Of a stretch of 64,000 bases of DNA, positions 1 to 64,000 are shown in pieces. Positions within the stretch are counted from its first letter, which is position 1; each line of letters starts with the position of its first letter. The notes under the pieces were generated by a model. It did no database searches. It had not been told where the DNA came from and saw only the letters and a list, made by a program, of their open reading frames with translations. The DNA is from Candidatus Krumholzibacteriota bacterium (GTDB lineage Bacteria > Krumholzibacteriota > Krumholzibacteriia > JAJRXK01): the NCBI GenBank assembly GCA_029262065.1, contig JAJDAC010000046.1, positions 124,001 to 188,000 on the forward strand, read 5' to 3'. The position numbers were made by a program, and so were the translations under genes.

Positions 1-1
1 C

Positions 2-214
2 ATCGAGTACGTCACCGATCGCCCGGGCCACGATCGTCGCTACGCCATCGACGCTTCCAAGATCCACCGCGAGTTGAATTGGCAGCCTTCGGTGGGCTTC
101 GAGCAAGGCATTGCCGATACCATTGCGTGGTACCTGGACAACCGGGAGTGGTTGGCCAAGGTGCGCAGTGGGGCCTACCGCGAGTACTACGAGCAGATGT
201 ACGGGAACCGCTGA
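2..214 (+). CDS. rmlB: dTDP-glucose 4,6-dehydratase, C-terminal fragment
   Basis: Only the last 70 codons lie in the window; the 5' part is beyond the left edge. The reading frame contains [14 protein letters not shown], followed by a W-x-P segment and a tail with WYLDNREW. This is the hallmark C-terminus of RmlB/RfbB, the NAD-dependent short-chain dehydrogenase that converts dTDP-glucose to dTDP-4-keto-6-deoxyglucose for surface polysaccharide (dTDP-rhamnose) synthesis. The stop is TGA at 212-214. Other nucleotide-sugar dehydratases of the extended SDR family share part of this signature, so the exact substrate cannot be fixed from the fragment. Confidence 0.85.
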
Positions 215-246
215 CGCTCCCTCAGCGCATCAAGGAGAGATCAGTC

Positions 247-744
247 ATGAAGTGGACCGATGTGATTCGCGCCACCCTGGTGCGCGATCTGGACACGCTC
301 GATGCATTGATTCGTTCCTACCCGCGGGAGGAACAACTCTGGGTGACCAACGACTCGGTACGCAACTCAGCTGGCACTTTGGCGCTACATCTGGCGGGTA
401 ACCTGCGCGCATTCATTGGACGCCAGCTTGGTGACGACGGTTACGTGCGCGACCGCGACGGCGAGTTCAGCCGTCGCGATGTTCCTCGGTCTGAGCTCCT
501 GGCCGAGATCAAGTCCGCGCGGGAGGTGGTGAACCGCGTGCTTTCCGACCTTGATGACGCCGCGATCGAGGCCGCCCGGCCCGAGCTGGCGAAATTGCCC
601 ATGCACGGCGTTGCCTATCTCCTGCAGCTGACGGCCCATCTGAGTTATCACGTGGGGCAGATCGACTACCACCGTCGGTTCGTGGCGGGCGTCAGTGATC
701 CGGTGGGGGCCATGCGCCCCAATACGTTGAACGACGCGGGCTGA
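247..744 (+). CDS. DinB-like four-helix protein
   Basis: A 165-residue protein beginning MKWTDVIRATLVRDLDTL, with an AAGGAGAG ribosome site 7-10 bases upstream of the ATG, which selects this start over longer in-frame openings. It has the DinB/DUF1572 pattern: a helix with His48 (LALHLAGN) and a later HxxxH pair (His131 and His135 in HLSYHVGQIDYH). Together these would form the three-histidine metal site of the DinB/YfiT fold. Family members include metal-dependent thiol transferases and many proteins of unknown activity, so no substrate is assigned. It sits 32 nt after the rmlB-like gene and may be co-transcribed with it. Family assignment is good, function unknown. Confidence 0.75.
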   Translation: MKWTDVIRATLVRDLDTLDALIRSYPREEQLWVTNDSVRNSAGTLALHLAGNLRAFIGRQLGDDGYVRDRDGEFSRRDVPRSELLAEIKSAREVVNRVLSDLDDAAIEAARPELAKLPMHGVAYLLQLTAHLSYHVGQIDYHRRFVAGVSDPVGAMRPNTLNDAG

Positions 745-806
745 AGCGACGAGGCAAACAACCGCCCGAGCTGGTTGGCGCCGAACAATTCGGCCAATGA
801 ATGAGG

Positions 807-2081
807 TCAACCGCTCCGGCGCGGCGTCGACAGCCGGTACAGGGCTTTGCGAGCAATGCTGGCCACGCTATCGCCAAACGCATCGAGCGCGCGGTCGCGC
901 AGACAAGCCCGCAGGTGAGCCACGGCGTCGTCGTTGCCCACGTTTCCCAGATGATAGGCCGCTTCGCTTCGCACGTCGGCGGACCCGTCGTACAGGGCGC
1001 CGATGAGCTTCCCCTGGGCTTCGCCACCCATCTGCTCGGCCAACACGTGACAGGCGATCGAACGGACCGCGGGGTCGGGGTCGGAAAGCGCACGCTCGAC
1101 CGCCGCGAGGATCTCGTGGCCACCCATCTTACCCAGCGCCAGTACCGCTTCCTGGCGCACATCGGGATTGGGATCGTCCAGTAGATCGCGTACGCGCTTG
1201 ACCGCTTTGGGGTCGCCAATGGCGCCCAGGGCGTTGGCGGCTTCTTCGCGGATGATCGGGTCCTTGCTTTGCAGCAAGCCCAGCAGGGCGATCAGGGCCC
1301 GGTCGGGGTGGATCTTGCGCAACGCAATGACCACTTCACGGTGGAACGCCCGTTCATGCCGGCTGAGCATGTCGACCAGGCAATGCACGGCGGTGCGGCT
1401 GCCGATTTCGCCCAGCGCCGCGATCGCATCGCCGCGCACGGCCGGCCGCGTCTCGTGTCGCACGCTGTTGATCAATACACGCTCGGCGCGGCGGGCCGCA
1501 TCCTTGCCGAATTCGGGTTCGAGCGCGGAGTCGGCGATGCGATGCAGCGCCCGTACCAGGGCGGTGGGATCGGGTTCGGCGTGTCCGTGCACGAGCGGTT
1601 GCGCCAGGAAGCGAATGAACCCCCGTGCGTCCAGCGAGCTGCGGTGACTGGCCAGACCGTCGGCCGCGCGCCGTCGTATCGAGGCCTCGGGATGATCGAG
1701 CAGCTCCAGAAGCAATCGCGTGCTGTCGTCGTCCTGCACGTTGGCCAGGGCATCGACCAACCAGCGCGATCCCTGGGGCCGTTTGGCCACTTTTTCCAGC
1801 CACCGGACCAAGCCGGCGCTACCGCGGCGGACGAGGATGCCTTCAGCCAGGTTCTGCAAGTCGTAGTGTGAGTGGTTCCAGATCAGCTCCAGAAACTCGA
1901 TGAGCAGGTCATCGGGCCACTGACAAAAATCGGACACCATCTGGTTGTGGGCGTCGTGCGTGGCAAGGAAGTCGGCCAGTTGTCGGAGGGTGTCCGGCGT
2001 CCACTCACCGCGTTGCTGCGCCAACCGTCGTACGACGGTTTCGGGTCGGCGAGTCGATGCGGGAAAGCGGAAATCGATCAT
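807..2081 (-). CDS. HEAT-repeat protein
   Basis: A 424-residue soluble protein without signal peptide. From about residue 110 to the end it is a run of roughly 30-residue helical repeats of the HEAT / PBS-lyase type (RREAADALGxIGDPxAV-like units, e.g. IIREEAANALGAIGDPKAV, PDVRQEAVLALGKMGG). The N-terminal 100 residues are helical but without recognisable repeats. Such alpha-solenoids are scaffolds for protein-protein contacts; no catalytic residues are visible. It runs convergent to the DinB-like gene and 84 nt downstream of the MFS gene on the same strand, so it may be the last gene of the fadD-MFS transcript. The start is the first ATG of the ORF; no strong ribosome site is visible. Confidence 0.75.
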   Translation of the reverse strand: MIDFRFPASTRRPETVVRRLAQQRGEWTPDTLRQLADFLATHDAHNQMVSDFCQWPDDLLIEFLELIWNHSHYDLQNLAEGILVRRGSAGLVRWLEKVAKRPQGSRWLVDALANVQDDDSTRLLLELLDHPEASIRRRAADGLASHRSSLDARGFIRFLAQPLVHGHAEPDPTALVRALHRIADSALEPEFGKDAARRAERVLINSVRHETRPAVRGDAIAALGEIGSRTAVHCLVDMLSRHERAFHREVVIALRKIHPDRALIALLGLLQSKDPIIREEAANALGAIGDPKAVKRVRDLLDDPNPDVRQEAVLALGKMGGHEILAAVERALSDPDPAVRSIACHVLAEQMGGEAQGKLIGALYDGSADVRSEAAYHLGNVGNDDAVAHLRACLRDRALDAFGDSVASIARKALYRLSTPRRSG

Positions 2082-2165
2082 CGTTCATCGCGCGATTCGA
2101 ACGTCCACGACTGGACGATCGAACGCGTGTCCTGCATTCAGGATTGTCGCGCGGACCTACGCTTG

Positions 2166-3353
2166 TCAACTGCCACGGCGTGAAGATTTTTCGTTGGGGT
2201 GTGCGATACGTACCCAGGTGATGCAGGCTGACACCGCCAGGAGGATCGATACCAGGAAAAATGGCGCCGCCAGTTGGTGCGTTCGGGTGGCCAACCAACC
2301 CCCAAGCAAAGGGATGATCGCCGACGCGTATCCCAAAGCCGCTTCGTGTATTCCGGCTTTCCCGCCGCGACCGTGCGGCGCGTGCAGCGAGTAGTACAGG
2401 CTCGATTGGTAACAGAAGCCCAGGGCAAACCCCAGAGGAAGCGCGACCATCAATAGTACCCAGAATGACTGGAGTCCGGGAACGACGAATGCGAGTGCGG
2501 CTGCGCCGATCTGCACCGCTACCAGCGGCCCCGCGCGGTACCGCCAGCGGCTCCAGCGGGTCAATGCGATGAACGTCACGGTCTGGGTAACGTACAACAT
2601 GCCCAGAAACAGTCCGAACGAAGCGGGGCCGAATCCCAGACTCGTGAATACCTTCGGATAGTGGTGGTTCAAGGTGGCAGCCGTCGCGAACGTCATCGCG
2701 TTGGCCACCCACGCCGCGCCGCGGAACGCCAACCGATTGGCTTCGGGCGGAAGCTGCGCCTCGTCGACGTCTTCCCGTGGCTCGTGGCCACGGTGTTCCA
2801 GGTAGGGCACGGCGATCCCGGCGGCGAGAAAGCATCCGCTGGCCAGGACGCAGAGCGCGGTGTCGCCGACGCGCGCCAACATTGCGCCTCCCACGAGGAA
2901 GCCCGCGGCCTTGCCCAAACTCCAGCTCACATTGTACAAGCCGACCGAAGATGCCAGGCGTGCTTCAGAAGATTGTTCTGAGAAAGCCGCCTGGACCGAC
3001 GGCCAGAAAAACGCGAGGCCCAGCCCGACGAAGGGGACGATGGCCAGGGTGTGGGAGAGATCCTCGGTAAAGGCCAGGGCGCCGGCCGCCGCCGCGGCCA
3101 CCAGGCTGCCGGCGCGAATGAGTCTCTGCCGCGGCCAACGGTCACTCAGATGTCCGGCCCAGAGCGCAACGCTGGCGTAGGGAACCGCGTACAGCGCGGG
3201 AATCAGCCCCAGAATGATCGACGAGGCTCCCAGCGACAGCACGCGAAACGGAAACGACACCATGAGCAGGTACAGGCCCATGTCCGTGAAGAACGAAGCC
3301 GCGGCCAAACGGCCTCGGGTCTGATCCAGGCGTCGGCCGCGGTCAAGCGTCAC
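2166..3353 (-). CDS. Major facilitator superfamily transporter
   Basis: A 395-residue integral membrane protein with about 11-12 hydrophobic segments and the MFS loop 2-3 signature (GHLSDRWPRQRLIRAG) between helices 2 and 3. Roughly 30 charged residues between the two six-helix halves (EHRGHEPREDVDEAQLPPE) are the usual central cytoplasmic loop. It starts with GTG at 3353, whose GTGA overlaps the stop of the upstream acyl-CoA synthetase gene, so translation is coupled. The substrate cannot be read from the sequence; the coupling to fadD suggests export or import of a lipid or a fatty-acid-derived compound, which is inference only. Confidence 0.85.
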   Translation of the reverse strand: MTLDRGRRLDQTRGRLAAASFFTDMGLYLLMVSFPFRVLSLGASSIILGLIPALYAVPYASVALWAGHLSDRWPRQRLIRAGSLVAAAAAGALAFTEDLSHTLAIVPFVGLGLAFFWPSVQAAFSEQSSEARLASSVGLYNVSWSLGKAAGFLVGGAMLARVGDTALCVLASGCFLAAGIAVPYLEHRGHEPREDVDEAQLPPEANRLAFRGAAWVANAMTFATAATLNHHYPKVFTSLGFGPASFGLFLGMLYVTQTVTFIALTRWSRWRYRAGPLVAVQIGAAALAFVVPGLQSFWVLLMVALPLGFALGFCYQSSLYYSLHAPHGRGGKAGIHEAALGYASAIIPLLGGWLATRTHQLAAPFFLVSILLAVSACITWVRIAHPNEKSSRRGS

Positions 3354-5140
3354 TCGTCACCGGTGTACATGGTCTCGATGGCGTCGGTGTACATGTCCAG
3401 TACGACCTTCCGCTTTACCTTCAGGCTGGGCGTCAGTTGCCCCGACTCGAGCGTGAATTCGTGGTCGAGCAGGCGGAAATATTTGATCTGCTCGAACGAC
3501 GGGTGGAGTTCATTCACGTCGCTCACCGCGCGCTCGAACAGGGCGTTCACTTCCGGCGCTTCCAACAGGCCGCGGTGGTCGGTCCAACCGATTCCCGAAG
3601 TGCGGGCGAAGTCCTCGAGCGCCTCGAAGGACGGAACCAATAGCGCCGTGAGGTACTTGCGACGGTCACCCACCAACACGGCCTCGGTCACGTACTTGTT
3701 GAGCTTCAACTCGTTCTCGATCGGCTGCGGCGCAATGTTCTTACCGCCCGCGGTCACCAGCAGGTCCTTCTTGCGATCGGTAATGTGAAGGTAGCCGTCG
3801 GCGTCGATGTAGCCGATGTCACCCGTGTGGAACCAACCATCAACGATGGCCGCGTGGGTCGCGGCGTCGTCCTTGTAGTAACCGGTCATGAGGCTCGGGC
3901 CCCGCATGTGGATTTCACCGTCATCGGCGATTTTCACTTCAACTCCCGGTACGACGGGCCCCACGCTGCCGGGGCGGAAGTGCTCGAGCGTGTTGACCGT
4001 GATCACGGGCGAGGTTTCAGTCAGCCCGTAGCCTTCGAGAATGGGCAGGCGGGCGGCAAAGAAGAACTCGGCGATTTCCTTGGCCAGAGGCGCTCCGCCC
4101 GAAACGAAGTAGCGCAGGCGTCCTCCGGTGCGAGCCCGCAGCTTCTTGAACACCAACGCGTCGGCCACGACGGCGCGCACGTTCAGCCAGAGCGAAGGCG
4201 ATTGTCCCCGTACTCGGCAGGCCGTGACCTCGGTCCCGATCGATCGCGCCCAGTCGAACAGTCTTCGTTTGGTGCTGCTGCCCTGGCTGGCCGCGTGCAG
4301 CACGCGCGCGTAGATCTTCTCGTACAATCGGGGTACCGAGACCATCACCGTGGGCTTCACGACCGTCATGTCTTCGGCCACCGTTTCCACGGTCTGCGCG
4401 TAGGCGATGGTGGCTCCCTGGTGCATCATCACGTAGTAGCCCGCCATGCGTTCGAATATGTGCGACAGCGGCAGAAACGACAGGCATGTGTCTTCGGGTC
4501 GTACGTCGAGAACGGAGAGGCCGGCCAGGACGTTCTGCACGATGTTGCGATGACTCAGCATTACTCCCTTCGGATTGCCGGTGGTTCCACTCGTGTAGAT
4601 GATCGTGGCTACGTCGCCTTCTTCCACCGCCGACCGGCGTCGTTCCGCGTCTTCAGGATGATTGCGATGCTGAACCTGGCCCAACTCCCGTACTTTGGCC
4701 AACGGGAGCACGTCGGCTTTGTCCACGCGGTCGAACGTAATGATCGAACGCAGGGAGGGGACGTTCTCCGCGATTGCGACGATCTTGTCGGCCTGCTCGG
4801 CCGTGGAGCAGAAGATCGCGGTGGGCTCGCAGTTTCGCAGAATGTATTCGATCTGATGGGCCATGAGGCTGGGATATACCGGTACCACGATCGCACCGGC
4901 GGTCAGCGAGGCCAGGTCGGCCAACGCCCATTCGAGCCGATTCTCGCTCAGCAGAGCAACGCGGCTGGCGGGCTCCACGCCCAGCGACACCAGGCCCTGG
5001 CTCAGTTCGAGCACGGCCTGGGCAACCTCGGTGGTGGAAACGTCCTGCCACTTTCCGTCGAGTTTGTGACGGAACATCGCGCTTTGCGGATGGTTCGTCA
5101 CGGCGTGCGCGTATAGCTCGTTGAGAGTGCGGACCGACAT
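3350..5140 (-). CDS. fadD: Long-chain acyl-CoA synthetase (AMP-forming)
   Basis: A 596-residue member of the adenylate-forming superfamily that activates fatty acids to acyl-CoA via an acyl-AMP intermediate. The AMP/ATP signature YTSGTTGNPKG is at about residues 182-192, the A5 motif GYGLTETSP near 340, and the hinge and C-terminal lobe motifs TGDIGYIDADGYLHITDRKKD and the catalytic-lysine region further on. The insert pattern and length match the long-chain FACS class found in many bacteria (FAA1-like) rather than acetyl-CoA synthetase. The ATG at 5140 is preferred over a longer ORF to 5317 because homology begins there and GGGAGA precedes it. The upstream 160 nt, shared with divergent mutY, hold two perfect inverted repeats that could bind a fatty-acid-responsive repressor. 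Confidence 0.9.
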   Translation of the reverse strand: MSVRTLNELYAHAVTNHPQSAMFRHKLDGKWQDVSTTEVAQAVLELSQGLVSLGVEPASRVALLSENRLEWALADLASLTAGAIVVPVYPSLMAHQIEYILRNCEPTAIFCSTAEQADKIVAIAENVPSLRSIITFDRVDKADVLPLAKVRELGQVQHRNHPEDAERRRSAVEEGDVATIIYTSGTTGNPKGVMLSHRNIVQNVLAGLSVLDVRPEDTCLSFLPLSHIFERMAGYYVMMHQGATIAYAQTVETVAEDMTVVKPTVMVSVPRLYEKIYARVLHAASQGSSTKRRLFDWARSIGTEVTACRVRGQSPSLWLNVRAVVADALVFKKLRARTGGRLRYFVSGGAPLAKEIAEFFFAARLPILEGYGLTETSPVITVNTLEHFRPGSVGPVVPGVEVKIADDGEIHMRGPSLMTGYYKDDAATHAAIVDGWFHTGDIGYIDADGYLHITDRKKDLLVTAGGKNIAPQPIENELKLNKYVTEAVLVGDRRKYLTALLVPSFEALEDFARTSGIGWTDHRGLLEAPEVNALFERAVSDVNELHPSFEQIKYFRLLDHEFTLESGQLTPSLKVKRKVVLDMYTDAIETMYTGDE

Positions 5141-5209
5141 TGCGTCTCCCGGTGGCGCTGGCACTCTGGCTCGAATCGAAGCCAAAGTGGAGCAGGGGTG
5201 GTTGGGACG

Positions 5210-5229
5210 TGACGATTGCCCTATCGTCA
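5210..5229. promoter_or_regulatory. Inverted repeat TGACGA-N8-TCGTCA (operator candidate)
   Basis: A perfect 6-bp dyad with 8-nt spacing in the fadD/mutY divergent region. It lies 70 nt upstream of fadD and 70 nt upstream of the mutY GTG. A dimeric regulator site is the simplest reading; no regulator is identified. Confidence 0.4.
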
Positions 5230-5239
5230 TCGGCGAACC

Positions 5240-5260
5240 TGTCAGTGTCAAACACTGACA
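5240..5260. promoter_or_regulatory. Perfect 9-bp inverted repeat (operator candidate)
   Basis: Arms TGTCAGTGT and ACACTGACA are separated by only CAA. On the minus strand the repeat contains TTGACA (5251-5246), a consensus -35 hexamer reading toward fadD, so a bound repressor would block fadD transcription. TetR-family fatty-acid regulators (FadR/PsrA type) bind sites of this size and symmetry, but the identity of the regulator is not known here. Confidence 0.5.
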
Positions 5261-5299
5261 CTCCAGGGCTCGCAACATCTTCAACCGTCCGCAAACCTC

Positions 5300-6394
5300 G
5301 TGCCGTCCAAACCGCATTTCACGCCGACCCGTCTAGGAGAGCTGGCCACCGATCTCGTGGACTGGTATCGCGAGCACCAGCGCGACCTGCCCTGGCGTCG
5401 TACGCGCGATCCGTACGCCATCTGGGTAAGCGAGGTCATGTTGCAGCAGACCCGCGTGGAAGCGGTCGTGGGTCGATACCAGCAGTTCATGAGGAGATTC
5501 CCCGACATTGGATCGCTGGCGGTGGCGGACGAGTCGGAGGTGCTGGCGCAGTGGGCCGGGTTGGGGTACTACCGCCGCGCCCGTCAGCTTCACGCGGCGG
5601 CGCGCCGGGTAGTGGAACAGGAAGGTGGTCGTTTGCCCCGCGTGGCGGCGGCGTTGCGGCTCCTACCTGGGTTTGGGGCCTATACCGCGGGAGCGGTGGC
5701 GAGTATCGCGTTCGACCAACCGGTGCCGGCGGTCGATGGCAACGTCGAGCGTGTCATTTCACGGCTGTTGGCGCTGGACGAGAATCCCAAGAAGGGGGCA
5801 GCCGCGGTCACGGTGCGTGAGGTGGCACAAGCCATGGTGCTGAAGGCGCCGCCGCACGAACTGAACCAGGCTCTGATGGAACTGGGGGCGACGGTGTGTA
5901 CGCCGAGATCGCCCCAGTGTGAGCGCTGTCCCTGGACGGTGCGTTGCGCCGGCCGGCGCTCGGGTGCGCCCGATCGGTTTCCCCGGGTTGCGCCGCGCAA
6001 GGCGGCCGTCGACGTCACCTGCTACGCCGCGGTGGCGCGTGACGGCGATCGCCTGCTTTGGCGTCGCCGCCCGCCGGGTGGGCACAACGCTGGCTTGTGG
6101 GAGTTGCCCACCACCGAATGGCACGGTGGAGCGGCCGACCCCGATATGGCCACCCAGCAGCTGGCCGCACTCGCGCTGGAAATGGGGGGCCAGTGGAAGG
6201 TGGGCGAGCCCGTGGCCACCGTTCGCCATGGCATCACCCATCACCGGGTGAGCCTGGTGGGGTACGCCGTGACGGCCAGTCCGGCCGCCTACGCCGGGCC
6301 GGACCTGATCTGGGCCACCGCCGAAGAGGCACGCGAGCTGGGGCTGACGGCCGCGGCCCAGAAGCTGTCGCGAAAACTGCCTCCTTTGCTGTAG
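5300..6394 (+). CDS. mutY: A/G-specific adenine DNA glycosylase MutY
   Basis: A 364-residue base-excision repair enzyme removing adenine mispaired with 8-oxoguanine. Catalytic Glu45 lies in WVSEVMLQQTRV, the helix-hairpin-helix LPGFGAYTAGAVASIAF at 122-138, and the catalytic Asp146 in VDGNV. A 4Fe-4S cluster motif C-x6-C-x2-C-x5-C has cysteines at 200, 207, 210 and 216. Residues from about 230 form the C-terminal NUDIX-like domain that reads 8-oxoG. The GTG at 5300 is chosen because homology begins about 25 residues later; an upstream TTG at 5216 would run through the palindromic control region. The gene is divergent from fadD. Length and all key residues are normal. Confidence 0.93.
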   Translation: MPSKPHFTPTRLGELATDLVDWYREHQRDLPWRRTRDPYAIWVSEVMLQQTRVEAVVGRYQQFMRRFPDIGSLAVADESEVLAQWAGLGYYRRARQLHAAARRVVEQEGGRLPRVAAALRLLPGFGAYTAGAVASIAFDQPVPAVDGNVERVISRLLALDENPKKGAAAVTVREVAQAMVLKAPPHELNQALMELGATVCTPRSPQCERCPWTVRCAGRRSGAPDRFPRVAPRKAAVDVTCYAAVARDGDRLLWRRRPPGGHNAGLWELPTTEWHGGAADPDMATQQLAALALEMGGQWKVGEPVATVRHGITHHRVSLVGYAVTASPAAYAGPDLIWATAEEARELGLTAAAQKLSRKLPPLL

Positions 6395-6504
6395 CTTCCG
6401 GCCATCGCCGTGGCCGTCCCTTGCTTGCAGAGGGGCCCTACCGCGGCTAAACTGCTACCTACAGGCGTCGCTGCAACTGATTTCAATTCAAGGGATTTCG
6501 ATCC

Positions 6505-9500
6505 ATGAGCTCTCCCGGATCCACGGCCACGGCGGCCGAAATCTACAAGCCTACCCACGCCGTACGCTTCGTCACCGCGGCCAGTCTGTTCGACGGCCAC
6601 GACGCGGCTATCAATATCTTTCGTCGGTTGCTGCAGAAAGGTGGGGCCGAGGTCATCCACCTGGGCCACAACCGTTCGGCTGAGGAGGTGGTGGACGCGG
6701 CCATCCAGGAGGATGCGCAGGGTATTGCCGTGAGCAGCTACCAGGGCGGCCACATGGAGTATTTCAAGTACATGAAGGACCTGCTGCGGCAGAAGGGTGC
6801 GCCGCACGTGCGCATCTTCGGTGGCGGTGGCGGAGTCATCGTGCCGACCGAGATCGCCGAGTTGGAAGCCTACGGAATCGGCAAGATATTCAGTCCCGAC
6901 GACGGTCGACGCATTGGTCTGCACGGAATCATCTCGCACATGCTGCGCGAGGCCGACTTTCAGACGCCAGCCCCCGACGCTTCGGTCGATTCTCCCTGGG
7001 TCGCGGTGGCACGGGCCATTTCCCAGGTTGAGCGAGGCGAGTCACCCGTCAAATCGTTGCAGGTGAAGGACCTTCCCGCCGTGCAGCCGGTGGTGGGTAT
7101 TACCGGCACCGGTGGCGCGGGCAAGAGTTGTCTCACCGACGAACTGGTGCGGCGTTTTCTGCGTGACTTCAAAGACAAGCGGGTTGCGGTACTCAGCGTG
7201 GATCCGTCCAAGCGGCGTACGGGCGGCGCGCTGCTTGGCGACCGCCTGCGTATGAACGCCGTCCACGACGAGCGGGCCTACATGCGCAGCCTGGCCACCC
7301 GCGAACACGCGGGTGAGCTTTCGGGCGCGATCCGCGACGCGATCGTGGTGACCAAGGCCGCGGGATACGATCTGATCCTGGTGGAGACCAGTGGTATCGG
7401 TCAGGGCGACGCCGGCATCGTCGAGGTCTGCGATGTCCCCATGTACGTCATGACCAGTGAATTCGGCGCGCCCAGCCAGCTCGAGAAGATCGAGATGCTC
7501 GACCACGCACATCTGGTAGTGGTCAACAAGTTCGACCGTCGCGGTAGTGCCGATGCATTCCGCGACGTGTGCAAGCAGTTCAAGCGCGAACGGGGCATTG
7601 CCCCCACGACCGCCAACCAAGACCTTCCCGTGTACGGCACCATGGCGTCGCGTTTCAACGATGAGGGCGTCAACGCGCTCTACGCTGCGATGGTCGCCGC
7701 GGTCAATGCGGCCACGTCGGCCGACTGGACCACTTCGCTGGAAATGCCCTGTCTGCAGGTGACCGACGTGGGTCATACCATCGTGCCGCCGCGGCGCCTT
7801 CGATACCTTTCGGACATTGCCGATACCGTGCGTGACCATCACGCGTTCGTGGCCAAGCAGGTAGACGCCGTTCGGTCGGTGTCGCAGGTCGAAGGGACGC
7901 TGGCGCAGTTGCCCGGTTCGTCATCGGTCAGGGACGAACTGCAGGAGTTGGCCGAAACGTCGCGTCGCAAGATCGACCCCGACGTGGCGCGTCAATTGGC
8001 CGAGTGGCCCGCCACGCGCGAAGCGTACGGCGGCGAGCAGATGCTGGTGAAGATCCGCGACCGCGAAATTCGCAACGATCTGGCCACGAAGTCGCTGTCG
8101 GGAACGCGGATTCCGCGTGTCGCATTGCCCCGTACCGAAGAGCCGGCTGACATTGTGCGCTTTCTGCTGACCGAGAACGTTCCGGGTCGATGGCCCTACA
8201 CGGCCGGGGTATTCCCGTTCAAACGCACCAGCGAGGATCCCAAGCGTCAGTTCGCGGGCGAGGGCCCGCCCGAGCGCACGAACCGGCGATTCCACTACGT
8301 GTGCAAAGGCGAGTCGGCGAAGCGCCTGTCCACCGCGTTCGATTCGGTGACGCTTTACGGCGAAGATCCCGATCGGCGCCCGGACATCTACGGCAAGGTG
8401 GGCGAGAGTGGGGTGTCGATCTGTTCGCTGGACGACATGAAACGCCTGTACAGCGGTTTCGATCTCAACGATCCCATGACCAGCGTCTCCATGACCATCA
8501 ACGGTCCGTCGCCGATGATCCTGGCCATGTTCTTCAACACCGCCATCGACCAGGCGTGCGAGACCTGGTTGCGTGAGAATGGCGGGATGGAAGCTGCGTT
8601 GGCGGCCCGTGATCGCTTCTTCGCCGAGCGGGGGGTTGATGTGCCCCGGTACCACGGCGATCTTCCCGAAGGCAACGATGGGCTGGGCTTGGCCACGCTG
8701 GGCCTATCGTCCGAGCATCTGGTCCCGGCCGATGTCTACCGGCGCATCAAGGACGATACTCTGCATCGGGTGCGGGGCACCGTGCAGGCCGACATCCTGA
8801 AAGAAGACCAGGCCCAGAATACCTGCATCTTCTCCATCGACTTCGCGTTGAAGATGATGGGCGACATCCAACAGTATTTCATCGACAAGGGTGTCCGTAA
8901 CTACTACAGCGTGTCCATCAGTGGCTACCACATTGCCGAGGCCGGCGCGAACCCGATTTCGCAACTGGCGTTTACCCTGGCCAACGGGTTTACCTACGTG
9001 GAGCACTACCTCAGTCGTGGCATGTCCATCGACGAGGTTGCGCCCAACCTCAGTTTCTTCTTCAGCAATGGTCTCGACCCCGAGTACAGCGTGATCGGCC
9101 GCGTGGCGCGACGTATCTGGGCCACCGCCATGCGCAAGCGCTACGACGCCAATTCGCGCAGTCAGAAGCTGAAGTACCATATCCAAACCAGCGGGCGTTC
9201 CCTGCACGCGCAGGAGATTGCGTTCAACGACATTCGGACCACGCTACAGGCGTTGCTGGCGATCGCGGACAACTGCAACAGCCTGCATACGAACGCCTAC
9301 GACGAGGCCATTACCACGCCCACCGAAGAAAGCGTGCGAAGGGCCATGGCCATTCAGCTCATCATCGCGCGCGAGTTCGGGTTGAGTCGCAACGAGAACA
9401 ACCTCCAGGGCAGTTACGTGATAGAGCAGCTCACCGAGTTGGTTGAGCAGGCGGTTCTCGATGAGTTCGATTCGCTCAGCGACCGCGGTGGCGTACTGGG

Positions 9501-9876
9501 CGCCATGGAGACCCAGTACCAGCGGGGCAAGATCCAGGAAGAGAGTCTCTACTACGAAACCCTCAAGCATCACGGCGACCTTCCCATCGTGGGAGTGAAT
9601 ACCTTTCTGGACCCCAGTCGCGCCGACAACACGCTCGAAGCAGGCGAGGTCATTCGCGCCACCGAGGAAGAGAAGGAACAGCAGATCGCGGGTTGCCAGC
9701 GGTTCCAGCAGCGCCACAAGCGCGATACGGCCGCGGCGTTGACGCGGCTCCAGTCGGTCGCTACCGGTGGCGGCAACGTGTTCGAAGAGCTCATGGAAAC
9801 CGTGAAGGTGGCCTCGCTCGGTCAGATTACGCGGGCGCTGTACGAAGTGGGCGGAGAGTACCGCCGCATGGTGTAG
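6505..9876 (+). CDS. icmF: Fused isobutyryl-CoA mutase (IcmF)
   Basis: A 1123-residue adenosylcobalamin enzyme with the full IcmF architecture. An N-terminal B12-binding domain (residues ~20-150) carries the base-off cobalamin motif FDGHDAAINIF. A MeaB-type G-protein chaperone domain (~190-520) has the P-loop GTGGAGKSCLTDE near 200 and VNKFDRRG as guanine-specificity motif. From ~560 to the end is the substrate-binding mutase barrel, with RLSTAFDSVTLYGEDPD and SVSMTINGP matching IcmF rather than methylmalonyl-CoA mutase. The family interconverts isobutyryl-CoA and n-butyryl-CoA, and some members also act on pivalyl- or isovaleryl-CoA. It precedes a P-loop kinase by 1 nt. No cobalamin riboswitch is evident in the 110 nt upstream. 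Confidence 0.95.
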   Translation: MSSPGSTATAAEIYKPTHAVRFVTAASLFDGHDAAINIFRRLLQKGGAEVIHLGHNRSAEEVVDAAIQEDAQGIAVSSYQGGHMEYFKYMKDLLRQKGAPHVRIFGGGGGVIVPTEIAELEAYGIGKIFSPDDGRRIGLHGIISHMLREADFQTPAPDASVDSPWVAVARAISQVERGESPVKSLQVKDLPAVQPVVGITGTGGAGKSCLTDELVRRFLRDFKDKRVAVLSVDPSKRRTGGALLGDRLRMNAVHDERAYMRSLATREHAGELSGAIRDAIVVTKAAGYDLILVETSGIGQGDAGIVEVCDVPMYVMTSEFGAPSQLEKIEMLDHAHLVVVNKFDRRGSADAFRDVCKQFKRERGIAPTTANQDLPVYGTMASRFNDEGVNALYAAMVAAVNAATSADWTTSLEMPCLQVTDVGHTIVPPRRLRYLSDIADTVRDHHAFVAKQVDAVRSVSQVEGTLAQLPGSSSVRDELQELAETSRRKIDPDVARQLAEWPATREAYGGEQMLVKIRDREIRNDLATKSLSGTRIPRVALPRTEEPADIVRFLLTENVPGRWPYTAGVFPFKRTSEDPKRQFAGEGPPERTNRRFHYVCKGESAKRLSTAFDSVTLYGEDPDRRPDIYGKVGESGVSICSLDDMKRLYSGFDLNDPMTSVSMTINGPSPMILAMFFNTAIDQACETWLRENGGMEAALAARDRFFAERGVDVPRYHGDLPEGNDGLGLATLGLSSEHLVPADVYRRIKDDTLHRVRGTVQADILKEDQAQNTCIFSIDFALKMMGDIQQYFIDKGVRNYYSVSISGYHIAEAGANPISQLAFTLANGFTYVEHYLSRGMSIDEVAPNLSFFFSNGLDPEYSVIGRVARRIWATAMRKRYDANSRSQKLKYHIQTSGRSLHAQEIAFNDIRTTLQALLAIADNCNSLHTNAYDEAITTPTEESVRRAMAIQLIIAREFGLSRNENNLQGSYVIEQLTELVEQAVLDEFDSLSDRGGVLGAMETQYQRGKIQEESLYYETLKHHGDLPIVGVNTFLDPSRADNTLEAGEVIRATEEEKEQQIAGCQRFQQRHKRDTAAALTRLQSVATGGGNVFEELMETVKVASLGQITRALYEVGGEYRRMV

Positions 9877-9877
9877 C

Positions 9878-10438
9878 GTGAAGATCGCGTTCATTGGCAC
9901 CCACGGCGTGGGCAAGACCACGTTGTGCTTCGAGCTGGCCGCGCGCATGAAGCGTCTGGACCTGTCGGTTGATATCGTCAAGGAAGTGGCGCGCCAGTGT
10001 CCGCTTCCCATCAACCAGGACACCACGGTCGACGCGCAGGCCTGGATTCTGCACACGCAGGTGGCCCAGGAAATCGCCGTCACCAGCGAATACCAGGCGG
10101 TGGTATGCGACCGTTCGGTACTCGACAACTACGCTTACCTGGTACACAGCTCGGGCCGCCGACCTGAGTTCGAACAGATGGTGCGGGCGTGGTTGCTGAC
10201 CTACGATGCGCTCTTCAAGGTTCCCATTCTGCAGGCGCCCACATTCGACGGCACGCGTGATCTCAGCCAGACATTCCAGCGCGAGATCGACGATCTCATT
10301 GACGACCTCATCGTCGACTTCGGGGTTGGTGCAACCATGTTGTCGCCTGACGGGCGCGCGGAATGGCCCGCCGTGGTGTTGCAGACCCTCGACCTTCCCA
10401 CCGAACCTCCCCAAATAGACTTGTTCTCGGTCGAATGA
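9878..10438 (+). CDS. P-loop ATPase / nucleoside-kinase-like protein
   Basis: A 186-residue protein beginning MKIAFIGTHGVGKTTLCFELA, with a Walker A motif (GTHGVGKTT, residues 7-15) at the extreme N-terminus and a Walker-B-like segment AVVCDRSVLDNY near residue 70. The layout matches the AAA_28 / NadR-kinase-like P-loop family, small soluble kinases or ATPases of mostly unknown substrate. It starts with GTG one base after the icmF stop and its own stop overlaps the next gene's ATG, so the three genes form one translational unit. A role in cofactor or acyl-CoA salvage around IcmF is only a context guess. Confidence 0.7.
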   Translation: MKIAFIGTHGVGKTTLCFELAARMKRLDLSVDIVKEVARQCPLPINQDTTVDAQAWILHTQVAQEIAVTSEYQAVVCDRSVLDNYAYLVHSSGRRPEFEQMVRAWLLTYDALFKVPILQAPTFDGTRDLSQTFQREIDDLIDDLIVDFGVGATMLSPDGRAEWPAVVLQTLDLPTEPPQIDLFSVE

Positions 10439-11100
10439 TGTCCGAGCGCCTCAAATGGTCGGTGTCCGTCGAGGCCACGGCCGAGGTTCTGGAACCGAGC
10501 GCCCCACCGCGCGCGGTACTGTTGGCATTTCATGGGTACGCCGAGACGGGCGAAATATCGGCCCGCGCCTGGCGATCGTGCGTCGACCACGGCGTGGCGG
10601 TGGTCGCGCCCACGGCTCCCCATCATTTCTACACGCGGTCGCAGAACGTCGTGGCTTCATGGATGACCAGTTACGAGCGGAATCAGCGGATCAACGAGCA
10701 GATTGAGTACGTTCGCGGGCTTTACGCGGCCATCGTGGCACGGTACGGTGCGCGACCGGTGTTCGGGGCTGGCTTCTCGCAGGGCGCCGCTACGTTGTAT
10801 CGGGCGCGCGTGCTGGCGGGGCTCGATCTACGCGAACTATTCGTCGTGGCCGGAGATATGCCACCCGAGGTTGCCAGCGCGTTGTCGGCGGTGGAACCGT
10901 GCCCACTTACCATGCTCTTGGGAAGTGAAGATACCCGGGTGGGGCAGGATGTGTTGGATCGCGATGGTCATGCGCTGGAGCAGGCCGGATGGTCGTTTGA
11001 GCGGGTGACCATGCCCGGAGGCCACGAGATCAGCGACGCCGTGGTGGACGCGGTGTGGACCCGAATTAGCGTGCGACTGGAGTCCGAGTTGGATCGGTGA
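10435..11100 (+). CDS. Alpha/beta hydrolase (phospholipase/carboxylesterase-like)
   Basis: A 221-residue serine hydrolase. The oxyanion-loop region reads LLAFHGYAETGE, the nucleophile elbow is GAGFSQGAA (consensus GxSxG), an Asp lies in LLGSEDTRV, and the catalytic His is in MPGGHEISD near the C-terminus. This is the Abhydrolase_2 carboxylesterase/lysophospholipase layout. Two adjacent ATGs (10435 and 10438) overlap the upstream stop (ATGA), so translation is coupled to the P-loop gene. The natural ester or thioester substrate is unknown; the icmF neighbourhood makes acyl-CoA or acyl-ester chemistry plausible but unproven. Confidence 0.78.
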   Translation: MMSERLKWSVSVEATAEVLEPSAPPRAVLLAFHGYAETGEISARAWRSCVDHGVAVVAPTAPHHFYTRSQNVVASWMTSYERNQRINEQIEYVRGLYAAIVARYGARPVFGAGFSQGAATLYRARVLAGLDLRELFVVAGDMPPEVASALSAVEPCPLTMLLGSEDTRVGQDVLDRDGHALEQAGWSFERVTMPGGHEISDAVVDAVWTRISVRLESELDR

Positions 11101-11106
11101 AGAGGA

Positions 11107-11376
11107 GTGGGGTTGGAACTGGATCGGTTGTATCAGTACCTCAAGGAGCAACCACGCGACACGCGTTGGCTGTTGCGGAAATTGGGGCCCGACTACGCCA
11201 CCCGCATCGAAGAGCTGCGGGATACCGGTCGTCCGGTATCCATGACCATGGAGACCGTGGCCGGGGCTCGCCGCCTCATGTACAAGGCCGACGATCAGAT
11301 CCCCATGTTCACCCAGGCCAAGAAGAAGAAGCGACGTCGCGCCAAACGGGCCGCGGGCAAGCTGCAATTCGAGTAG
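11107..11376 (+). CDS. Small basic protein of unknown function
   Basis: An 89-residue protein, largely alpha-helical, with a strongly basic C-terminal patch KKKKRRRAKRAAGK. The track start is GTG at 11107; a TTG at 11113, 7 nt after AGAGGAG, is an equally good or better start giving 87 residues. It follows the hydrolase gene by 6 nt, so it is probably the last gene of the icmF operon. No family is recognised. The lysine/arginine tail suggests contact with nucleic acid or another polyanion. Codon use resembles the neighbours and supports a real gene. Confidence 0.6.
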   Translation: MGLELDRLYQYLKEQPRDTRWLLRKLGPDYATRIEELRDTGRPVSMTMETVAGARRLMYKADDQIPMFTQAKKKKRRRAKRAAGKLQFE

Positions 11377-11512
11377 CCGGGAACCTGCGGGCCAAGAGTC
11401 CGTAAAAACAGCGACCCGGTCGCTTCGGCGGACACCGGGTGGCCCAAACGCGTGGTAGACTTCTGGTTCGGGAAGTCATCGGACCACTTTCTCGCCCAAT
11501 CTGGGAGTTCTC

Positions 11513-12211
11513 ATGATCGCGCTTCTGGCGTTCTTTCTTGGCCTACTGATGGTGGGAGGGCCGGTGTCGTCGCCGGCCATGGCCCAGAACGCGACTCCGC
11601 CGGCCGATCGCAACGTCGCCCCGTCGCCCAAAGATGTCACCGCCGTGGCCGAGGATCCCGATCGCTTCCCCGACTTTCCCGACCCTGATCCCACCGCTCC
11701 GCCGGCCAGGCTGCGCGTGTATTTCGATCAGATGCAATCGGCCGCCACGCGCTTCGTGGAGCCGCTCGAGCCGTTCGAGTTCTATCTGGTGGCCGAGTGG
11801 AGCCAGGTGGGCGTGCGCGGGTGGGAAGCCAACGTGGCCATCGATCCGCGGATCAGTATCCTCGAGAAGGAGTTCATTGGCATCAACGTGGGCACCGGGG
11901 CTGACTGGTACGTGGGGATCAAACCCGAAGAATGCATGGCTGGTCCGGTTATCCAGCTGGTGCGGTACAAGGCCATGCTCACGGAACCCAACCTGACCGA
12001 CCTGGTCATTTCGGTGGGCCCTACGACAAAGAAATCGAGCTTCAAACCACCGGCACCCGGCTACCTCGTGTGTCGGCCTCGCCCCGACAACGTGTTGCTT
12101 GAGTACCATGGCTGCCAGCCCTGCGCCGTGGTGAATCCGGTCGAGACCTGGCCCGTCGATGCGCGACCCAATCCGCTATCCGACGTCTTGAAACCCATTC
12201 GCGGTCGCTGA
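11513..12211 (+). CDS. Exported protein of unknown function
   Basis: A 232-residue protein with a clear Sec signal peptide (MIALLAFFLGLLMVGGPVSSPAMA, cleavage after AMA-Q) and a Pro/Asp-rich linker to about residue 65. The mature domain is beta-rich and contains four cysteines (EECMAGP, LVCRPRP, HGCQPCAVV) that could form disulfides in the periplasm. GGGAG lies about 8 nt before the ATG. The pattern, a globular domain with strands such as VRGWEANVAIDPRISILEKEF, recurs in secreted proteins of FCB-related bacteria, but no named family is recognised. It is flanked by the icmF run and the convergent ubiD-like gene. Confidence 0.65.
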   Translation: MIALLAFFLGLLMVGGPVSSPAMAQNATPPADRNVAPSPKDVTAVAEDPDRFPDFPDPDPTAPPARLRVYFDQMQSAATRFVEPLEPFEFYLVAEWSQVGVRGWEANVAIDPRISILEKEFIGINVGTGADWYVGIKPEECMAGPVIQLVRYKAMLTEPNLTDLVISVGPTTKKSSFKPPAPGYLVCRPRPDNVLLEYHGCQPCAVVNPVETWPVDARPNPLSDVLKPIRGR

Positions 12212-12230
12212 GTCTCGCGCAGCCCAGGCC

Positions 12231-14051
12231 TCAGTCCAGGTGAGCCTGCTGGCTGTCGCCCATCTCCACGTTCGCGTCGGGAAAGTACTCGTTCCAACGA
12301 CGGGTAACGGTGCTGGCCGTGTCGTCGTCGCAAAAGAGCTCGGCCGGGAAGCCTGGTTTCAATCGGGCGTCGATCAGCACCGGAGCCTCGAACGCCGGAT
12401 GCATCCGGTGTAGCTCGGTGCTGGCGGCGTGGATGTCGGCCGCCGGTTCGAAACGCGTGAACGTCACCCACAGAAAGTTCATGTCGCTGCGGCTGGCCTG
12501 TTGGGCGTCGTCCACGAGCACCAGCAGTGGCCATGGGGCGAACGCCGCGTGTCGTGCGATGCGCGCCCCGGCCTGCGGCTCGGTTTCGCAGGCGGGCCCT
12601 TGGACCACCAGGCAACCCGGGCAATACACCTCTACGCGGTCGACTCCCGCCGGCAGCTCGCCCTGGAACGCGCGGGGTAGTTCGCGGACGGGGGGTCCTA
12701 CGCCCAACAGAATGCCCTTGCTGCCCTCGTTCACGCTGGGGCCGGTGTAGTCGAGTGTGTCCATGGACAGGTTCGAGAACACGTAGAGGTCGGTGCGGAA
12801 GTCGGCCCTGGCGAGAACGTGGGCCAACGTCGCGCGGAAATCCTTCAGGTCTCGCGGCTCGTCCAACACCAGGAGGAACTTGGTAAGTGAGAGTTGGCCC
12901 TCGCCCAGGATCCGGAACGCGGACGCCATCGCCTCGCGCTTGTAGCGTTGCTTCACGACGGCCGCACTCAGCGAGTGGTAGCCCGTTTCACCGTAGCTCC
13001 ACAGGTCGGTGACCCCGGGCATGACCACCGGAAAAATGGGCGATAGCAGATCCTGCAGGTAGTCGCCGATGAAGAAGTCTTCTTGGCGCGGCTTGCCGAC
13101 CACGGTGGCGGGGTAGATGGCGTCGTCTCGGTGGAACACTGCGTCACATGTGAATACCGGGTAATCGTGTTGCAGCGAGTAGTACCCGTAGTGATCGCCG
13201 AAGGGGCCTTCGGGTCGTCTGGTGTTGGGCGCGACCGATCCCGACAGGCAGAACTCGGCCTGCGCCACCATGGGCAGGGGTCCCGCCGGATTGTCGGCCA
13301 TGGCGATACGTTCGTGGGCCAGCAGCGAGGCCAGCATGAGCTCGGGAACGTTTTCGGGTAGCGGCGCAATGGCCGCCAGAATCAGCGCGGGCGGGCCACC
13401 CAGAAAGACATTCACCGGTAGCGGTTCGTTGCGTGCTTCGGCGAGGGCGAAGTGGAACCCGCCGCCCTTGCCGATCTGCCAGTGCATGCCCGTATGCGCG
13501 TTGTCATACCGCTGCATCCGGTACATTCCCAGGTTGGATCCGCCGGCCTGCGGCCCCAGTGGGTTTTCCGTGTAGACCAAAGGCAGGGTGACAAACGGGC
13601 CGCCGTCTTCGGCCCAGGTGGTGAGCACGGGTAGTGACTCCAGCCGTGGCGGCGACTGACGATTGGCCAACACGGGGCCTGAACGCACGCGGCGCAGCCC
13701 CAACTTCTTCGCATCACCCAACAGGTCGCGCTGCGCCCACAGTTTTCCCAGCGTTGGCGGCATGAGTTCATGTGGCAGGCTGGCCACGCGCTCCACGAAA
13801 CGGCGCGGTCGCGATCCGAAGGCACGGGCCACGCGGTCGGCGGTTCCGAACAGGTTGGTCACTACCGGGAAGGAGGCGTCACCGGGCCGCTTGAACAACA
13901 GGGCTGGGCCGTTGGCTGCGATCACGCGGCGGTGAATCTCGGGCAGCTCGAGTCGGGGGTCGACGGGAGCGTCGATTTCGACCAGATCGCCGCCGCGGCG
14001 GAGATCGTGGATGAATGATCGGAGGTCAGAATGCGCGTCGGACACCGGCAT
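12231..14051 (-). CDS. UbiD-family prenylated-FMN decarboxylase
   Basis: A 606-residue protein matching UbiD-type (de)carboxylases. The N-terminus DLRSFIHDLRRGGDLVEID is typical, and the prenyl-FMN and active-site region RRPEGPFGDHYGYYS holds the conserved E-x-PFGDHxGYYS signature. The central QAGGSNLGMYRMQ and FHRDDAIYPATVVGKPRQED motifs are also present. UbiD enzymes remove carboxylates from polyprenyl-hydroxybenzoate or related aromatics in quinone biosynthesis using prFMN. The length (~600 rather than ~490) fits the long, menaquinone-associated (futalosine-route) subgroup, so a late menaquinone step is likely but inferred. No UbiX flavin prenyltransferase is in the window. Confidence 0.85.
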   Translation of the reverse strand: MPVSDAHSDLRSFIHDLRRGGDLVEIDAPVDPRLELPEIHRRVIAANGPALLFKRPGDASFPVVTNLFGTADRVARAFGSRPRRFVERVASLPHELMPPTLGKLWAQRDLLGDAKKLGLRRVRSGPVLANRQSPPRLESLPVLTTWAEDGGPFVTLPLVYTENPLGPQAGGSNLGMYRMQRYDNAHTGMHWQIGKGGGFHFALAEARNEPLPVNVFLGGPPALILAAIAPLPENVPELMLASLLAHERIAMADNPAGPLPMVAQAEFCLSGSVAPNTRRPEGPFGDHYGYYSLQHDYPVFTCDAVFHRDDAIYPATVVGKPRQEDFFIGDYLQDLLSPIFPVVMPGVTDLWSYGETGYHSLSAAVVKQRYKREAMASAFRILGEGQLSLTKFLLVLDEPRDLKDFRATLAHVLARADFRTDLYVFSNLSMDTLDYTGPSVNEGSKGILLGVGPPVRELPRAFQGELPAGVDRVEVYCPGCLVVQGPACETEPQAGARIARHAAFAPWPLLVLVDDAQQASRSDMNFLWVTFTRFEPAADIHAASTELHRMHPAFEAPVLIDARLKPGFPAELFCDDDTASTVTRRWNEYFPDANVEMGDSQQAHLD

Positions 14052-14139
14052 CTCCGGGGCGGGAGGACTTGAGTCGGTATGCGTGGGAGTGTAGCTTCAA
14101 CCGGAAGGCAACACGATACGCTACAACCCAGGGCCTGCA

Positions 14140-14667
14140 ATGGTCGACATTACCCAGTGCGAAGAATGCGGAAGGGTCATACCGGCTACCGAGCACGGGT
14201 GCGCCTACTGTGATCGTGACCGGGAGGGCCAGGAAGAGCGTATGTACATGCCCCTGGCCGTTCGCCTGCTCGTCATGCTGTTCCTGGGATTGGTGGCCGT
14301 CACGTTGTTTTTTGGCGCCGTGACCCTATTCAAGGAAGCATCGCGTAACCCGATGGCCGCGGCCACGGGCGGTCTTCGTGCGGTGGTGGCCGCCTCCGTG
14401 CTTGCCTCCTTGGTAATGAGACGGCCGTGGGGCCGCTGGCTTCCGTTCGTGTTCATTGGGCTCGAAGTGGCGCTTGGGTTGTTCCATTGGCTGGGGTGGA
14501 TGCCCCCGGATGTGTGGAAAGGAAACGTGGTGGCGCCGTTCTGGTCGCTGGTGTTCGTCTTCGTGTTCGTCCGGGCCGACGTGCAGTCTCGTTTTGACAA
14601 GCGTGCGTGGGATCGCAGTGAGGTGGGAAACCTGGTGCGGATGGTGGAGCGAGGGAATCGCGAATGA
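14140..14667 (+). CDS. Zinc-ribbon membrane protein of unknown function
   Basis: A 175-residue protein. Residues 1-30 form a compact zinc ribbon (CEECG...CAYC, cysteine pairs about 13 residues apart). From about residue 38 there are four hydrophobic membrane segments, followed by a charged cytoplasmic tail (DVQSRFDKRAWDRSEVGNLVRMVERGN). Its last codons overlap the next ATG (ATGA), coupling it to the amidohydrolase gene. The fold resembles DUF2569-like small membrane proteins, but this is not certain, and no function is assigned. Confidence 0.65.
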   Translation: MVDITQCEECGRVIPATEHGCAYCDRDREGQEERMYMPLAVRLLVMLFLGLVAVTLFFGAVTLFKEASRNPMAAATGGLRAVVAASVLASLVMRRPWGRWLPFVFIGLEVALGLFHWLGWMPPDVWKGNVVAPFWSLVFVFVFVRADVQSRFDKRAWDRSEVGNLVRMVERGNRE

Positions 14668-16253
14668 ATCTTCTGCTGATCGGTGGCCGCGTGGCCACCA
14701 TGGAACCCGGCGTGCCCGCGCAGGAGGCACTCTGGATCAAGGACAACCGCATCGCGGGCGTGGGATCGCTCGAAGAACTGCGGTTTCGCGCGGGACGGGT
14801 CGACGAAATAAAACTGCGCAACGCCGCGGTGTTGCCCGGGTTCCACGATACCCACACCCACTTCTTTGAACTGGCGCGCAAGCGAGCGGGTGTGGATCTA
14901 TCCGACGCCACCAGCGTCGACGAAGTAGGGGCCAAGCTGCGGGCGTATCGAGATCGCATGCCCGAAAAACAGGACTGGGTGGGCGGCAGTGGTTGGGACC
15001 CCGGTAAGTACGGTCGCGACCCACGCCTGGATATCGAACTGCTCGACAGCATTTTTCCCGACAATCCCGTGGCCCTGGAAGCGCGCGACTTCCACACCAT
15101 GTGGTGCAACCGCGCGGCGCTCGAACGTGCCGGGGTGTACGAGGGCCGCGAAGCTCCCGCCGGGGGCAGGATCGGGCGTGACGGGAAGCGTCAACCCGAC
15201 GGTTTCCTGTACGAAACGGCGTGGGACCTCATTTGGTCGGTACGTCCGCCGGAGACGCCCGAGGTTGCGAGCAAGTGGTTACACGATGCCATTGGCTACG
15301 CCCACTCCCTGGGGCTCACGGGCTTCCACAGCATGGAAGTGCAGACCACCTACGATCACTACGCTCGTCTGCGCGACGCGGGTCAGTTGGAAGCCCGGGT
15401 TTGTTTCCATTCGCCGCTGGCCAATCTTCAGGAGCGGATTGCGCAGGGCCTGCCCAGCTACCGGGGCGAGGACCCCTGGTTGCAATACGGCGGTGTGAAG
15501 ATCTTCATGGACGGGTCCTTGGGGTCGCGGTCGGCGTGGATGTTCCAGCCCTACCCCGACGGTTCGCGCGGCCATTGTCTGTTGGAGCCACAGGTGTTGC
15601 GTAGCACGTTGCTCGAGGCGGCGCGGGCGGGCATTGGAGGGTCCGTGCACGCCATTGGCGATGCCACCGTGCACGAAGTAGCCGAGGCTTTCGTCTGGCT
15701 CGAACAGCAGGTGGGGGAGATCCGTGCGCGTGCGCTGCGGCCGCGTATGGAACATGCCCAATGTGTGCGGCCGAAAGACGTGGAGTTGCTGCGACGGGCC
15801 GGAGTCTACTGCGCCATGCAGCCTGTGCATCTGGGCGACGACATCGCGAACCTGGAAGCCGAGTGGGGGACGGCGGCGGAACACGCCTACCCGCTGGCCA
15901 GCCTGAGGAAGGCGGGAGTTCGTGTGGGTCTGGGTAGCGATGCGCCGGTGGCCTCGCTCGACCCGCGCCTGGGTATTTTCGCCGCCGCCGCCCGGCGCGC
16001 CAGAAACTCTCCAAGTGGAAGCGAGTTCCTGCCGGACGAACGCGTGGAGTTGCACGAAGCCATAGCTGGTTACACCTGCGATGCCGCCGTTGGTGGCGGT
16101 CGCGAGGACGAGTTGGGAACCCTGGCGCCGGGCAAGTTGGCTGACGTCGTGGTGTTCGACGATGTGCTCGACGAGGAGCCATCGGCATGGCTCGACGCGA
16201 AAGTCCAGTTGACCATCGTCGACGGCCGAGTCGTCCACGAAAACTTCGCGTAG
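14664..16253 (+). CDS. Amidohydrolase family protein (YtcJ-like)
   Basis: A 529-residue metal-dependent hydrolase of the Amidohydro_3 class. It has an N-terminal beta-sandwich, the metal-binding HDTHTH motif at residues 61-66, a carboxylated-lysine candidate in the YGGVKIFMDGSLGSRSAWM segment, and His in VHAIGDATVHEV and MEHAQCV. The terminal Asp lies in LGSDAPVASLDPRLGIFAA, and a second beta-sandwich strand follows (LAPGKLADVVVFDD). YtcJ-like enzymes hydrolyse N-acyl or formyl bonds, but substrates vary widely and none can be named. ATGA overlap with the upstream membrane-protein gene implies one operon. Confidence 0.87.
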   Translation: MNLLLIGGRVATMEPGVPAQEALWIKDNRIAGVGSLEELRFRAGRVDEIKLRNAAVLPGFHDTHTHFFELARKRAGVDLSDATSVDEVGAKLRAYRDRMPEKQDWVGGSGWDPGKYGRDPRLDIELLDSIFPDNPVALEARDFHTMWCNRAALERAGVYEGREAPAGGRIGRDGKRQPDGFLYETAWDLIWSVRPPETPEVASKWLHDAIGYAHSLGLTGFHSMEVQTTYDHYARLRDAGQLEARVCFHSPLANLQERIAQGLPSYRGEDPWLQYGGVKIFMDGSLGSRSAWMFQPYPDGSRGHCLLEPQVLRSTLLEAARAGIGGSVHAIGDATVHEVAEAFVWLEQQVGEIRARALRPRMEHAQCVRPKDVELLRRAGVYCAMQPVHLGDDIANLEAEWGTAAEHAYPLASLRKAGVRVGLGSDAPVASLDPRLGIFAAAARRARNSPSGSEFLPDERVELHEAIAGYTCDAAVGGGREDELGTLAPGKLADVVVFDDVLDEEPSAWLDAKVQLTIVDGRVVHENFA

Positions 16254-16341
16254 CCGAGTCTCGGCGGTCCTACTTCTCATCTGATCTTCACCGCGGTGCC
16301 CTAGTGTCTCGCTCGAACCGTGAACCAATCGAGGAGACGCC

Positions 16342-16656
16342 ATGCGACGAGCTATCTGTTCCCTGGGCCTGATGCTGTGGGTCGTACCGCTGTGGGCCGC
16401 CACCGAGGTTGAGGAGCGCGTGGTCACCTGGGATGACCTGCCCCTGGCGGTTCAGGAAACCGTTCGATTGGAGGCGGGGGATCATGTCGTGACCGAGTTG
16501 GAAGAGGCCACCATCGACGGCAACCTGGTCTACGAAGCCGAGTGGCGCGATGGCGACCTGGAAATCGACATCACGGTCAGCCCAGAGGGCAGGGTTCTCT
16601 CCCGTGAGAGCGAGCTCTTCGATGAAGACGAAGATGAAGATGATGGGGGAAGGTAA
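16342..16656 (+). CDS. Small periplasmic PepSY-like protein
   Basis: A 104-residue protein with a signal peptide (MRRAICSLGLMLWVVPLWAA). A single beta-alpha-beta domain follows (DDLPLAVQETVRLEAGDHVVTELEEATIDGNLVYEAEW...ISV-type strands), the pattern of PepSY-like domains. It ends in an acidic tail (DEDEDEDDGG). GAGGAG lies 8 nt upstream of the ATG. PepSY-like proteins are thought to inhibit or chaperone envelope peptidases; no partner is evident here. It is convergent to ispG. Confidence 0.7.
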   Translation: MRRAICSLGLMLWVVPLWAATEVEERVVTWDDLPLAVQETVRLEAGDHVVTELEEATIDGNLVYEAEWRDGDLEIDITVSPEGRVLSRESELFDEDEDEDDGGR

Positions 16657-16673
16657 CCGCGCCGCCGCCGGGG

Positions 16674-17915
16674 TCAGGTCTGGTCGGAAATGCTCTGGTC
16701 GGGCGAATAGTTGTCGGCGACGTAACGCTCCACGATCTGCTGAAAGTCCGATACCAACGACTCGCCCTTCAACGTCGTCACTAGTTTTCCGTCCACGAAC
16801 ACCGGTGCCCGCGGTTCCTCGCCCGTGCCCGGTAGCGAAATGCCGATGTTCGCGTGCTTGCTCTCGCCCGGGCCGTTTACCACGCAGCCCATCACCGCCA
16901 CGTCCATGTCCTTCACGCCCGGGTAACGTTCCTTCCACTGCGGCATGCGCGCGGTCAGGAAACTCTGGATCTGTTGTGCCAATTCCTGGAAGAAGGTGCT
17001 GGTGGTACGACCACAACCTGGGCACGCGGTCACCTGCGGCAGGAAACTACGGATGCCCATGGATTGCAGTATCTGTTGTGCCACCATTACTTCTTCGGTG
17101 CGATCGCCTCCGGGCTCGGGCGTCAGGCTGACGCGAATGGTATCGCCGATGCCGTCGTGGAGCAGGACCGATATACCCGCGGTGCTAGCCACCGTTCCCT
17201 TGCGACCCATGCCTGCTTCGGTGAGCCCCAGGTGAAGTGGATAATCGCAACGCGCTCCCAATCTCTGGTACACCTCGATCAGATCGGGCACCGAGCTGAC
17301 CTTGGCGCTGATGATGATCTTGTCGTGGCCCAGTCCGAACTCTTCGGCCATCTCGGCCGAACGGACTCCGCTCTCCACGATGGCGTCGATCATTACTTCC
17401 CGCGCGTCCAGCGGCTCGGCCAACTGGGCATTGTCATCCATCATCTGCGTCAACAAACCCTGGTCCAGCGAACCCCAATTCACGCCGATGCGCACCGGGC
17501 GTTCGTACTCTACCGCTACTTCGATCATTGTGCGGAAGTTGGCGTCCTGGCTGCGGCTGGTGCCCACATTGCCCGGGTTGATGCGGTACTTGGCCAAAGC
17601 GCGGGCGCAGTCGGGGTAGTCGCGGAGCAGGACGTGACCGTTGTAGTGGAAATCCCCCACCAGGGGTACGCCCAGTCCGTCGTCGTCCAGGCGTTGCCGG
17701 ATTTCGGCCACACGGGCCGCGGCGGCGGGTGTATTCACCGTGATTCGAACCAATTCGCTGCCGGCCCGGGCCAGCTGGGCGCATTGCTGGGCGGTGCCGA
17801 CGGCATCGGCGGTGTCGGTGTTGGTCATGGACTGCACCACGATGGGATGGCACGAGCCCACGGGCACGTGGCCGATCCAGGTGGTGGGGGTGGCTCGTCG
17901 TGACGGTGCGTTCAA
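16674..17915 (-). CDS. ispG: 4-hydroxy-3-methylbut-2-enyl diphosphate synthase
   Basis: A 413-residue IspG/GcpE, the 4Fe-4S enzyme that reduces methylerythritol cyclodiphosphate to HMBPP, the penultimate step of the MEP isoprenoid pathway. It shows the N-terminal barrel motifs [23 protein letters not shown] and PLVGDFHYN. The C-terminal iron-sulfur ligands are in TACPGCGRT (two Cys) and [12 protein letters not shown] (third Cys plus conserved Glu). Length is normal for the short two-domain bacterial form. No other MEP gene is adjacent. Confidence 0.95.
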
Positions 17916-18159
17916 GGCGATCTCCTGAGGGTCTGAATCTGGAGGTCAAGGTACCACGCGAGCCTGGAAACGGCATCTGGCGTAAGTCGTTTGCGACCAG
18001 GCCGCAACGGCCGGTTGGCCAGTTTCCCCGTTTTGGCTGGCTGGCCGTCTCTTTCAGGTGCTAGAATGCTCGGTATACCGCCGCTATCGCCAATGCGCGG
18101 TTTTCGGGGAACTCGCAACCCCGATCGGGTACTCGCATCCCGCTGAGGACCGCGTAGAA

Positions 18160-20424
18160 ATGCGTGACTCACTCGTCAATCTCGCTGGAAGCCTTCCCAT
18201 GGTGGAAACCATCTTCGCTCGCGGGCACGTCGGCCGCGCTCGACTCGCACGTGCGTTGACGCCGGCGCTGATCGCCAGCGTGTGCGCGGTCGTGGGCTCA
18301 AGCCAGGTTCACAGCAGCACCGTCACGTTCGTCGACGCCACGGTCGAGGTGGGACTCGATATCGAGTATTCGTCTCGCGGTGTGTACGGCCCGGGAGTGG
18401 CGGCCGCTGACTACGACGGTGACGGCGATATCGATATCTTCCTGAGCCATGATCCCAACAAGCTCTTTCGTAACGAACCCGCCGGCCTGCGCGACGTGGC
18501 GCCCGAGCTGGGCCTGGCGCTTACCGCCGAGCTACCGCCCATTGATGATCGCGCTCACCCCACCGAGACCGACCCCACCAGCATGATGCCGTGCTTCATC
18601 GACATCGATGGTGATGGCGATCGCGACTTGTTCCTCACGGGGTGGAATACCTGGAATCGGTTCTACCGTAACCTTGGGCAAGGACAGTTCGTCGAGGAGA
18701 CATTCTCCACGGGAATGGGTCTTATCGATCGTTCGGCCACCGCCGCGTTTGGTGACTTCTCCACCGACGGTTACGTCGATGTCTACGTGGCGACTTGGGG
18801 TGGGTTGGACCGGCTGTACCGAACCCAGGAACAGGGGGGCTCGTTTCGCGACGTATCGGCCAACAGCGGAGTACACGGCATTCAGGTACCCGCCCGCGCA
18901 AGTTGGTCGGCCGTCTGGTTCTATCAGAACGCCGACACGTTACTCGACCTGTACGTGGGCATCGACTACGGGATGCCCAACTTCATGTTCCGAAACCAGG
19001 GTAGCGGCAGCTTCTCCGACTACTCCGACCAGTGCTTCCCGGATTTTCTTCCCAACGCCTCGATGGGGCAGGCTCTTGGCGACTACGACCACGACGGCGA
19101 CCATGACCTGTTCGTGGCCAACTCACTGAGCAACAATCTGTATCAATACGACTCAGAAGCCGACGTGTACACGGACCTACTGGCGAGTCCTTCTCCGGTC
19201 GGGCGCGCCCTGAAAGACAAGAAGATCGGTTGGTTCTGCGACTGGCCCGATGTCGACAACGACGGCTGGGTCGATCTGTTCCTGGTGAACGGTTACATTC
19301 CCCTGTGTCTCCCCGACAATCCATTCTTTCCCGACCAGTGCGGCGGTGACGAATTTCTGCAATCCAACCGATTGTGGATGAACGACACCCAGGGATCTTT
19401 CGTCGATGCGACGGCATCGTCGGGGATCGGGCACGAAGGACCGGGTCGCGCCGCGTTGGTGGCCGATTTCGATCTCGACGGAGATGTGGATTTCTTTGTG
19501 ACGAACAATTTCGGGCGGCACGTGTTCCACCGTAACGACACCACCGAACAGGGGTCGTGGCTGACGCTGCGCCTCGAGGGCAACACGCGCAATTCTGACG
19601 CAATTTCCGCGCGGGTTTTCGTCGAGGCGCAGGGAGTCGTGCACCGTCGTGATCGATTGGCTACCTCCGGATATCTGTCGCAGCCATCCGATGAGATCTA
19701 CGTGGGCCTGGGCGATGCCACGGTGGCCGACAAGGTAACCGTGATCTGGTCGAACGGAACCACGGACGAGTGGACCCAGGTGGATCTGAACCAGAGGGTA
19801 TTGCTGAAGCAGGGCGCGAGCGGTGAGCGTGGCGAGTTACCGGTTCGCCCGCAGGTCACCGCCACCAATGACGCGTCCGGCGTGATCGTTCAGTGGACCG
19901 TGGATCAAGCCGAAGACTGGAGTCGTTTCCGCGTGTATCGGACGCGCGAGGGACAGTTTGCTTCGACCATGGCTACGTTGGACGGTAGCGCGCGGCAGTA
20001 CGTCGACGAAACGGCCGAGCTGGGCCAGCGATATCACTACCGCATCGAGGCCACCATCGATGGCGTGGGGGTTACCAGCGAACGGGCCAGCCTGGTGGCG
20101 GAAGACCCCGATTTGCCGCCGACCTTCAACGAGCGCCAGCCGCGATTGGCGCCGAACTATCCCAATCCGTTCAACCCGAACACGGTGGTGCCGTTCGTGG
20201 TGCCCGTCGTCGTGGGCGAGGTGCCCGTGACCCTGACCATACATGACGCCGCAGGACGCGTGATCGTGGTGGCGGTGGACGCACCATTCGCGGCCGGCCA
20301 GCATGAGGTGAGTTGGGATGGTACCGACGCGGTGGGTCGGCCGGTTGGTTCGGGTGTGTACTTCGTGCGCCTGACCGTCGAGGGGTTCTCCTCGGTGGCT
20401 CGTAAGCTCACGCTGATTCGCTAG
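18160..20424 (+). CDS. Secreted FG-GAP/ASPIC protein with FlgD-like C-terminal tag
   Basis: A protein of about 754 residues if the ATG at 18160 is used (GAGGA ten bases upstream; an ATG at 18199 is the alternative). After a signal-like hydrophobic stretch (ALIASVCAVVGSS) come several FG-GAP/VCBS calcium-binding blades (DYDGDGDIDIFLSHD, DIDGDGDRDLFLTG, DFDLDGDVDFFVTN). An ASPIC/UnbV-type segment follows (RLEGNTRNSDAISARVFVEAQG), then a fibronectin-III-like domain (~residues 560-650). The end carries a FlgD-Ig-like tag (NYPNPFNPNT...GRPVGSGVYFVRL). This is a large cell-surface or secreted beta-propeller. Its stop shares the CTAG with the convergent aminopeptidase gene. Confidence 0.85.
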   Translation: MRDSLVNLAGSLPMVETIFARGHVGRARLARALTPALIASVCAVVGSSQVHSSTVTFVDATVEVGLDIEYSSRGVYGPGVAAADYDGDGDIDIFLSHDPNKLFRNEPAGLRDVAPELGLALTAELPPIDDRAHPTETDPTSMMPCFIDIDGDGDRDLFLTGWNTWNRFYRNLGQGQFVEETFSTGMGLIDRSATAAFGDFSTDGYVDVYVATWGGLDRLYRTQEQGGSFRDVSANSGVHGIQVPARASWSAVWFYQNADTLLDLYVGIDYGMPNFMFRNQGSGSFSDYSDQCFPDFLPNASMGQALGDYDHDGDHDLFVANSLSNNLYQYDSEADVYTDLLASPSPVGRALKDKKIGWFCDWPDVDNDGWVDLFLVNGYIPLCLPDNPFFPDQCGGDEFLQSNRLWMNDTQGSFVDATASSGIGHEGPGRAALVADFDLDGDVDFFVTNNFGRHVFHRNDTTEQGSWLTLRLEGNTRNSDAISARVFVEAQGVVHRRDRLATSGYLSQPSDEIYVGLGDATVADKVTVIWSNGTTDEWTQVDLNQRVLLKQGASGERGELPVRPQVTATNDASGVIVQWTVDQAEDWSRFRVYRTREGQFASTMATLDGSARQYVDETAELGQRYHYRIEATIDGVGVTSERASLVAEDPDLPPTFNERQPRLAPNYPNPFNPNTVVPFVVPVVVGEVPVTLTIHDAAGRVIVVAVDAPFAAGQHEVSWDGTDAVGRPVGSGVYFVRLTVEGFSSVARKLTLIR

Positions 20425-22136
20425 TTCAGAAAAGTACCGTCGAGCGAGTTGGTCACCATGGCGTGGTAGCCGCGACGCGCTTTCGCGTAGATGCGACGGG
20501 CCATGTCGGCTTGGCCGAATCGGTCTAGAGCCTCGTACAAAGGTCGCACGTACTTTCCGCGTCCCACATGCATGAGAAACGGCTCAACGGCCTCTATCGC
20601 CGGCCCGTAGCCGCGGGCGATTCCTTGCTTCAACCACTCGCACAGGATTTCACAGTTCTCCGAGGTCGTGAACGCGAACTGGTGGTCAAGGCGCGCCAGG
20701 TCGTCGACTGAATCGTCGGGACCCAGACTCTGGAGCATGTGGATCCACTCATGAGCGCTCCAATTGTCCGTTACCTGATCAGCAAGCGAAGTATGGTCTT
20801 GTCGCCACTGGGCCAGGTGCGCCTCTACCTGCGCGAAGGCGGCGCTCTCGGCGCGCGGTGCGTTTGGCGGCAGGCCGGGGGCGTAGATCCATTTGGCTAC
20901 TTTGACACCATCGGCCGGCGATCTGGCCAGCAGGTGCGTCTCGAGCCACTCCACGAAGGCACTCGTGGTCATGGCGGCAAACGCATGACGGTCGAAGTAC
21001 TCGCGTAGGAACGCGTCGAACGTTGCTCGGCCGACCGACTCCTCGAGCGCACGCAGGAACAGGTACCCCTTCTCGTAGGGAACGTCGCTGATAGCCTCGT
21101 CGGGATCGCGCCGACCCAGATCTCCGAACAGCCAGGTGTCGCGATGATCATGGCCAAGGTGGGTCAGGGTATCTTCCAACCGACCACGCCCCAGGCTGGC
21201 CTCCATTTCACTTCGGTCGCGGCCGTACACCGCTTCGACGATGCGCCGCTCGAGGTAGACGGTGAACCCTTCATTCAACCAGAAATCGTTCCACGTGGCG
21301 TTGGTCACCAGGTTCCCACTCCACGAGTGCGCCAGTTCGTGCGCCACCAGCGAAACCAGGGAACGGTCGCCGGCCAGGATGGTGGGGGTAGCAAACGTCA
21401 ATCGGGGGTTCTCCATACCGCCCAGCGGAAACGCGGGCGGAAGCACGAGCAGGTCGTAACGGCCCCATCGGTACGGTCCGAAGATCTTCTCGGTGACTTC
21501 GACCATGGATTCGGTGTCGCGCAGTTCTTGCACCGCGGCGTCCAGCACGCTGGGTTCGGTCCAGACCCCGGTGCGGGGTCCCAGCGATTGGAAGGCAAGG
21601 TCTCCCGCGGCCAATGCGATGAGGTACGTGGGGATGGGTTCCTGCATGCGAAACTTGAACTCGCCTGGCTTTTGGCGGGTATCGACCGCCTCGGCGGCCA
21701 TGACCACGTGCAAAGGCAAATCGGCCTGGATGTTGGCGGAGTATGTGATCCGGTGAGCCGGATTGTCCACGCAGGGTATCCAGCTTCGCGTGTGGATCGA
21801 CTGGCCCTGGGTGTAAAGAAACGGGTGCTCGCCACCGGCGGTTTGCTCGGGATCCAACCATTGCAACGCGCTGGCCTCGGGCGAAGTGCGGTAGCGAATC
21901 CGGAAGGCGGCGCAGCCGGCGCGCAAGAACACCGTGAGTGGGGTTCCGTGCACCGGATCACTGTCACCCCAGTCATAGCTTATTTCGTTGCCGTCCAGAT
22001 CGGTGATGGCCTCGATCAGGATGTCGCGCGTATCCAGTTCCAGCTTGCCTGCCGACGCGCGGGGCTGGGCAAGGTGATGGACGACCTCACCGGCGATGGT
22101 TCGGGTGGCGAAATCGATCGCGAGATTCAGGTCCAT
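20421..22136 (-). CDS. M1-family aminopeptidase (leukotriene-A4-hydrolase-like)
   Basis: A 571-residue zinc aminopeptidase. It contains the substrate-anchoring GGMEN at 239-243, the zinc site HELAHSWSGN with His266, Glu267, His270 and the third ligand Glu289, and the C-terminal helical domain typical of LTA4H-like M1 enzymes. The ATG at 22136 starts close to the first conserved strand (MDLNLAIDFATRTIAG), leaving out the ~20-residue N-terminal segment usual in the family. A TTG at 22145 overlapping the upstream stop is the alternative. It is translationally adjacent to the receiver/PEP-synthase-like gene. No signal peptide is seen, so it is probably cytoplasmic peptide turnover. Confidence 0.88.
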   Translation of the reverse strand: MDLNLAIDFATRTIAGEVVHHLAQPRASAGKLELDTRDILIEAITDLDGNEISYDWGDSDPVHGTPLTVFLRAGCAAFRIRYRTSPEASALQWLDPEQTAGGEHPFLYTQGQSIHTRSWIPCVDNPAHRITYSANIQADLPLHVVMAAEAVDTRQKPGEFKFRMQEPIPTYLIALAAGDLAFQSLGPRTGVWTEPSVLDAAVQELRDTESMVEVTEKIFGPYRWGRYDLLVLPPAFPLGGMENPRLTFATPTILAGDRSLVSLVAHELAHSWSGNLVTNATWNDFWLNEGFTVYLERRIVEAVYGRDRSEMEASLGRGRLEDTLTHLGHDHRDTWLFGDLGRRDPDEAISDVPYEKGYLFLRALEESVGRATFDAFLREYFDRHAFAAMTTSAFVEWLETHLLARSPADGVKVAKWIYAPGLPPNAPRAESAAFAQVEAHLAQWRQDHTSLADQVTDNWSAHEWIHMLQSLGPDDSVDDLARLDHQFAFTTSENCEILCEWLKQGIARGYGPAIEAVEPFLMHVGRGKYVRPLYEALDRFGQADMARRIYAKARRGYHAMVTNSLDGTFLN

Positions 22137-22141
22137 GTGCT

Positions 22142-25114
22142 TCAAGGCGTCGGCTCCGCAGAAGAAGGCTTGGGCGGCAGGATGGCACCACGCGAACTGC
22201 GACCGTCGATGCGCAAGCGCAACGGTCGGTCGAACCGCACATGCCGCAGCAGCTTCGTTTCGGTCACGGCCGGTTGATGGTGCAGCCAGTTCCAATCGAT
22301 GCGATCCCTACCCACGAATGGATTCACGGTGAAGTAGCCGATCCCGAGAGATGTCATGTTCTGAAAGAAATGCGTGCCTTGCGATGGGGCCACGCGGAAA
22401 TCCTCGAGCGCGGTTTCCACGATGGCCGAGGCACCTGAGATTTGATCCCAGGTTACCGGCACGCCCAGCCAGGGATCCGACGAGCCCCAGCGACCGGGGC
22501 CAATCAGCACGTAGGGTCTACTCTCGGCGCGCAGTTCGAGATTGATCTTGCCGACTTCCTGGGCGATTTCGGCGGTGTGCGCGGCATCGAACGTCTCGGG
22601 GAGCACGTAGATGAGGTCGCGTATGTCCAGGCGTTGTCCGTTGCCCAGCGCTCCCTCGCTGTAGCAGAAAGCTTCGAGGGCCATGGCGTCGCCCACGCGC
22701 ACGTCTTCGGGCTCGCCGCCGGCGATGAGTCGGCGTACCTGCAGGAACCCAAAGCGAGGCACGTCACTCTCCAGGTCGACCGCGAACTCTATCTCAACCG
22801 GCGCGCCCATTCCGTCGGCGGCCAGCCGCAGTACCGAGCGTAAGATGGCCGCCAGGGGGAAGGTCTCGGAGTTCAAGATGGGGGCGAAGGTCACTACCGG
22901 GTGACCGTCGCGCGACGACCCTTCGTAGATGACGTTGTTCTCGGCCGAGTAGCTGGAGATCAACTGCGCCAGGGTGCCGTCTTTCACGGCTTCCTCGATT
23001 TCCAGACGCACCAGGTTGGCGTTTTCATCGCGCTCGGGCAAACGGGCTGAGTCACGCAGGTCGAGAGCGAAGAATGCACGTTGGGCCGAATCCAGCGTGC
23101 TGCGCACCGTGGCGAACTGAGGAATGTTCCGGGGGTGGGCCGGCGAGAATCGCAGGGCGTCGAAGCCGCCCATGACCTGACGCCCGAGTCCCATGGCAAT
23201 CACGGCAATGCCGTCGCGGGCCTTCATGGGAGCAATGGGGTAGAAGTTATAGGATCGCGCGACTCCCGACACGTGGGGGTAGAAGCGGTCGTTTTGCCGC
23301 GTCCCCACCAATTGTTGCAGAATGACGGCCATCTTCTCGTCTTCCGCCCGATAGGGGGTGGACTCGATGTACGCCTTCGAGGCCACGCTGAAGGTGGACG
23401 CATAGACCAGTTTTATCGCCCGCGCCAATTGCTCGCGACGAACGTCGACGCTGGGATGACTATTGTCGAGCATGTAGGTACGGTAGATCCCGGCGAACGG
23501 CTGCGACTGGGAATCTTCGAGTAGGCTCGACGAGCGCACGGCCAGCGGATAGTCCACCAGGTGAAGGAACGCCTCGAGGTTTTCTGCGATCGCCGGGGGC
23601 AGATGACCGCGCATGAACTCTTCGACGATCTGTTCATCGGTGCGGTCGCCGTAGGCCACATCTTCGAGGTCGTTGTCGGCAATAAAGGAGTCGAAGACAT
23701 CGGTGGCGATGACCGCCGTCTTGGGCACCAGGATGTTGACGTCGGGGAACTGGACCTTGAAATCGTCGTCCTGGAGTATCGTGTTGGCGAACGCAAGGCC
23801 GCGACCCTTGCCGCCCAAGGATCCCCCGCCGATGCGCACGAACTCGCTCTCGCGGTCGAATCGGGAAACTGAGAAGTCGGCGACAATACCGCGCTGCGCT
23901 TCGGTACGGTGGCCGTGGAGTGTGTCCACCAGATACTCGCGCAGCGCATCCATCGAGCTGAACTCTTCGACCTGACGCGGGCGGATGCGCGAGGCCAGTT
24001 CAAACTCCGTTCGTGCGCGCAGCCAATTGGAGAAGTCGTTGCGTTTTGAGTGGTACGCCAGTGATTCCTTGGGCATCCGTGCGATCTTGCGCTCGAGTTC
24101 ACGCAGGTCACGGGCGCGACCCCACTCGCTGCCGTCGGGCATCAGGAACACGAAGTCACCGAACCCGAAACTACCTTCGATGAATCGTTGCAGGTCCTTC
24201 AGCAATCGCATCGAGCGTTTGTTCAGGAACTTCACTCCGACTTCGGCGGCTAGCTGATCGCCCTCGGTCAATGTCGATTGCATCAGGATGGGCATGGTGG
24301 GGTCGTCGGCCTGGATACGGTGAATGAGTTCCACGCCGGCACGCCGATCGGGCTTACCGCCGCGGGGAAATGACAGGTCGGTGATGACGCCTAGCAAGTA
24401 GGGGTGGTGCCGCTCGTAGAGCTCCATGGCGCGCTCGAAATCCTTGGCCCAGAGGACCTTCGGGCGCGCTCTGAGCCTCACCAGCTGCTGTGCCAGGTTG
24501 AGTCCATCTTCCATGAGGTTGCGCGTGTGGCTGACCAGCTGCGTGTACAGCAACGGAAGATACAGCGACGCAAAGCGGCGCGAGTCTTCCACCAGCAGGA
24601 TGGTTCGAACCTGTCCCTCGGATGTGTCGTGGTCAACGTTCCAGGCGTCCTCGACCAGCTTGATCACGGCCACGAAGATGCGCGCGTCGCCCTGCCACGT
24701 AAATACGTGGTCGATACCCTCGCGACCGACCGCGCGGGGCATGCGCTCCAACTCACCGATGTCGAACGCGAGCATGACCACCGGAATGGTGTGGTCGAGC
24801 ATCTTGACTTTGCGACCAAACGCGAAGCCGTTCATGCTGCCGACCCGCAGCATGGTGAACACCAGGTCGAAGCGCTTCTGCATGAGCAGTTCGAGCGCTT
24901 CTTCGGCGGTAGCGGCGTGGATGACGCGGGGGGCTCCCGAGAGGTTGAGCGAGACGTACTCGTTCAGCACCAGCTCGGTCAGTCGCCCCCCTTCCTCGAT
25001 GACGAAGGCGTCATAGTGACTGGCCACGACCAGGATGTCGTGGACACGATGGGGCATGAGCGAATCGAAGGTAGCGCCCCGGCCTGCAAGCCCTGCCTTC
25101 GTAGTACGCTTCAT
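22142..25114 (-). CDS. Two-receiver / PEP-synthase N-domain fusion protein
   Basis: A 990-residue multidomain protein. Residues ~25-155 resemble a receiver domain whose phosphoacceptor position is lost (DLVFTMLRV). Residues ~170-310 form a second receiver with acidic pocket VEDS (175-178), acceptor Asp246 in GVITDLSFP and a late Lys299. From ~425 it matches the ATP/pyruvate-binding domain of PEP synthase / pyruvate phosphate dikinase (GGGSLGGKGRGLAFANTIL at 429-447; LAVRSSSLLEDSQSQPFAGIYRTYM at 524-548). The phosphohistidine swivel and PEP-barrel domains are absent, and the C-terminus is specific to this family. Thus it cannot be a complete PEP synthase. Role unknown; the architecture recurs in FCB-type bacteria. 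Confidence 0.8.
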   Translation of the reverse strand: MKRTTKAGLAGRGATFDSLMPHRVHDILVVASHYDAFVIEEGGRLTELVLNEYVSLNLSGAPRVIHAATAEEALELLMQKRFDLVFTMLRVGSMNGFAFGRKVKMLDHTIPVVMLAFDIGELERMPRAVGREGIDHVFTWQGDARIFVAVIKLVEDAWNVDHDTSEGQVRTILLVEDSRRFASLYLPLLYTQLVSHTRNLMEDGLNLAQQLVRLRARPKVLWAKDFERAMELYERHHPYLLGVITDLSFPRGGKPDRRAGVELIHRIQADDPTMPILMQSTLTEGDQLAAEVGVKFLNKRSMRLLKDLQRFIEGSFGFGDFVFLMPDGSEWGRARDLRELERKIARMPKESLAYHSKRNDFSNWLRARTEFELASRIRPRQVEEFSSMDALREYLVDTLHGHRTEAQRGIVADFSVSRFDRESEFVRIGGGSLGGKGRGLAFANTILQDDDFKVQFPDVNILVPKTAVIATDVFDSFIADNDLEDVAYGDRTDEQIVEEFMRGHLPPAIAENLEAFLHLVDYPLAVRSSSLLEDSQSQPFAGIYRTYMLDNSHPSVDVRREQLARAIKLVYASTFSVASKAYIESTPYRAEDEKMAVILQQLVGTRQNDRFYPHVSGVARSYNFYPIAPMKARDGIAVIAMGLGRQVMGGFDALRFSPAHPRNIPQFATVRSTLDSAQRAFFALDLRDSARLPERDENANLVRLEIEEAVKDGTLAQLISSYSAENNVIYEGSSRDGHPVVTFAPILNSETFPLAAILRSVLRLAADGMGAPVEIEFAVDLESDVPRFGFLQVRRLIAGGEPEDVRVGDAMALEAFCYSEGALGNGQRLDIRDLIYVLPETFDAAHTAEIAQEVGKINLELRAESRPYVLIGPGRWGSSDPWLGVPVTWDQISGASAIVETALEDFRVAPSQGTHFFQNMTSLGIGYFTVNPFVGRDRIDWNWLHHQPAVTETKLLRHVRFDRPLRLRIDGRSSRGAILPPKPSSAEPTP

Positions 25115-25132
25115 GCCCAGCTTTCGAAGTTC

Positions 25133-28627
<3,495 letters not shown>

Positions 28628-28663
28628 GGCAGCTGCGCGATTCCTGCTAACCATTTAGTGCGT

Positions 28664-28677
28664 CATGGTTTACCATG
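28664..28677. promoter_or_regulatory. Perfect palindrome CATGGT-TT-ACCATG
   Basis: A 14-bp dyad with 6-bp arms between the divergent eno and ECF-sigma genes, 37 nt upstream of the eno -35 box. It is a candidate dimeric regulator site; the binding protein is unknown. Confidence 0.35.
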
Positions 28678-28799
28678 CCCGGCGCGGCGCCCACCCCCCC
28701 TGGGCGAAATTCCTTGCAACCTCGCAGATACGAGCGACGTACACGGCGAATACGAGCCACTGTCGCTCAGGGGACTCCTGGGTAGTTCGGAGGCGGCAG

Positions 28800-29390
28800 T
28801 TGCGAAGTGATGCCCTCGTTATCGCCGAGGCCAGACAAGGAAGAGAACCCGCCTTCGCGGAGCTGCTGCGGCGCTACCGCGCGCCGGTGTTCAATCTCTG
28901 CCTTCGCATGCTCAAGAATCGGGACGATGCCGAAGACGTGGCCCAAGACGTCTTTATAAAGGTGTTCGCCATGCTCGACCGGTACGACGAGCGCTATGCG
29001 TTCCGAAGCTGGTTGTTCAAGATCGCGGCGAACCAGAGCATCGATTTCATCCGCAAGAACCGGGTGAAGCTGTTGAGTCTGGACGAGCCGGTCTCGTACA
29101 AGGGAGAGGAAATCGAGCGACAGTTCCCCGACGACGGCGATACGCCCGAACAGGCGTTGGCCTCGAAGGAGCTGGGGACGTTGCTCATGGCCGTAACCGA
29201 TGAGTTGCCACCGCATTATCGATCGATGATCGTGCTGCGGCACCAGGAGCAACTGAGTTACGAGGAAATTGCGCAGATCATGGAGCTTCCGCTGGGCACC
29301 GTGAAGGCCCGCATCCACAGGGCGCGGGCCATGATGAGGGAAAAATTACAGCGGCGCCGTGGCGGTCTAGGACCAGTTCGCGGGCAGTAA
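28800..29390 (+). CDS. ECF (RpoE-like) sigma factor
   Basis: A 196-residue sigma-70 family member containing only regions 2 and 4. Region 2 is NLCLRMLKNRDDAEDVAQDVFIKVFAMLDRYDERYAFRSWLFKIAANQSIDFIRK (~35-90). Region 4 is the helix-turn-helix LPPHYRSMIVLRHQEQLSYEEIAQIMELPLGTVKARIHRARAMMREKL (~135-185). The TTG at 28800 is taken as start because a perfect GGAGG sits 6 nt upstream; upstream residues of the longer ORF look non-coding. The next gene encodes a tail-anchored-like protein that is a good anti-sigma candidate. ECF sigmas direct envelope-stress or surface regulons; the signal is unknown. Confidence 0.9.
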   Translation: MRSDALVIAEARQGREPAFAELLRRYRAPVFNLCLRMLKNRDDAEDVAQDVFIKVFAMLDRYDERYAFRSWLFKIAANQSIDFIRKNRVKLLSLDEPVSYKGEEIERQFPDDGDTPEQALASKELGTLLMAVTDELPPHYRSMIVLRHQEQLSYEEIAQIMELPLGTVKARIHRARAMMREKLQRRRGGLGPVRGQ

Positions 29391-29440
29391 TACAGATCGT
29401 GTGGCCTGGGCCCCAGGTGGGACAGGCTGCGTACCCCGTT

Positions 29441-29530
29441 GTCCCGCTGCGCGGGACCGGGGTCTTCGGCCCCCCAATCCCGCTGAACGCGGGACCGGGG
29501 TGCCTCGACCAGTTCCCGCGAAGCGGGAAC
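29441..29530 (+). repeat. Three tandem GC-rich hairpin repeats
   Basis: Three imperfect copies of a CCCGC-loop-GCGGG hairpin lie at 29441-29457, 29478-29494 and 29512-29530. They are separated by related CGGGG(T)CTTCGG/TGCCTCG spacers. They fill most of the 305-nt gap between the ECF sigma gene and its putative anti-sigma gene. No T tract follows, so they are not a typical terminator. They could pause transcription, stabilise the upstream mRNA, or be a REP-like element. Confidence 0.75.
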
Positions 29531-29695
29531 CGGTCTTCGGTAGTCGCGGCGGATGGGTTGGTAACGTCGGGGGATGTACCATCCGTCGTGGGGGAAGACG
29601 ACGCGGCGTGGGCTTGCCTACACCGCGTCGCTTCCCGCCCGTCTTCAAACTCGCCAAGGACGGCGAGAAGTAAACCCGGGGCAGGAGCCACCGAT

Positions 29696-30355
29696 ATGAA
29701 TCACAACAAGGAAACACTTCAATACTGGCGAGCCCGCATCCAGGACTATCTCGACGATACCCTGCCGCGGCAGGAAGCCGTCGAGTTCTTTCTCTACGCC
29801 CAGAAGCACCCTGAGCTGCAGGCTGAGCTCGATTCGTATCGTGAGCTCGTGACGCAGCTGCAGGAGATGCCCCACGCCCAGCCGGGAGCCGATTTCGATA
29901 CTCCCGTGCTTGCCAGCCTCCCTCTCGAGCGATACGAATCGAAGCCTCGTTTAGCCGAGCGTGTACTTGTCATCGGCGACGAGCAGCCCACGCTGGTGCA
30001 ACGCACGGCGGGACGCGTGAGCCGCGGAATGCTCGCGGTCAGCGCCGCCTATGTTCTTTTCCTTGCCGTTAGCCACAGTTTCCTGGCCCAGACCGCGACC
30101 AAGCTCGCGGGTGCCGTTGGCGATTCCCTGCACGCCGCCGCCGCCCGTACGCAGACTGTCCCGGTGCTGTCGACCGTTGTCGATCTGTCGGCCCGAGGCT
30201 ACGATGCAGTCGTAGCCTCGGTCGCATCGATTGAGACGGTCTTGGGTCCGGGGCTGTTGACCATGGGGTTGGGAATCGTAGTCGGCGTGGCGGCCTGGGG
30301 CGTCATGTCCGGTGCCCGGCGCCGCCAGATCGCTCGACGAACTCACGCCAGCTGA
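29696..30355 (+). CDS. Putative anti-sigma factor, membrane protein
   Basis: A 219-residue protein. The N-terminal ~60 residues are helical and zinc-free (YWRARIQDYLDDTLPRQEAVEFFLYAQKHPELQAELDSYRELV), resembling the sigma-binding domain of anti-sigma factors (cupin- or zinc-less type). Two hydrophobic segments follow, at about 113-133 (MLAVSAAYVLFLAVSHSFLA) and 187-205 (LLTMGLGIVVGVAAWGVMSG), before a basic tail. AGGAG lies 8 nt upstream of the ATG at 29696; the longer ORF runs back through the hairpin repeats and is not used. Position after the ECF gene supports the anti-sigma role, but no HCCxxC zinc motif is present. Confidence 0.6.
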   Translation: MNHNKETLQYWRARIQDYLDDTLPRQEAVEFFLYAQKHPELQAELDSYRELVTQLQEMPHAQPGADFDTPVLASLPLERYESKPRLAERVLVIGDEQPTLVQRTAGRVSRGMLAVSAAYVLFLAVSHSFLAQTATKLAGAVGDSLHAAAARTQTVPVLSTVVDLSARGYDAVVASVASIETVLGPGLLTMGLGIVVGVAAWGVMSGARRRQIARRTHAS

Positions 30356-30414
30356 AGGCGTTTCCCGGAACCCGGCCCTCATTGTCCCGGGTTGTGGGTA
30401 GAGACGGATACCGA

Positions 30415-32022
30415 ATGAAGTGGCACGTTGCGCCTGTCCCCGCGGCGCTGGTTCTCCTCCTCGATCTCGTTGTCGGCCCGGCAACGCCGTTGGCGGTTGC
30501 GTACGCCGTCGAACCAGATCAGGACCGGACCGAACTGCGAACCGTGCCCGACGCTCCGCACACTCCCAGCCCGCTGTCGTATCAACGCCGTCAGGACGAT
30601 CTTCACCGTCGTCTCTTCGAGACCTTCGCGGCCTACTCGAATGCCAAGGACCAGGCCACCCGCGACAGTCTGAAGGCGGTTCAGGCTGAGATTTCAGCCG
30701 AACTCAAGCGGCTCAAGGCCGATCGGGCTCCCAATGAACCACGCGCGCCGCGCGAGCCCGAGGGCGGATTGTTCGGGGAGTTCGAGCGCGAGTTCAGCCG
30801 TACCGAGGGCCCCGACTGGGCTGAGATCGAACGCCTCATAGAAGAAGGCGTGGGCAGTTTCGGCGAATTGGCCGAGCACGTGTCGGTGTGGATCGAGCAG
30901 ACAAGATTGGAAATCGATGAGGATCAGGTGGGATTGGAAACGCCCGGTGGCAAGTTCCGTGTGAACGTCTCCCCCGAAGTGCGCGAGGGAATCCGCGGTA
31001 TTGCCGAAGAACTCGGTCGGGCTCTCAGCGATTCGAGCGGATCGCCGGAGCTGGACCGGGAACTCAGAGCACTTCGGAAGTATTTGCCCGAGGGTGCAAG
31101 CGAGGGATTGTTTGGATTCGTCAAATCCGGTCGCTCGCGTGATCGACGCGTGATCGCCAAGACGGTGTTCAAGGTGGCCGACGACTTCGAAGTTGCCGAA
31201 GACGAGGTCGTCACCGGCGACGTCTACATTCTCGGCGGCGACTGCTACATATCCGGAGAGGTGCAGGGTACGGCCATCTGCATATTCGGTGACATCTACC
31301 TCGAAGACCGCGGGGTCGTGGGGAACGACGCCATCAGCATCGGCGGCGAGGTTTCACTCGACGGTGAGTCTTCCGTCCACGGCCGACGGTTTGACATAAG
31401 CCAGGTAGCTCCCGGTCTGGGCGCAGGATGGGGCAGCGGATCCGTGGGAGCCGTGGTCTACGGAATCAGGGTACTCATGCTCGTCCTGCTCCTGTTCCTG
31501 GCCACTTCATTGGTACCGCGCCGTCTTCAGCTCATGACCGATCACGCCACCCTCTCGCCGTTGCGCAACATCTTGTTTGGTTCGTTCTGGCTTTCGGTCG
31601 CCGTGGGTGCATTCGTGGTTCTGGCGGTGGGGTTGGCCATCACCGTCATCGGAATTCCGGTGGTGTTCGTGTTGGCGGTAGCCTTCTTGGCGGCTCTACT
31701 GGGCGCGTACTTCGTGGCGTGTCAGCTGCTGGGCGAGCGCTTGCTCGCCAGCATGGGCGGCGATCGCGAGCGATCCATGTGGATATCGGGACTACTGGGT
31801 CTGGTCATCCTGGAGATACCCGCGGTGCTCGCCATGACCTTGTACCCGGCGGTGGGCAGCTCGTCGGCGTTGCTCCCCGTGCTCGACTACATCGTCAAGT
31901 TCCTCGCCATCTCCTTCGGCTTCGCCTCGGTAGTCGCTACGCGGTTTGGCTCGCGCGAGGCCGACCCCGTCGGTGCGCCCCTGGATGCCGATGTGCCTCC
32001 CCCGGCACTCCCCGCGGGCTGA
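30415..32022 (+). CDS. Bactofilin-like polymer-forming domain membrane protein
   Basis: A 535-residue exported membrane protein. A signal segment or first helix (APVPAALVLLLDLVVGPATPLAVA) comes first, then about 200 residues of charged, coiled-coil-prone sequence. A right-handed beta-helix segment at ~265-325 (VAEDEVVTGDVYILGGDCYISGEVQGTAICIFGDIYLEDRGVVGNDAISIGGEVSL) has the pattern of bactofilin/polymer-forming cytoskeletal domains. At least five transmembrane helices lie between ~350 and 520. It follows the ECF sigma and anti-sigma genes closely and may be the effector they control. Function is not established; a stress-responsive envelope scaffold is a reasonable guess. Confidence 0.65.
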   Translation: MKWHVAPVPAALVLLLDLVVGPATPLAVAYAVEPDQDRTELRTVPDAPHTPSPLSYQRRQDDLHRRLFETFAAYSNAKDQATRDSLKAVQAEISAELKRLKADRAPNEPRAPREPEGGLFGEFEREFSRTEGPDWAEIERLIEEGVGSFGELAEHVSVWIEQTRLEIDEDQVGLETPGGKFRVNVSPEVREGIRGIAEELGRALSDSSGSPELDRELRALRKYLPEGASEGLFGFVKSGRSRDRRVIAKTVFKVADDFEVAEDEVVTGDVYILGGDCYISGEVQGTAICIFGDIYLEDRGVVGNDAISIGGEVSLDGESSVHGRRFDISQVAPGLGAGWGSGSVGAVVYGIRVLMLVLLLFLATSLVPRRLQLMTDHATLSPLRNILFGSFWLSVAVGAFVVLAVGLAITVIGIPVVFVLAVAFLAALLGAYFVACQLLGERLLASMGGDRERSMWISGLLGLVILEIPAVLAMTLYPAVGSSSALLPVLDYIVKFLAISFGFASVVATRFGSREADPVGAPLDADVPPPALPAG

Positions 32023-32144
32023 TCTCCCCACGCTTTCCTGCCAATTGTTCCTCCGTCGGGCGCGTCGTGACTTCACGCGGTACGCGTCACGTGCGCGGGC
32101 TGTGGTACAATTGAATCCGATCCGGGGGGATCGATCGGATTACG

Positions 32145-33167
32145 TTGCTCCGGACCTCGTCTGTACTTCCCATCACAGTCACGCTCATGCTCGTATTGGG
32201 CCTGTCGACGAACGTCGCGCAAGCCACTTTGCGCGCAAAGGTCTATTCGTCGGCCGTGGTTGGCGGCCAGGTCGTGACCGATCCGTCCGCGTCGCCCGAC
32301 CCGGTACGCTTTACGAGCCGTGCGGGCGTTGCCCTCACGCTTCAGCTGGATCCTCGTCGCTTGAACGTGTCCAACCCGTCGCGTGGCGCGTCGTTCGTGG
32401 CGGTGACCAGCGAAGACGTGAATACCGTGTTGGCACAGATGGCTTCCACCGTCGGTCTGGATCTCGACATCGATGTGTATCTGCTGCCGGGCCTGGACCC
32501 CGCATACCCCAGCAGTTTCTGCGTGGGGACTGAGATCTTCCTGAACCCCACATTCGATGTCGTTTCCTTGGAAGTGGTGGCCTACTCGCTCGTGCACGAA
32601 ATCGGGCACGCCGTGCAACACGCACGGGTACCGCGATCAGGTGGGGTGGGGTGGACTACGTACCGGCGCTTGCGTCGATTGTCCGCCGCACACCACGAAG
32701 CGGCCGCTCATCGCGATCGACCGGGTGAGATCTTCGCCGAGGATTTCCGCGTGCTGTTCGGCGGCCAGTTGGCCAACCGAAATGGATCGATCGAGAATCC
32801 CGACTTGCCCATGCCGCAGCATGTAGTGGGTCTGGCCAACTTCTTTGCCCGCGCATTCAACTTTCGTCCCGGTCAGCCGCCGGCGCGGGCTAGCTGCGCG
32901 CCCAATCCCTTCAACCCCATGACCACCATCCGGATCGATCTGGTCGCCCAGGAACTGCTGACGGCCGCGCCCCTTCACGTGGAGATCTTTGATGCCCGTG
33001 GGCGACGCGTGAGGGTGCTGGGGCCGCTGACGCCGGAGAGCCAGGTTCAGGTGGAGTGGAACGGCCGCGACGATCGCGGTCAGCGGATCGCTTCGGGTCG
33101 CTACAGTTATCGTGTCGTGCGCGACGGTCGTTCGCTGGCCCGCGGCGCAGCGACGGTCTTGAAATAG
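32145..33167 (+). CDS. Secreted HEIGH-motif protein with FlgD-like C-terminal tag
   Basis: A 340-residue protein from a TTG start, with signal peptide (LPITVTLMLVLGLSTNVAQA). The mature part contains LVHEIGHAVQHAR near residue 150, a HExxH zinc-metallopeptidase signature, and a later acidic residue in IFAEDFRVLFGG that could be the third ligand. The C-terminus is a FlgD-Ig-like secretion/anchoring tag (CAPNPFNPMTTIRI...GQRIASGRYSYRVVR). Overall it looks like a small secreted gluzincin-like protease or a remnant of one. Start choice is uncertain; GGGGGA lies rather far upstream. Confidence 0.65.
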   Translation: MLRTSSVLPITVTLMLVLGLSTNVAQATLRAKVYSSAVVGGQVVTDPSASPDPVRFTSRAGVALTLQLDPRRLNVSNPSRGASFVAVTSEDVNTVLAQMASTVGLDLDIDVYLLPGLDPAYPSSFCVGTEIFLNPTFDVVSLEVVAYSLVHEIGHAVQHARVPRSGGVGWTTYRRLRRLSAAHHEAAAHRDRPGEIFAEDFRVLFGGQLANRNGSIENPDLPMPQHVVGLANFFARAFNFRPGQPPARASCAPNPFNPMTTIRIDLVAQELLTAAPLHVEIFDARGRRVRVLGPLTPESQVQVEWNGRDDRGQRIASGRYSYRVVRDGRSLARGAATVLK

Positions 33168-33184
33168 GCTGACCGAGGGGGGAC

Positions 33185-33215
33185 CGACGGGTCCGGCCCA
33201 TGGCCGGACCCGTCG
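33185..33215. terminator. Perfect 14-bp hairpin between convergent genes
   Basis: Arms CGACGGGTCCGGCC and GGCCGGACCCGTCG are separated by three bases, between the stops of the secreted HEIGH protein and rlmN. There is no T tract on either strand, so it is a candidate bidirectional attenuator or mRNA-end stabiliser rather than a classic terminator. Confidence 0.55.
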
Positions 33216-33230
33216 AAACCAGTGCTCGGG

Positions 33231-34274
33231 TCAGTTCTTCCGTTTGCGTTGACGATGCAGTAGCTGGCCGCACGCCGCCTGGACTTCGCGGCCCGCGCTG
33301 TCGCGCACGGTGGCCACCACTCCGCCTTGCCACAGAATCGACGCGAACGCATCGACGGTCGTGCGCTCGGGACGGTCCCCGCTGAAGTCGTCGATGGGAT
33401 TGAGTGGAATCAGATTCACCTTGAACGGTCCGCGTCGCGCCAACTCGAGCAGTCGTTTGGCGTGCGCGGTGGTGTCGTTCTGACCGGCTATCAACGCGCA
33501 CTCGAGCGTGACCTTGCGATTGGTGGCGTGCCCGTAGTGCGCGGCCGACTCGAGCAACAGTTCCATCGACGTCTGACCGGCGATCGGCATCAGCCGTCGG
33601 CGATCATTGGCGTCGCCCGTGGTAAGCGACACCGCCAGCCCGTAGGGTTTCCGCAGGCGCCCCAGGCTTGCGATGCCCTCTACGAGGCCAGAGGTACTCA
33701 CCGTGATGCGGCGAGCGCTGAGGCCGACCGCGTCGGGGTGGGTGAGGATCTCCAACGCGCTGGCCAGCGCGTCGAAATTGTCCAGCGGTTCTCCCATGCC
33801 CATGAATACGAGCCGCGGATTCTGGGTAGCGGGGTGCCGTCGTCTGAGCTCCAGAACCTGCGCCACGATCTCACCGGCGCTCAAGTGCCGGACCAGTCCC
33901 ATCTTCCCGGTGGCGCAGAAGACACACGCCATGCGGCAGCCGACCTGCGAAGAGATACAGTAGGTCCACTGATCCTCGGCGCGGGCAATGGCGACAGATT
34001 CGATGCGGGCGCCGTCGGCCAGCTCGAACAGATACTTGGTGGTACCGTCGGGCGAGGGCGCAACCGTCGCTTCGCCCAGCCGAACCACGCCGAGTTCTTC
34101 CGCCAACCTTCCGCGCAACGACTTGGGCAGGTCGGTTAGCTCTTCGACCGTGGCTACGCCCCTTTGATATAGACCGCTGGCGATCTGCTGACCGCGGTAG
34201 GCCGGTTGATCCCATTGGCGCATGAGAGCCTGGAGTTGATCCGGGCCCAGGTCGAGTAACGTGGTGTTCTGCAT
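33231..34274 (-). CDS. rlmN: 23S rRNA (adenine-2503) methyltransferase RlmN
   Basis: A 347-residue radical-SAM enzyme that methylates C2 of A2503 in 23S rRNA (and A37 of some tRNAs). The radical-SAM cysteines are Cys113, Cys117 and Cys120 in CRMACVFCATG. The conserved FMGMGEPLDNFD binds SAM, and the C-terminal mechanistic cysteine lies in VQAACGQL near residue 337. The ATG at 34274 is used because the preceding in-frame codons have no homology. It is divergent from the ArsR-type regulator, whose ATG lies 80 nt away. A standard family member. Confidence 0.95.
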   Translation of the reverse strand: MQNTTLLDLGPDQLQALMRQWDQPAYRGQQIASGLYQRGVATVEELTDLPKSLRGRLAEELGVVRLGEATVAPSPDGTTKYLFELADGARIESVAIARAEDQWTYCISSQVGCRMACVFCATGKMGLVRHLSAGEIVAQVLELRRRHPATQNPRLVFMGMGEPLDNFDALASALEILTHPDAVGLSARRITVSTSGLVEGIASLGRLRKPYGLAVSLTTGDANDRRRLMPIAGQTSMELLLESAAHYGHATNRKVTLECALIAGQNDTTAHAKRLLELARRGPFKVNLIPLNPIDDFSGDRPERTTVDAFASILWQGGVVATVRDSAGREVQAACGQLLHRQRKRKN

Positions 34275-34353
34275 GGGTCGGCTTGACAACGACAGTCGGC
34301 TGGGGGAAGTTGGGTCGGCCCCACGGATCATCTCCTACGCATTGGACGGATCC

Positions 34354-34776
34354 ATGGTTCATCCCACCCGCAAATCTACGAGCTCTAGTATAGGGCCGCG
34401 CGCGTCGGTAGACGAGGATCCGCGTTCGTCATTGCTGTCGGCGGCAGCTGACCCGATTCGATTGCGGATCCTACGGCTCCTTCGTAGCCCCCGTTCGGTG
34501 CGCGAACTCTGCGAGGCATTGGGCATGGCCCAGCCCCGCGTGTCGCATCATCTGGCCGTGCTGAAAGCCGCCGGCCTGCTTGATGTGGAGCCACGGGGTA
34601 GATTGAGGCTGTACGCCTGGGCGCCACTGGCCGAACCTTCTGAGCTCCGCGACGTACAGAATCTACTGGAGAAATGGCTCCAGATTGCGGCGCCCCAGGC
34701 GCCCCGATCCCAACCCCTGTCCAAGGTAGCCGCGGCCGGAGCTCACCCACCGACGCTCGAAGACTTCCTGCTCTAG
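34354..34776 (+). CDS. ArsR-type winged-helix regulator
   Basis: A 140-residue DNA-binding protein. The winged helix spans ~20-90: LLSAAADPIRLRILRLLRSPRSVRELCEALGMAQPRVSHHLAVLKAAGLLDVEPRGRLRLYAWAPL, the HTH_5 (ArsR) pattern. The recognition helix is AQPRVSHHLAVL. No metal-binding ELCVCDL-type cysteines are complete (only ELCEAL), so it is not a classic metal sensor. It is 9 nt upstream of the NtrC-type regulator and likely co-transcribed. The signal is unknown. Confidence 0.8.
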   Translation: MVHPTRKSTSSSIGPRASVDEDPRSSLLSAAADPIRLRILRLLRSPRSVRELCEALGMAQPRVSHHLAVLKAAGLLDVEPRGRLRLYAWAPLAEPSELRDVQNLLEKWLQIAAPQAPRSQPLSKVAAAGAHPPTLEDFLL

Positions 34777-34785
34777 AGGAGCCCC

Positions 34786-36138
34786 ATGATTCCCGCCAAC
34801 ATCCTCATCGCCGACGACGAGGTTGCCATTCGTGAGAGTATCGGAGGCATCCTGCGCTACGAGGGGTATTCCGTATTCGACGCCGCTGATGGGCCCTTGG
34901 CCATCGAGCGGCTTCGCAAGGGCGATGTCGACGTCTTGTTGCTCGATGTGAAGATGCCGGGCATGGACGGGTTCGAGGTCATGGCTCAGATGAAGAACGA
35001 TGGACTGGATATTCCCGTGGTCGTGATCTCCGGGCACGATGCCGTTTCCACCGCGGTCGAGGCGATCAAGCGCGGCGCCTACGATTTTCTGGAGAAGCCG
35101 TTCAATAAGGAAGAGCTGCTGGTTCGGATCCAGAACGCCCTGGAGAACGGTCGGCTGCGACGCGCCAACGCCGAGCTGTCCGAAGCCGCCGGATTGGGCA
35201 CCGAACTCATTGGCCAGAGCCAATCCATGCTGCGCATCAAGGCCCTGATCGAGAAGGTCGCGCCCACGCCGGCCCGCGTGCTCATTACCGGTGAGAACGG
35301 GACTGGCAAGGAGCTTGTGGCGCGGGCGATCCATCGGGGCAGCGATCGGGACAAAGGGCCCTTCGTCGAGGTGAACTGCGCCGCCATCCCCGAAGACCTG
35401 ATCGAGAGCGAGCTTTTCGGGCACGAGAAGGGGTCGTTCACCGGAGCTGGACAGCGCAAGTTCGGTAAGTTCGAGCGCGCGCACGGCGGCACGCTGTTTC
35501 TGGACGAGATCGGCGACATGAGTCCAACCGCCCAGGCCAAGGTGCTGCGGGTGCTTGAGGAAAACCGACTCGAGCGGGTGGGCGGCAACGACCTCATCAC
35601 CGTGGATGTGCGGGTGGTCGCCGCTACCAACCGGGACCTCGAGAACGAGGATGCCTTCCGCCAGGATCTGTATTTTCGGCTCAACGTCATCCAGATCCAC
35701 ATGCCGCCGTTGCGAGAACGGCCCGAGGACATCCCTGCGCTATTCGGCCACTTCATGGACCGCTTTTCGCGTGAAATGAAGCAGGCGGCCAAACCCATCT
35801 CCGAAGACGCGACCTCCCGACTGGGTCGGCACGCCTGGCCCGGGAATGTACGAGAGCTGCGAAACCTGGCCGAACGGCTGGCTATCGTGGCCGGGTCCCA
35901 GATCGAAGTGGCCGATCTGCCACCTGGAATGGGAGGGCGGGAAAGCGACCGGGGGGCGATCGAATTCCTCGACGCGCCGACCTTCCAGGAGTTCAAGAAC
36001 GCGAGCGAGGCGGTGTACATCCAGGCCAAATTGCGCCAGTACGGGTTCAACGTTTCCCGTACCGCCGAGGAGCTGCAGATGCAACGAAGTAATCTGTACA
36101 AGAAGATCCAGAAGTATGATCTGCGGACCAGCGAGTAG
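34786..36138 (+). CDS. NtrC/NtrX-type sigma-54 response regulator
   Basis: A 450-residue enhancer-binding protein. The receiver domain 1-120 has acidic pocket DDE, phosphoacceptor Asp54 and Lys104. The AAA+ domain 140-380 has Walker A GENGTGKE at 169-176, Walker B LFLDEIGD at 237-244, a sigma-54-contacting loop that reads GSFTGA at 216-221 instead of GAFTGA, and the WPGNVREL motif. A Fis-type HTH lies at the C-terminus (VSRTAEELQMQRSNLYKKIQKY). GAGGAG precedes the ATG. No histidine kinase is encoded nearby, so the partner is elsewhere. It is one of two sigma-54 activators in this region. Confidence 0.92.
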   Translation: MIPANILIADDEVAIRESIGGILRYEGYSVFDAADGPLAIERLRKGDVDVLLLDVKMPGMDGFEVMAQMKNDGLDIPVVVISGHDAVSTAVEAIKRGAYDFLEKPFNKEELLVRIQNALENGRLRRANAELSEAAGLGTELIGQSQSMLRIKALIEKVAPTPARVLITGENGTGKELVARAIHRGSDRDKGPFVEVNCAAIPEDLIESELFGHEKGSFTGAGQRKFGKFERAHGGTLFLDEIGDMSPTAQAKVLRVLEENRLERVGGNDLITVDVRVVAATNRDLENEDAFRQDLYFRLNVIQIHMPPLRERPEDIPALFGHFMDRFSREMKQAAKPISEDATSRLGRHAWPGNVRELRNLAERLAIVAGSQIEVADLPPGMGGRESDRGAIEFLDAPTFQEFKNASEAVYIQAKLRQYGFNVSRTAEELQMQRSNLYKKIQKYDLRTSE

Positions 36139-36225
36139 GGGCTGTTTCGGACGAACGCTCGACCCGTAGGCCGAGGCCGCCGGACAATTGGTGTCATGGC
36201 ACGGACTTGGGTGGATTTCGAGGCA

Positions 36226-36254
36226 TTGACACCGGGGCTGGCCCTACGTATTGT
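36226..36254 (+). promoter_or_regulatory. Strong sigma-70 promoter of the small secreted gene
   Basis: TTGACA (36226-36231), a 17-nt spacer and TATTGT (36249-36254). The predicted leader of about 120 nt before the ATG at 36384 contains an ACTGGAA/TTCCAGT hairpin (36304-36324) and a CCCGC/GCGGG hairpin. Confidence 0.75.
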
Positions 36255-36383
36255 TAGAAACACAGGGTCCCGCGTGCCGCCTTCGCGGGGGACGTCTATT
36301 CAGACTGGAACGCCGGTTTCCAGTGAACGAGCACGATCTAGATCCCAACTACCGAAGATCCGTTAGCGGTCAGGGAGCAGCAG

Positions 36384-36695
36384 ATGAAGGGCCTCGTAAC
36401 GACCATTTTGGTTCTGATGCTCGCACTAATTGCGGTGAACGCTGTCGTGACTCCAGCGCAGGCTGAGCCACCGCGGGCAATGGCGATGAACAACCCCTCT
36501 GATCCCCCGGTCGTTCGCGACACTGGGGACATAGGGATTACACACGGCGACGGAGATGACATTGGTGGCGGCGACGAAGTCGACCCGCCTCCCGCGCTGC
36601 GAGAAGTGGATCCGCGAGAGTCGGGATCTGCTCAAGTATGGTGGGAATTCATCAGTCGCGTGATCCAGTCGCTGTCGAAACTCAGGAGCATCTAG
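36384..36695 (+). CDS. Small secreted acidic protein
   Basis: A 103-residue protein with a signal peptide (MKGLVTTILVLMLALIAVNAVVTPAQA) and a short mature part that is acidic and glycine/proline-rich (DTGDIGITHGDGDDIGGGDEVDPPP). It ends in an amphipathic stretch (VWWEFISRVIQSLSKLRSI). AGGGAG lies 7 nt upstream. It sits 95 nt before the TPR-sigma-54 regulator gene on the same strand behind its own good promoter. No family is recognised. A secreted pro-peptide sensed by the TPR protein is conceivable (see findings) but is not shown. Confidence 0.65.
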   Translation: MKGLVTTILVLMLALIAVNAVVTPAQAEPPRAMAMNNPSDPPVVRDTGDIGITHGDGDDIGGGDEVDPPPALREVDPRESGSAQVWWEFISRVIQSLSKLRSI

Positions 36696-36790
36696 AAGAT
36701 AAGTCAAGCGCGAGCCGGTCAGGCCGGCGGCAAGATCTCTTTAAGCAGATCTGGCAACCTTGAATCTCGTTCTCGCCCAAGGGACGCCTG

Positions 36791-39700
36791 ATGCATGAAT
36801 TTGGAGATGGAGAGAGGGCCCACGGCCCCTCTCCATCGGAACCCCACAACCGAGCAGATTATCCGCTTCCTCTTTCTGAAGAAGAAGTAGGAGACCTGCA
36901 CTACCACGCCGAGGGTTACTCGTCCGCGCTCGAGTACTACCGGTCGGCTTGCGAGCAAATCGAAGCCGCTCACAACGAAGCTCGCCCACGATCTCTTCTG
37001 ACCATGCGCCTGGCGCGGAAGATCGGTGATTGCTATCGCCGACAGGGGCTGCCGGTCGAAGCATCCCGGCAATACGTCGAGGCCCTGAAGGTCGGCGCCG
37101 CCTACGCCACCGATGAGCAGAACGCTTCTATCTATGTGCGTCAGGCCGACGTCCTTTTCCAGACCAGTGACTACGATCGCGCGCTTGATGTGCTGCTGAG
37201 CGCCATGGCGGTACTCGCCAGCACTGACATGCATCTGGAAGTGGGCTGGGTGCAACGCCTCATGGGTGCCTGTCACCATCGGCTGGGTAACCACGCCAAG
37301 GCCGAGGAGTTCTACCAGGACTCGCTCGCCACCTATCGCCGTGTGGGTGAAGTGCTTCGGCAGGCCCGCATCTATCGCAACCTGGCGGTCCTGGCCAAGA
37401 CGGCCTGTCGCTGGAACCGTGCGATGTTCTTCTTCGACAAGGCCGAACGACTTCTGCAGGGCGAACACGGTACGCCTCAGGAGTCGTGCATCCTTTATCT
37501 GAATCGCGCGATCCTGCACCGCAAGATGGGCCAACGCGCACGTGCTCGCGCCGATGTGCAGCGCGGCCTGAGCCTGGCCCGGAGCCTGGGCGACAATTTC
37601 CGCTTGGCGAAGTTCCGTTTGATCGAGGGTCAACTGGATATCGACGAGGGTCGTTTCGCCGAGGCCGAAAGCAACCTGCTCGAGTGCAAGGTGTTGGCCG
37701 AGCGCATCCATGCGCGTCGCGAGGTAGCACTGTCAGAAGAGTTCCTGGGCGATCTCATGATGGCGCGCGGACTGTGGGACGAGGCCGAGCGCAGTTACGC
37801 CGAGGCCGAGACCAGGGCGCGCGAGATCAGTGAGACCAATGATATCCTGGCCGAAGTCTACCGCCGTCGTGCCGAGTTGGCCTTCGAGCGCGGTGAGTTC
37901 ACCGAGACGCTGGCCATGGCGGAAATCGGTCATGAGCTGTCCGACGCCTGCGGTGAAGAGTTTGAGCGGGGCTACCTGGAGCGGGCGCGTGGTCGCGCGT
38001 TGAACGCCTTGGGCGATTTCAAGGGCGCCCTGGCCGCGCTCGATGCGTCGCTCGCGGCGTTCGAGAAACTGCGCCTACCGGCCGAGATCGCGGTGGCCTT
38101 GCAGCTGCTGGGCGACCTCCACCTCGAGCTGAACGATCATACGAACCTGCTGCTGGCCCGGGCGCGCTTCCAGCAGGCAGTCACTCTCGACGTTTCCAAC
38201 AGTTCCATTACACCCTGCTCGTTGTATACCGGGCTGGCCCGTGCGGAACTGGCCCTGGGGAACAACGACGAGGCGCTGCTGGCCCTATTCGAGGTCGAGC
38301 GTCTGAGTTGTGTCTCCGATACGGAAGCCGATGGCACGCTGGACGACTTGCGGGCCGAAATAGAAGCGGCCATGTCTTCGCATGCGAATACGCTTTCGTC
38401 GCAATATCAGGCCATCGCGGATTTGCCCGAAATGGTTGTCGAAGATCAGGTGCATCTCAATGGCGACCTCGAATCCCTGCTTCGGTCCTTGGCAAAACGA
38501 CTGGGCGTAACTCGAGCCATCCTGGCGCGACACGAAGTGGGTAAGACCAAACTATTCTGGCGTTGGGAAGTGGGCGTGCGCGACGCGCGGTCGCTGGCCG
38601 ACCATGCCATTTCGTTACTGGTAGACGACGAGCATTTCGAGGGCCCGCGAGTGTGGACCCATACCGCGGCCGACATTGGATGGCGTGGCGCCAAAGTTGC
38701 GCCGCAGGCGTCGGCCATCGTCTACCCTCTGATAGGTCAAGACGGAATCGAAGGTGTGCTCTACCTCGATGCGGCTCGCGAGGGTTCATCTGGTTTCGAT
38801 GCCGAATCGCTGGCTCTGGGCTCCACCTACGTACAACTCATTCAAGAGAGTCTACCGCGCAGCACGGTTTCCTCTTCGCTTACGCCCGACGCCGGAGCGG
38901 TGGTGCGCCGTCGCTTGATTACCGGCAGTGCGGCGATGGAAGAGGTCATGGTCCTGTGCTCGAAGGTTGCCTCGAGTCCCTACACGGTCTTGTTTTCGGG
39001 CGAGACGGGGACGGGCAAGGGTCTGCTGGCCAGCATCGTCCATGAGATCAGCCCGCGCGCCGGCCAGGCTTTCGTCAGTGTCAATTGCGCGGCGATTCCC
39101 GAGACGCTGCTCGAGTCCGAACTGTTCGGGCACGTGAAGGGTGCGTTCACAGGCGCCGATCGCGACCGTGAGGGTCTTATTCTGAGCGCGCAGGGCGGCA
39201 CATTGTTTCTCGACGAAGTGGGCAAGATGAGTCTGCCCATGCAGTCCAAGTTGTTGCACTTCCTCGACAGCAAGGAAGTGCGTCCGGTGGGTGGATCGCA
39301 GACCGTGCGGGTGGACGCGCGTGTGCTCGTGGCCAGCAAGCGCAACCTGAAGGGTATGGTCGATCGCGAGGAGTTCCTGGAAGATCTGTACTATCGTCTG
39401 CTCGACTTTCCGATCGAGGTACCACCGTTGCGTGATCGCGGTGACGATATTCTCTTGTTGGCGCGCTACTACATCGATCGAACGGCCGAAGAACTGGGGC
39501 GCTCCGCTCCCACGATGACGCGAGCCTACGCGGCCAAGCTTCGGGCCCATCGTTGGCCCGGTAACGTTCGCGAAATGGAAAAAGTCATCAAGCGAAGCGT
39601 GATCCTGGCCCAGGATGACGATCGTCTTCGCGACACCTACCTGACCACGGAACTCAGCCCCCGTGCCTCGCGCGGCGCCGGATCGGCTGATCTGCACAAC

Positions 39701-39865
39701 GATACGATGCCTCTCAAGGAACAGATCGCTTCGTTGGAGCGAACGGTGCTGCGCCGGGCTTTGGAGAGCCACGACTGGAATCGCGCGCAGGTGGCGCGGC
39801 AACTACGCATCTCCTATCCAACTTTGTTGCAGAAGATTCGTATCTACGAACTTCGTCCGCAGTAG
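36791..39865 (+). CDS. TPR-GAF sigma-54 enhancer-binding activator
   Basis: A 1024-residue regulator. Residues ~30-510 are a long series of TPR helical repeats (e.g. CYRRQGLPVEASRQYVEALKVG, GRFAEAESNLLECKVLAERIH). A GAF-like sensor domain covers ~545-690 (LESLLRSLAKRLGVTRAILAR...VYPLIGQDGIEGVLYLDA). A complete sigma-54 AAA+ domain covers ~705-930 with Walker A GETGTGKG near 737, an intact GAFTGA near 783, Walker B LFLDEVGK and WPGNVREME. The C-terminus is a Fis HTH (NRAQVARQLRISYPTLLQKI). It has no receiver domain, so it is controlled by ligand or protein binding. Two sigma-54 promoters lie within 900 nt downstream. Confidence 0.92.
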   Translation: MHEFGDGERAHGPSPSEPHNRADYPLPLSEEEVGDLHYHAEGYSSALEYYRSACEQIEAAHNEARPRSLLTMRLARKIGDCYRRQGLPVEASRQYVEALKVGAAYATDEQNASIYVRQADVLFQTSDYDRALDVLLSAMAVLASTDMHLEVGWVQRLMGACHHRLGNHAKAEEFYQDSLATYRRVGEVLRQARIYRNLAVLAKTACRWNRAMFFFDKAERLLQGEHGTPQESCILYLNRAILHRKMGQRARARADVQRGLSLARSLGDNFRLAKFRLIEGQLDIDEGRFAEAESNLLECKVLAERIHARREVALSEEFLGDLMMARGLWDEAERSYAEAETRAREISETNDILAEVYRRRAELAFERGEFTETLAMAEIGHELSDACGEEFERGYLERARGRALNALGDFKGALAALDASLAAFEKLRLPAEIAVALQLLGDLHLELNDHTNLLLARARFQQAVTLDVSNSSITPCSLYTGLARAELALGNNDEALLALFEVERLSCVSDTEADGTLDDLRAEIEAAMSSHANTLSSQYQAIADLPEMVVEDQVHLNGDLESLLRSLAKRLGVTRAILARHEVGKTKLFWRWEVGVRDARSLADHAISLLVDDEHFEGPRVWTHTAADIGWRGAKVAPQASAIVYPLIGQDGIEGVLYLDAAREGSSGFDAESLALGSTYVQLIQESLPRSTVSSSLTPDAGAVVRRRLITGSAAMEEVMVLCSKVASSPYTVLFSGETGTGKGLLASIVHEISPRAGQAFVSVNCAAIPETLLESELFGHVKGAFTGADRDREGLILSAQGGTLFLDEVGKMSLPMQSKLLHFLDSKEVRPVGGSQTVRVDARVLVASKRNLKGMVDREEFLEDLYYRLLDFPIEVPPLRDRGDDILLLARYYIDRTAEELGRSAPTMTRAYAAKLRAHRWPGNVREMEKVIKRSVILAQDDDRLRDTYLTTELSPRASRGAGSADLHNDTMPLKEQIASLERTVLRRALESHDWNRAQVARQLRISYPTLLQKIRIYELRPQ

Positions 39866-40096
39866 CTGACTGTCCATAGTCACACGTCCTTTACTCGCGG
39901 ACCTCTTCCCCTATAAAACTTCTTTCCATGGCGTAAGTCGCAAGCTGTGAATGGCTTGGCCGGGTTCGTGGCTCCGGGGTGGGCGCACACCTATAAAGAC
40001 TTTTAATACTTCGACGGGCTAGCTCGACAGCGCGCTGGCCGCGTTTTCAAGTCATTGTTTTATAACAACTTACGCGGTTGGCTCGGATGCCCAAAG
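39866..40096. promoter_or_regulatory. Intergenic control region with repeated AT-rich and dyad motifs
   Basis: No ORF is credible here. Two direct copies of CCTATAAA(A/G)ACTT occur at 39910-39921 and 39990-40002, and a related TTTTATAACAACTT lies near 40058-40071. An inverted pair GCGTAAGT (39931-39938) / ACTTACGC (40068-40075) brackets the region, and TGACT-N6-AGTCA lies at 39867-39882. Local GC content is lower than in the neighbours. The position 20-230 nt upstream of a sigma-54 promoter is where activator (enhancer) sites are expected. Confidence 0.45.
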
Positions 40097-40112
40097 TGGC
40101 ACATGCCATGCT
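40097..40112 (+). promoter_or_regulatory. Sigma-54 (-24/-12) promoter
   Basis: TGGCACATGCCATGCT matches the sigma-54 consensus TGGCAC-N5-TTGCW at every key base except T-to-A at the first T of the -12 box, with correct spacing of GG and GC. The predicted start is near 40123. No convincing ORF follows; the transcript would enter the structured region ending at 40494. Confidence 0.7.
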
Positions 40113-40122
40113 TTGCTACATG

Positions 40123-40494
40123 GTCAGATCGGATAACGCAAAGGCAGTCGTGATCCGGTCGTCCAGTAAGGGTCTTCGGACCACACGAGTTTCGGAGGAT
40201 GGAGAGACGAATGTCCTCTCCGTTCACCGGCTGAATGAGGAAGTTTTCCGAAAATGGGTTTCGTCGCTACGGATGTGAGAGGTGGGGTCTCGTATTCGGC
40301 CGCGACGGGAATAATGGAAAACTATCGTTCTGTCCATCCTCCGAGATCTTCGTCAGTTTTGACCCGAGCCTAGCCACGAGGCGGCCTGGATGTCTTGGGA
40401 AGGCGAGACCCAAGACGATCCGCGAAGGGCAGCTTCACAGGGATCGGGTTGTTCCTGACGGTAACGAGCCCCGGCTATGCCGGGGCTCGTTTTA
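40123..40494 (+). ncRNA. Candidate structured non-coding RNA
   Basis: About 370 nt between a sigma-54 promoter and an intrinsic terminator. Elements visible by eye include GGTC-UUCG-GACC (40171-40182, a cUUCGg tetraloop) and GGAGAG/CTCTCC (40201-40221). A long-range 11-bp helix pairs CGGAGGATGGA (40193-40203) with TCCATCCTCCG (40333-40343), exclusive in part with the previous stem. GTCTTGGG/CCCAAGAC pairs 40392-40399 with 40409-40416. GATCC/GGATC (40417-40445) encloses a GAAG/CTTC stem. It does not resemble tmRNA, RNase P, SRP or 6S RNA. A 66-codon ORF overlaps its start but begins upstream of the predicted start site. The boundaries are inferred. Confidence 0.55.
40464..40494 (+). terminator. 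Intrinsic terminator
   Basis: A perfect stem CGAGCCCCGG / CCGGGGCTCG with a 5-nt loop (ACGAGC... closing with an A-U pair) is followed by TTTTA. It ends the transcript from the sigma-54 promoter at 40097. Confidence 0.85.
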
Positions 40495-40655
40495 CTTTGC
40501 CCTCAGCCAAGACCTCTTCCCTCGGCACCTCGCCCAAACGCCCTTTTTTCGTAGCGCCGATCCACTCCGAGTCTCGTCGCCTTGTCCTCGTCTGAGGACA
40601 CCGACCTGTCGCCCGGCAGCTACGAATTGCCGGCGCCGCGCCCTTCTGGTCCCCT

Positions 40656-40671
40656 GTCACGGTTCTGTGAC
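40656..40671. promoter_or_regulatory. Inverted repeat GTCAC-N6-GTGAC (enhancer candidate)
   Basis: A 5-bp dyad centred about 90 nt upstream of the sigma-54 promoter at 40754, the usual distance for an enhancer-binding protein site. The binding activator is not determined; either of the two local sigma-54 activators is possible. Confidence 0.4.
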
Positions 40672-40753
40672 TTGTTCCGTAAAGTGCATTTGTACAGCAG
40701 GTTGTATCGTTCTTGGGGGGCGGTGACCGACCCGCTGGGAATCTCCTGCCGCC

Positions 40754-40769
40754 TGGCACGTAGGCTGCG
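40754..40769 (+). promoter_or_regulatory. Sigma-54 (-24/-12) promoter of the lipoprotein-DUF4384 operon
   Basis: TGGCACGTAGGCTGCG carries the invariant GG and GC at correct spacing and the full TGGCACG left half. The predicted start is near 40780, about 35 nt upstream of the lipoprotein ATG at 40815. Confidence 0.75.
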
Positions 40770-40814
40770 TTAGGGAATAGTGCACACACCCGTAGAACAA
40801 TGGAGGTGGGACCA

Positions 40815-41732
40815 ATGAGACTGGGCAATGAGATGGGGAAGAGGAAGAGGACGAGGACGATGATGATGCGTGGGAGCCTTTCGCTCGTGGCCGCGCTTCT
40901 GCTGTCTGGGCTGGTCGCCTGCGATGACGACGACGATTTCGCCGACGTCAATCCGCCGGCCATTCCCAACGGTGTGTTCAGCATCACGGCTGACAATGAA
41001 GTGTGGTTGGTGTGGAATCCAAACCGCGAGCGTGATCTCGACGGTTACAACATCTGGTGGAACGCCAACGGTGGAACTCGTTTCGAACTGATCGGAACGA
41101 TCGACGCCACGGATCCCACCTACTACGACCCGGGGTTTGACGCCAATGATCCGGGCGACGATTTCCTGATTTTCAGCGATATCGACGTCATCAATGGTGA
41201 GGCTCAGTACTACGCCGTGAGCGCTTTCGATCGCCACGGCAATGAGAGCGATTTGAGCCTCGAGTTCGTGCGCGATGTGCCCAGACCGGAGGGATTCGTC
41301 GATTTGACCGATCGCTTCGTCACGGCCGCGCAATCCGGCTATGACCTGAGCGGCTTGTCCGAACAGGCTCAACCCTTCAATTTGGCCACGACCGATGTGT
41401 GGTTCGAACGCCTCGGGCCAGATGGGGTGGGATTCCTTACGGTCGATCCCACGCGCGTGCTGATCCAGGACTATGGTAACGTCGGTTTCGACGTGGCTTC
41501 CTGGGCGCCGCTGAATGGTTGGTCGGCCTTGGGCCAGGTTGAGGCTATCGAAGGTCACACGTACATTCTGCGCGTGAGTGAGTCGGTCGGCGCACCCACG
41601 TTCAATTTCGCGAAGCTCACCATTCTCGACCTTGCGGCAACGTCGGTCGAGTTGCAGTGGGGTTACCAGATCGTCGAAGGCGAGCAGGAGCTACTCGTTG
41701 CTCCGCTGCCCCAGGGCGATGAAGAAGTTTAA
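40815..41732 (+). CDS. Lipoprotein with fibronectin-III-like domain
   Basis: A 305-residue exported protein. After a basic start and hydrophobic core (SLSLVAALLLSGLVAC) comes a lipobox LVAC, then an Asp-rich linker (DDDDDF). A fibronectin-III-like domain at ~45-155 is recognised by WLVWNPNRERDLDGYNIWW and YYAVSAFDRHGNES. The remaining ~150 residues form a beta-rich domain of unknown family. GGAGG lies 9 nt upstream of the ATG at 40815. The gene is led by a sigma-54 promoter and followed after 12 nt by the DUF4384 gene, so the two are probably one operon. The acidic residues right after the lipid-modified Cys are compatible with either membrane. Confidence 0.8.
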   Translation: MRLGNEMGKRKRTRTMMMRGSLSLVAALLLSGLVACDDDDDFADVNPPAIPNGVFSITADNEVWLVWNPNRERDLDGYNIWWNANGGTRFELIGTIDATDPTYYDPGFDANDPGDDFLIFSDIDVINGEAQYYAVSAFDRHGNESDLSLEFVRDVPRPEGFVDLTDRFVTAAQSGYDLSGLSEQAQPFNLATTDVWFERLGPDGVGFLTVDPTRVLIQDYGNVGFDVASWAPLNGWSALGQVEAIEGHTYILRVSESVGAPTFNFAKLTILDLAATSVELQWGYQIVEGEQELLVAPLPQGDEEV

Positions 41733-41744
41733 GGAGGAGCTGCA

Positions 41745-43802
41745 ATGAAACGTCACCACTTTGCGCTCATCCCCCTGTTTTCCGTGGTCCTGGGCTTGGC
41801 GGCGATCCCTGCCGCCGCCCAGACCTCGGGGCCGAAGATCGACATGGCCGCTCTCTGGCTTTCGGGCCAGGAACTTGGAGTCGAGGACTCCGCCGGTCGT
41901 GTCGATCCCGAGGACTACCCCGATCGTGAAATGCGAGTCGAGGTCTGGCACGACAAGGACGACGACGAGACCTACTCGCGAGGCGAGGAGTTCTCGGCTT
42001 ACTTCCGCACCAACGCGGATCTCTACGTTGTCGTGTATCGCATCGATGCCGACGGCATCGCGGAAGTCCTCTGGCCGACGTCGCGTTTCGACGATGGTTT
42101 TGTGTACGGGGAGCACGCGTACGTCATTCCGGCCCAGAAGAATGGGCCGAGGTTGCGGGTCAGCAACAGCAAGGGCGTGGAGTATCTTCAGGCCATTGCC
42201 AGTCGATATCCGTTCGACCTGCGCAACCTTGGTATGGATTTCACGTTCGCTCGCACCGACAACGACGAGCGCTACCGCTATAAAGTGGCGGGGGATCCGT
42301 TCCTGGCCGTCAACGACATCAACTACGCCATTACCGGCCTTGAGGAGGACGTAGACTACCTGGTTACCGATTGGTCGCACATCTACATCGAGTCGAAGGT
42401 CGAATACGCGCGGTACACGTGCACGCAGTGTCACACCGAAGAGGATGACTACCATCCCTACGTCGACACCTGCTCCACGGTGAACGTCTACTACGACTAC
42501 GGTTGGCACAATCGCTGGTATTCGCGGTTCGGTTGGTATCCGCTCTACTATGACCCGCCGTACTATTACTATGACTACGTGTCGTACCGTCCCTACTGGT
42601 TTTCGTACTATCCCGTGAACTACAGTTGGGCGTGGTGCAACATCTACACGCGTCCGTACTCCGTTTACGGTTGGCACGATTCGCCGTACTACGCGGGCGA
42701 CTACGGAGTCCGGTATCGGCGGGGCTACGGAACGCGGCCACTGTATGATGTCGCGTCACCGTCAACCAACTTGCGGCTACGCGACCGGGACCTACGTGGT
42801 CGTGGGCCGGCTAGTATCGCCCGGACCAATCGGCGCGGCGATCGCGATGCCATCCGTCGTGTCGACGAAACGCAGTTGGTGCGCAACGGCGTCGACCGGG
42901 ATTTGCGCACGGTTTCGCGCGATCGCAACCGGGGCGGAGATCGAGGACGCGACATCGCACGGGTCGAAGGTCGTGGAGATCGCCGTGGCGGCGTTCAACG
43001 CGATACCGAGCGCCGGCGAGATCGCACCATCGTGAGCCAGAAGCCTTTGGATCCTTCGCGAACACCTACGCGCATTTCAGACCAACCGCGGCGTGGCGTT
43101 TCGAAGCCTGGCGTTTCGAAGCCTGGAGTTGCCAAACCCGCGGATCGCACACGCGATGACCGTGGCAATGGGCGCAAATGGACGCGTCCGGTAGTTCGCA
43201 ACGGAGACCGTGACACCAACAACGGGCGCGATCGTTCGGGTACGGTTGAACGCCGTAGTCCTCGCGATCGGGGCCGGACCGTGGTTTCGCCACCCTCCAA
43301 GCCGCGCCAGGGCCAGCAGAAGCCTTCCGTGGACCGCAGCAAACCGCGCCAGGGCCAGCAGAAGCCTTCCGTGGACCGCAGCAAGCCGCGCCAGGGTCAG
43401 AAGAAGCCAGCCGTGGACCGCAGCAAGCCGCGCAAGGGTCAGAAGAAGCCAGCCGTGGACCGCAGCAAGCCGCGCAAGAAGGGTAACGATGCTCCCAACG
43501 TGAGTCGTTCGACTTCGCGTCAGGGTCGCAGCAAGCCGGCGGTGGCGCCGTCGAAGCCGCGGGGCAACAAGACATCGAGTCGAGGTGGAGGGAACGTGCG
43601 TGCGCGTTCGAGCGACAAGCGTCGCAGTGCTCCGGCCAAGCCCAGCTCCCGGTCCTCGGTGAGCAAGAAGAGTGGCAGCAAGAGCCGGAGCAGCGCCACG
43701 GTCAAACGTGGTGGCACAACCTCGCGCAAGTCGTCACCGGCTCGCAGCAGTAGCCGGGGTGGATCGCGTCGCAGCGGCGGATCCAAGAAGGGGCGTGGTT
43801 GA
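41745..43802 (+). CDS. DUF4384 / tyrosine-rich / polybasic repeat surface protein
   Basis: A 685-residue exported protein in three zones. After the signal peptide (MKRHHFALIPLFSVVLGLAAIPAAAQ) comes a DUF4384 domain (~50-200: RVEVWHDKDDDETYSRGEEFSAYFRTNADLYVVVYRIDADG). The middle zone (~200-340) is extremely Tyr/Trp-rich and contains one CTQCH (Cys226, Cys229, His230), a c-type haem-like motif. The C-terminal half is Arg/Lys/Ser/Pro low complexity with four 14-residue repeats KPRQGQQKPSVDRS. The highly basic tail could bind acidic polysaccharide, nucleic acid or the acidic cell surface. Second gene of the sigma-54-controlled operon; function unknown. Confidence 0.75.
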   Translation: MKRHHFALIPLFSVVLGLAAIPAAAQTSGPKIDMAALWLSGQELGVEDSAGRVDPEDYPDREMRVEVWHDKDDDETYSRGEEFSAYFRTNADLYVVVYRIDADGIAEVLWPTSRFDDGFVYGEHAYVIPAQKNGPRLRVSNSKGVEYLQAIASRYPFDLRNLGMDFTFARTDNDERYRYKVAGDPFLAVNDINYAITGLEEDVDYLVTDWSHIYIESKVEYARYTCTQCHTEEDDYHPYVDTCSTVNVYYDYGWHNRWYSRFGWYPLYYDPPYYYYDYVSYRPYWFSYYPVNYSWAWCNIYTRPYSVYGWHDSPYYAGDYGVRYRRGYGTRPLYDVASPSTNLRLRDRDLRGRGPASIARTNRRGDRDAIRRVDETQLVRNGVDRDLRTVSRDRNRGGDRGRDIARVEGRGDRRGGVQRDTERRRDRTIVSQKPLDPSRTPTRISDQPRRGVSKPGVSKPGVAKPADRTRDDRGNGRKWTRPVVRNGDRDTNNGRDRSGTVERRSPRDRGRTVVSPPSKPRQGQQKPSVDRSKPRQGQQKPSVDRSKPRQGQKKPAVDRSKPRKGQKKPAVDRSKPRKKGNDAPNVSRSTSRQGRSKPAVAPSKPRGNKTSSRGGGNVRARSSDKRRSAPAKPSSRSSVSKKSGSKSRSSATVKRGGTTSRKSSPARSSSRGGSRRSGGSKKGRG
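43299..43466 (+). repeat. Four 42-bp coding tandem repeats
   Basis: Four in-frame units (43299-43340, 43341-43382, 43383-43424, 43425-43466) encode KPRQGQQKPSVDRS and near variants (KPRQGQKKPAVDRS, KPRKGQKKPAVDRS). The first two and last two copies are most alike, showing recent stepwise duplication. Copy number could vary between strains. Confidence 0.9.
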
Positions 43803-43963
43803 TGACTCCACCTTGGGGTTCCAAGTAGGAACCATACGATTTGGAGGGTCCCTGATCGGTCTTTTAGGAGGCCGGCCAGGGCTGGCCCGAAACCTTTCCC
43901 AGGATGGTTGGCAGCCGTAGCGGGAGGAGGGGGAGCGGGCGAGTTGGCGGACCCTCTGATTTT

Positions 43964-44036
43964 GGAAGAGGAACGAAGGACCAGATTTGTCGATCAGGGG
44001 CGACGATGGAGGGTCCGACGTTCCTCTTCCTTTTTT
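43964..44036 (+). terminator. Long composite hairpin with U tract
   Basis: Perfect 12-bp arms GGAAGAGGAACG (43964-43975) and CGTTCCTCTTCC (44019-44030) are followed by six T. Inside are further stems GGACC/GGTCC and GTCG/CGAC. A separate GGTTCC/GGAACC hairpin lies at 43817-43833 just after the upstream stop. It most likely terminates the sigma-54 operon, but the extended shape could also be a small RNA. The rest of the 292-nt gap shows no credible gene. Confidence 0.7.
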
Positions 44037-44094
44037 CTTTGCCGGCTATCTTCTATACTGCGCTTTCCTCTGAACGACCGAACTCGAGGTTCGC

Positions 44095-47000
44095 ATGCCG
44101 CACCGCCTTTTCGGCGCCGTTTCGCTGTTACTCGTCATTTTTGGTCTTGCCGCGACGCCCGGGTATGCCCAGTCGTCCCTGACCGACTCCCAGGCCGCCC
44201 AGACCCGCTTGCGACTGCTACGCGAGCGCGCGCATCATCTGCAGCCGGTCCAAGCCAAGCAGTCCCAACGCGACATCCTGGCCAAGCGGGCCGCGCCCTC
44301 GCGCTTGGACGTGCTCGTGGTTGGATGCGATTTTGCCGATAGCCTCATGTGGGGTCGGGATCTCGCCGATTTCCCCGGCTGGCCTACCCAGCGTCGGGCA
44401 GGGCACATCATCCCCGGCACCGACCGCTTCCAGTTCGCCGCCCACGACTCCGTCTACTTCGACATCCAGATGAAGAAGGTCGCCGACTACTTCGAAACGG
44501 TAAGTTTCGGTGCACTCGATATCGAGTGGGATGTCCACGGCGAGATCATCAACGTGCCCGAGGGCATGGGCTACTACGGCGATGCCGATTCTTCGAGCGT
44601 GCGGCTCGCCGCCATGAGTCAGTTCGTGATCGACGCCGTGGACGACTCCGTGGATTTCTCAGCCTACGATACGTTGTTGCTCATCCACGCCGGCGCCGGC
44701 AAGGAAACGGACATTCTGGGCAACAGTCCCAACCAGATCTTCAGCAACTATCTTGACCTGCGTGATTTCGCCGATGCGGAAGAGGCTGGTCTGCTGACTG
44801 GACCACGGCTGTTGGCCGATGAGGGACCAGTGGAGCACGTGCTCATCCTGCCCGAAAGCGAGAGCCAGGATCCGCTCACCGCAGCGGGCCTGGACGGGTT
44901 CTTCGGGACTCGGGGTGTCTATTGTTTCGAGTTTGGGCTGCGCCTGGGCATGTTGAGCCTGGCCGATTTCACGCCTTCGGGTTTCGCCGATAGTCAGGGT
45001 ATCGGCCAGTTTGGACTCATGGGCTACGGCTTGTTTGCCGGCGTGGGGATCATACCGTCGGCACCAAGCCCTCTGAACCGGATGTTCGCGGGTTGGGTTG
45101 AGCCGGTGGTGGTTCGCGACGACGCAAGCCTGCGCATCGGCGCGATGGATTCGGTGGGAATTGCTGAAACCGATACCACCCTCATCAAGATTCCCATTAC
45201 CGATCGCGAATACTGGTTGGTCGAGTTTCGCCTGCAGGATCCCGACGGCGATCTGTTCTACACATTCGATCGTCTGAACCCCAACAACGTCCCCGACTAT
45301 TTCGATGCCGACAGCGAGATCGGCGACGGTATTCCGACCGGGCCGTTCGACGTGGCTACCGACACGTGGGAGAGTACGCTGGGCTCGGAGTGGGATTTCT
45401 TCATGAGCGACTGGAACGGGCGCACGCCCGACGGTTGCCAGCGCGGTGGCGGCAGTGGTCTGTACATCTGGCATGTCGACGAGGCGGTCATCGAATTCCA
45501 CGTGGCCAACGGCACCAGTGCAGTCAATTCCGACCGGGATCACCGCGCCATCGACGTGGAAGAAGCCGATGGACTCCAGGACCTGGACTCGTCGTTGCCG
45601 GTGCCGTTTCTCCTGGGGTGGGACGGGGATACCTGGCGAGGCGAGGGGGCCAGCGAATTCGGTCCAGATACGAACCCTTCCACCGATACCGCCGATGGTA
45701 TTCCCACCGGCGTTCGCATGTACGACATGAGTAGCGTCGTGGTCGACTCCCTGCCGCCGCAGGACGGATTCTGTACGGGCTTCGTCTATCGCTCGGTCAT
45801 GACGTTCGCCGTGGAGTTCGGTTCGACCGACACGGCTCTGGGTGCGGCTGCGAGTCGGCACCAGTACGTGGACAACCCCGCGCGCCACGACATTCGCCTG
45901 GCCGATCTGGGCACCAGTGGAACCGATCCCACGCTCGATTTCACGCCCGAGATCGTTCAGGTCGGCGACGGCGGTCGCGTCTACGCGTTCGATGGATCGC
46001 TCGATGAGTGGCGCGACGGCGATAGCGATCCCGCCACCGAAGGGGTGCTTGCCCTGGCCACGCCCGCGCGGCCCTGGTTGGGTCCGCCCGCCGTGGCCGG
46101 GTTCCGCGGCGATGGGCAAGCGCAGATCTTCGCTTCCACTGAATCCGCGCTCTTCGCGTTCGACGCAACCGGCGCAGAGCTGCTCGACGGCGACGCTGAC
46201 GCCGCCACCAATGGGGTCATGTGGACACCGCCGGCGGGAACCCGTCTGGTGGGCGCACCAATTCTGACAATGCCAGGCCCCGTGGTCGCCAAGGGCCCAG
46301 CCTTCGATTACCGGCTGCTGCAATTGATGGAAGCTGACGGTACCGTGGCTTTGCTTCGAATGACGTGGAACGGGGGCTCCTTGACGCAGAACGTCTTCAC
46401 GCTGGCGCCGGGTGTAGTCAGCGGACCGGCTTGCGTTCTGGTAGGTCCGTCGACCCAGCCACTGGCGATTCCATGGCGCAATGAAAACAGCGGCGGGTTT
46501 CTTTTTGTCGACCCGGAGACCGGTGATTGGGGTGGAGCCCTCACTCGCGGTGGCCACGGCGGACAGCCGCCACTGGCCATTCGATTGGGCACGGGCGGCG
46601 AGTCTTCGTTGGCCTGGGTGGACAGCAGCAGCGTGGCTCATCTCGCGGTCGTCGATACGCCCCTTGGCGCCGATCCCAACCCGTCCGCGTTTGCCGAGCT
46701 GGGTGAACGCTCGTCGTTCGCCGCCACCGGGTTTGCTTCGGCGATCGTGGGGGGACCGATTCGCCCCCCTGGAAACTCTGCTCCCGGCAACCCGATTCTG
46801 GCGCGATCGGTGGGGGCCAGCCTGGAGTTGCTCGACCGCGCACTCAGTGCTCAAGTGGGATCGCCCTACCGGCCCCTATTCTTCGGAGAACAGGTTCTGG
46901 GAGACTCGCGGCCGGCTTCGCCCGTGTTGGTGGATATCGACGGGGACGGCCCGGTGGAAGTGATATGGCATGACCCGGTGGGTCGATTGCACGCAGTGGA

Positions 47001-47571
47001 TTTCAAGAGCCGCGAGCTGAGTGGTTGGCCCGCCCAGGGACCGGGTGAGCCCGTGGGATCGCCGGCGGTGGGGGACGTCGATGGCGACGGCAATATGGAG
47101 CTGGTGGTCGGCGGAGTGTTCGATGCGATCGTGGAGATCGACGGACCCAACCAACAGGTAGTGACCCGCGCAAGCGGTGAGCTCCGGGTCTACGATCTGC
47201 CGCCCTCGGCCGCGCCCGCGGTTTGGCCGCAGGGCCGTGGTGGCGCCGGAAACGAGGGTCGCCAATTCGCGGTTTCATCGAGTGTCTCGGTGGCTGGCGG
47301 CACCGCCGTCGACGATCTGTTTCTGCAACCAAACCCCGCGGTGGGGTCGCAGTTGCGGGTGCGGGCCAATGTGTTGCGCGCAACCCAGGCCGTCATCACG
47401 CTCTACAACCTGGAGGGCCAGGAAGTGGCACGGAGGGGGCCGATCACGGGGTTGGCGGGGTCATTCATGGACGAACAGATCTCGATCGAGAATCTGGTGG
47501 CCGGGCACTATATCTGTCGGCTTGAGGCCGACGGAGCGAGCCTCATCCAGGCGTTCGTGGTCGCGCGTTGA
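44095..47571 (+). CDS. M6-metalloprotease-like secreted protein with degenerate zinc motif
   Basis: An 1158-residue secreted protein with signal peptide (LFGAVSLLLVIFGLAATPGYAQ). Residues ~70-500 follow the M6 (immune-inhibitor-A-like) layout, including SVYFDIQMKKVADYFETVSFGALDIEWDVHG and the downstream GIGQFGLMGYGLF. The expected zinc site HExxH appears as F278-E279-F-G-L282, both histidines missing, so it is probably proteolytically dead. Later there are beta-propeller-like FG-GAP strands (DIDGDGPVEVIWHD, DVDGDGNMELVVGG). The end is a type-A-like C-terminal sorting domain (LFLQPNPAVGSQLRV...HYICRLEADGASLIQAFVVAR). A PorV-like barrel gene follows directly. Confidence 0.8.
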   Translation: MPHRLFGAVSLLLVIFGLAATPGYAQSSLTDSQAAQTRLRLLRERAHHLQPVQAKQSQRDILAKRAAPSRLDVLVVGCDFADSLMWGRDLADFPGWPTQRRAGHIIPGTDRFQFAAHDSVYFDIQMKKVADYFETVSFGALDIEWDVHGEIINVPEGMGYYGDADSSSVRLAAMSQFVIDAVDDSVDFSAYDTLLLIHAGAGKETDILGNSPNQIFSNYLDLRDFADAEEAGLLTGPRLLADEGPVEHVLILPESESQDPLTAAGLDGFFGTRGVYCFEFGLRLGMLSLADFTPSGFADSQGIGQFGLMGYGLFAGVGIIPSAPSPLNRMFAGWVEPVVVRDDASLRIGAMDSVGIAETDTTLIKIPITDREYWLVEFRLQDPDGDLFYTFDRLNPNNVPDYFDADSEIGDGIPTGPFDVATDTWESTLGSEWDFFMSDWNGRTPDGCQRGGGSGLYIWHVDEAVIEFHVANGTSAVNSDRDHRAIDVEEADGLQDLDSSLPVPFLLGWDGDTWRGEGASEFGPDTNPSTDTADGIPTGVRMYDMSSVVVDSLPPQDGFCTGFVYRSVMTFAVEFGSTDTALGAAASRHQYVDNPARHDIRLADLGTSGTDPTLDFTPEIVQVGDGGRVYAFDGSLDEWRDGDSDPATEGVLALATPARPWLGPPAVAGFRGDGQAQIFASTESALFAFDATGAELLDGDADAATNGVMWTPPAGTRLVGAPILTMPGPVVAKGPAFDYRLLQLMEADGTVALLRMTWNGGSLTQNVFTLAPGVVSGPACVLVGPSTQPLAIPWRNENSGGFLFVDPETGDWGGALTRGGHGGQPPLAIRLGTGGESSLAWVDSSSVAHLAVVDTPLGADPNPSAFAELGERSSFAATGFASAIVGGPIRPPGNSAPGNPILARSVGASLELLDRALSAQVGSPYRPLFFGEQVLGDSRPASPVLVDIDGDGPVEVIWHDPVGRLHAVDFKSRELSGWPAQGPGEPVGSPAVGDVDGDGNMELVVGGVFDAIVEIDGPNQQVVTRASGELRVYDLPPSAAPAVWPQGRGGAGNEGRQFAVSSSVSVAGGTAVDDLFLQPNPAVGSQLRVRANVLRATQAVITLYNLEGQEVARRGPITGLAGSFMDEQISIENLVAGHYICRLEADGASLIQAFVVAR

Positions 47572-47581
47572 GCGGTCTCGG

Positions 47582-47610
47582 TTGGAAGGGCCCCCGAAGG
47601 GGCGTATATT
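47582..47610 (+). promoter_or_regulatory. Sigma-70 promoter of the PorV-like gene
   Basis: TTGGAA (47582-47587), a 17-nt spacer and TATATT (47605-47610). The first -35 bases lie only 11 nt after the upstream stop. Confidence 0.7.
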
Positions 47611-47614
47611 CATT

Positions 47615-47646
47615 GGGTGTTGCCGGTTCGCCCCTCGGCATCACCC
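47615..47646 (+). other. Leader hairpin upstream of the PorV-like gene
   Basis: GGGTG-T-TGCCG pairs with CGGCA-T-CACCC around a 10-nt loop at the very 5' end of the predicted transcript. Such 5' hairpins commonly protect outer-membrane-protein mRNAs from decay. Confidence 0.55.
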
Positions 47647-47675
47647 CAAACAAACTCGATAGCGTGGGGAGCATC

Positions 47676-48617
47676 ATGCGGACGAATTCAATCTTGGCCA
47701 TTACCGCATCGGTATTCTTGGCCTCTATCCTGATCTGGTCGCTGGCCCCGAGCGAAGCCAGTGCGGGCGAGCCGGGTCAGACCGGGCTGCTGGCGTTGCG
47801 GCTGGGCGTGGGCGCGCGCGCCGGCGCGATGGGCGAAACCGGCGTGGCCGGGGCCCGTGATGGTACCGCGATGTACTGGAACCCGGCCAACCTGGGCTAC
47901 ACCGAGGGAACCCAGCTGGCGGCGCAGCACACCGAGCACTTCGGCCTGTTTCGCAAGGAAACGGTCTCGGTGGCCCATGCGACCGAGATCGGTGCTTTTG
48001 GTGCCATGGTCAGTGGTTTCTACAGCGACGAGCTGTTACGTACCGACGAGGTGAACGCGGGCGTCGTGCAGGGCACGTTCCAGCCCTATGACCTGGTGGT
48101 TGGGTTGGCCTATGCGATCGAGTTCTCGCAGCTGTCGCTGGGCATCACGGGCAAACTTCTCTACGAACGAATCGATTTGTACGACGGGCTGGGCACCGCG
48201 GTCGATATTGGCGTGGTGCACAAGGCCGAGGTGCAGGGCCTGTATCTGGGCGGATCCATCCAGAATATCGGCAACACCATGAAGCTCAACGAGGAAGAGT
48301 TCGACTTGCCCCTGACGCTCCGGGTGGGCGGCGAATTCACGCCCGCCGTGGCCAACGGTCGATTGTCGCTGGCGGCCGAGTTGGTATCTCCGAACGACGG
48401 AAACGCCCGGCTGCACGCCGGGGCCGAGGTCTGGTTGCACGAGACCTTCGCGCTGCGTGGTGGGAACCGGTTTTCGTACGATACGTACGGGCCGACCTTC
48501 GGGGCGGGATTCCGGCGGAACATCTTGTCCATCGACTACGCGTTCATGGTGAACGACAACGATTTCGACAACAATCACCGGATATCGTTGAACGTGGGCT
48601 ACCTCAGGAACGAATAG
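47676..48617 (+). CDS. PorV/PorQ-family outer-membrane beta-barrel
   Basis: A 313-residue protein with signal peptide (ITASVFLASILIWSLAPSEASA) followed by the family start LLALRLGVGARAGAMGETGVAGARDGTAMYWNPANLGY. Alternating beta-strands run to a C-terminal strand HRISLNVGYLRNE. This is the PorV/PorQ (UPF0164) barrel related to FadL; PorV shuttles type-IX-secreted cargo at the outer membrane in Bacteroidetes. GGGGAG precedes the ATG at 47676. It follows the M6-like cargo gene, an arrangement consistent with a T9SS-like pathway, but no core T9SS component is in the window. Its 3' end overlaps lpxH by 14 nt, convergent. Confidence 0.83.
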   Translation: MRTNSILAITASVFLASILIWSLAPSEASAGEPGQTGLLALRLGVGARAGAMGETGVAGARDGTAMYWNPANLGYTEGTQLAAQHTEHFGLFRKETVSVAHATEIGAFGAMVSGFYSDELLRTDEVNAGVVQGTFQPYDLVVGLAYAIEFSQLSLGITGKLLYERIDLYDGLGTAVDIGVVHKAEVQGLYLGGSIQNIGNTMKLNEEEFDLPLTLRVGGEFTPAVANGRLSLAAELVSPNDGNARLHAGAEVWLHETFALRGGNRFSYDTYGPTFGAGFRRNILSIDYAFMVNDNDFDNNHRISLNVGYLRNE

Positions 48618-49347
48618 ACTCGCGTCCGGTTACGTCCACCAGTTCCAGCACGCCGTCCTGCAGTTGGCCGGCGGTGAAGCTGGACACCCAGTCGCCCAGG
48701 CACGTAAACGTCCAACCGTCGAACGGCACCTGTATCGGGCAATGGATGTGTCCGGTAATCAGGTAGTCGACGTCGGCATGGCTGGTGGCTTCGCCGTACA
48801 AGCGTATCCGCTTCTTCAGTGCTTCCACGTCGGTCTGATGTTTTTCGCGCGAGGCTTTCGACAGCGCGAATGCGAAGCGGTGCAGCAACTCGGGGTGGAT
48901 GCTCTTGGCCACGAACACCAGCGCCGGGTTTCGCACCAGGGCCCTGAACACCTTGTAGAACTGGTCGCCCCCCAGAAGGCCGTCGCCATGCGTCAGGCGT
49001 AGGCGCTTCCCCTGGTGCTCGACCACGCTGTGGCTAGCCAGCACGTTCACACCAAGGCTGTTTCGGAGGTAATCGGCGCACCAGATGTCGTGGTTGCCTC
49101 CCACGAAGTGCACGTCGATGCCGCGGTCCAGCGTACGCCGCAGGCCGTACAGCACATCCAGGTTCGACTTGGGCATGAAGTTGGGGTAATCCAACCAGAA
49201 GTCGAAGATGTCGCCCAGCAGGTACAGCGTGCTGTCGGCGGCGAACGAATCCAACCAGGCCACGAAGCGATCGCACCTGAGCGCCTGGCTGGCGGGCGAA
49301 CCGGCCCCGAAATGGCTGTCACTGGCGAAATATACGGTCGCGGACAT
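48604..49347 (-). CDS. lpxH: UDP-2,3-diacylglucosamine diphosphatase-like metallophosphoesterase
   Basis: A 247-residue calcineurin-like phosphoesterase with all metal motifs: SDSHFG, GDIFDFW, GGNHDIW, THGDGL and GHIHCPI. The FWLDYP and GNHDIWCADYLRN context matches LpxH/LpxH2, the enzyme that releases UMP from UDP-2,3-diacylglucosamine to give lipid X in lipid A synthesis at the inner-membrane face. Its presence supports an LPS-type outer membrane. Divergent from htrA; 3' end overlaps the PorV-like gene. Confidence 0.85.
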   Translation of the reverse strand: MSATVYFASDSHFGAGSPASQALRCDRFVAWLDSFAADSTLYLLGDIFDFWLDYPNFMPKSNLDVLYGLRRTLDRGIDVHFVGGNHDIWCADYLRNSLGVNVLASHSVVEHQGKRLRLTHGDGLLGGDQFYKVFRALVRNPALVFVAKSIHPELLHRFAFALSKASREKHQTDVEALKKRIRLYGEATSHADVDYLITGHIHCPIQVPFDGWTFTCLGDWVSSFTAGQLQDGVLELVDVTGRESIRS

Positions 49348-49743
49348 GGACTCTCAGCCGGGTGGGAACAGTATGTGCAGCCAGGGCGTTGAACTAGGGA
49401 CCCTTGGAGCGATGGTCGCCAGGTTAGGACAACCGCCCTCTGGCAGCAAGCCAGGCCAGGATATGGTTGGACAGAGGTGACACCAGCGCCGAGGATACGA
49501 GGTTGAGGCCCCTGGGCTCTCGGGGGCCGGCCAGGCAAGCGAACCAGTACCAACGCGATAGAGCCCGGAGTGGGGTTGACGGTGGGCGCGCTCCAGACTA
49601 GACTGGGGAATATAAGGTGATGATCCGGTCCACGGACAGAGACCCCATCTCTGCTGTGGAATCGCCCCGGGCCTAACCTTCCCTTACTGGACGACCAGAC
49701 ATGCCTGTCGCATTCTACTCGTGCTCGTCGCGAGGAGGAATTC
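49348..49743. promoter_or_regulatory. lpxH/htrA divergent spacer with htrA promoter
   Basis: A 396-nt region without a credible ORF. A good sigma-70 promoter for htrA is visible: TTGACG at 49576-49581, a 17-nt spacer and TAGACT at 49599-49604. The leader of about 130 nt ends in GAGGAGG 6-7 nt before the ATG. No envelope-stress (sigma-E-like) motif was found by eye. The GC-rich stretch 49500-49545 can fold but has no T tract. Confidence 0.65.
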
Positions 49744-51264
49744 ATGTCACGGTGTCGTCACATCCTGCACGCTCGAATCCATGCCGCCCCGGCCGTCCGA
49801 ATAGGACTGCTCTCGCTCGCGGTGGTGTCGACGCTTTTCACTGCCGCTTCTCCCGCGGCGGCCCAGAGTCGTAGCGACCAGCACAAGTACTTCCTGAACT
49901 CCGACGTCCAGAGTCCATTCATGATTGTGGCCGACCGTGTCGGGCCGGCGGTGGTTTCCATTGCCACCAACCGGGCGGGTGGCGAGGACAATCCGCTCGA
50001 AGACATGTTCCGCCAGTTCTTCCCGCGTGGACGTGAGAATGACGAGCGCGAGTTCGAAGCACCCGGCGCGGGCAGTGGCTTCATCGTCACGGCCGACGGG
50101 TATATCCTTACCAACAACCACGTGATCGAAGACGCGGTCGAGATCCTGGTACGCGTTCCCGGCTTCGACCGCGGTCTGGAAGCCACGCTCGTGGGAACCG
50201 ATCCCGGCACCGACCTGGCGCTCATCAAGGTCGAGTACGAAGACGATCTTCCGTACCTCGAGTTCGGTGACAGCGACGAGGTGCGAGTTGGTTCCTGGGC
50301 CATCGCCATCGGCAACCCGTTGGGACAGTTGGCGGGTAGCATGACGGTGGGCATCATCAGCGCCGAGGGGCGTAGTGGCCTGCGCATTCAGGGTGGCACG
50401 CCACGGTACCAGGACTTCTTGCAGACCGACGCCGCCATCAACTTCGGTAATAGTGGTGGCCCCCTCGTGAATATCCACGGCCACGTCATTGGCGTGAACA
50501 CCGCCATCAACGCGGCCGGACAGAACATCGGTTTCGCGGTTCCGAGCAACCTGACCCGGAACATCTACGAGCAGCTGCGTTCGAGCGGGCGCGTGGTGCG
50601 TGGATTCCTGGGTATTCGCATGCGGAATCTCAACCCCGACCTGTCTGACGGCTTCGACCTCGATATCACGCGGGGCGTGGTGGTAGAGGCCGTTCTCGAC
50701 GATACGCCGGCCGAGCGAGCGGGTCTGGAAGTAGGCGACGTCATCACCGAGTTCAACGGCGAGCGCGTCGAGACCGACCGCGACCTTCAGTTTCGCGTGG
50801 CCGAGGCTCCGGTGGGTAAGAAGGCCCGTCTGCGTATCTATCGCGACGGACGCGAGCGGACGCTGGAAGTAACTCTCGATGAGTATCCGGAAGACGCTCA
50901 ATTGGCTTCCGCTCCCAATCCCGTGGATGTGCGTGGCGACGCCTGGCTCGGGATTGAAGTCGCTGATATCACGGACACGCGCAATCGCCGCGTACGCGAC
51001 CTCATCGACACCTTCGACATTTCCGAAGAAGAAGGTGTTCTGGTGCTGGCCGTGAAGCGGGGGAGCGCCGCCGATCGCGCCCGGCTGCGGGCCGGAGACG
51101 TGATCGTGGAGATCGTGAAGATGAACATCCAGAATGTGGAAGACTTTCGCCGCGCGTCGGATCGCTTTGCCGACCGCACGAAGAGTATCGCCATACTCAT
51201 TCGTCGTGGCGAAATGACGAGTTACGTGACCGTCGATCCTACCGAAGGACTGGAAGAAGAGTAG
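49744..51264 (+). CDS. degP: Periplasmic serine protease/chaperone HtrA (DegP)
   Basis: A 506-residue HtrA protein with signal peptide (LLSLAVVSTLFTAASPAAAQ). The trypsin-like domain carries the catalytic triad His126 (NNHVIED), Asp157 (GTDLALI) and Ser237 (NFGNSGGP). Two PDZ domains follow (~290-375, beginning RGFLGIRMRNLNPDL, and ~405-495 with ARLRAGDVIVEI). HtrA proteins degrade or refold damaged envelope proteins and deliver outer-membrane proteins. An AGGAGG ribosome site precedes the ATG and a sigma-70 promoter lies 140 nt upstream. It stands directly before the main sigma factor gene. Confidence 0.95.
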   Translation: MSRCRHILHARIHAAPAVRIGLLSLAVVSTLFTAASPAAAQSRSDQHKYFLNSDVQSPFMIVADRVGPAVVSIATNRAGGEDNPLEDMFRQFFPRGRENDEREFEAPGAGSGFIVTADGYILTNNHVIEDAVEILVRVPGFDRGLEATLVGTDPGTDLALIKVEYEDDLPYLEFGDSDEVRVGSWAIAIGNPLGQLAGSMTVGIISAEGRSGLRIQGGTPRYQDFLQTDAAINFGNSGGPLVNIHGHVIGVNTAINAAGQNIGFAVPSNLTRNIYEQLRSSGRVVRGFLGIRMRNLNPDLSDGFDLDITRGVVVEAVLDDTPAERAGLEVGDVITEFNGERVETDRDLQFRVAEAPVGKKARLRIYRDGRERTLEVTLDEYPEDAQLASAPNPVDVRGDAWLGIEVADITDTRNRRVRDLIDTFDISEEEGVLVLAVKRGSAADRARLRAGDVIVEIVKMNIQNVEDFRRASDRFADRTKSIAILIRRGEMTSYVTVDPTEGLEEE

Positions 51265-51285
51265 GTCGAGGTCGTAGTCATCCGG

Positions 51286-51316
51286 GCCGTCCCCCTCTCG
51301 CCAGTTGTGGGACGGC
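51286..51316 (+). other. Hairpin after htrA
   Basis: GCCGTCCC (51286-51293) pairs with GGGACGGC (51309-51316) in the 147-nt gap before the sigma factor gene. No T tract follows, so termination is uncertain; it may be an mRNA-end stabiliser. A poly-A stretch and a CCCA/TGGG dyad follow. Confidence 0.4.
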
Positions 51317-51411
51317 TCGGAATCACCGTCAGCCAAGGAGGAGGTGAGCAAAAAAACCGACCCAGCTAGCCGGTAGTTGGGTATCTCGTACCCCAGGAAA
51401 GGTGTCCAACC

Positions 51412-52275
51412 ATGGTGCGCCGCAACTCCAAGATCGTCGGACGCATGGATCGGAGCCTGGAATGCTACTTGAGGGAAATCGGGCGGTATTCATTACTGAA
51501 GCGGGAGCAGGAAGTCGAACTTGCCCAGCGTATCCGCCAAGGTGATGACGAAGCTCTGAATGAATTGGTTCGCGCCAATTTGCGCTTCGTGGTGTCCGTC
51601 GCGAAACAGTATCTCGGTCAGGGTCTGTCGCTTCAGGACCTGATCAACGAGGGCAACATAGGTCTGATGAAAGCTGCTCGTCGTTTCGACGAGCAGCGTG
51701 GGTTCAAGTTCATCAGCTATGCTGTCTGGTGGATTCGCCAGGGCATCCTGCAGGCTATCTCCGATCAGTCGCGCGTGGTTCGCTTGCCGCAAAACCGCAC
51801 CGTCGTCCTGCATCGGGTCAACAAAGCCAACGGTCGCCTCCAACAACGGCTGGGCCGCCAGCCGCAACCGAGTGAGATCGCGGTCGAAGCCGATGTGCCC
51901 GAGCGTGACGTACGCGAGGCGCTTCGGATCGGCCAGCCGCCCGTCTATCTGGACGAAGTCCTCACCGAAGACGACGGGCGCACAATGGGTGAAAGCCTGC
52001 CCGACGACAACGCCGTGGGCACCGAGGCTCCGGCGATGGATAGGACGAGGAGTGAGGATCTGGGCCGTGTTCTGGGTATTCTTCCCGAACGCGAGGCCAA
52101 CATCCTTCGACTCTACTTCGGGATTGGCGCACAGACGTCGCTGACCCTGGAGCAGATTGGTGGTCAAATGGGACTCACCCGAGAGCGCATCCGGCAGCTC
52201 AAGGAGCGGGCCCTTCAGAGGCTTAGGCAGCATGAATTAGCAGGGGTTCTGCGCGATCACTACGACGACGCGTGA
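51412..52275 (+). CDS. Primary-type sigma-70 factor (RpoD/SigA-like)
   Basis: A 287-residue sigma factor with region 1.2 (DRSLECYLREIGRYSLLKREQEVELAQRI), region 2 (ALNELVRANLRFVVSVAKQYLGQGLSLQDLINEGNIGLMKAARRFDEQRGFKFISYAVWWIRQGILQAI), region 3, and region 4 (LEQIGGQMGLTRERIRQLKERALQRLR). It lacks the long N-terminal region 1.1 of E. coli RpoD. It therefore resembles the short primary sigma of Bacteroidetes and relatives, or a group-2 (RpoS-like) paralogue; whether it is the essential sigma cannot be told from the window alone. Confidence 0.9.
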   Translation: MVRRNSKIVGRMDRSLECYLREIGRYSLLKREQEVELAQRIRQGDDEALNELVRANLRFVVSVAKQYLGQGLSLQDLINEGNIGLMKAARRFDEQRGFKFISYAVWWIRQGILQAISDQSRVVRLPQNRTVVLHRVNKANGRLQQRLGRQPQPSEIAVEADVPERDVREALRIGQPPVYLDEVLTEDDGRTMGESLPDDNAVGTEAPAMDRTRSEDLGRVLGILPEREANILRLYFGIGAQTSLTLEQIGGQMGLTRERIRQLKERALQRLRQHELAGVLRDHYDDA

Positions 52276-52312
52276 GCTTCTGCCGGTAAGCTGTTGTTAC
52301 TCTGAATTCTAG

Positions 52313-52339
52313 GCCGGCCCCGCCAATGGTGGGGCCGGC
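52313..52339 (+). other. GC-rich hairpin after the sigma factor gene
   Basis: GCCGGCCCC and GGGGCCGGC form a 9-bp stem with a 9-nt loop, 38 nt after the sigma gene stop. It is not followed by a T run, so it is only a possible terminator. The rest of the 290-nt gap holds the M23 promoter below and no credible gene. Confidence 0.45.
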
Positions 52340-52401
52340 TTGGTGGTGCCTCGATGGAACGAGTCTTGCAGTCGTTGGGCATGGAAGTGGTGCGGGCTGC
52401 C

Positions 52402-52430
52402 TTGACAGAGGTCGAACCCTTACTTACGCT
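52402..52430 (+). promoter_or_regulatory. Sigma-70 promoter of the M23 peptidase gene
   Basis: TTGACA (52402-52407), a 17-nt spacer and TACGCT (52425-52430), giving a leader of about 130 nt before the ATG at 52566. Confidence 0.7.
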
Positions 52431-52565
52431 GCCCGTCTCGATATCAAGGCGCGCAACGGACCGCGACGGGAAAGCACCCGCCCCACTCCCTGTCGTTGGC
52501 CATCGTTGGATTCTGACAAAGGCCGCCATCGTCCCGAGACCTCAACCCCGTAGATCTCCTGTCCC

Positions 52566-53477
52566 ATGAAGCAGACTCACTGGACTTTTCTCTACGTTCC
52601 CGCGAATGAAGGCGGAGTGCGCACGATCCATGTGAACAAACGCATGGTTACTGCCCTCGGTCTGTTCGCGGTTCTGATGGTGCTGCTCACCAGCCTGGTC
52701 ACGACCGGCTACGTGAAGCAGGAAAACGTGCTCGACGACCTGTCCGAGCGCGAACGTGACATCTTTGCCTTGCGTAACGAGCTGAGCGAGCTCGAGACCT
52801 CGGTTCGTCAGTACGAGCAACAGATGTCCACGAACTATCAGTTGCAGGAACGTGCGAACCTGCTGGCGGGCCTGGGCCCGTTGGACACCGGAGCAATTGA
52901 AACCGGGGTGGGTGGCCGTGCGCCTCAGGCTGAGAGCCTGATTGGCTTGGACGCGTTGAGCCAGGAACGGATTTCCGAGATCCGCGAGCAGTTGAACAAG
53001 CTGCTCAAGCACGCGCAGTTCCAACGACACGGATACGAGACGGTGCTGCAGACTCTGCGCAACGATCAGAAACTCCGCGACAGCACGCCTTCGATTCGTC
53101 CGGTGCACGGCGGTTGGTTGTCCAGCCGCTACGGGCGACGCGTCGACCCGTTCACCGGGAAGATGGCTTTCCACCGCGGCCTCGACTTTTCGTCGGGTAT
53201 CGGTACGCCCATCTACGCCACGGCCAGTGGCTCGATCACGCGGGCCAGCCGCCACGGGTCCCTGGGCAAACTGGTGGAAGTCGACCACGGGAACGGCTTG
53301 GTTACACGCTATGGTCACCTGAATGATTTCGCGGTGGCCAAGGGCGATCGAATCGAGCGCGGCGATCTGCTGGGGCACATCGGCAACACCGGGCGTAGCA
53401 CGGGGCCGCACCTGCACTACGAAGTGGTGCGCAATGGCCGCTCCGAAAACCCCTGGCTGTACATCATTCGCGACTAG
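52566..53477 (+). CDS. M23 (LytM/NlpD-type) peptidase, membrane anchored
   Basis: A 303-residue envelope protein. It has a basic cytoplasmic end, one transmembrane helix (~27-47), a coiled coil (~55-100) and a second helical segment. The LytM domain (~180-300) has zinc ligands His203 and Asp207 (HRGLD) and His282/His284 (HLHYEV), plus GHLND. All ligands are present, so it is likely an active D,D- or cross-link endopeptidase of peptidoglycan, not a degenerate activator. It is the first gene of a run that continues with the YbbR-domain protein, and the window's envelope-growth genes cluster here. Confidence 0.88.
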   Translation: MKQTHWTFLYVPANEGGVRTIHVNKRMVTALGLFAVLMVLLTSLVTTGYVKQENVLDDLSERERDIFALRNELSELETSVRQYEQQMSTNYQLQERANLLAGLGPLDTGAIETGVGGRAPQAESLIGLDALSQERISEIREQLNKLLKHAQFQRHGYETVLQTLRNDQKLRDSTPSIRPVHGGWLSSRYGRRVDPFTGKMAFHRGLDFSSGIGTPIYATASGSITRASRHGSLGKLVEVDHGNGLVTRYGHLNDFAVAKGDRIERGDLLGHIGNTGRSTGPHLHYEVVRNGRSENPWLYIIRD

Positions 53478-53537
53478 GCCCAGAATCTCCCCACCGACCT
53501 CCGGGGCCGGTAGTCTGATCTTCGGGAGAGGTGGCCG

Positions 53538-54464
53538 ATGCTGAACAATCTTGGCATCAAGCTCCTGTGCGTGCTCGTAGCCGCCGTGCTGTGGGTTCAG
53601 GTCGCAGGAGGGTTGCAGGTCGAGGAAATGGTGCAGCTGCCCTTGGAACTCGTGGGCCTGGCCGATTCCTTGACCGTGCGAACCACCACGGTTCCTGAAC
53701 AGGTTGGCGTACGCATTCGCGGCAGTAAGCTTCAGCTTCTGCGCGACGATGTGCTTCGCAAGAACCCCGGCCGGGTCGAAGTGGACATGTCCAATTCCTC
53801 GCCGGGCTACTACCGATATGAGGTTTCGGTGCTCGATGTCCGCGCGCCAGTAGAAGCGTTGGATATCGTACCGCCCCTCACCCTGAACATCCCCGTCCAT
53901 CGCCTGGCCACGCGTGATGTTCCCGTGCGACTGGCGGTCGAGGGGCAGTTGCCCCAGGGCTTCACCATGGCCGGACGGCCGGAGATCATCCCCGCCGAAG
54001 TGCGGGTGCGAGGCCCCGAGGCTTCGGTCAATCAGCTGAGCCACGTGAACACGTTGCCGGTACGATTCGAGCGACGGCGCGATTCGTTCCGCGAAACGGT
54101 GGGGCTGGTGCAGCCTGACATCGACACCCACGTCCATCCGCTCGAGGTGCAGGTGGAGGTAGTGGTGGACGAGATCGTGGAGCGCCCCTTCGTGAACGTT
54201 CCCATTCGGGTGCTCAGCGAAATGGATCCCGCCCGATACCACGTGGAGCCCACGACCGCGCAAGTGCGCGTGGTGGGCGCATCGGGTGCCGTGCGAGGGC
54301 TGGCGCTGGAGGACGTCTCGGTGCTGCTGAAGATCGGCGAACGTGAGCCGGGTCTCTACGAGCTCGAGCCCGAGGTGGTCGTGCCCGAGGGGATCGCTTC
54401 CACCTCGGTAGAACCGCCGACTTTCCAGCTCATCGTCGAAGTCGAGGGTGAGCAATCCCCGTGA
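53538..54464 (+). CDS. YbbR-domain protein (CdaR-like)
   Basis: A 308-residue protein with one N-terminal transmembrane segment (LGIKLLCVLVAAVLWVQVAG) and about three beta-rich YbbR repeats (e.g. PVHRLATRDVPVRLAVEGQLPQGFTMAG, ERPFVNVPIRVL) in the periplasm. In Firmicutes the homologue CdaR/YbbR binds the diadenylate cyclase CdaA and tunes cyclic-di-AMP. No cyclase gene is adjacent here, but a c-di-AMP hydrolase-type HD protein (PgpH-like) is encoded 5 kb downstream. GTGA overlap couples it to the PhnD-like gene. Confidence 0.8.
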   Translation: MLNNLGIKLLCVLVAAVLWVQVAGGLQVEEMVQLPLELVGLADSLTVRTTTVPEQVGVRIRGSKLQLLRDDVLRKNPGRVEVDMSNSSPGYYRYEVSVLDVRAPVEALDIVPPLTLNIPVHRLATRDVPVRLAVEGQLPQGFTMAGRPEIIPAEVRVRGPEASVNQLSHVNTLPVRFERRRDSFRETVGLVQPDIDTHVHPLEVQVEVVVDEIVERPFVNVPIRVLSEMDPARYHVEPTTAQVRVVGASGAVRGLALEDVSVLLKIGEREPGLYELEPEVVVPEGIASTSVEPPTFQLIVEVEGEQSP

Positions 54465-55324
54465 ACGTGGTCTTCCGGCCGCTCACCTGGCTGCTACTGG
54501 GCCTGGTCGTGGCCATCGCTATCGCCGCCGTCTATCCCGGTCGTGAGTCGACCCTGCCGGGCACGGTGCGTCTGGCCACGGTGCCGGGCGCCGGCCCCCG
54601 ACTCACGCAGACCTCACTTGCTCCCCTTTGCGACTACCTGGGTTTGGCGTTGCGGCGTGCGGTGGAGCCGGTCCTGCTGCCGGCCGGGGCTCGGTCGCTC
54701 GAGTCGACCTCGTTCGACCTGGCGCTCGTGCCCGCGTCCATGGTGGGGCGGGTCAAGGGCGGTGAGGTCCTGGCCTGGGCCAAGCCTCGCGCGGTTCCTG
54801 GCCTGGGGTGTAGGCCCTATGTGGTCTTTCCCAAGGAACGACCCTGGTACGATCTTCCGTCTCCGCGTATCTCTTTCGGAGATTCGCTCACGTGGTCGGG
54901 TGGGCGTGGCGCGCAGGAATACCTGCTCGAACATGGCTTCAAAGACCTGACGCGCTTCGGGAACGTCACCTACGGCCGCAACCCGTTCGTGCACGAGGCG
55001 GTTCTATGGAGCGTGATCCATGGCGTGGCGGATGTGGCGATCCTGAACGAGGGTGATGTGCAGGCCGCGGTCGACGCGGGTATTCTCGACCGTGATCGGT
55101 TCAAGCTGGCGCCCGCGGGTCCCGCGGGGGCTGGGTTTGCGTTGGTGGCCGGGCCGGCAATGTCGGGTTCGGCCCGCCGTCAGGCACGAGCCGCGGCGCT
55201 CAACCTGGATCTGTTTCGGTACGAGACCAAGAGTTATCAGGTAAAGGCGGTGCTCGAAGCCATGGGTCACCTGGGCCTACATGGTTTCGCACCCGATCAG
55301 GTCCTGCCCGCGCTTCGGCCGTGA
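54461..55324 (+). CDS. PhnD-like periplasmic substrate-binding protein
   Basis: A 287-residue protein from a GTG start overlapping the YbbR stop. It has an N-terminal membrane anchor or signal (WLLLGLVVAIAIAAVYPG), then a type-2 periplasmic-binding fold of the PhnD / ABC-phosphonate family (APLCDYLGLALRRAVEPVLL, FDLALVPASMV, ISFGDSLTWSGGRGAQEYLLEHG, VADVAILNEGDVQAAVDAG). No ABC permease or ATPase follows, so it may be a sensory or accessory binding protein rather than a transporter part. Ligand unknown. Confidence 0.72.
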   Translation: MNVVFRPLTWLLLGLVVAIAIAAVYPGRESTLPGTVRLATVPGAGPRLTQTSLAPLCDYLGLALRRAVEPVLLPAGARSLESTSFDLALVPASMVGRVKGGEVLAWAKPRAVPGLGCRPYVVFPKERPWYDLPSPRISFGDSLTWSGGRGAQEYLLEHGFKDLTRFGNVTYGRNPFVHEAVLWSVIHGVADVAILNEGDVQAAVDAGILDRDRFKLAPAGPAGAGFALVAGPAMSGSARRQARAAALNLDLFRYETKSYQVKAVLEAMGHLGLHGFAPDQVLPALRP

Positions 55325-55406
55325 CCTCCGCGCCCGGACCGGATAGGACCGTGGTTTTGTCTTGTACGATCCAATTGACCGAGCCCGTGGCGGGCCAGGG
55401 GCCGAA

Positions 55407-55838
55407 TTGACACACCGCGACGACGCGCCTACCATCCACTACTGGCTTCCGATCGTTGTGTGGGTGGGCGCGGTGTTTTCCGTGTCGTCCATCCCCGGGC
55501 CGACCCTTGAAAAGGTCGGCTTTTCCATTCAGGACAAGTTGGCGCACGCACTCGTCTACGCGGTGTTGGGATTCCTGGTGTTTCGTCGCCAGCGTTTCCA
55601 GCTGGGCTGGAGTGGTTGGCGGGCGGCCTTGTTGGCAATCGCGGTAGCTGCTGTCGTGGGCGCGCTCGACGAAACGTATCAGTTCTTTGTTCCGGGGCGG
55701 TTTTCGTCGCGGTGGGACTGGGTGGCGGACGTGGGTGGCGCGGCGGCGGCCGGACTACTGGCACTGATCTACTACCGATGGTTGAGCTCGGGGCCGGTCG
55801 CGGCCGCCACCGAGACCAAGGGAGAGGCATCCGGATGA
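55407..55838 (+). CDS. VanZ-like membrane protein
   Basis: A 143-residue protein with four hydrophobic segments and the VanZ-family features [28 protein letters not shown] and the [26 protein letters not shown] loop. VanZ gives low-level teicoplanin resistance in enterococci, but most homologues have unknown envelope roles. The TTG at 55407 (AGGGG 7 nt upstream) is taken as start; an upstream TTG at 55362 is possible. Its stop overlaps the aspS ATG. Confidence 0.75.
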
Positions 55839-57595
55839 AGGGGCTTACACGCACCCATTCCTGTGGCGAACTCACGTCGTCCAGCGTGGGCACCACCGCA
55901 ATACTCAACGGCTGGGTAAATTCCTCGCGTGATCATGGTGGGCTGGTCTTCGTCGACCTGCGCGATCGCTACGGCATGACGCAGGTGGTGTTGGGTGGCG
56001 ATCTGGTCGAGGTCGCGCAGGCCCTGCGATCGGAAGACGTGGTGGCGATCGTGGGCACGGTGCAGTCCCGCCCCAAGGACATGGTCAACGACAAGATGGT
56101 CACCGGATCAATCGAGGTGATGGCTACCTCGTTGCACGTGCTGAATCGAAGCAAGGTGCTGCCGTTCACGTTGGACGAGGCCGAGAAGGCCAACGACGAA
56201 CTGAAGCTGCGATATCGTTACCTGCACCTGCGCGCGCCGCGCATGCAAAACAATCTGCGCGTGCGGCACCAGGCCGTACAGTCGGTGCGCACCTACTTGT
56301 CCGGGAACGATTTCCTCGAAGTCGAAACCCCCTTGCTCATCAAGACCACGCCCGAAGGTGCGCGCGACTACGTGGTTCCCAGTCGGGTGCACCCAGGACA
56401 GTTCTACGCGTTGCCGCAGAGCCCTCAGCTGTACAAGCAGACGCTCATGATCAGCGGCGTCGATCGCTATTTCCAGTTGGCTCGCTGTCTGCGCGACGAG
56501 GACCTGCGGGCCGATCGCCAGCCCGAGCACACGCAGATCGATCTGGAAATGAGCTTCGTCGAGGAAGAACAGGTGTTCGCGCTCATCGAGGGGCTCATGG
56601 CCACGACCTTCTCGCAGACCCTGGGTATCGATCTGGAAGCTCCGTTCGTGCGTATCCGGTACGAAGATGCCATGGACGCCTACGGCAGCGACAAGCCGGA
56701 CCTGCGTTTTGGTCTGCAACTCCAGGACGTGTCCGATCTGGCGTCGCAGGGCGATTTCGGCATCTTCAACGGCGCGGTCGAGCATGGCGGCGTGGTGAAG
56801 GCCGTGGTTGCGCCGGGGCTGGCTGGCTTCTCGCGGCGCGAGATCGGTGAGCTCGAAGATGTGGCCAAGCTGGGTGGGGCCAGGGGCCTGGCCTGGATGA
56901 AAGTTGGCGACGAGGAGAACACGGGTTCGTTCACCAAGTTCTTCACGCCCGAAAAGTTGGGCGAGATTGTGCAGCGATGCGAGGCCCGTGCGGGCGATCT
57001 GGTGCTGCTGGTGGCCGACGGTCGCCACGTCGCCAACGTCTCGTTGGGAGGCGTCCGGCTGGAGCTCGCGCGTCGCCTTGGCTACAACGAGGGCGGCGGC
57101 TATCAGTTCTGCTGGGTGCACCGCTTTCCCCTGTTCGAGGCCAACGGTGAAGGTGGCTGGACGGCCATGCACCACATGTTCACGATGCCGTTGGCCGAGC
57201 ATCTCGATGCATTGACCAGCGACCCCGGGTCGGTGCATGCGCAGCTCTACGATCTGGTCTGCAACGGAGTGGAGCTGGGCAGCGGCAGCATCAGGATCCA
57301 TCGCCGCGACCTTCAGGAACAGGTATTCGACACCTGTGGCTTCAGCCGGGAAGAGGCCGACGCCAAGTTCGGCTGGTTTCTCCGGGCCCTCGAGTACGGG
57401 GCCCCGCCCCACGGTGGCATCGCCATCGGCTTGGATCGACTGGTGACTTTGATGGTAGGGGGTACCAGCATTCGCGACGTCATCGCTTTCCCCAAGACGC
57501 AGAAAGCGACCAACCCCCTGGATGAATCTCCGTCACCCGTATCGCCCGCGCAGCTCGATGAGTTGGGGTTGCTTCTGGACCAAAAGCGTCAATAG
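55835..57595 (+). CDS. aspS: Aspartyl-tRNA synthetase
   Basis: A 586-residue class-IIb synthetase. It has the N-terminal OB-fold anticodon domain ([24 protein letters not shown]), motif 1/2 segments ([51 protein letters not shown]), the bacterial insertion domain (~280-420), and motif 3 [20 protein letters not shown]. Length is typical of bacterial AspRS. AAGGGAGAGG precedes the ATG, which overlaps the VanZ-like stop. Whether it is discriminating or also charges tRNA-Asn depends on the presence of gatCAB elsewhere. Confidence 0.95.
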
Positions 57596-57638
57596 ACTGC
57601 AACCAAGGTACTTGGGAGCCAGTTGGCCCCGATAGTGC

Positions 57639-57666
57639 TTGACACTTGCGGACGCCCTTGTAACTT
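57639..57666 (+). promoter_or_regulatory. Sigma-70 promoter of the lipoprotein pair
   Basis: TTGACA (57639-57644), a 16-nt spacer and TAACTT (57661-57666). The ~115-nt leader contains hairpins AAGGGC-CAA-GCCCTT (57712-57726) and a GGCCGC/GCGGCC stem around 57742-57760. Confidence 0.7.
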
Positions 57667-57767
57667 TTGCCTCTCGGGCGCTGTGTTCCAACATCGCCCG
57701 TTGGTCCAAGGAAGGGCCAAGCCCTTTGGGCACAAGAGATTCGGCCGCTACGCGCGGCCCGAAAGGA

Positions 57768-57780
57768 GGTGCTTCGCACC
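57768..57780 (+). promoter_or_regulatory. Hairpin between Shine-Dalgarno and start codon
   Basis: AGGAGG (57764-57769) is followed by GGTGC-TTC-GCACC (57768-57780) immediately before the ATG at 57781. The stem overlaps the ribosome site, so folding could either expose or mask it and bring it close to the start codon. Confidence 0.6.
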
Positions 57781-58059
57781 ATGAAAGCGAAGTCAAGACT
57801 CTGGATGTCGGTGGCGGCCGTTGCCTTGTTGGCGGCCGCGGGATGTTCGAGTAGCGTGCCCTGCCAGACCGATCCGTCGCAGGTGGAGACGGCGCGGGCC
57901 GACCTGCAGGCGGCTGAGCAGCAGCTTCAGAGCGCCCAGGCGGAGCTGGCGTCGGTGAGCGATCAGCGCGACAACCTGAATCGCCAGATGAACAGCCTTC
58001 CCGACACTGCCGACCTGGAACGGCGGCTGGCACTCCTCAAAAAGGGCAGCGGCCGCTAG
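57781..58059 (+). CDS. Small coiled-coil lipoprotein
   Basis: A 92-residue lipoprotein: signal LWMSVAAVALLAAAGC with lipobox AAGC, then a short linker. A coiled coil (VETARADLQAAEQQLQSAQAELASVSDQRDNLNRQM) resembles Lpp/YfgM-type spacers. It is 23 nt upstream of the LysM lipoprotein and surely co-transcribed. It may act as a periplasmic spacer or scaffold for that protein; no catalytic residues are present. Confidence 0.75.
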   Translation: MKAKSRLWMSVAAVALLAAAGCSSSVPCQTDPSQVETARADLQAAEQQLQSAQAELASVSDQRDNLNRQMNSLPDTADLERRLALLKKGSGR

Positions 58060-58082
58060 GGCCGGGAAGGACGTAGAAGCAT

Positions 58083-58796
58083 ATGATGCTCGGCAAGACT
58101 TTCCGGACTCTGCTCGGCGGCGCCACGCTGGTAGGGCTCATGGCCCTCACCGGTTGCGGTGGCGGTCTGAGCAAGACCGTCGACGTGACGAACGGCGAGT
58201 ACTACACGGAAGAAGAATTCAAGAAGCTGTCGAAAGATCAGCGTGACGCGTACTGCGCGTCCCTCGACGCCGAACTGGCGTCCCTGGGTGCGGCCGCGGG
58301 CGACGCCCAGGGTCGGGCTGGACAGGCCCAGGGTCAGTTGGGTGACATCCAGACCGAAGTGCGGAACCTGCAGTCGCGCTACGACGCGGCCAAGGGTGAC
58401 GTCGATCGCGTCCAGGGCGACGTCGATTACTTCGAGGGACTGCCCAAGACCCACACCGTGGTGAACGGCGAATTCCTGCAGAAGATTTCGGGATACGACA
58501 CCATCTACGCCGATCCGGCGAAGTGGCCCCGGATCTACCGCGCCAACAAGGACAAGATCAGCGATCCGAACCTGATCTATCCAAACTGGGTGTTGAACAT
58601 TCCACGCGACTGGCCAAGTGCCTGGACCGTGCAGCAGGACGAGTACTTGAGCAAGATCGCCCGTTACTGGGAAGTCTACGGTGACTCGACCCAGTGGACG
58701 AAGATCTACGAAGCGAACAAGGGAAAGATTTCTGACCCCGACATGATCTGGCCGGGGTGGGAGCTGACGATTCCGCGGGGCGCCGGAGGCCTCTAG
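58083..58796 (+). CDS. LysM-domain lipoprotein
   Basis: A 237-residue lipoprotein (lipobox LTGC in LVGLMALTGCGGG) with a helical segment ~45-125 (SLDAELASLGAAAGDAQGRAGQAQGQLGDIQTEVRNLQSRYDAAK). Two LysM-like peptidoglycan-binding modules form the C-terminal half: VVNGEFLQKISGYDTIYADPAKWPRIYRANKDKISDPNLIYPNWVLNIP and its partner ending IYEANKGKISDPDMIWPGWELTIP. ATGs at 58083 and 58086 are both usable. An intrinsic terminator follows at 58826. Probably an envelope-tethering or cell-wall sensing protein. Confidence 0.83.
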   Translation: MMLGKTFRTLLGGATLVGLMALTGCGGGLSKTVDVTNGEYYTEEEFKKLSKDQRDAYCASLDAELASLGAAAGDAQGRAGQAQGQLGDIQTEVRNLQSRYDAAKGDVDRVQGDVDYFEGLPKTHTVVNGEFLQKISGYDTIYADPAKWPRIYRANKDKISDPNLIYPNWVLNIPRDWPSAWTVQQDEYLSKIARYWEVYGDSTQWTKIYEANKGKISDPDMIWPGWELTIPRGAGGL

Positions 58797-58825
58797 CACG
58801 ATTGCCCCATGGCAGTTCGAAACGA

Positions 58826-58859
58826 CGCCCCGGGGCACACCACCCCGGGGTGTTTGTCT
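58826..58859 (+). terminator. Intrinsic terminator of the LysM lipoprotein operon
   Basis: CGCCCCGGGG (58826-58835) pairs with CCCCGGGGTG (58843-58852) around a 7-nt loop, followed by TTTGTCTTTG. Confidence 0.75.
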
Positions 58860-58894
58860 TTGAACCACGACCATTCGCGGCCTGAAGGCCACTG

Positions 58895-59860
58895 ATGACC
58901 CAGAAACGAACCACCATTTCGCTCGACGGCGTAGATCTGCTGGAGTTTCTCGGCAGCCAGGATGACAATCTCCGGTGCTTGGAAGATCACTTTCCCGGCA
59001 CGTTGGTGGTGCGAGGTGACTCGCTGATTCTCCAGGGAGACGACCGCGCGGTACGGCACATGTCGGGAGTGGTCGAGGAGTTGGTTCGGTGGGCCCAGGA
59101 GGGCCGTACGCTGGACCGTCTGGCCATTGATCGCCTGGTGACCGGGCGTGGCTTGGGCGACGACGAACGCTCACGCGCGGCCATCGAGGTCCCCAGCGGT
59201 CGCAAGGTCCGCATCCATCCCAAGACCCACGGACAGCTCGAATTGGTCGAGGCCATGAAGGCCCACGACGTCGTATTCGCGGTGGGCCCCGCGGGTACCG
59301 GCAAGACCTTCCTGGCCGTGGCCATGGCTGCGCGTGGCTTGCATGCCGGCGAAGTGGACCGGATCGTTCTGGTCCGGCCGGTGGTCGAGGCCGGCGAGCA
59401 GCTTGGTTTCCTGCCGGGTGACGTGCAGGAAAAGGTCGACCCCTACCTCCGTCCCCTGTACGACGCGCTCACCGAGTGCCTGGGCGGGACCAAGCTCAAC
59501 CGCTACCTCGCCAACGGCACGATCGAAGTGGCTCCTTTGGCCTACATGAGGGGTCGTACACTCAATCGGGCCTTCGTGATCCTGGACGAGGGTCAGAACA
59601 CGACACTCACACAGATGAAGATGTTCCTCACGCGATTCGGGCCAGGTACCCGCGCGGTCGTGACGGGGGACGTGACCCAGATCGACCTCGAGGATTCCAC
59701 AGCCAGTGGCCTGGTCCAGGTGCAGCGAGTCTTGCAAGGGGTCGAGGGTGTGGCGTTCGTGCATCTGCACGATACCGATGTCGTCCGTCACCCGTTGGTG
59801 AGGCGTATCGTGGCTGCGTTCGACGGGAGCAATCGCCGGTCGATGCGGGAGCAATCGTGA
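58895..59860 (+). CDS. phoH: PhoH-family ATPase
   Basis: A 321-residue protein. A KH-like N-terminal region (NLRCLEDHFPGTLVVRGDSLILQGDDRAVRHMSGVVEELV) comes before a PhoH P-loop NTPase domain with Walker A GPAGTGKT (131-138). VRPVVEAGEQLGFLPGDVQEKVDPYLRPLYDAL and Walker B FVILDEGQNTTLTQMKMFLTRFG follow. PhoH-like (YbeZ) proteins are RNA-associated ATPases encoded beside ybeY in many bacteria and implicated in rRNA maturation. Its GTGA overlap with the HD-protein gene supports the conserved phoH-pgpH-ybeY operon. Confidence 0.93.
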   Translation: MTQKRTTISLDGVDLLEFLGSQDDNLRCLEDHFPGTLVVRGDSLILQGDDRAVRHMSGVVEELVRWAQEGRTLDRLAIDRLVTGRGLGDDERSRAAIEVPSGRKVRIHPKTHGQLELVEAMKAHDVVFAVGPAGTGKTFLAVAMAARGLHAGEVDRIVLVRPVVEAGEQLGFLPGDVQEKVDPYLRPLYDALTECLGGTKLNRYLANGTIEVAPLAYMRGRTLNRAFVILDEGQNTTLTQMKMFLTRFGPGTRAVVTGDVTQIDLEDSTASGLVQVQRVLQGVEGVAFVHLHDTDVVRHPLVRRIVAAFDGSNRRSMREQS

Positions 59861-62133
59861 ATTTCTGGAAACTGCCCTGGCGCCGTGAGTCCGAAGGCGG
59901 AAGCGAGAACATCGTGCGCCCGCGTTTGCGATGGGCGCACCTGTTTCTGGTGCTGCCGGCGCTGGCTCTGATCGTTGTTCACGTGATCATATTTCCGCCC
60001 AGCCGCTCGGTGCGGCGCATTCAGGTGGAAGTAGGTAGTATCACCGACCAGGATCTTCGTGCGCCCTTTACGTTCACTGCGCCGCGGCCGGTTCGTGAAC
60101 TGGAGTCGGCTCGTCACGAAGCGACGCAACGCGTTGAGCCGGTCTATCGCCCGGTCGAAGGCGTCGAGCGACGCAACCAGCAGCGTAGCGAGGTGTTCTT
60201 TCGCGACCTGGTCGACACCGCCTCCGATTCCTCCAGCACGGCGCAGAAGTTGGTGGCGTTGGCGCGTCGATACCCCGGACTTCCCGATGGGGTGGCCGCC
60301 GCCCTGTTGGCGGTGGAAGACTTCCAGGAAACGCAGGCGGCCACCGCCGCGGTCGTCGACGAAATGATGAGCGCGGGCACGGTGGATATTTCGCCGCGCG
60401 GTTCCTATCAGCAGGTTCGCATTCTCGACCCCGGTGGTGCTACCGAGAGTACACGACCGGCGACGACCATTGTCCTCGACTACCGTCGCAAGGAATTCGC
60501 TCGCGCCGCACTCAACAAGATCAAGCACAGCGCCGAGACGACCGACCTTATCGTGGATCTGGCCATCTACCTGGCCCAGCCCAACCTGAGCTACGACGAT
60601 GTACGCACCGAGACCCGTCGCCGGGCCGCGTCGGAAGCCGTATCCGCGGTGCGGGAGTACGCGCGCAACGAGCGAATTCTCGAGGCCGGGGTACGGGTCA
60701 CGCGTGACCACGTGCAGGTGTTGCAAGCGTTGGAATTGGCCCGCATGGAACGGGCGTTGGCGCAGGATTCCACCATCGGCGTGCGACTGCGCCTGGGGCG
60801 CGTGCTCATGGTGGCACTGCTACTCTCTACGTTGGCCTATCTGGTGCACCAGTACGATCGTCGAATGCTGTTTCAACGGCGACGTTGGCTTCTGGTGTTA
60901 TCGTTGTTGACCATGTTTCTGGGGCTGTCGGCGCTGGTACTACGCCAGCCGGCATGGGGCGGGCCCATGGCCGTTCCCATCGTGTTGCTGGCCACGCTGT
61001 CGACGGTGTTGTTTGGCGCCAACGCGGGCGCGCGCATTTCCGGAGTGGGTATCCTACTGCTCAGCATCGCCGGCGATTTCAACGCCCCGGTCGTCGTGAT
61101 CTGGGCGGTGGCCGCCGCGGCCAGCGTGCGCATGGTACGGAAGGTGCGCAATCGCAACCAATTCTACAAAGCCCTGGGCGTGGTCACCGCGGCCTACGTG
61201 GTTTCGATCTTCTCGTTGCAGGTCGGAAGCCCCGAGGGTCTGGGCTCGATGTTCGACGCGGGCGCTCGTGCGGTGGGTAGCGGAGTGGCCAGCATCGCGT
61301 TGTGTTTGTTCCTGCTGCCCCTGTGCGAAGCCATGTTCGGTATTACGACCGATCTGACGCTGCTCGAGCTGAGTGATCTCAACCACCCTCTGCTCAAACG
61401 CATGTCGCTGGAGTCTCCCGGCACGTACCACCATAGCCAGGTGGTAGGTTCGCTCGGCGAAGCCGGCGCGCGGGCCGTGGGTGCGAATAGTCTCATGGCG
61501 AGGGTCGGCGCGAACTTTCACGACATTGGCAAGATGCTCAAGCCCCGCTACTACGTGGAAAACCAGTCGGGTGAGAACAAACACGATGACCTGTCGCCCA
61601 GCATGAGCGCCCTGGTCATCGCGGCCCATGTAAAGGATGGTATGGAGCTCGGGCGTCGCTGGGGTCTGCCCGAGGAAGTGGTGGCCTATATCCCCGAGCA
61701 CCACGGCACCAGCGTCATGCAGTACTTCTACCACAAGGCGCTTGAGAGCGATGACGGAGGAACGGTGAACGTCGACGACTTCCGTTACCCCGGTCCGAAG
61801 CCGCAGACCAGAGAGTCGGCCATCGTGATGTTGGCCGACGGAGTGGAAGCGAGTACGCGGTCATTGCGTCGCCCGACCGCCAGTCGAATTCGGGAGATGG
61901 TGCGCAAGATCTTCGATCGCAAGATGGCCGAGGGCCAACTGGACGAGTCGGGTCTGTCGCTCAGCGAATTGGCAACCGCTCGCGAGGCGTTCATTCCCAT
62001 TCTGTTGGGCATCCACCATCACCGGGTGGCTTACCCCGGGCAGCGTGAGCACGAAGAGAAGAAAGAGAAGGAAAGCGTTGAAGCTCGATCTGGTGGTCGA
62101 CGAGGCAGCTCCTCCGTGGCGTCCCCCTCCTGA
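59857..62133 (+). CDS. pgpH: 7TM-HD membrane phosphodiesterase (PgpH-like)
   Basis: A 758-residue protein from a GTG overlapping the phoH stop. One N-terminal transmembrane segment (~27-47) precedes an extracytoplasmic helical 7TMR-HDED domain (~55-300). A bundle of about seven hydrophobic helices covers ~300-490, then a cytoplasmic HD domain (~510-720) has SPGTYHHSQVVGSLGEAGARAVGAN, FHDIGKML, IAAHVKDGMELG and IPEHHGTSVMQYFYHKAL. In Listeria PgpH hydrolyses cyclic-di-AMP; this copy has all HD metal residues. Together with the YbbR gene it suggests c-di-AMP signalling, although no cyclase is in the window. Confidence 0.88.
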   Translation: MNFWKLPWRRESEGGSENIVRPRLRWAHLFLVLPALALIVVHVIIFPPSRSVRRIQVEVGSITDQDLRAPFTFTAPRPVRELESARHEATQRVEPVYRPVEGVERRNQQRSEVFFRDLVDTASDSSSTAQKLVALARRYPGLPDGVAAALLAVEDFQETQAATAAVVDEMMSAGTVDISPRGSYQQVRILDPGGATESTRPATTIVLDYRRKEFARAALNKIKHSAETTDLIVDLAIYLAQPNLSYDDVRTETRRRAASEAVSAVREYARNERILEAGVRVTRDHVQVLQALELARMERALAQDSTIGVRLRLGRVLMVALLLSTLAYLVHQYDRRMLFQRRRWLLVLSLLTMFLGLSALVLRQPAWGGPMAVPIVLLATLSTVLFGANAGARISGVGILLLSIAGDFNAPVVVIWAVAAAASVRMVRKVRNRNQFYKALGVVTAAYVVSIFSLQVGSPEGLGSMFDAGARAVGSGVASIALCLFLLPLCEAMFGITTDLTLLELSDLNHPLLKRMSLESPGTYHHSQVVGSLGEAGARAVGANSLMARVGANFHDIGKMLKPRYYVENQSGENKHDDLSPSMSALVIAAHVKDGMELGRRWGLPEEVVAYIPEHHGTSVMQYFYHKALESDDGGTVNVDDFRYPGPKPQTRESAIVMLADGVEASTRSLRRPTASRIREMVRKIFDRKMAEGQLDESGLSLSELATAREAFIPILLGIHHHRVAYPGQREHEEKKEKESVEARSGGRRGSSSVASPS

Positions 62134-62584
62134 GTGGCTCGAACAGGCCCGCTTGTTGGTAGAGGGACACGGTCCGGATGACTCGACGTTGGAAGTCGTA
62201 GTGACCGGCGACGAGATGGTCCGCGCGCTCAACCGGGATTACCGGGGCAAGGACCGGCCGACCGACGTACTCTCGTTTTCCTATCTGGACGGTCACGAGA
62301 GTTCACGGGACGATCTCTTGTTCAAGCGCCGCGCGGGACGCGACTTCGCGGACGAGGTTCACCCCGCGGCCGACCCCTTCGTTCTGGGTCAAGTCGTCGT
62401 GAGCCTGGACACGTTACGGCGCGAGGGGCGAGAGACGCCGGACGAGGTCCTGTTGCTCATTGCCCATGGGCTTCTGCACGTGTTGGGTTACGATCATGTG
62501 GACGACGACGAAGCTCACGAGATGGAATCACGCGAGAGGGAGATGATGGCGACCATCGAACCCAAGGGAGGTGAGGCGCGGTGA
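62078..62584 (+). CDS. ybeY: Endoribonuclease YbeY (rRNA maturation)
   Basis: A 168-residue single-strand-specific metallo-endoribonuclease with the zinc signature HGLLHVLGYDH near residues 136-146 and the upstream DRPTDVLSFSY. YbeY trims 16S rRNA 3' ends and takes part in ribosome quality control. The TTG at 62078 is preferred because AAGGA lies 6 nt upstream and the extra residues from an earlier GTG (62045) are purely basic; the gene overlaps the pgpH 3' end by 56 nt. Followed by a GTGA-coupled CorC-like gene. Confidence 0.93.
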   Translation: MKLDLVVDEAAPPWRPPPEWLEQARLLVEGHGPDDSTLEVVVTGDEMVRALNRDYRGKDRPTDVLSFSYLDGHESSRDDLLFKRRAGRDFADEVHPAADPFVLGQVVVSLDTLRREGRETPDEVLLLIAHGLLHVLGYDHVDDDEAHEMESREREMMATIEPKGGEAR

Positions 62585-63885
62585 ACGACGACCCTGGGGG
62601 CAGTACTATCTGGGCTCTGCCCTTGCTGCTCGGATCGTTGTGTTTGTTTGGCTTTCTTCTCGCCGGCGCAGTAAGTGCCGTCGCGAATCTTGTGCGCCTG
62701 GAGCGAAGCGGGATCATCCACGATGGGCAGCATTCGGCGCCCATTGGGGCATTGCTCTCCCGGGCTCGTTCGGTGTTGTTGTCCCTGTCCATCGGTTACT
62801 TCCTGTCGATCACCACCGGCGCGATGGTGTTTCAGGACGTGGTGTTGCGTTCTGAGATCACCACGTCGCGCTGGGTGACCGTGTCGCTGTGGGTGGGCCT
62901 GTTCCTGGTACTCATCTTGGGTAGTGTGCTTACCAAGGCGCTTGCGTTGGCGCGGCCCGTGGGTTTCCTGGGAGCGACGGTCTGGCTGGTGTGGCCCGTG
63001 TTCGCGATCTTGCGGCCGTTCACCGCGCCGTTGGAATTCGTACTCGCGCGCCTGTTGCCATCGGCCTGGGCGCTCGAAATCTCGCCTCCGCTCAGTGGCC
63101 AGGAAATTCGCGACATCCTGGCCGACGATGAGACCAGCGCCCTCATCGAGAACAAGGGAGCCTCGTGGGCGCGTTCCATCTTCGAGTTGGGCGAGACGGA
63201 AATCCGCGAGATCATGGTGCCTCGCATCGACATGGTCGGAGTGGCGGTCGACACTTCGTTCACCGACGCCGTGGACCTGGCGGTGCGTGAAGGGTTCACC
63301 CGGCTTCCCGTGTGGGAGACCACGCAGGACAAGATACTCGGCGTGTTGCACACCAAGGACCTGTTGGCGGCGCAGGCGCGCGACGAAGAACCGTCGGTGC
63401 GAAATCTTCTGCGCCCCGTGCATTTCCTGCCCGAGAGCAAGAAGATCGACGATGCATTGCATGAGTTCCGCGAAGACCGTATACATCTGGCCGTGGTGGT
63501 CGACGAATACGGAGGCACCGCGGGTATCGTGACGCTTGAAGATATGCTCGAAGAGATCGTCGGCGAGATTCGCGACGAGTTCGACAACGAGGGTGAGCTC
63601 GTGCGGCGGATCGATGCCACGAGCGCCGTGATCGATCCACGGATTGATCTGGACGACCTCAATGAGATGTTCGAGTTCTCGTTGCCCACCGAAGAGGTCG
63701 ACACGCTGGGAGGATTGCTCTACTCCTTGTGCGGCAAGGTGCCCAAGCGCGGCGACGTGGTGGATTTCGAGGGCCTTCACTTCACGATCGAAGGCGTCGA
63801 TCGCCAGCGTATCCTGCAGGTAACCCTGCGTTCGGACCAGGCGTTGGCCAACCCCAACGGCGACTATCCGGAACCGGCCTCATGA
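62581..63885 (+). CDS. CNNM/CorC-HlyC-family membrane protein
   Basis: A 434-residue protein from GTG 62581 overlapping the ybeY stop. An N-terminal DUF21 membrane domain (~1-190) has about four helices. A CBS-domain pair follows (~205-330, starting with [15 protein letters not shown] and [29 protein letters not shown]). The end is a CorC_HlyC transporter-associated domain (~345-425). Such proteins are linked to magnesium/cobalt export or membrane cation homeostasis and are commonly found just after ybeY. It is coupled to the next gene. Confidence 0.87.
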   Translation: [434 protein letters not shown]

Positions 63886-64000
63886 GAATGGAGTTTCCCA
63901 CGTTTCGCCGCGCGTTCTTGACCGGGGTGGTGGTGCTGGCGCCGATCTTCATTACGGCGTGGGTGTTCATCTCGTTGTTCCAATGGGTCGATGGGCGCAT
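63882..64000 (+). CDS. DUF502 membrane protein, 5' fragment
   Basis: Only the first 39 complete codons are in the window (ATG overlapping the CorC-like stop); the rest is beyond the right edge. The start RRAFLTGVVVLAPIFITAWV followed by FISLFQWVDG matches the first membrane helix of DUF502 proteins, small integral membrane proteins of unknown function. Confidence 0.75.
   Translation, partial: MRMEFPTFRRAFLTGVVVLAPIFITAWVFISLFQWVDGR

Follow-up and report, generated by a model that had tools for sequence, protein, structure and literature searches.

A structured RNA family beside a sigma-54 activator gene, conserved across the phylum Krumholzibacteriota

What is encoded between a sigma-54 activator gene and the small lipoprotein gene that follows it in a member of the Krumholzibacteriota: a message, the leader of the lipoprotein gene, or an RNA acting in its own right? 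The locus lies in a stretch of 64,000 nt (the window) from a 5.77 Mb draft genome of the class Candidatus Krumholzibacteriia, phylum Candidatus Krumholzibacteriota. A preliminary description, made from the letters of the window alone, had proposed a sigma-54-driven, highly structured non-coding RNA that might work as a switch through competing helices.

The gene order is activator, RNA region, lipoprotein gene (Table 1). Pfam matches were obtained for three parts of the activator protein: TPR (TPR_12, E 3e-29), sigma-54 activator (Sigma54_activat, E 2e-62) and Fis helix-turn-helix (HTH_8, E 1e-8). This agrees with the TPR sigma-54 activator of the preliminary description; the GAF domain also named there was not called by Pfam and is that description's assignment only. 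No Pfam family was found for the lipoprotein gene. An orthologue of the activator, matched by its N-terminal part, was present in all 80 genomes of the phylum examined. Another sigma-54 activator, an NtrC-type response regulator, is encoded shortly upstream of the TPR activator (34786-36138), and a DUF4384 protein with a long basic tail of SKPRQGQQKPSVDR repeats is found at 41745-43802. One genome carried a full-length paralogue of the activator (L172; G044 C1:2051593-2053758), with no promoter match or RNA behind it.

Table 1 Features of the RNA locus and its neighbours, in window coordinates.
Feature	Position	Strand	Basis
TPR / (GAF-like) / sigma-54-activator AAA+ / Fis HTH protein, 1024 aa	36791..39865	+	Pfam
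Imperfect AT-rich dyad AAGTCATTGTTttatAACAAcTTACG shortly before the promoter, a candidate activator site	40049..40074	+	sequence
-24/-12 (candidate sigma-54) promoter TGGCACatgccATGCT, also given as TGGCACATGCCATGCT	40097..40112	+	sequence match
P1 hairpin GATCGGA..CGC-AAAGGCAGTC-GTG..TCCGGTC	40127..40160	+	pairs mostly kept in 4 f1 members
Conserved strand GTCCAGT after P1	40161..40167	+	invariant in 4 members of family f1
P2 cUUCGg hairpin GGTCTTCGGACC, UUCG loop	40171..40182	+	read by eye, four sequences
P3 long-range helix TTTCGGAGGATGGA/TCCATCCTCCGAGA	40190..40203 / 40333..40346	+	covariation
Local stem GGAGAG..CTCTCC, competing with the long-range helix	40201..40221	+	sequence
P4 hairpin TCCTC..GAGGA around the ACCGG motif (40226-40230)	40213..40241	+	covariation
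P5 AGTTTTCC/GGAAAACT (40242-40249/40316-40323), enclosing P6	40242..40323	+	covariation
P6 apical hairpin GAG-AGGUGGGGU-CUC	40277..40291	+	covariation, GUGGGG conservation
3' hairpin TCTTGGGAAGGCGAGACCCAAGA (40393-40415), outer pairs to 40388-40421, GGCGAG loop at ~40400-40408	40388..40421	+	covariation
Intrinsic terminator: 13-bp stem, 3-nt loop, TTTTA	40463..40494	+	sequence
Dyad TGTCC-N8-GGACA, lying 171 nt before the -24/-12 of the lipoprotein gene	40583..40600	+	sequence
Second -24/-12 element TGGCACGTAGGCTGCG, ahead of the lipoprotein gene	40754..40769	+	sequence match
Small lipoprotein gene, start uncertain (40815 also possible)	40800..41732	+	conserved neighbour

The 372-nt stretch folded at -173 kcal/mol (z -6.2), and none of 100 shuffles folded as low; minus the terminator, the z-score was -4.3. 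All the elements named in the preliminary description were present: the UUCG hairpin, the long-range helix, the local stem, the 3' hairpin and the terminator.

By BLASTN, 58 relatives were searched. Significant similarity was found in all three other genomes of the window's family (f1), in the same interval between activator and lipoprotein gene. A covariance model of the 5' part of the RNA (R1), built from the four f1 sequences, revealed 12 further members in family f5, each behind the activator. A second model, of the RNA core (R2), was built solely from the 12 f5 sequences. R2 detected the RNA in 34 of the 80 genomes at E ≤ 3.1e-9, one copy each, and it matched the window's copy at E 8.5e-16, though the window's family is absent from the model; these E-values are rough, as the model calibration was short. 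One genome had an additional weak partial hit. The class and phylum searches with R2 covered the same 80 genomes. Together with one genome found by R1 (G002), the R2 matches gave 35 members. The activator was directly upstream of the RNA in all 35, and the core started 270-345 nt past the activator stop. A scan of GTDB genomes with the N-terminal part of the activator returned 33 loci, 27 of them with an R2 match behind the activator.

Several weak R1 hits (L032, L035, L036, L038-L040, L042, L043 and L045) were rejected as false by their sequence and context. Around four of these hits (L032, L035, L038 and L039; ~1501-2000) there is a different conserved element without Rfam match. It consists of a hairpin GGGCGAGGUGGG-CUCGCC, then GGAGGTGATCCAGTGAG, the complement of the 16S rRNA 3' end, opening a conserved frame of ~14 residues (MSxDxxGxxEVxS), and after this short frame stems with GGGAAACCCAACGyCACC and a terminator.

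The consensus of the 34 aligned cores contains the helices P3, P4, P5 and P6, with 87.7% of cells paired. Compensatory changes were seen in 46 of its 52 pairs. Changes on both sides affected 15 of 16 pairs in the helix homologous to P3 (34 sequences), 5/5 in P4, 5/7 in P5 and 20/21 in P6. Cells changed on both sides numbered 295, compared with 92 ± 10 in column shuffles and 66-103 with the partner slid; because the alignment had been fitted to the model, the count is biased towards structure, and the shuffles ignore relatedness, while the slid controls keep it. For the 3' hairpin, which was aligned without a model (A7), all 11 pairs had changed on both sides (74 cells vs 20 ± 5).

The loops are invariant while the stems vary freely. 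GUGGGG, in P6, was found in 35/35 cores and stands out as the family's best-conserved element; the GGCGAG loop of the 3' hairpin was identical in all 34 complete copies. The ACCGG motif of P4 was present in 29/35 cores. Within the window's family (4 members), the P1 pairs were mostly kept, some with altered letters, and the P2 stem varied by species (GGTC/GACC, GGGC/GCCC, GGCC/GGCC and GGCC/GGTC, read by eye in four sequences).

No conserved reading frame was found among the members, in line with the ~370 nt free of a convincing ORF in the preliminary description. The longest frames have 14-86 codons, lie in differing places and are unrelated except between close relatives. A 66-codon frame at 40078-40278 was discarded: it begins before the RNA is predicted to start, and the three nearest relatives have stops or lost sequence in it. 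The locus belongs to a structured RNA family of ~330-370 nt that is conserved across the phylum Krumholzibacteriota, with its membership, fold and synteny shown here, and the early proposal of a structured RNA has thus gained strong covariation and conservation in relatives.

Over the whole phylum, the covariance models found the RNA in 54 of the 80 genomes, a single copy in each, 35 by R1 or R2 and 19 by a third model (R3). Synteny and motif alone added 13 genomes, to give 67 of 80; the claim is weakest for this group. Among the other genomes, several loci are cut off by a contig edge or lie in masked sequence. Where a family had no R2 hit, the stretch past the activator stop mostly carried the -24/-12 element and the GUGGGG hairpin, as counted among loci with complete downstream DNA, and most also had the GGCGAG hairpin. 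In families f2, f4, f6 and f8 and the genus g39, homology was assigned by synteny and motifs; the model scores there were not convincing.

Families f3 and f7 differ in layout. There, the GGCGAG part stands apart as an element of 91 nt; a GUCAGGGG/CCCCUGAC stem closes it, and a T-run lies between it and the first RNA. TTGAC-N17-TAnnAT-like sequences, recognised by eye, precede this element. R3 was built from this element and matched 19 genomes, all within f3/f7. In these two families, one RNA appears to have become two, the first a sigma-54 RNA and the other under a sigma-70-like promoter of its own. Because the GGCGAG module appears there as a separate transcript, the single two-loop molecule is not universal. 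The 91-nt element is nearly invariant (L143, L145, L146, L151, L155, L157, L158, L170 and L174) and contains both the GGCGAGA loop and AUGGACAUCCCCUCCGGUGCU.

A strict -24/-12 match at a fixed distance before the core was present in 34/35 members, compared with 0.13% of shuffles. The window's element, already pointed out in the preliminary description, is by its sequence match and conserved position a candidate sigma-54 promoter, and the 5' end of the RNA is predicted near 40122-40125. A TAAC..TTA dyad starting 48-50 nt before the -24 element was found in 10/35 relatives (0.26% of shuffles) and is a candidate activator site. A general inverted-repeat score for this upstream region was barely above shuffles (4.5 vs 3.9); only the specific pattern at its fixed distance exceeded them clearly. 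The window's own dyad does not match the TAAC..TTA pattern of the relatives.

Most loci had the lipoprotein gene as a recognisable downstream neighbour, beginning some 190-475 nt beyond the RNA core in the members. Between the RNA and this gene, a second -24/-12 match was found in 33/34 loci, so the simplest view is that the RNA forms a transcription unit by itself. The TGTCC-N8-GGACA dyad occurred in 3/34 f1/f5 loci and in 14/26 other loci, compared with 0.18% in shuffles. Its distance to the -24/-12 of the lipoprotein gene is ~170-189 nt in f1, f3 and f6; this near-constant spacing was also noted at L149, L156, L161, L170, L174 and others. Perhaps the dyad is the site of a second regulator, upstream of a sigma-54-like promoter of the lipoprotein gene.

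The explanation we prefer, with a probability of roughly 0.6, is a new family of structured, trans-acting regulatory RNAs of ~330-370 nt, made as the output of the adjacent activator and binding a partner through their loops. Some signal would meet the TPR sensor part of this enhancer-binding protein, which would then bind upstream of the -24/-12 promoter and remodel the sigma-54 RNA polymerase. The RNA would be transcribed up to its own terminator, and its helices would serve as a scaffold displaying GGUGGGG and GGCGAGA, two hairpin loops that are purine-rich and invariant. The partner bound by the loops would most likely be an RNA-binding protein, to be sequestered or steered; mRNAs are less likely. 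From the arrangement of promoter and genes, the RNA is probably the direct output of the adjacent sensor-activator; its expression, its dependence on that activator and on sigma-54, its action in trans and the nature of its partner are what we infer.

Helices that covary while the loops stay invariant, as in this family, are what a protein-binding RNA usually shows, which suggests a protein partner. The partner would probably be a protein hitherto unlinked to such a role, or else mRNAs beyond the lipoprotein leader. A wider proposal can be offered only tentatively: a phylum-wide, Hfq-independent module in which a TPR sensor-activator has a large RNA as its dedicated first output, this RNA forms a ribonucleoprotein via its two loops, and in some families it is split.

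It is rather unlikely that the RNA is instead an antisense-type sRNA whose loops, GGUGGGG and GGCGAGA, are seeds pairing with mRNAs without Hfq. Short invariant loops on variable stems fit seeds, and in f3/f7 the second RNA has a conserved CCCCUCC that, as judged by eye, could pair with the first RNA's GGUGGGG loop; however, most of the conserved signal lies in the helices, and the beginning of the adjacent lipoprotein mRNA, the only mRNA region examined, showed no enrichment of loop complements. Hfq was found in 0/78 genomes, with matches in 5 control genomes, so these genomes lack the usual sRNA route through Hfq.

Still less probable is a cis-acting leader or attenuator, comparable to a riboswitch, that controls read-through into the lipoprotein gene. 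The RNA and this conserved downstream gene are on the same strand, and the RNA has a 3' terminator, whose stem in family f5 contains the GGCGAG hairpin, alongside a GCC-GCAA-GGC hairpin. Yet the lipoprotein gene has the -24/-12 element of its own described above, well past the core, and f3 and f7 carry an additional promoter-like element in between. The switch suggested in the preliminary description was also not borne out. The competition between the long-range helix and the local stem is real in the window's sequence, but it is not conserved in the 34 relatives. There, the duplex energy of the long-range strand pair (a-d) had a mean z of -2.28 against shuffles, and that of pair b-c, in which the 3' strand of the local stem takes its alternative partner, a mean z of -2.02. 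The competing local stem (a-b) reached a mean z of -0.38, with 9/34 below -1. The long-range helix is thus conserved and the local stem is not, and a switch by competing helices was rejected; the conserved, mutually exclusive helices of a riboswitch or attenuator were not found in the 34 sequences.

A decoy for CsrA, like CsrB or RsmZ, is very improbable. CsrA is present in the source genome and in 46/78 genomes overall, and the hairpin loops are purine-rich, but GGA is absent from the two invariant loops (GUGGGG and GGCGAG), and some genomes with the RNA gave no CsrA hit, e.g. most of f3.

We set aside a diverged housekeeping RNA (RNase P, 6S, SRP or tmRNA) as the least probable of all, with genome-wide searches covering RNase P and 6S: the RNase P RNA of the genome lies on another contig (302 bits, E 1e-99), four Rfam scans gave no credible match, with none at the locus to any family (CrcZ and 6S included) at gathering or permissive thresholds, and 6S has neither such a -24/-12 promoter nor such a branched fold. 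No match to common housekeeping RNAs was evident in the preliminary description either. In favour of this reading, the Rfam model finds no 6S elsewhere in the genome, but as it matches only 5/14 control genomes, the absence says little.

No paper joining Krumholzibacteriota and non-coding RNA was found in a search that was thin on subscription papers. With this locus comes a new family of structured RNAs, linked to a single conserved sensor-activator and conserved over a whole phylum represented by draft or metagenome-assembled genomes, and its conserved loops are ready bait for a new RNA-binding partner. Among known RNAs, CrcZ has a sigma-54 promoter, is a few hundred nt long and acts by titrating Hfq. 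The gene qrr1 is encoded beside luxO, and Qrr RNAs are ~100 nt long and Hfq-dependent. GlmY and GlmZ of enterobacteria, with GlrR, are sigma-54-linked, structured regulatory RNAs acting via an RNA-binding protein; the Krumholzibacteriota RNA differs from them in size, sequence and genomic place, and has no Rfam match. Other structured bacterial RNAs of open function, e.g. the candidates of PMC2864571, were likewise recognised by comparative genomics and a complex fold; compared with these, the position of the present RNA strongly implies a transcriptional controller. In Pseudomonas, crcZ forms its own transcription unit downstream of cbrAB (PMC8871633). The CbrB-dependent CrcZ/CrcY and the Krumholzibacteriota RNA share this place directly downstream of sigma-54 activator genes; unlike CrcZ, the latter is highly structured with covarying helices, and its activator belongs to the TPR type rather than to the response regulators. 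The Qrr sRNAs of Vibrio are sigma-54-dependent and switched on by enhancer-binding proteins (PMC10162802). With Qrr1-LuxO the shared layout is that of a sigma-54 RNA beside its activator gene, whereas the lengths differ (330-370 nt here), as does the dependence on Hfq. Because it has no Rfam match and its genomes no Hfq, the Krumholzibacteriota RNA resembles CbrB-CrcZ and LuxO-Qrr1, by analogy, in layout only and is a member of neither. In Proteobacteria, activator-adjacent sigma-54 RNAs such as CrcZ and Qrr act as hubs in the control of carbon and quorum responses; if our explanation is true, the same layout would operate, independently of Hfq, in a distant phylum.
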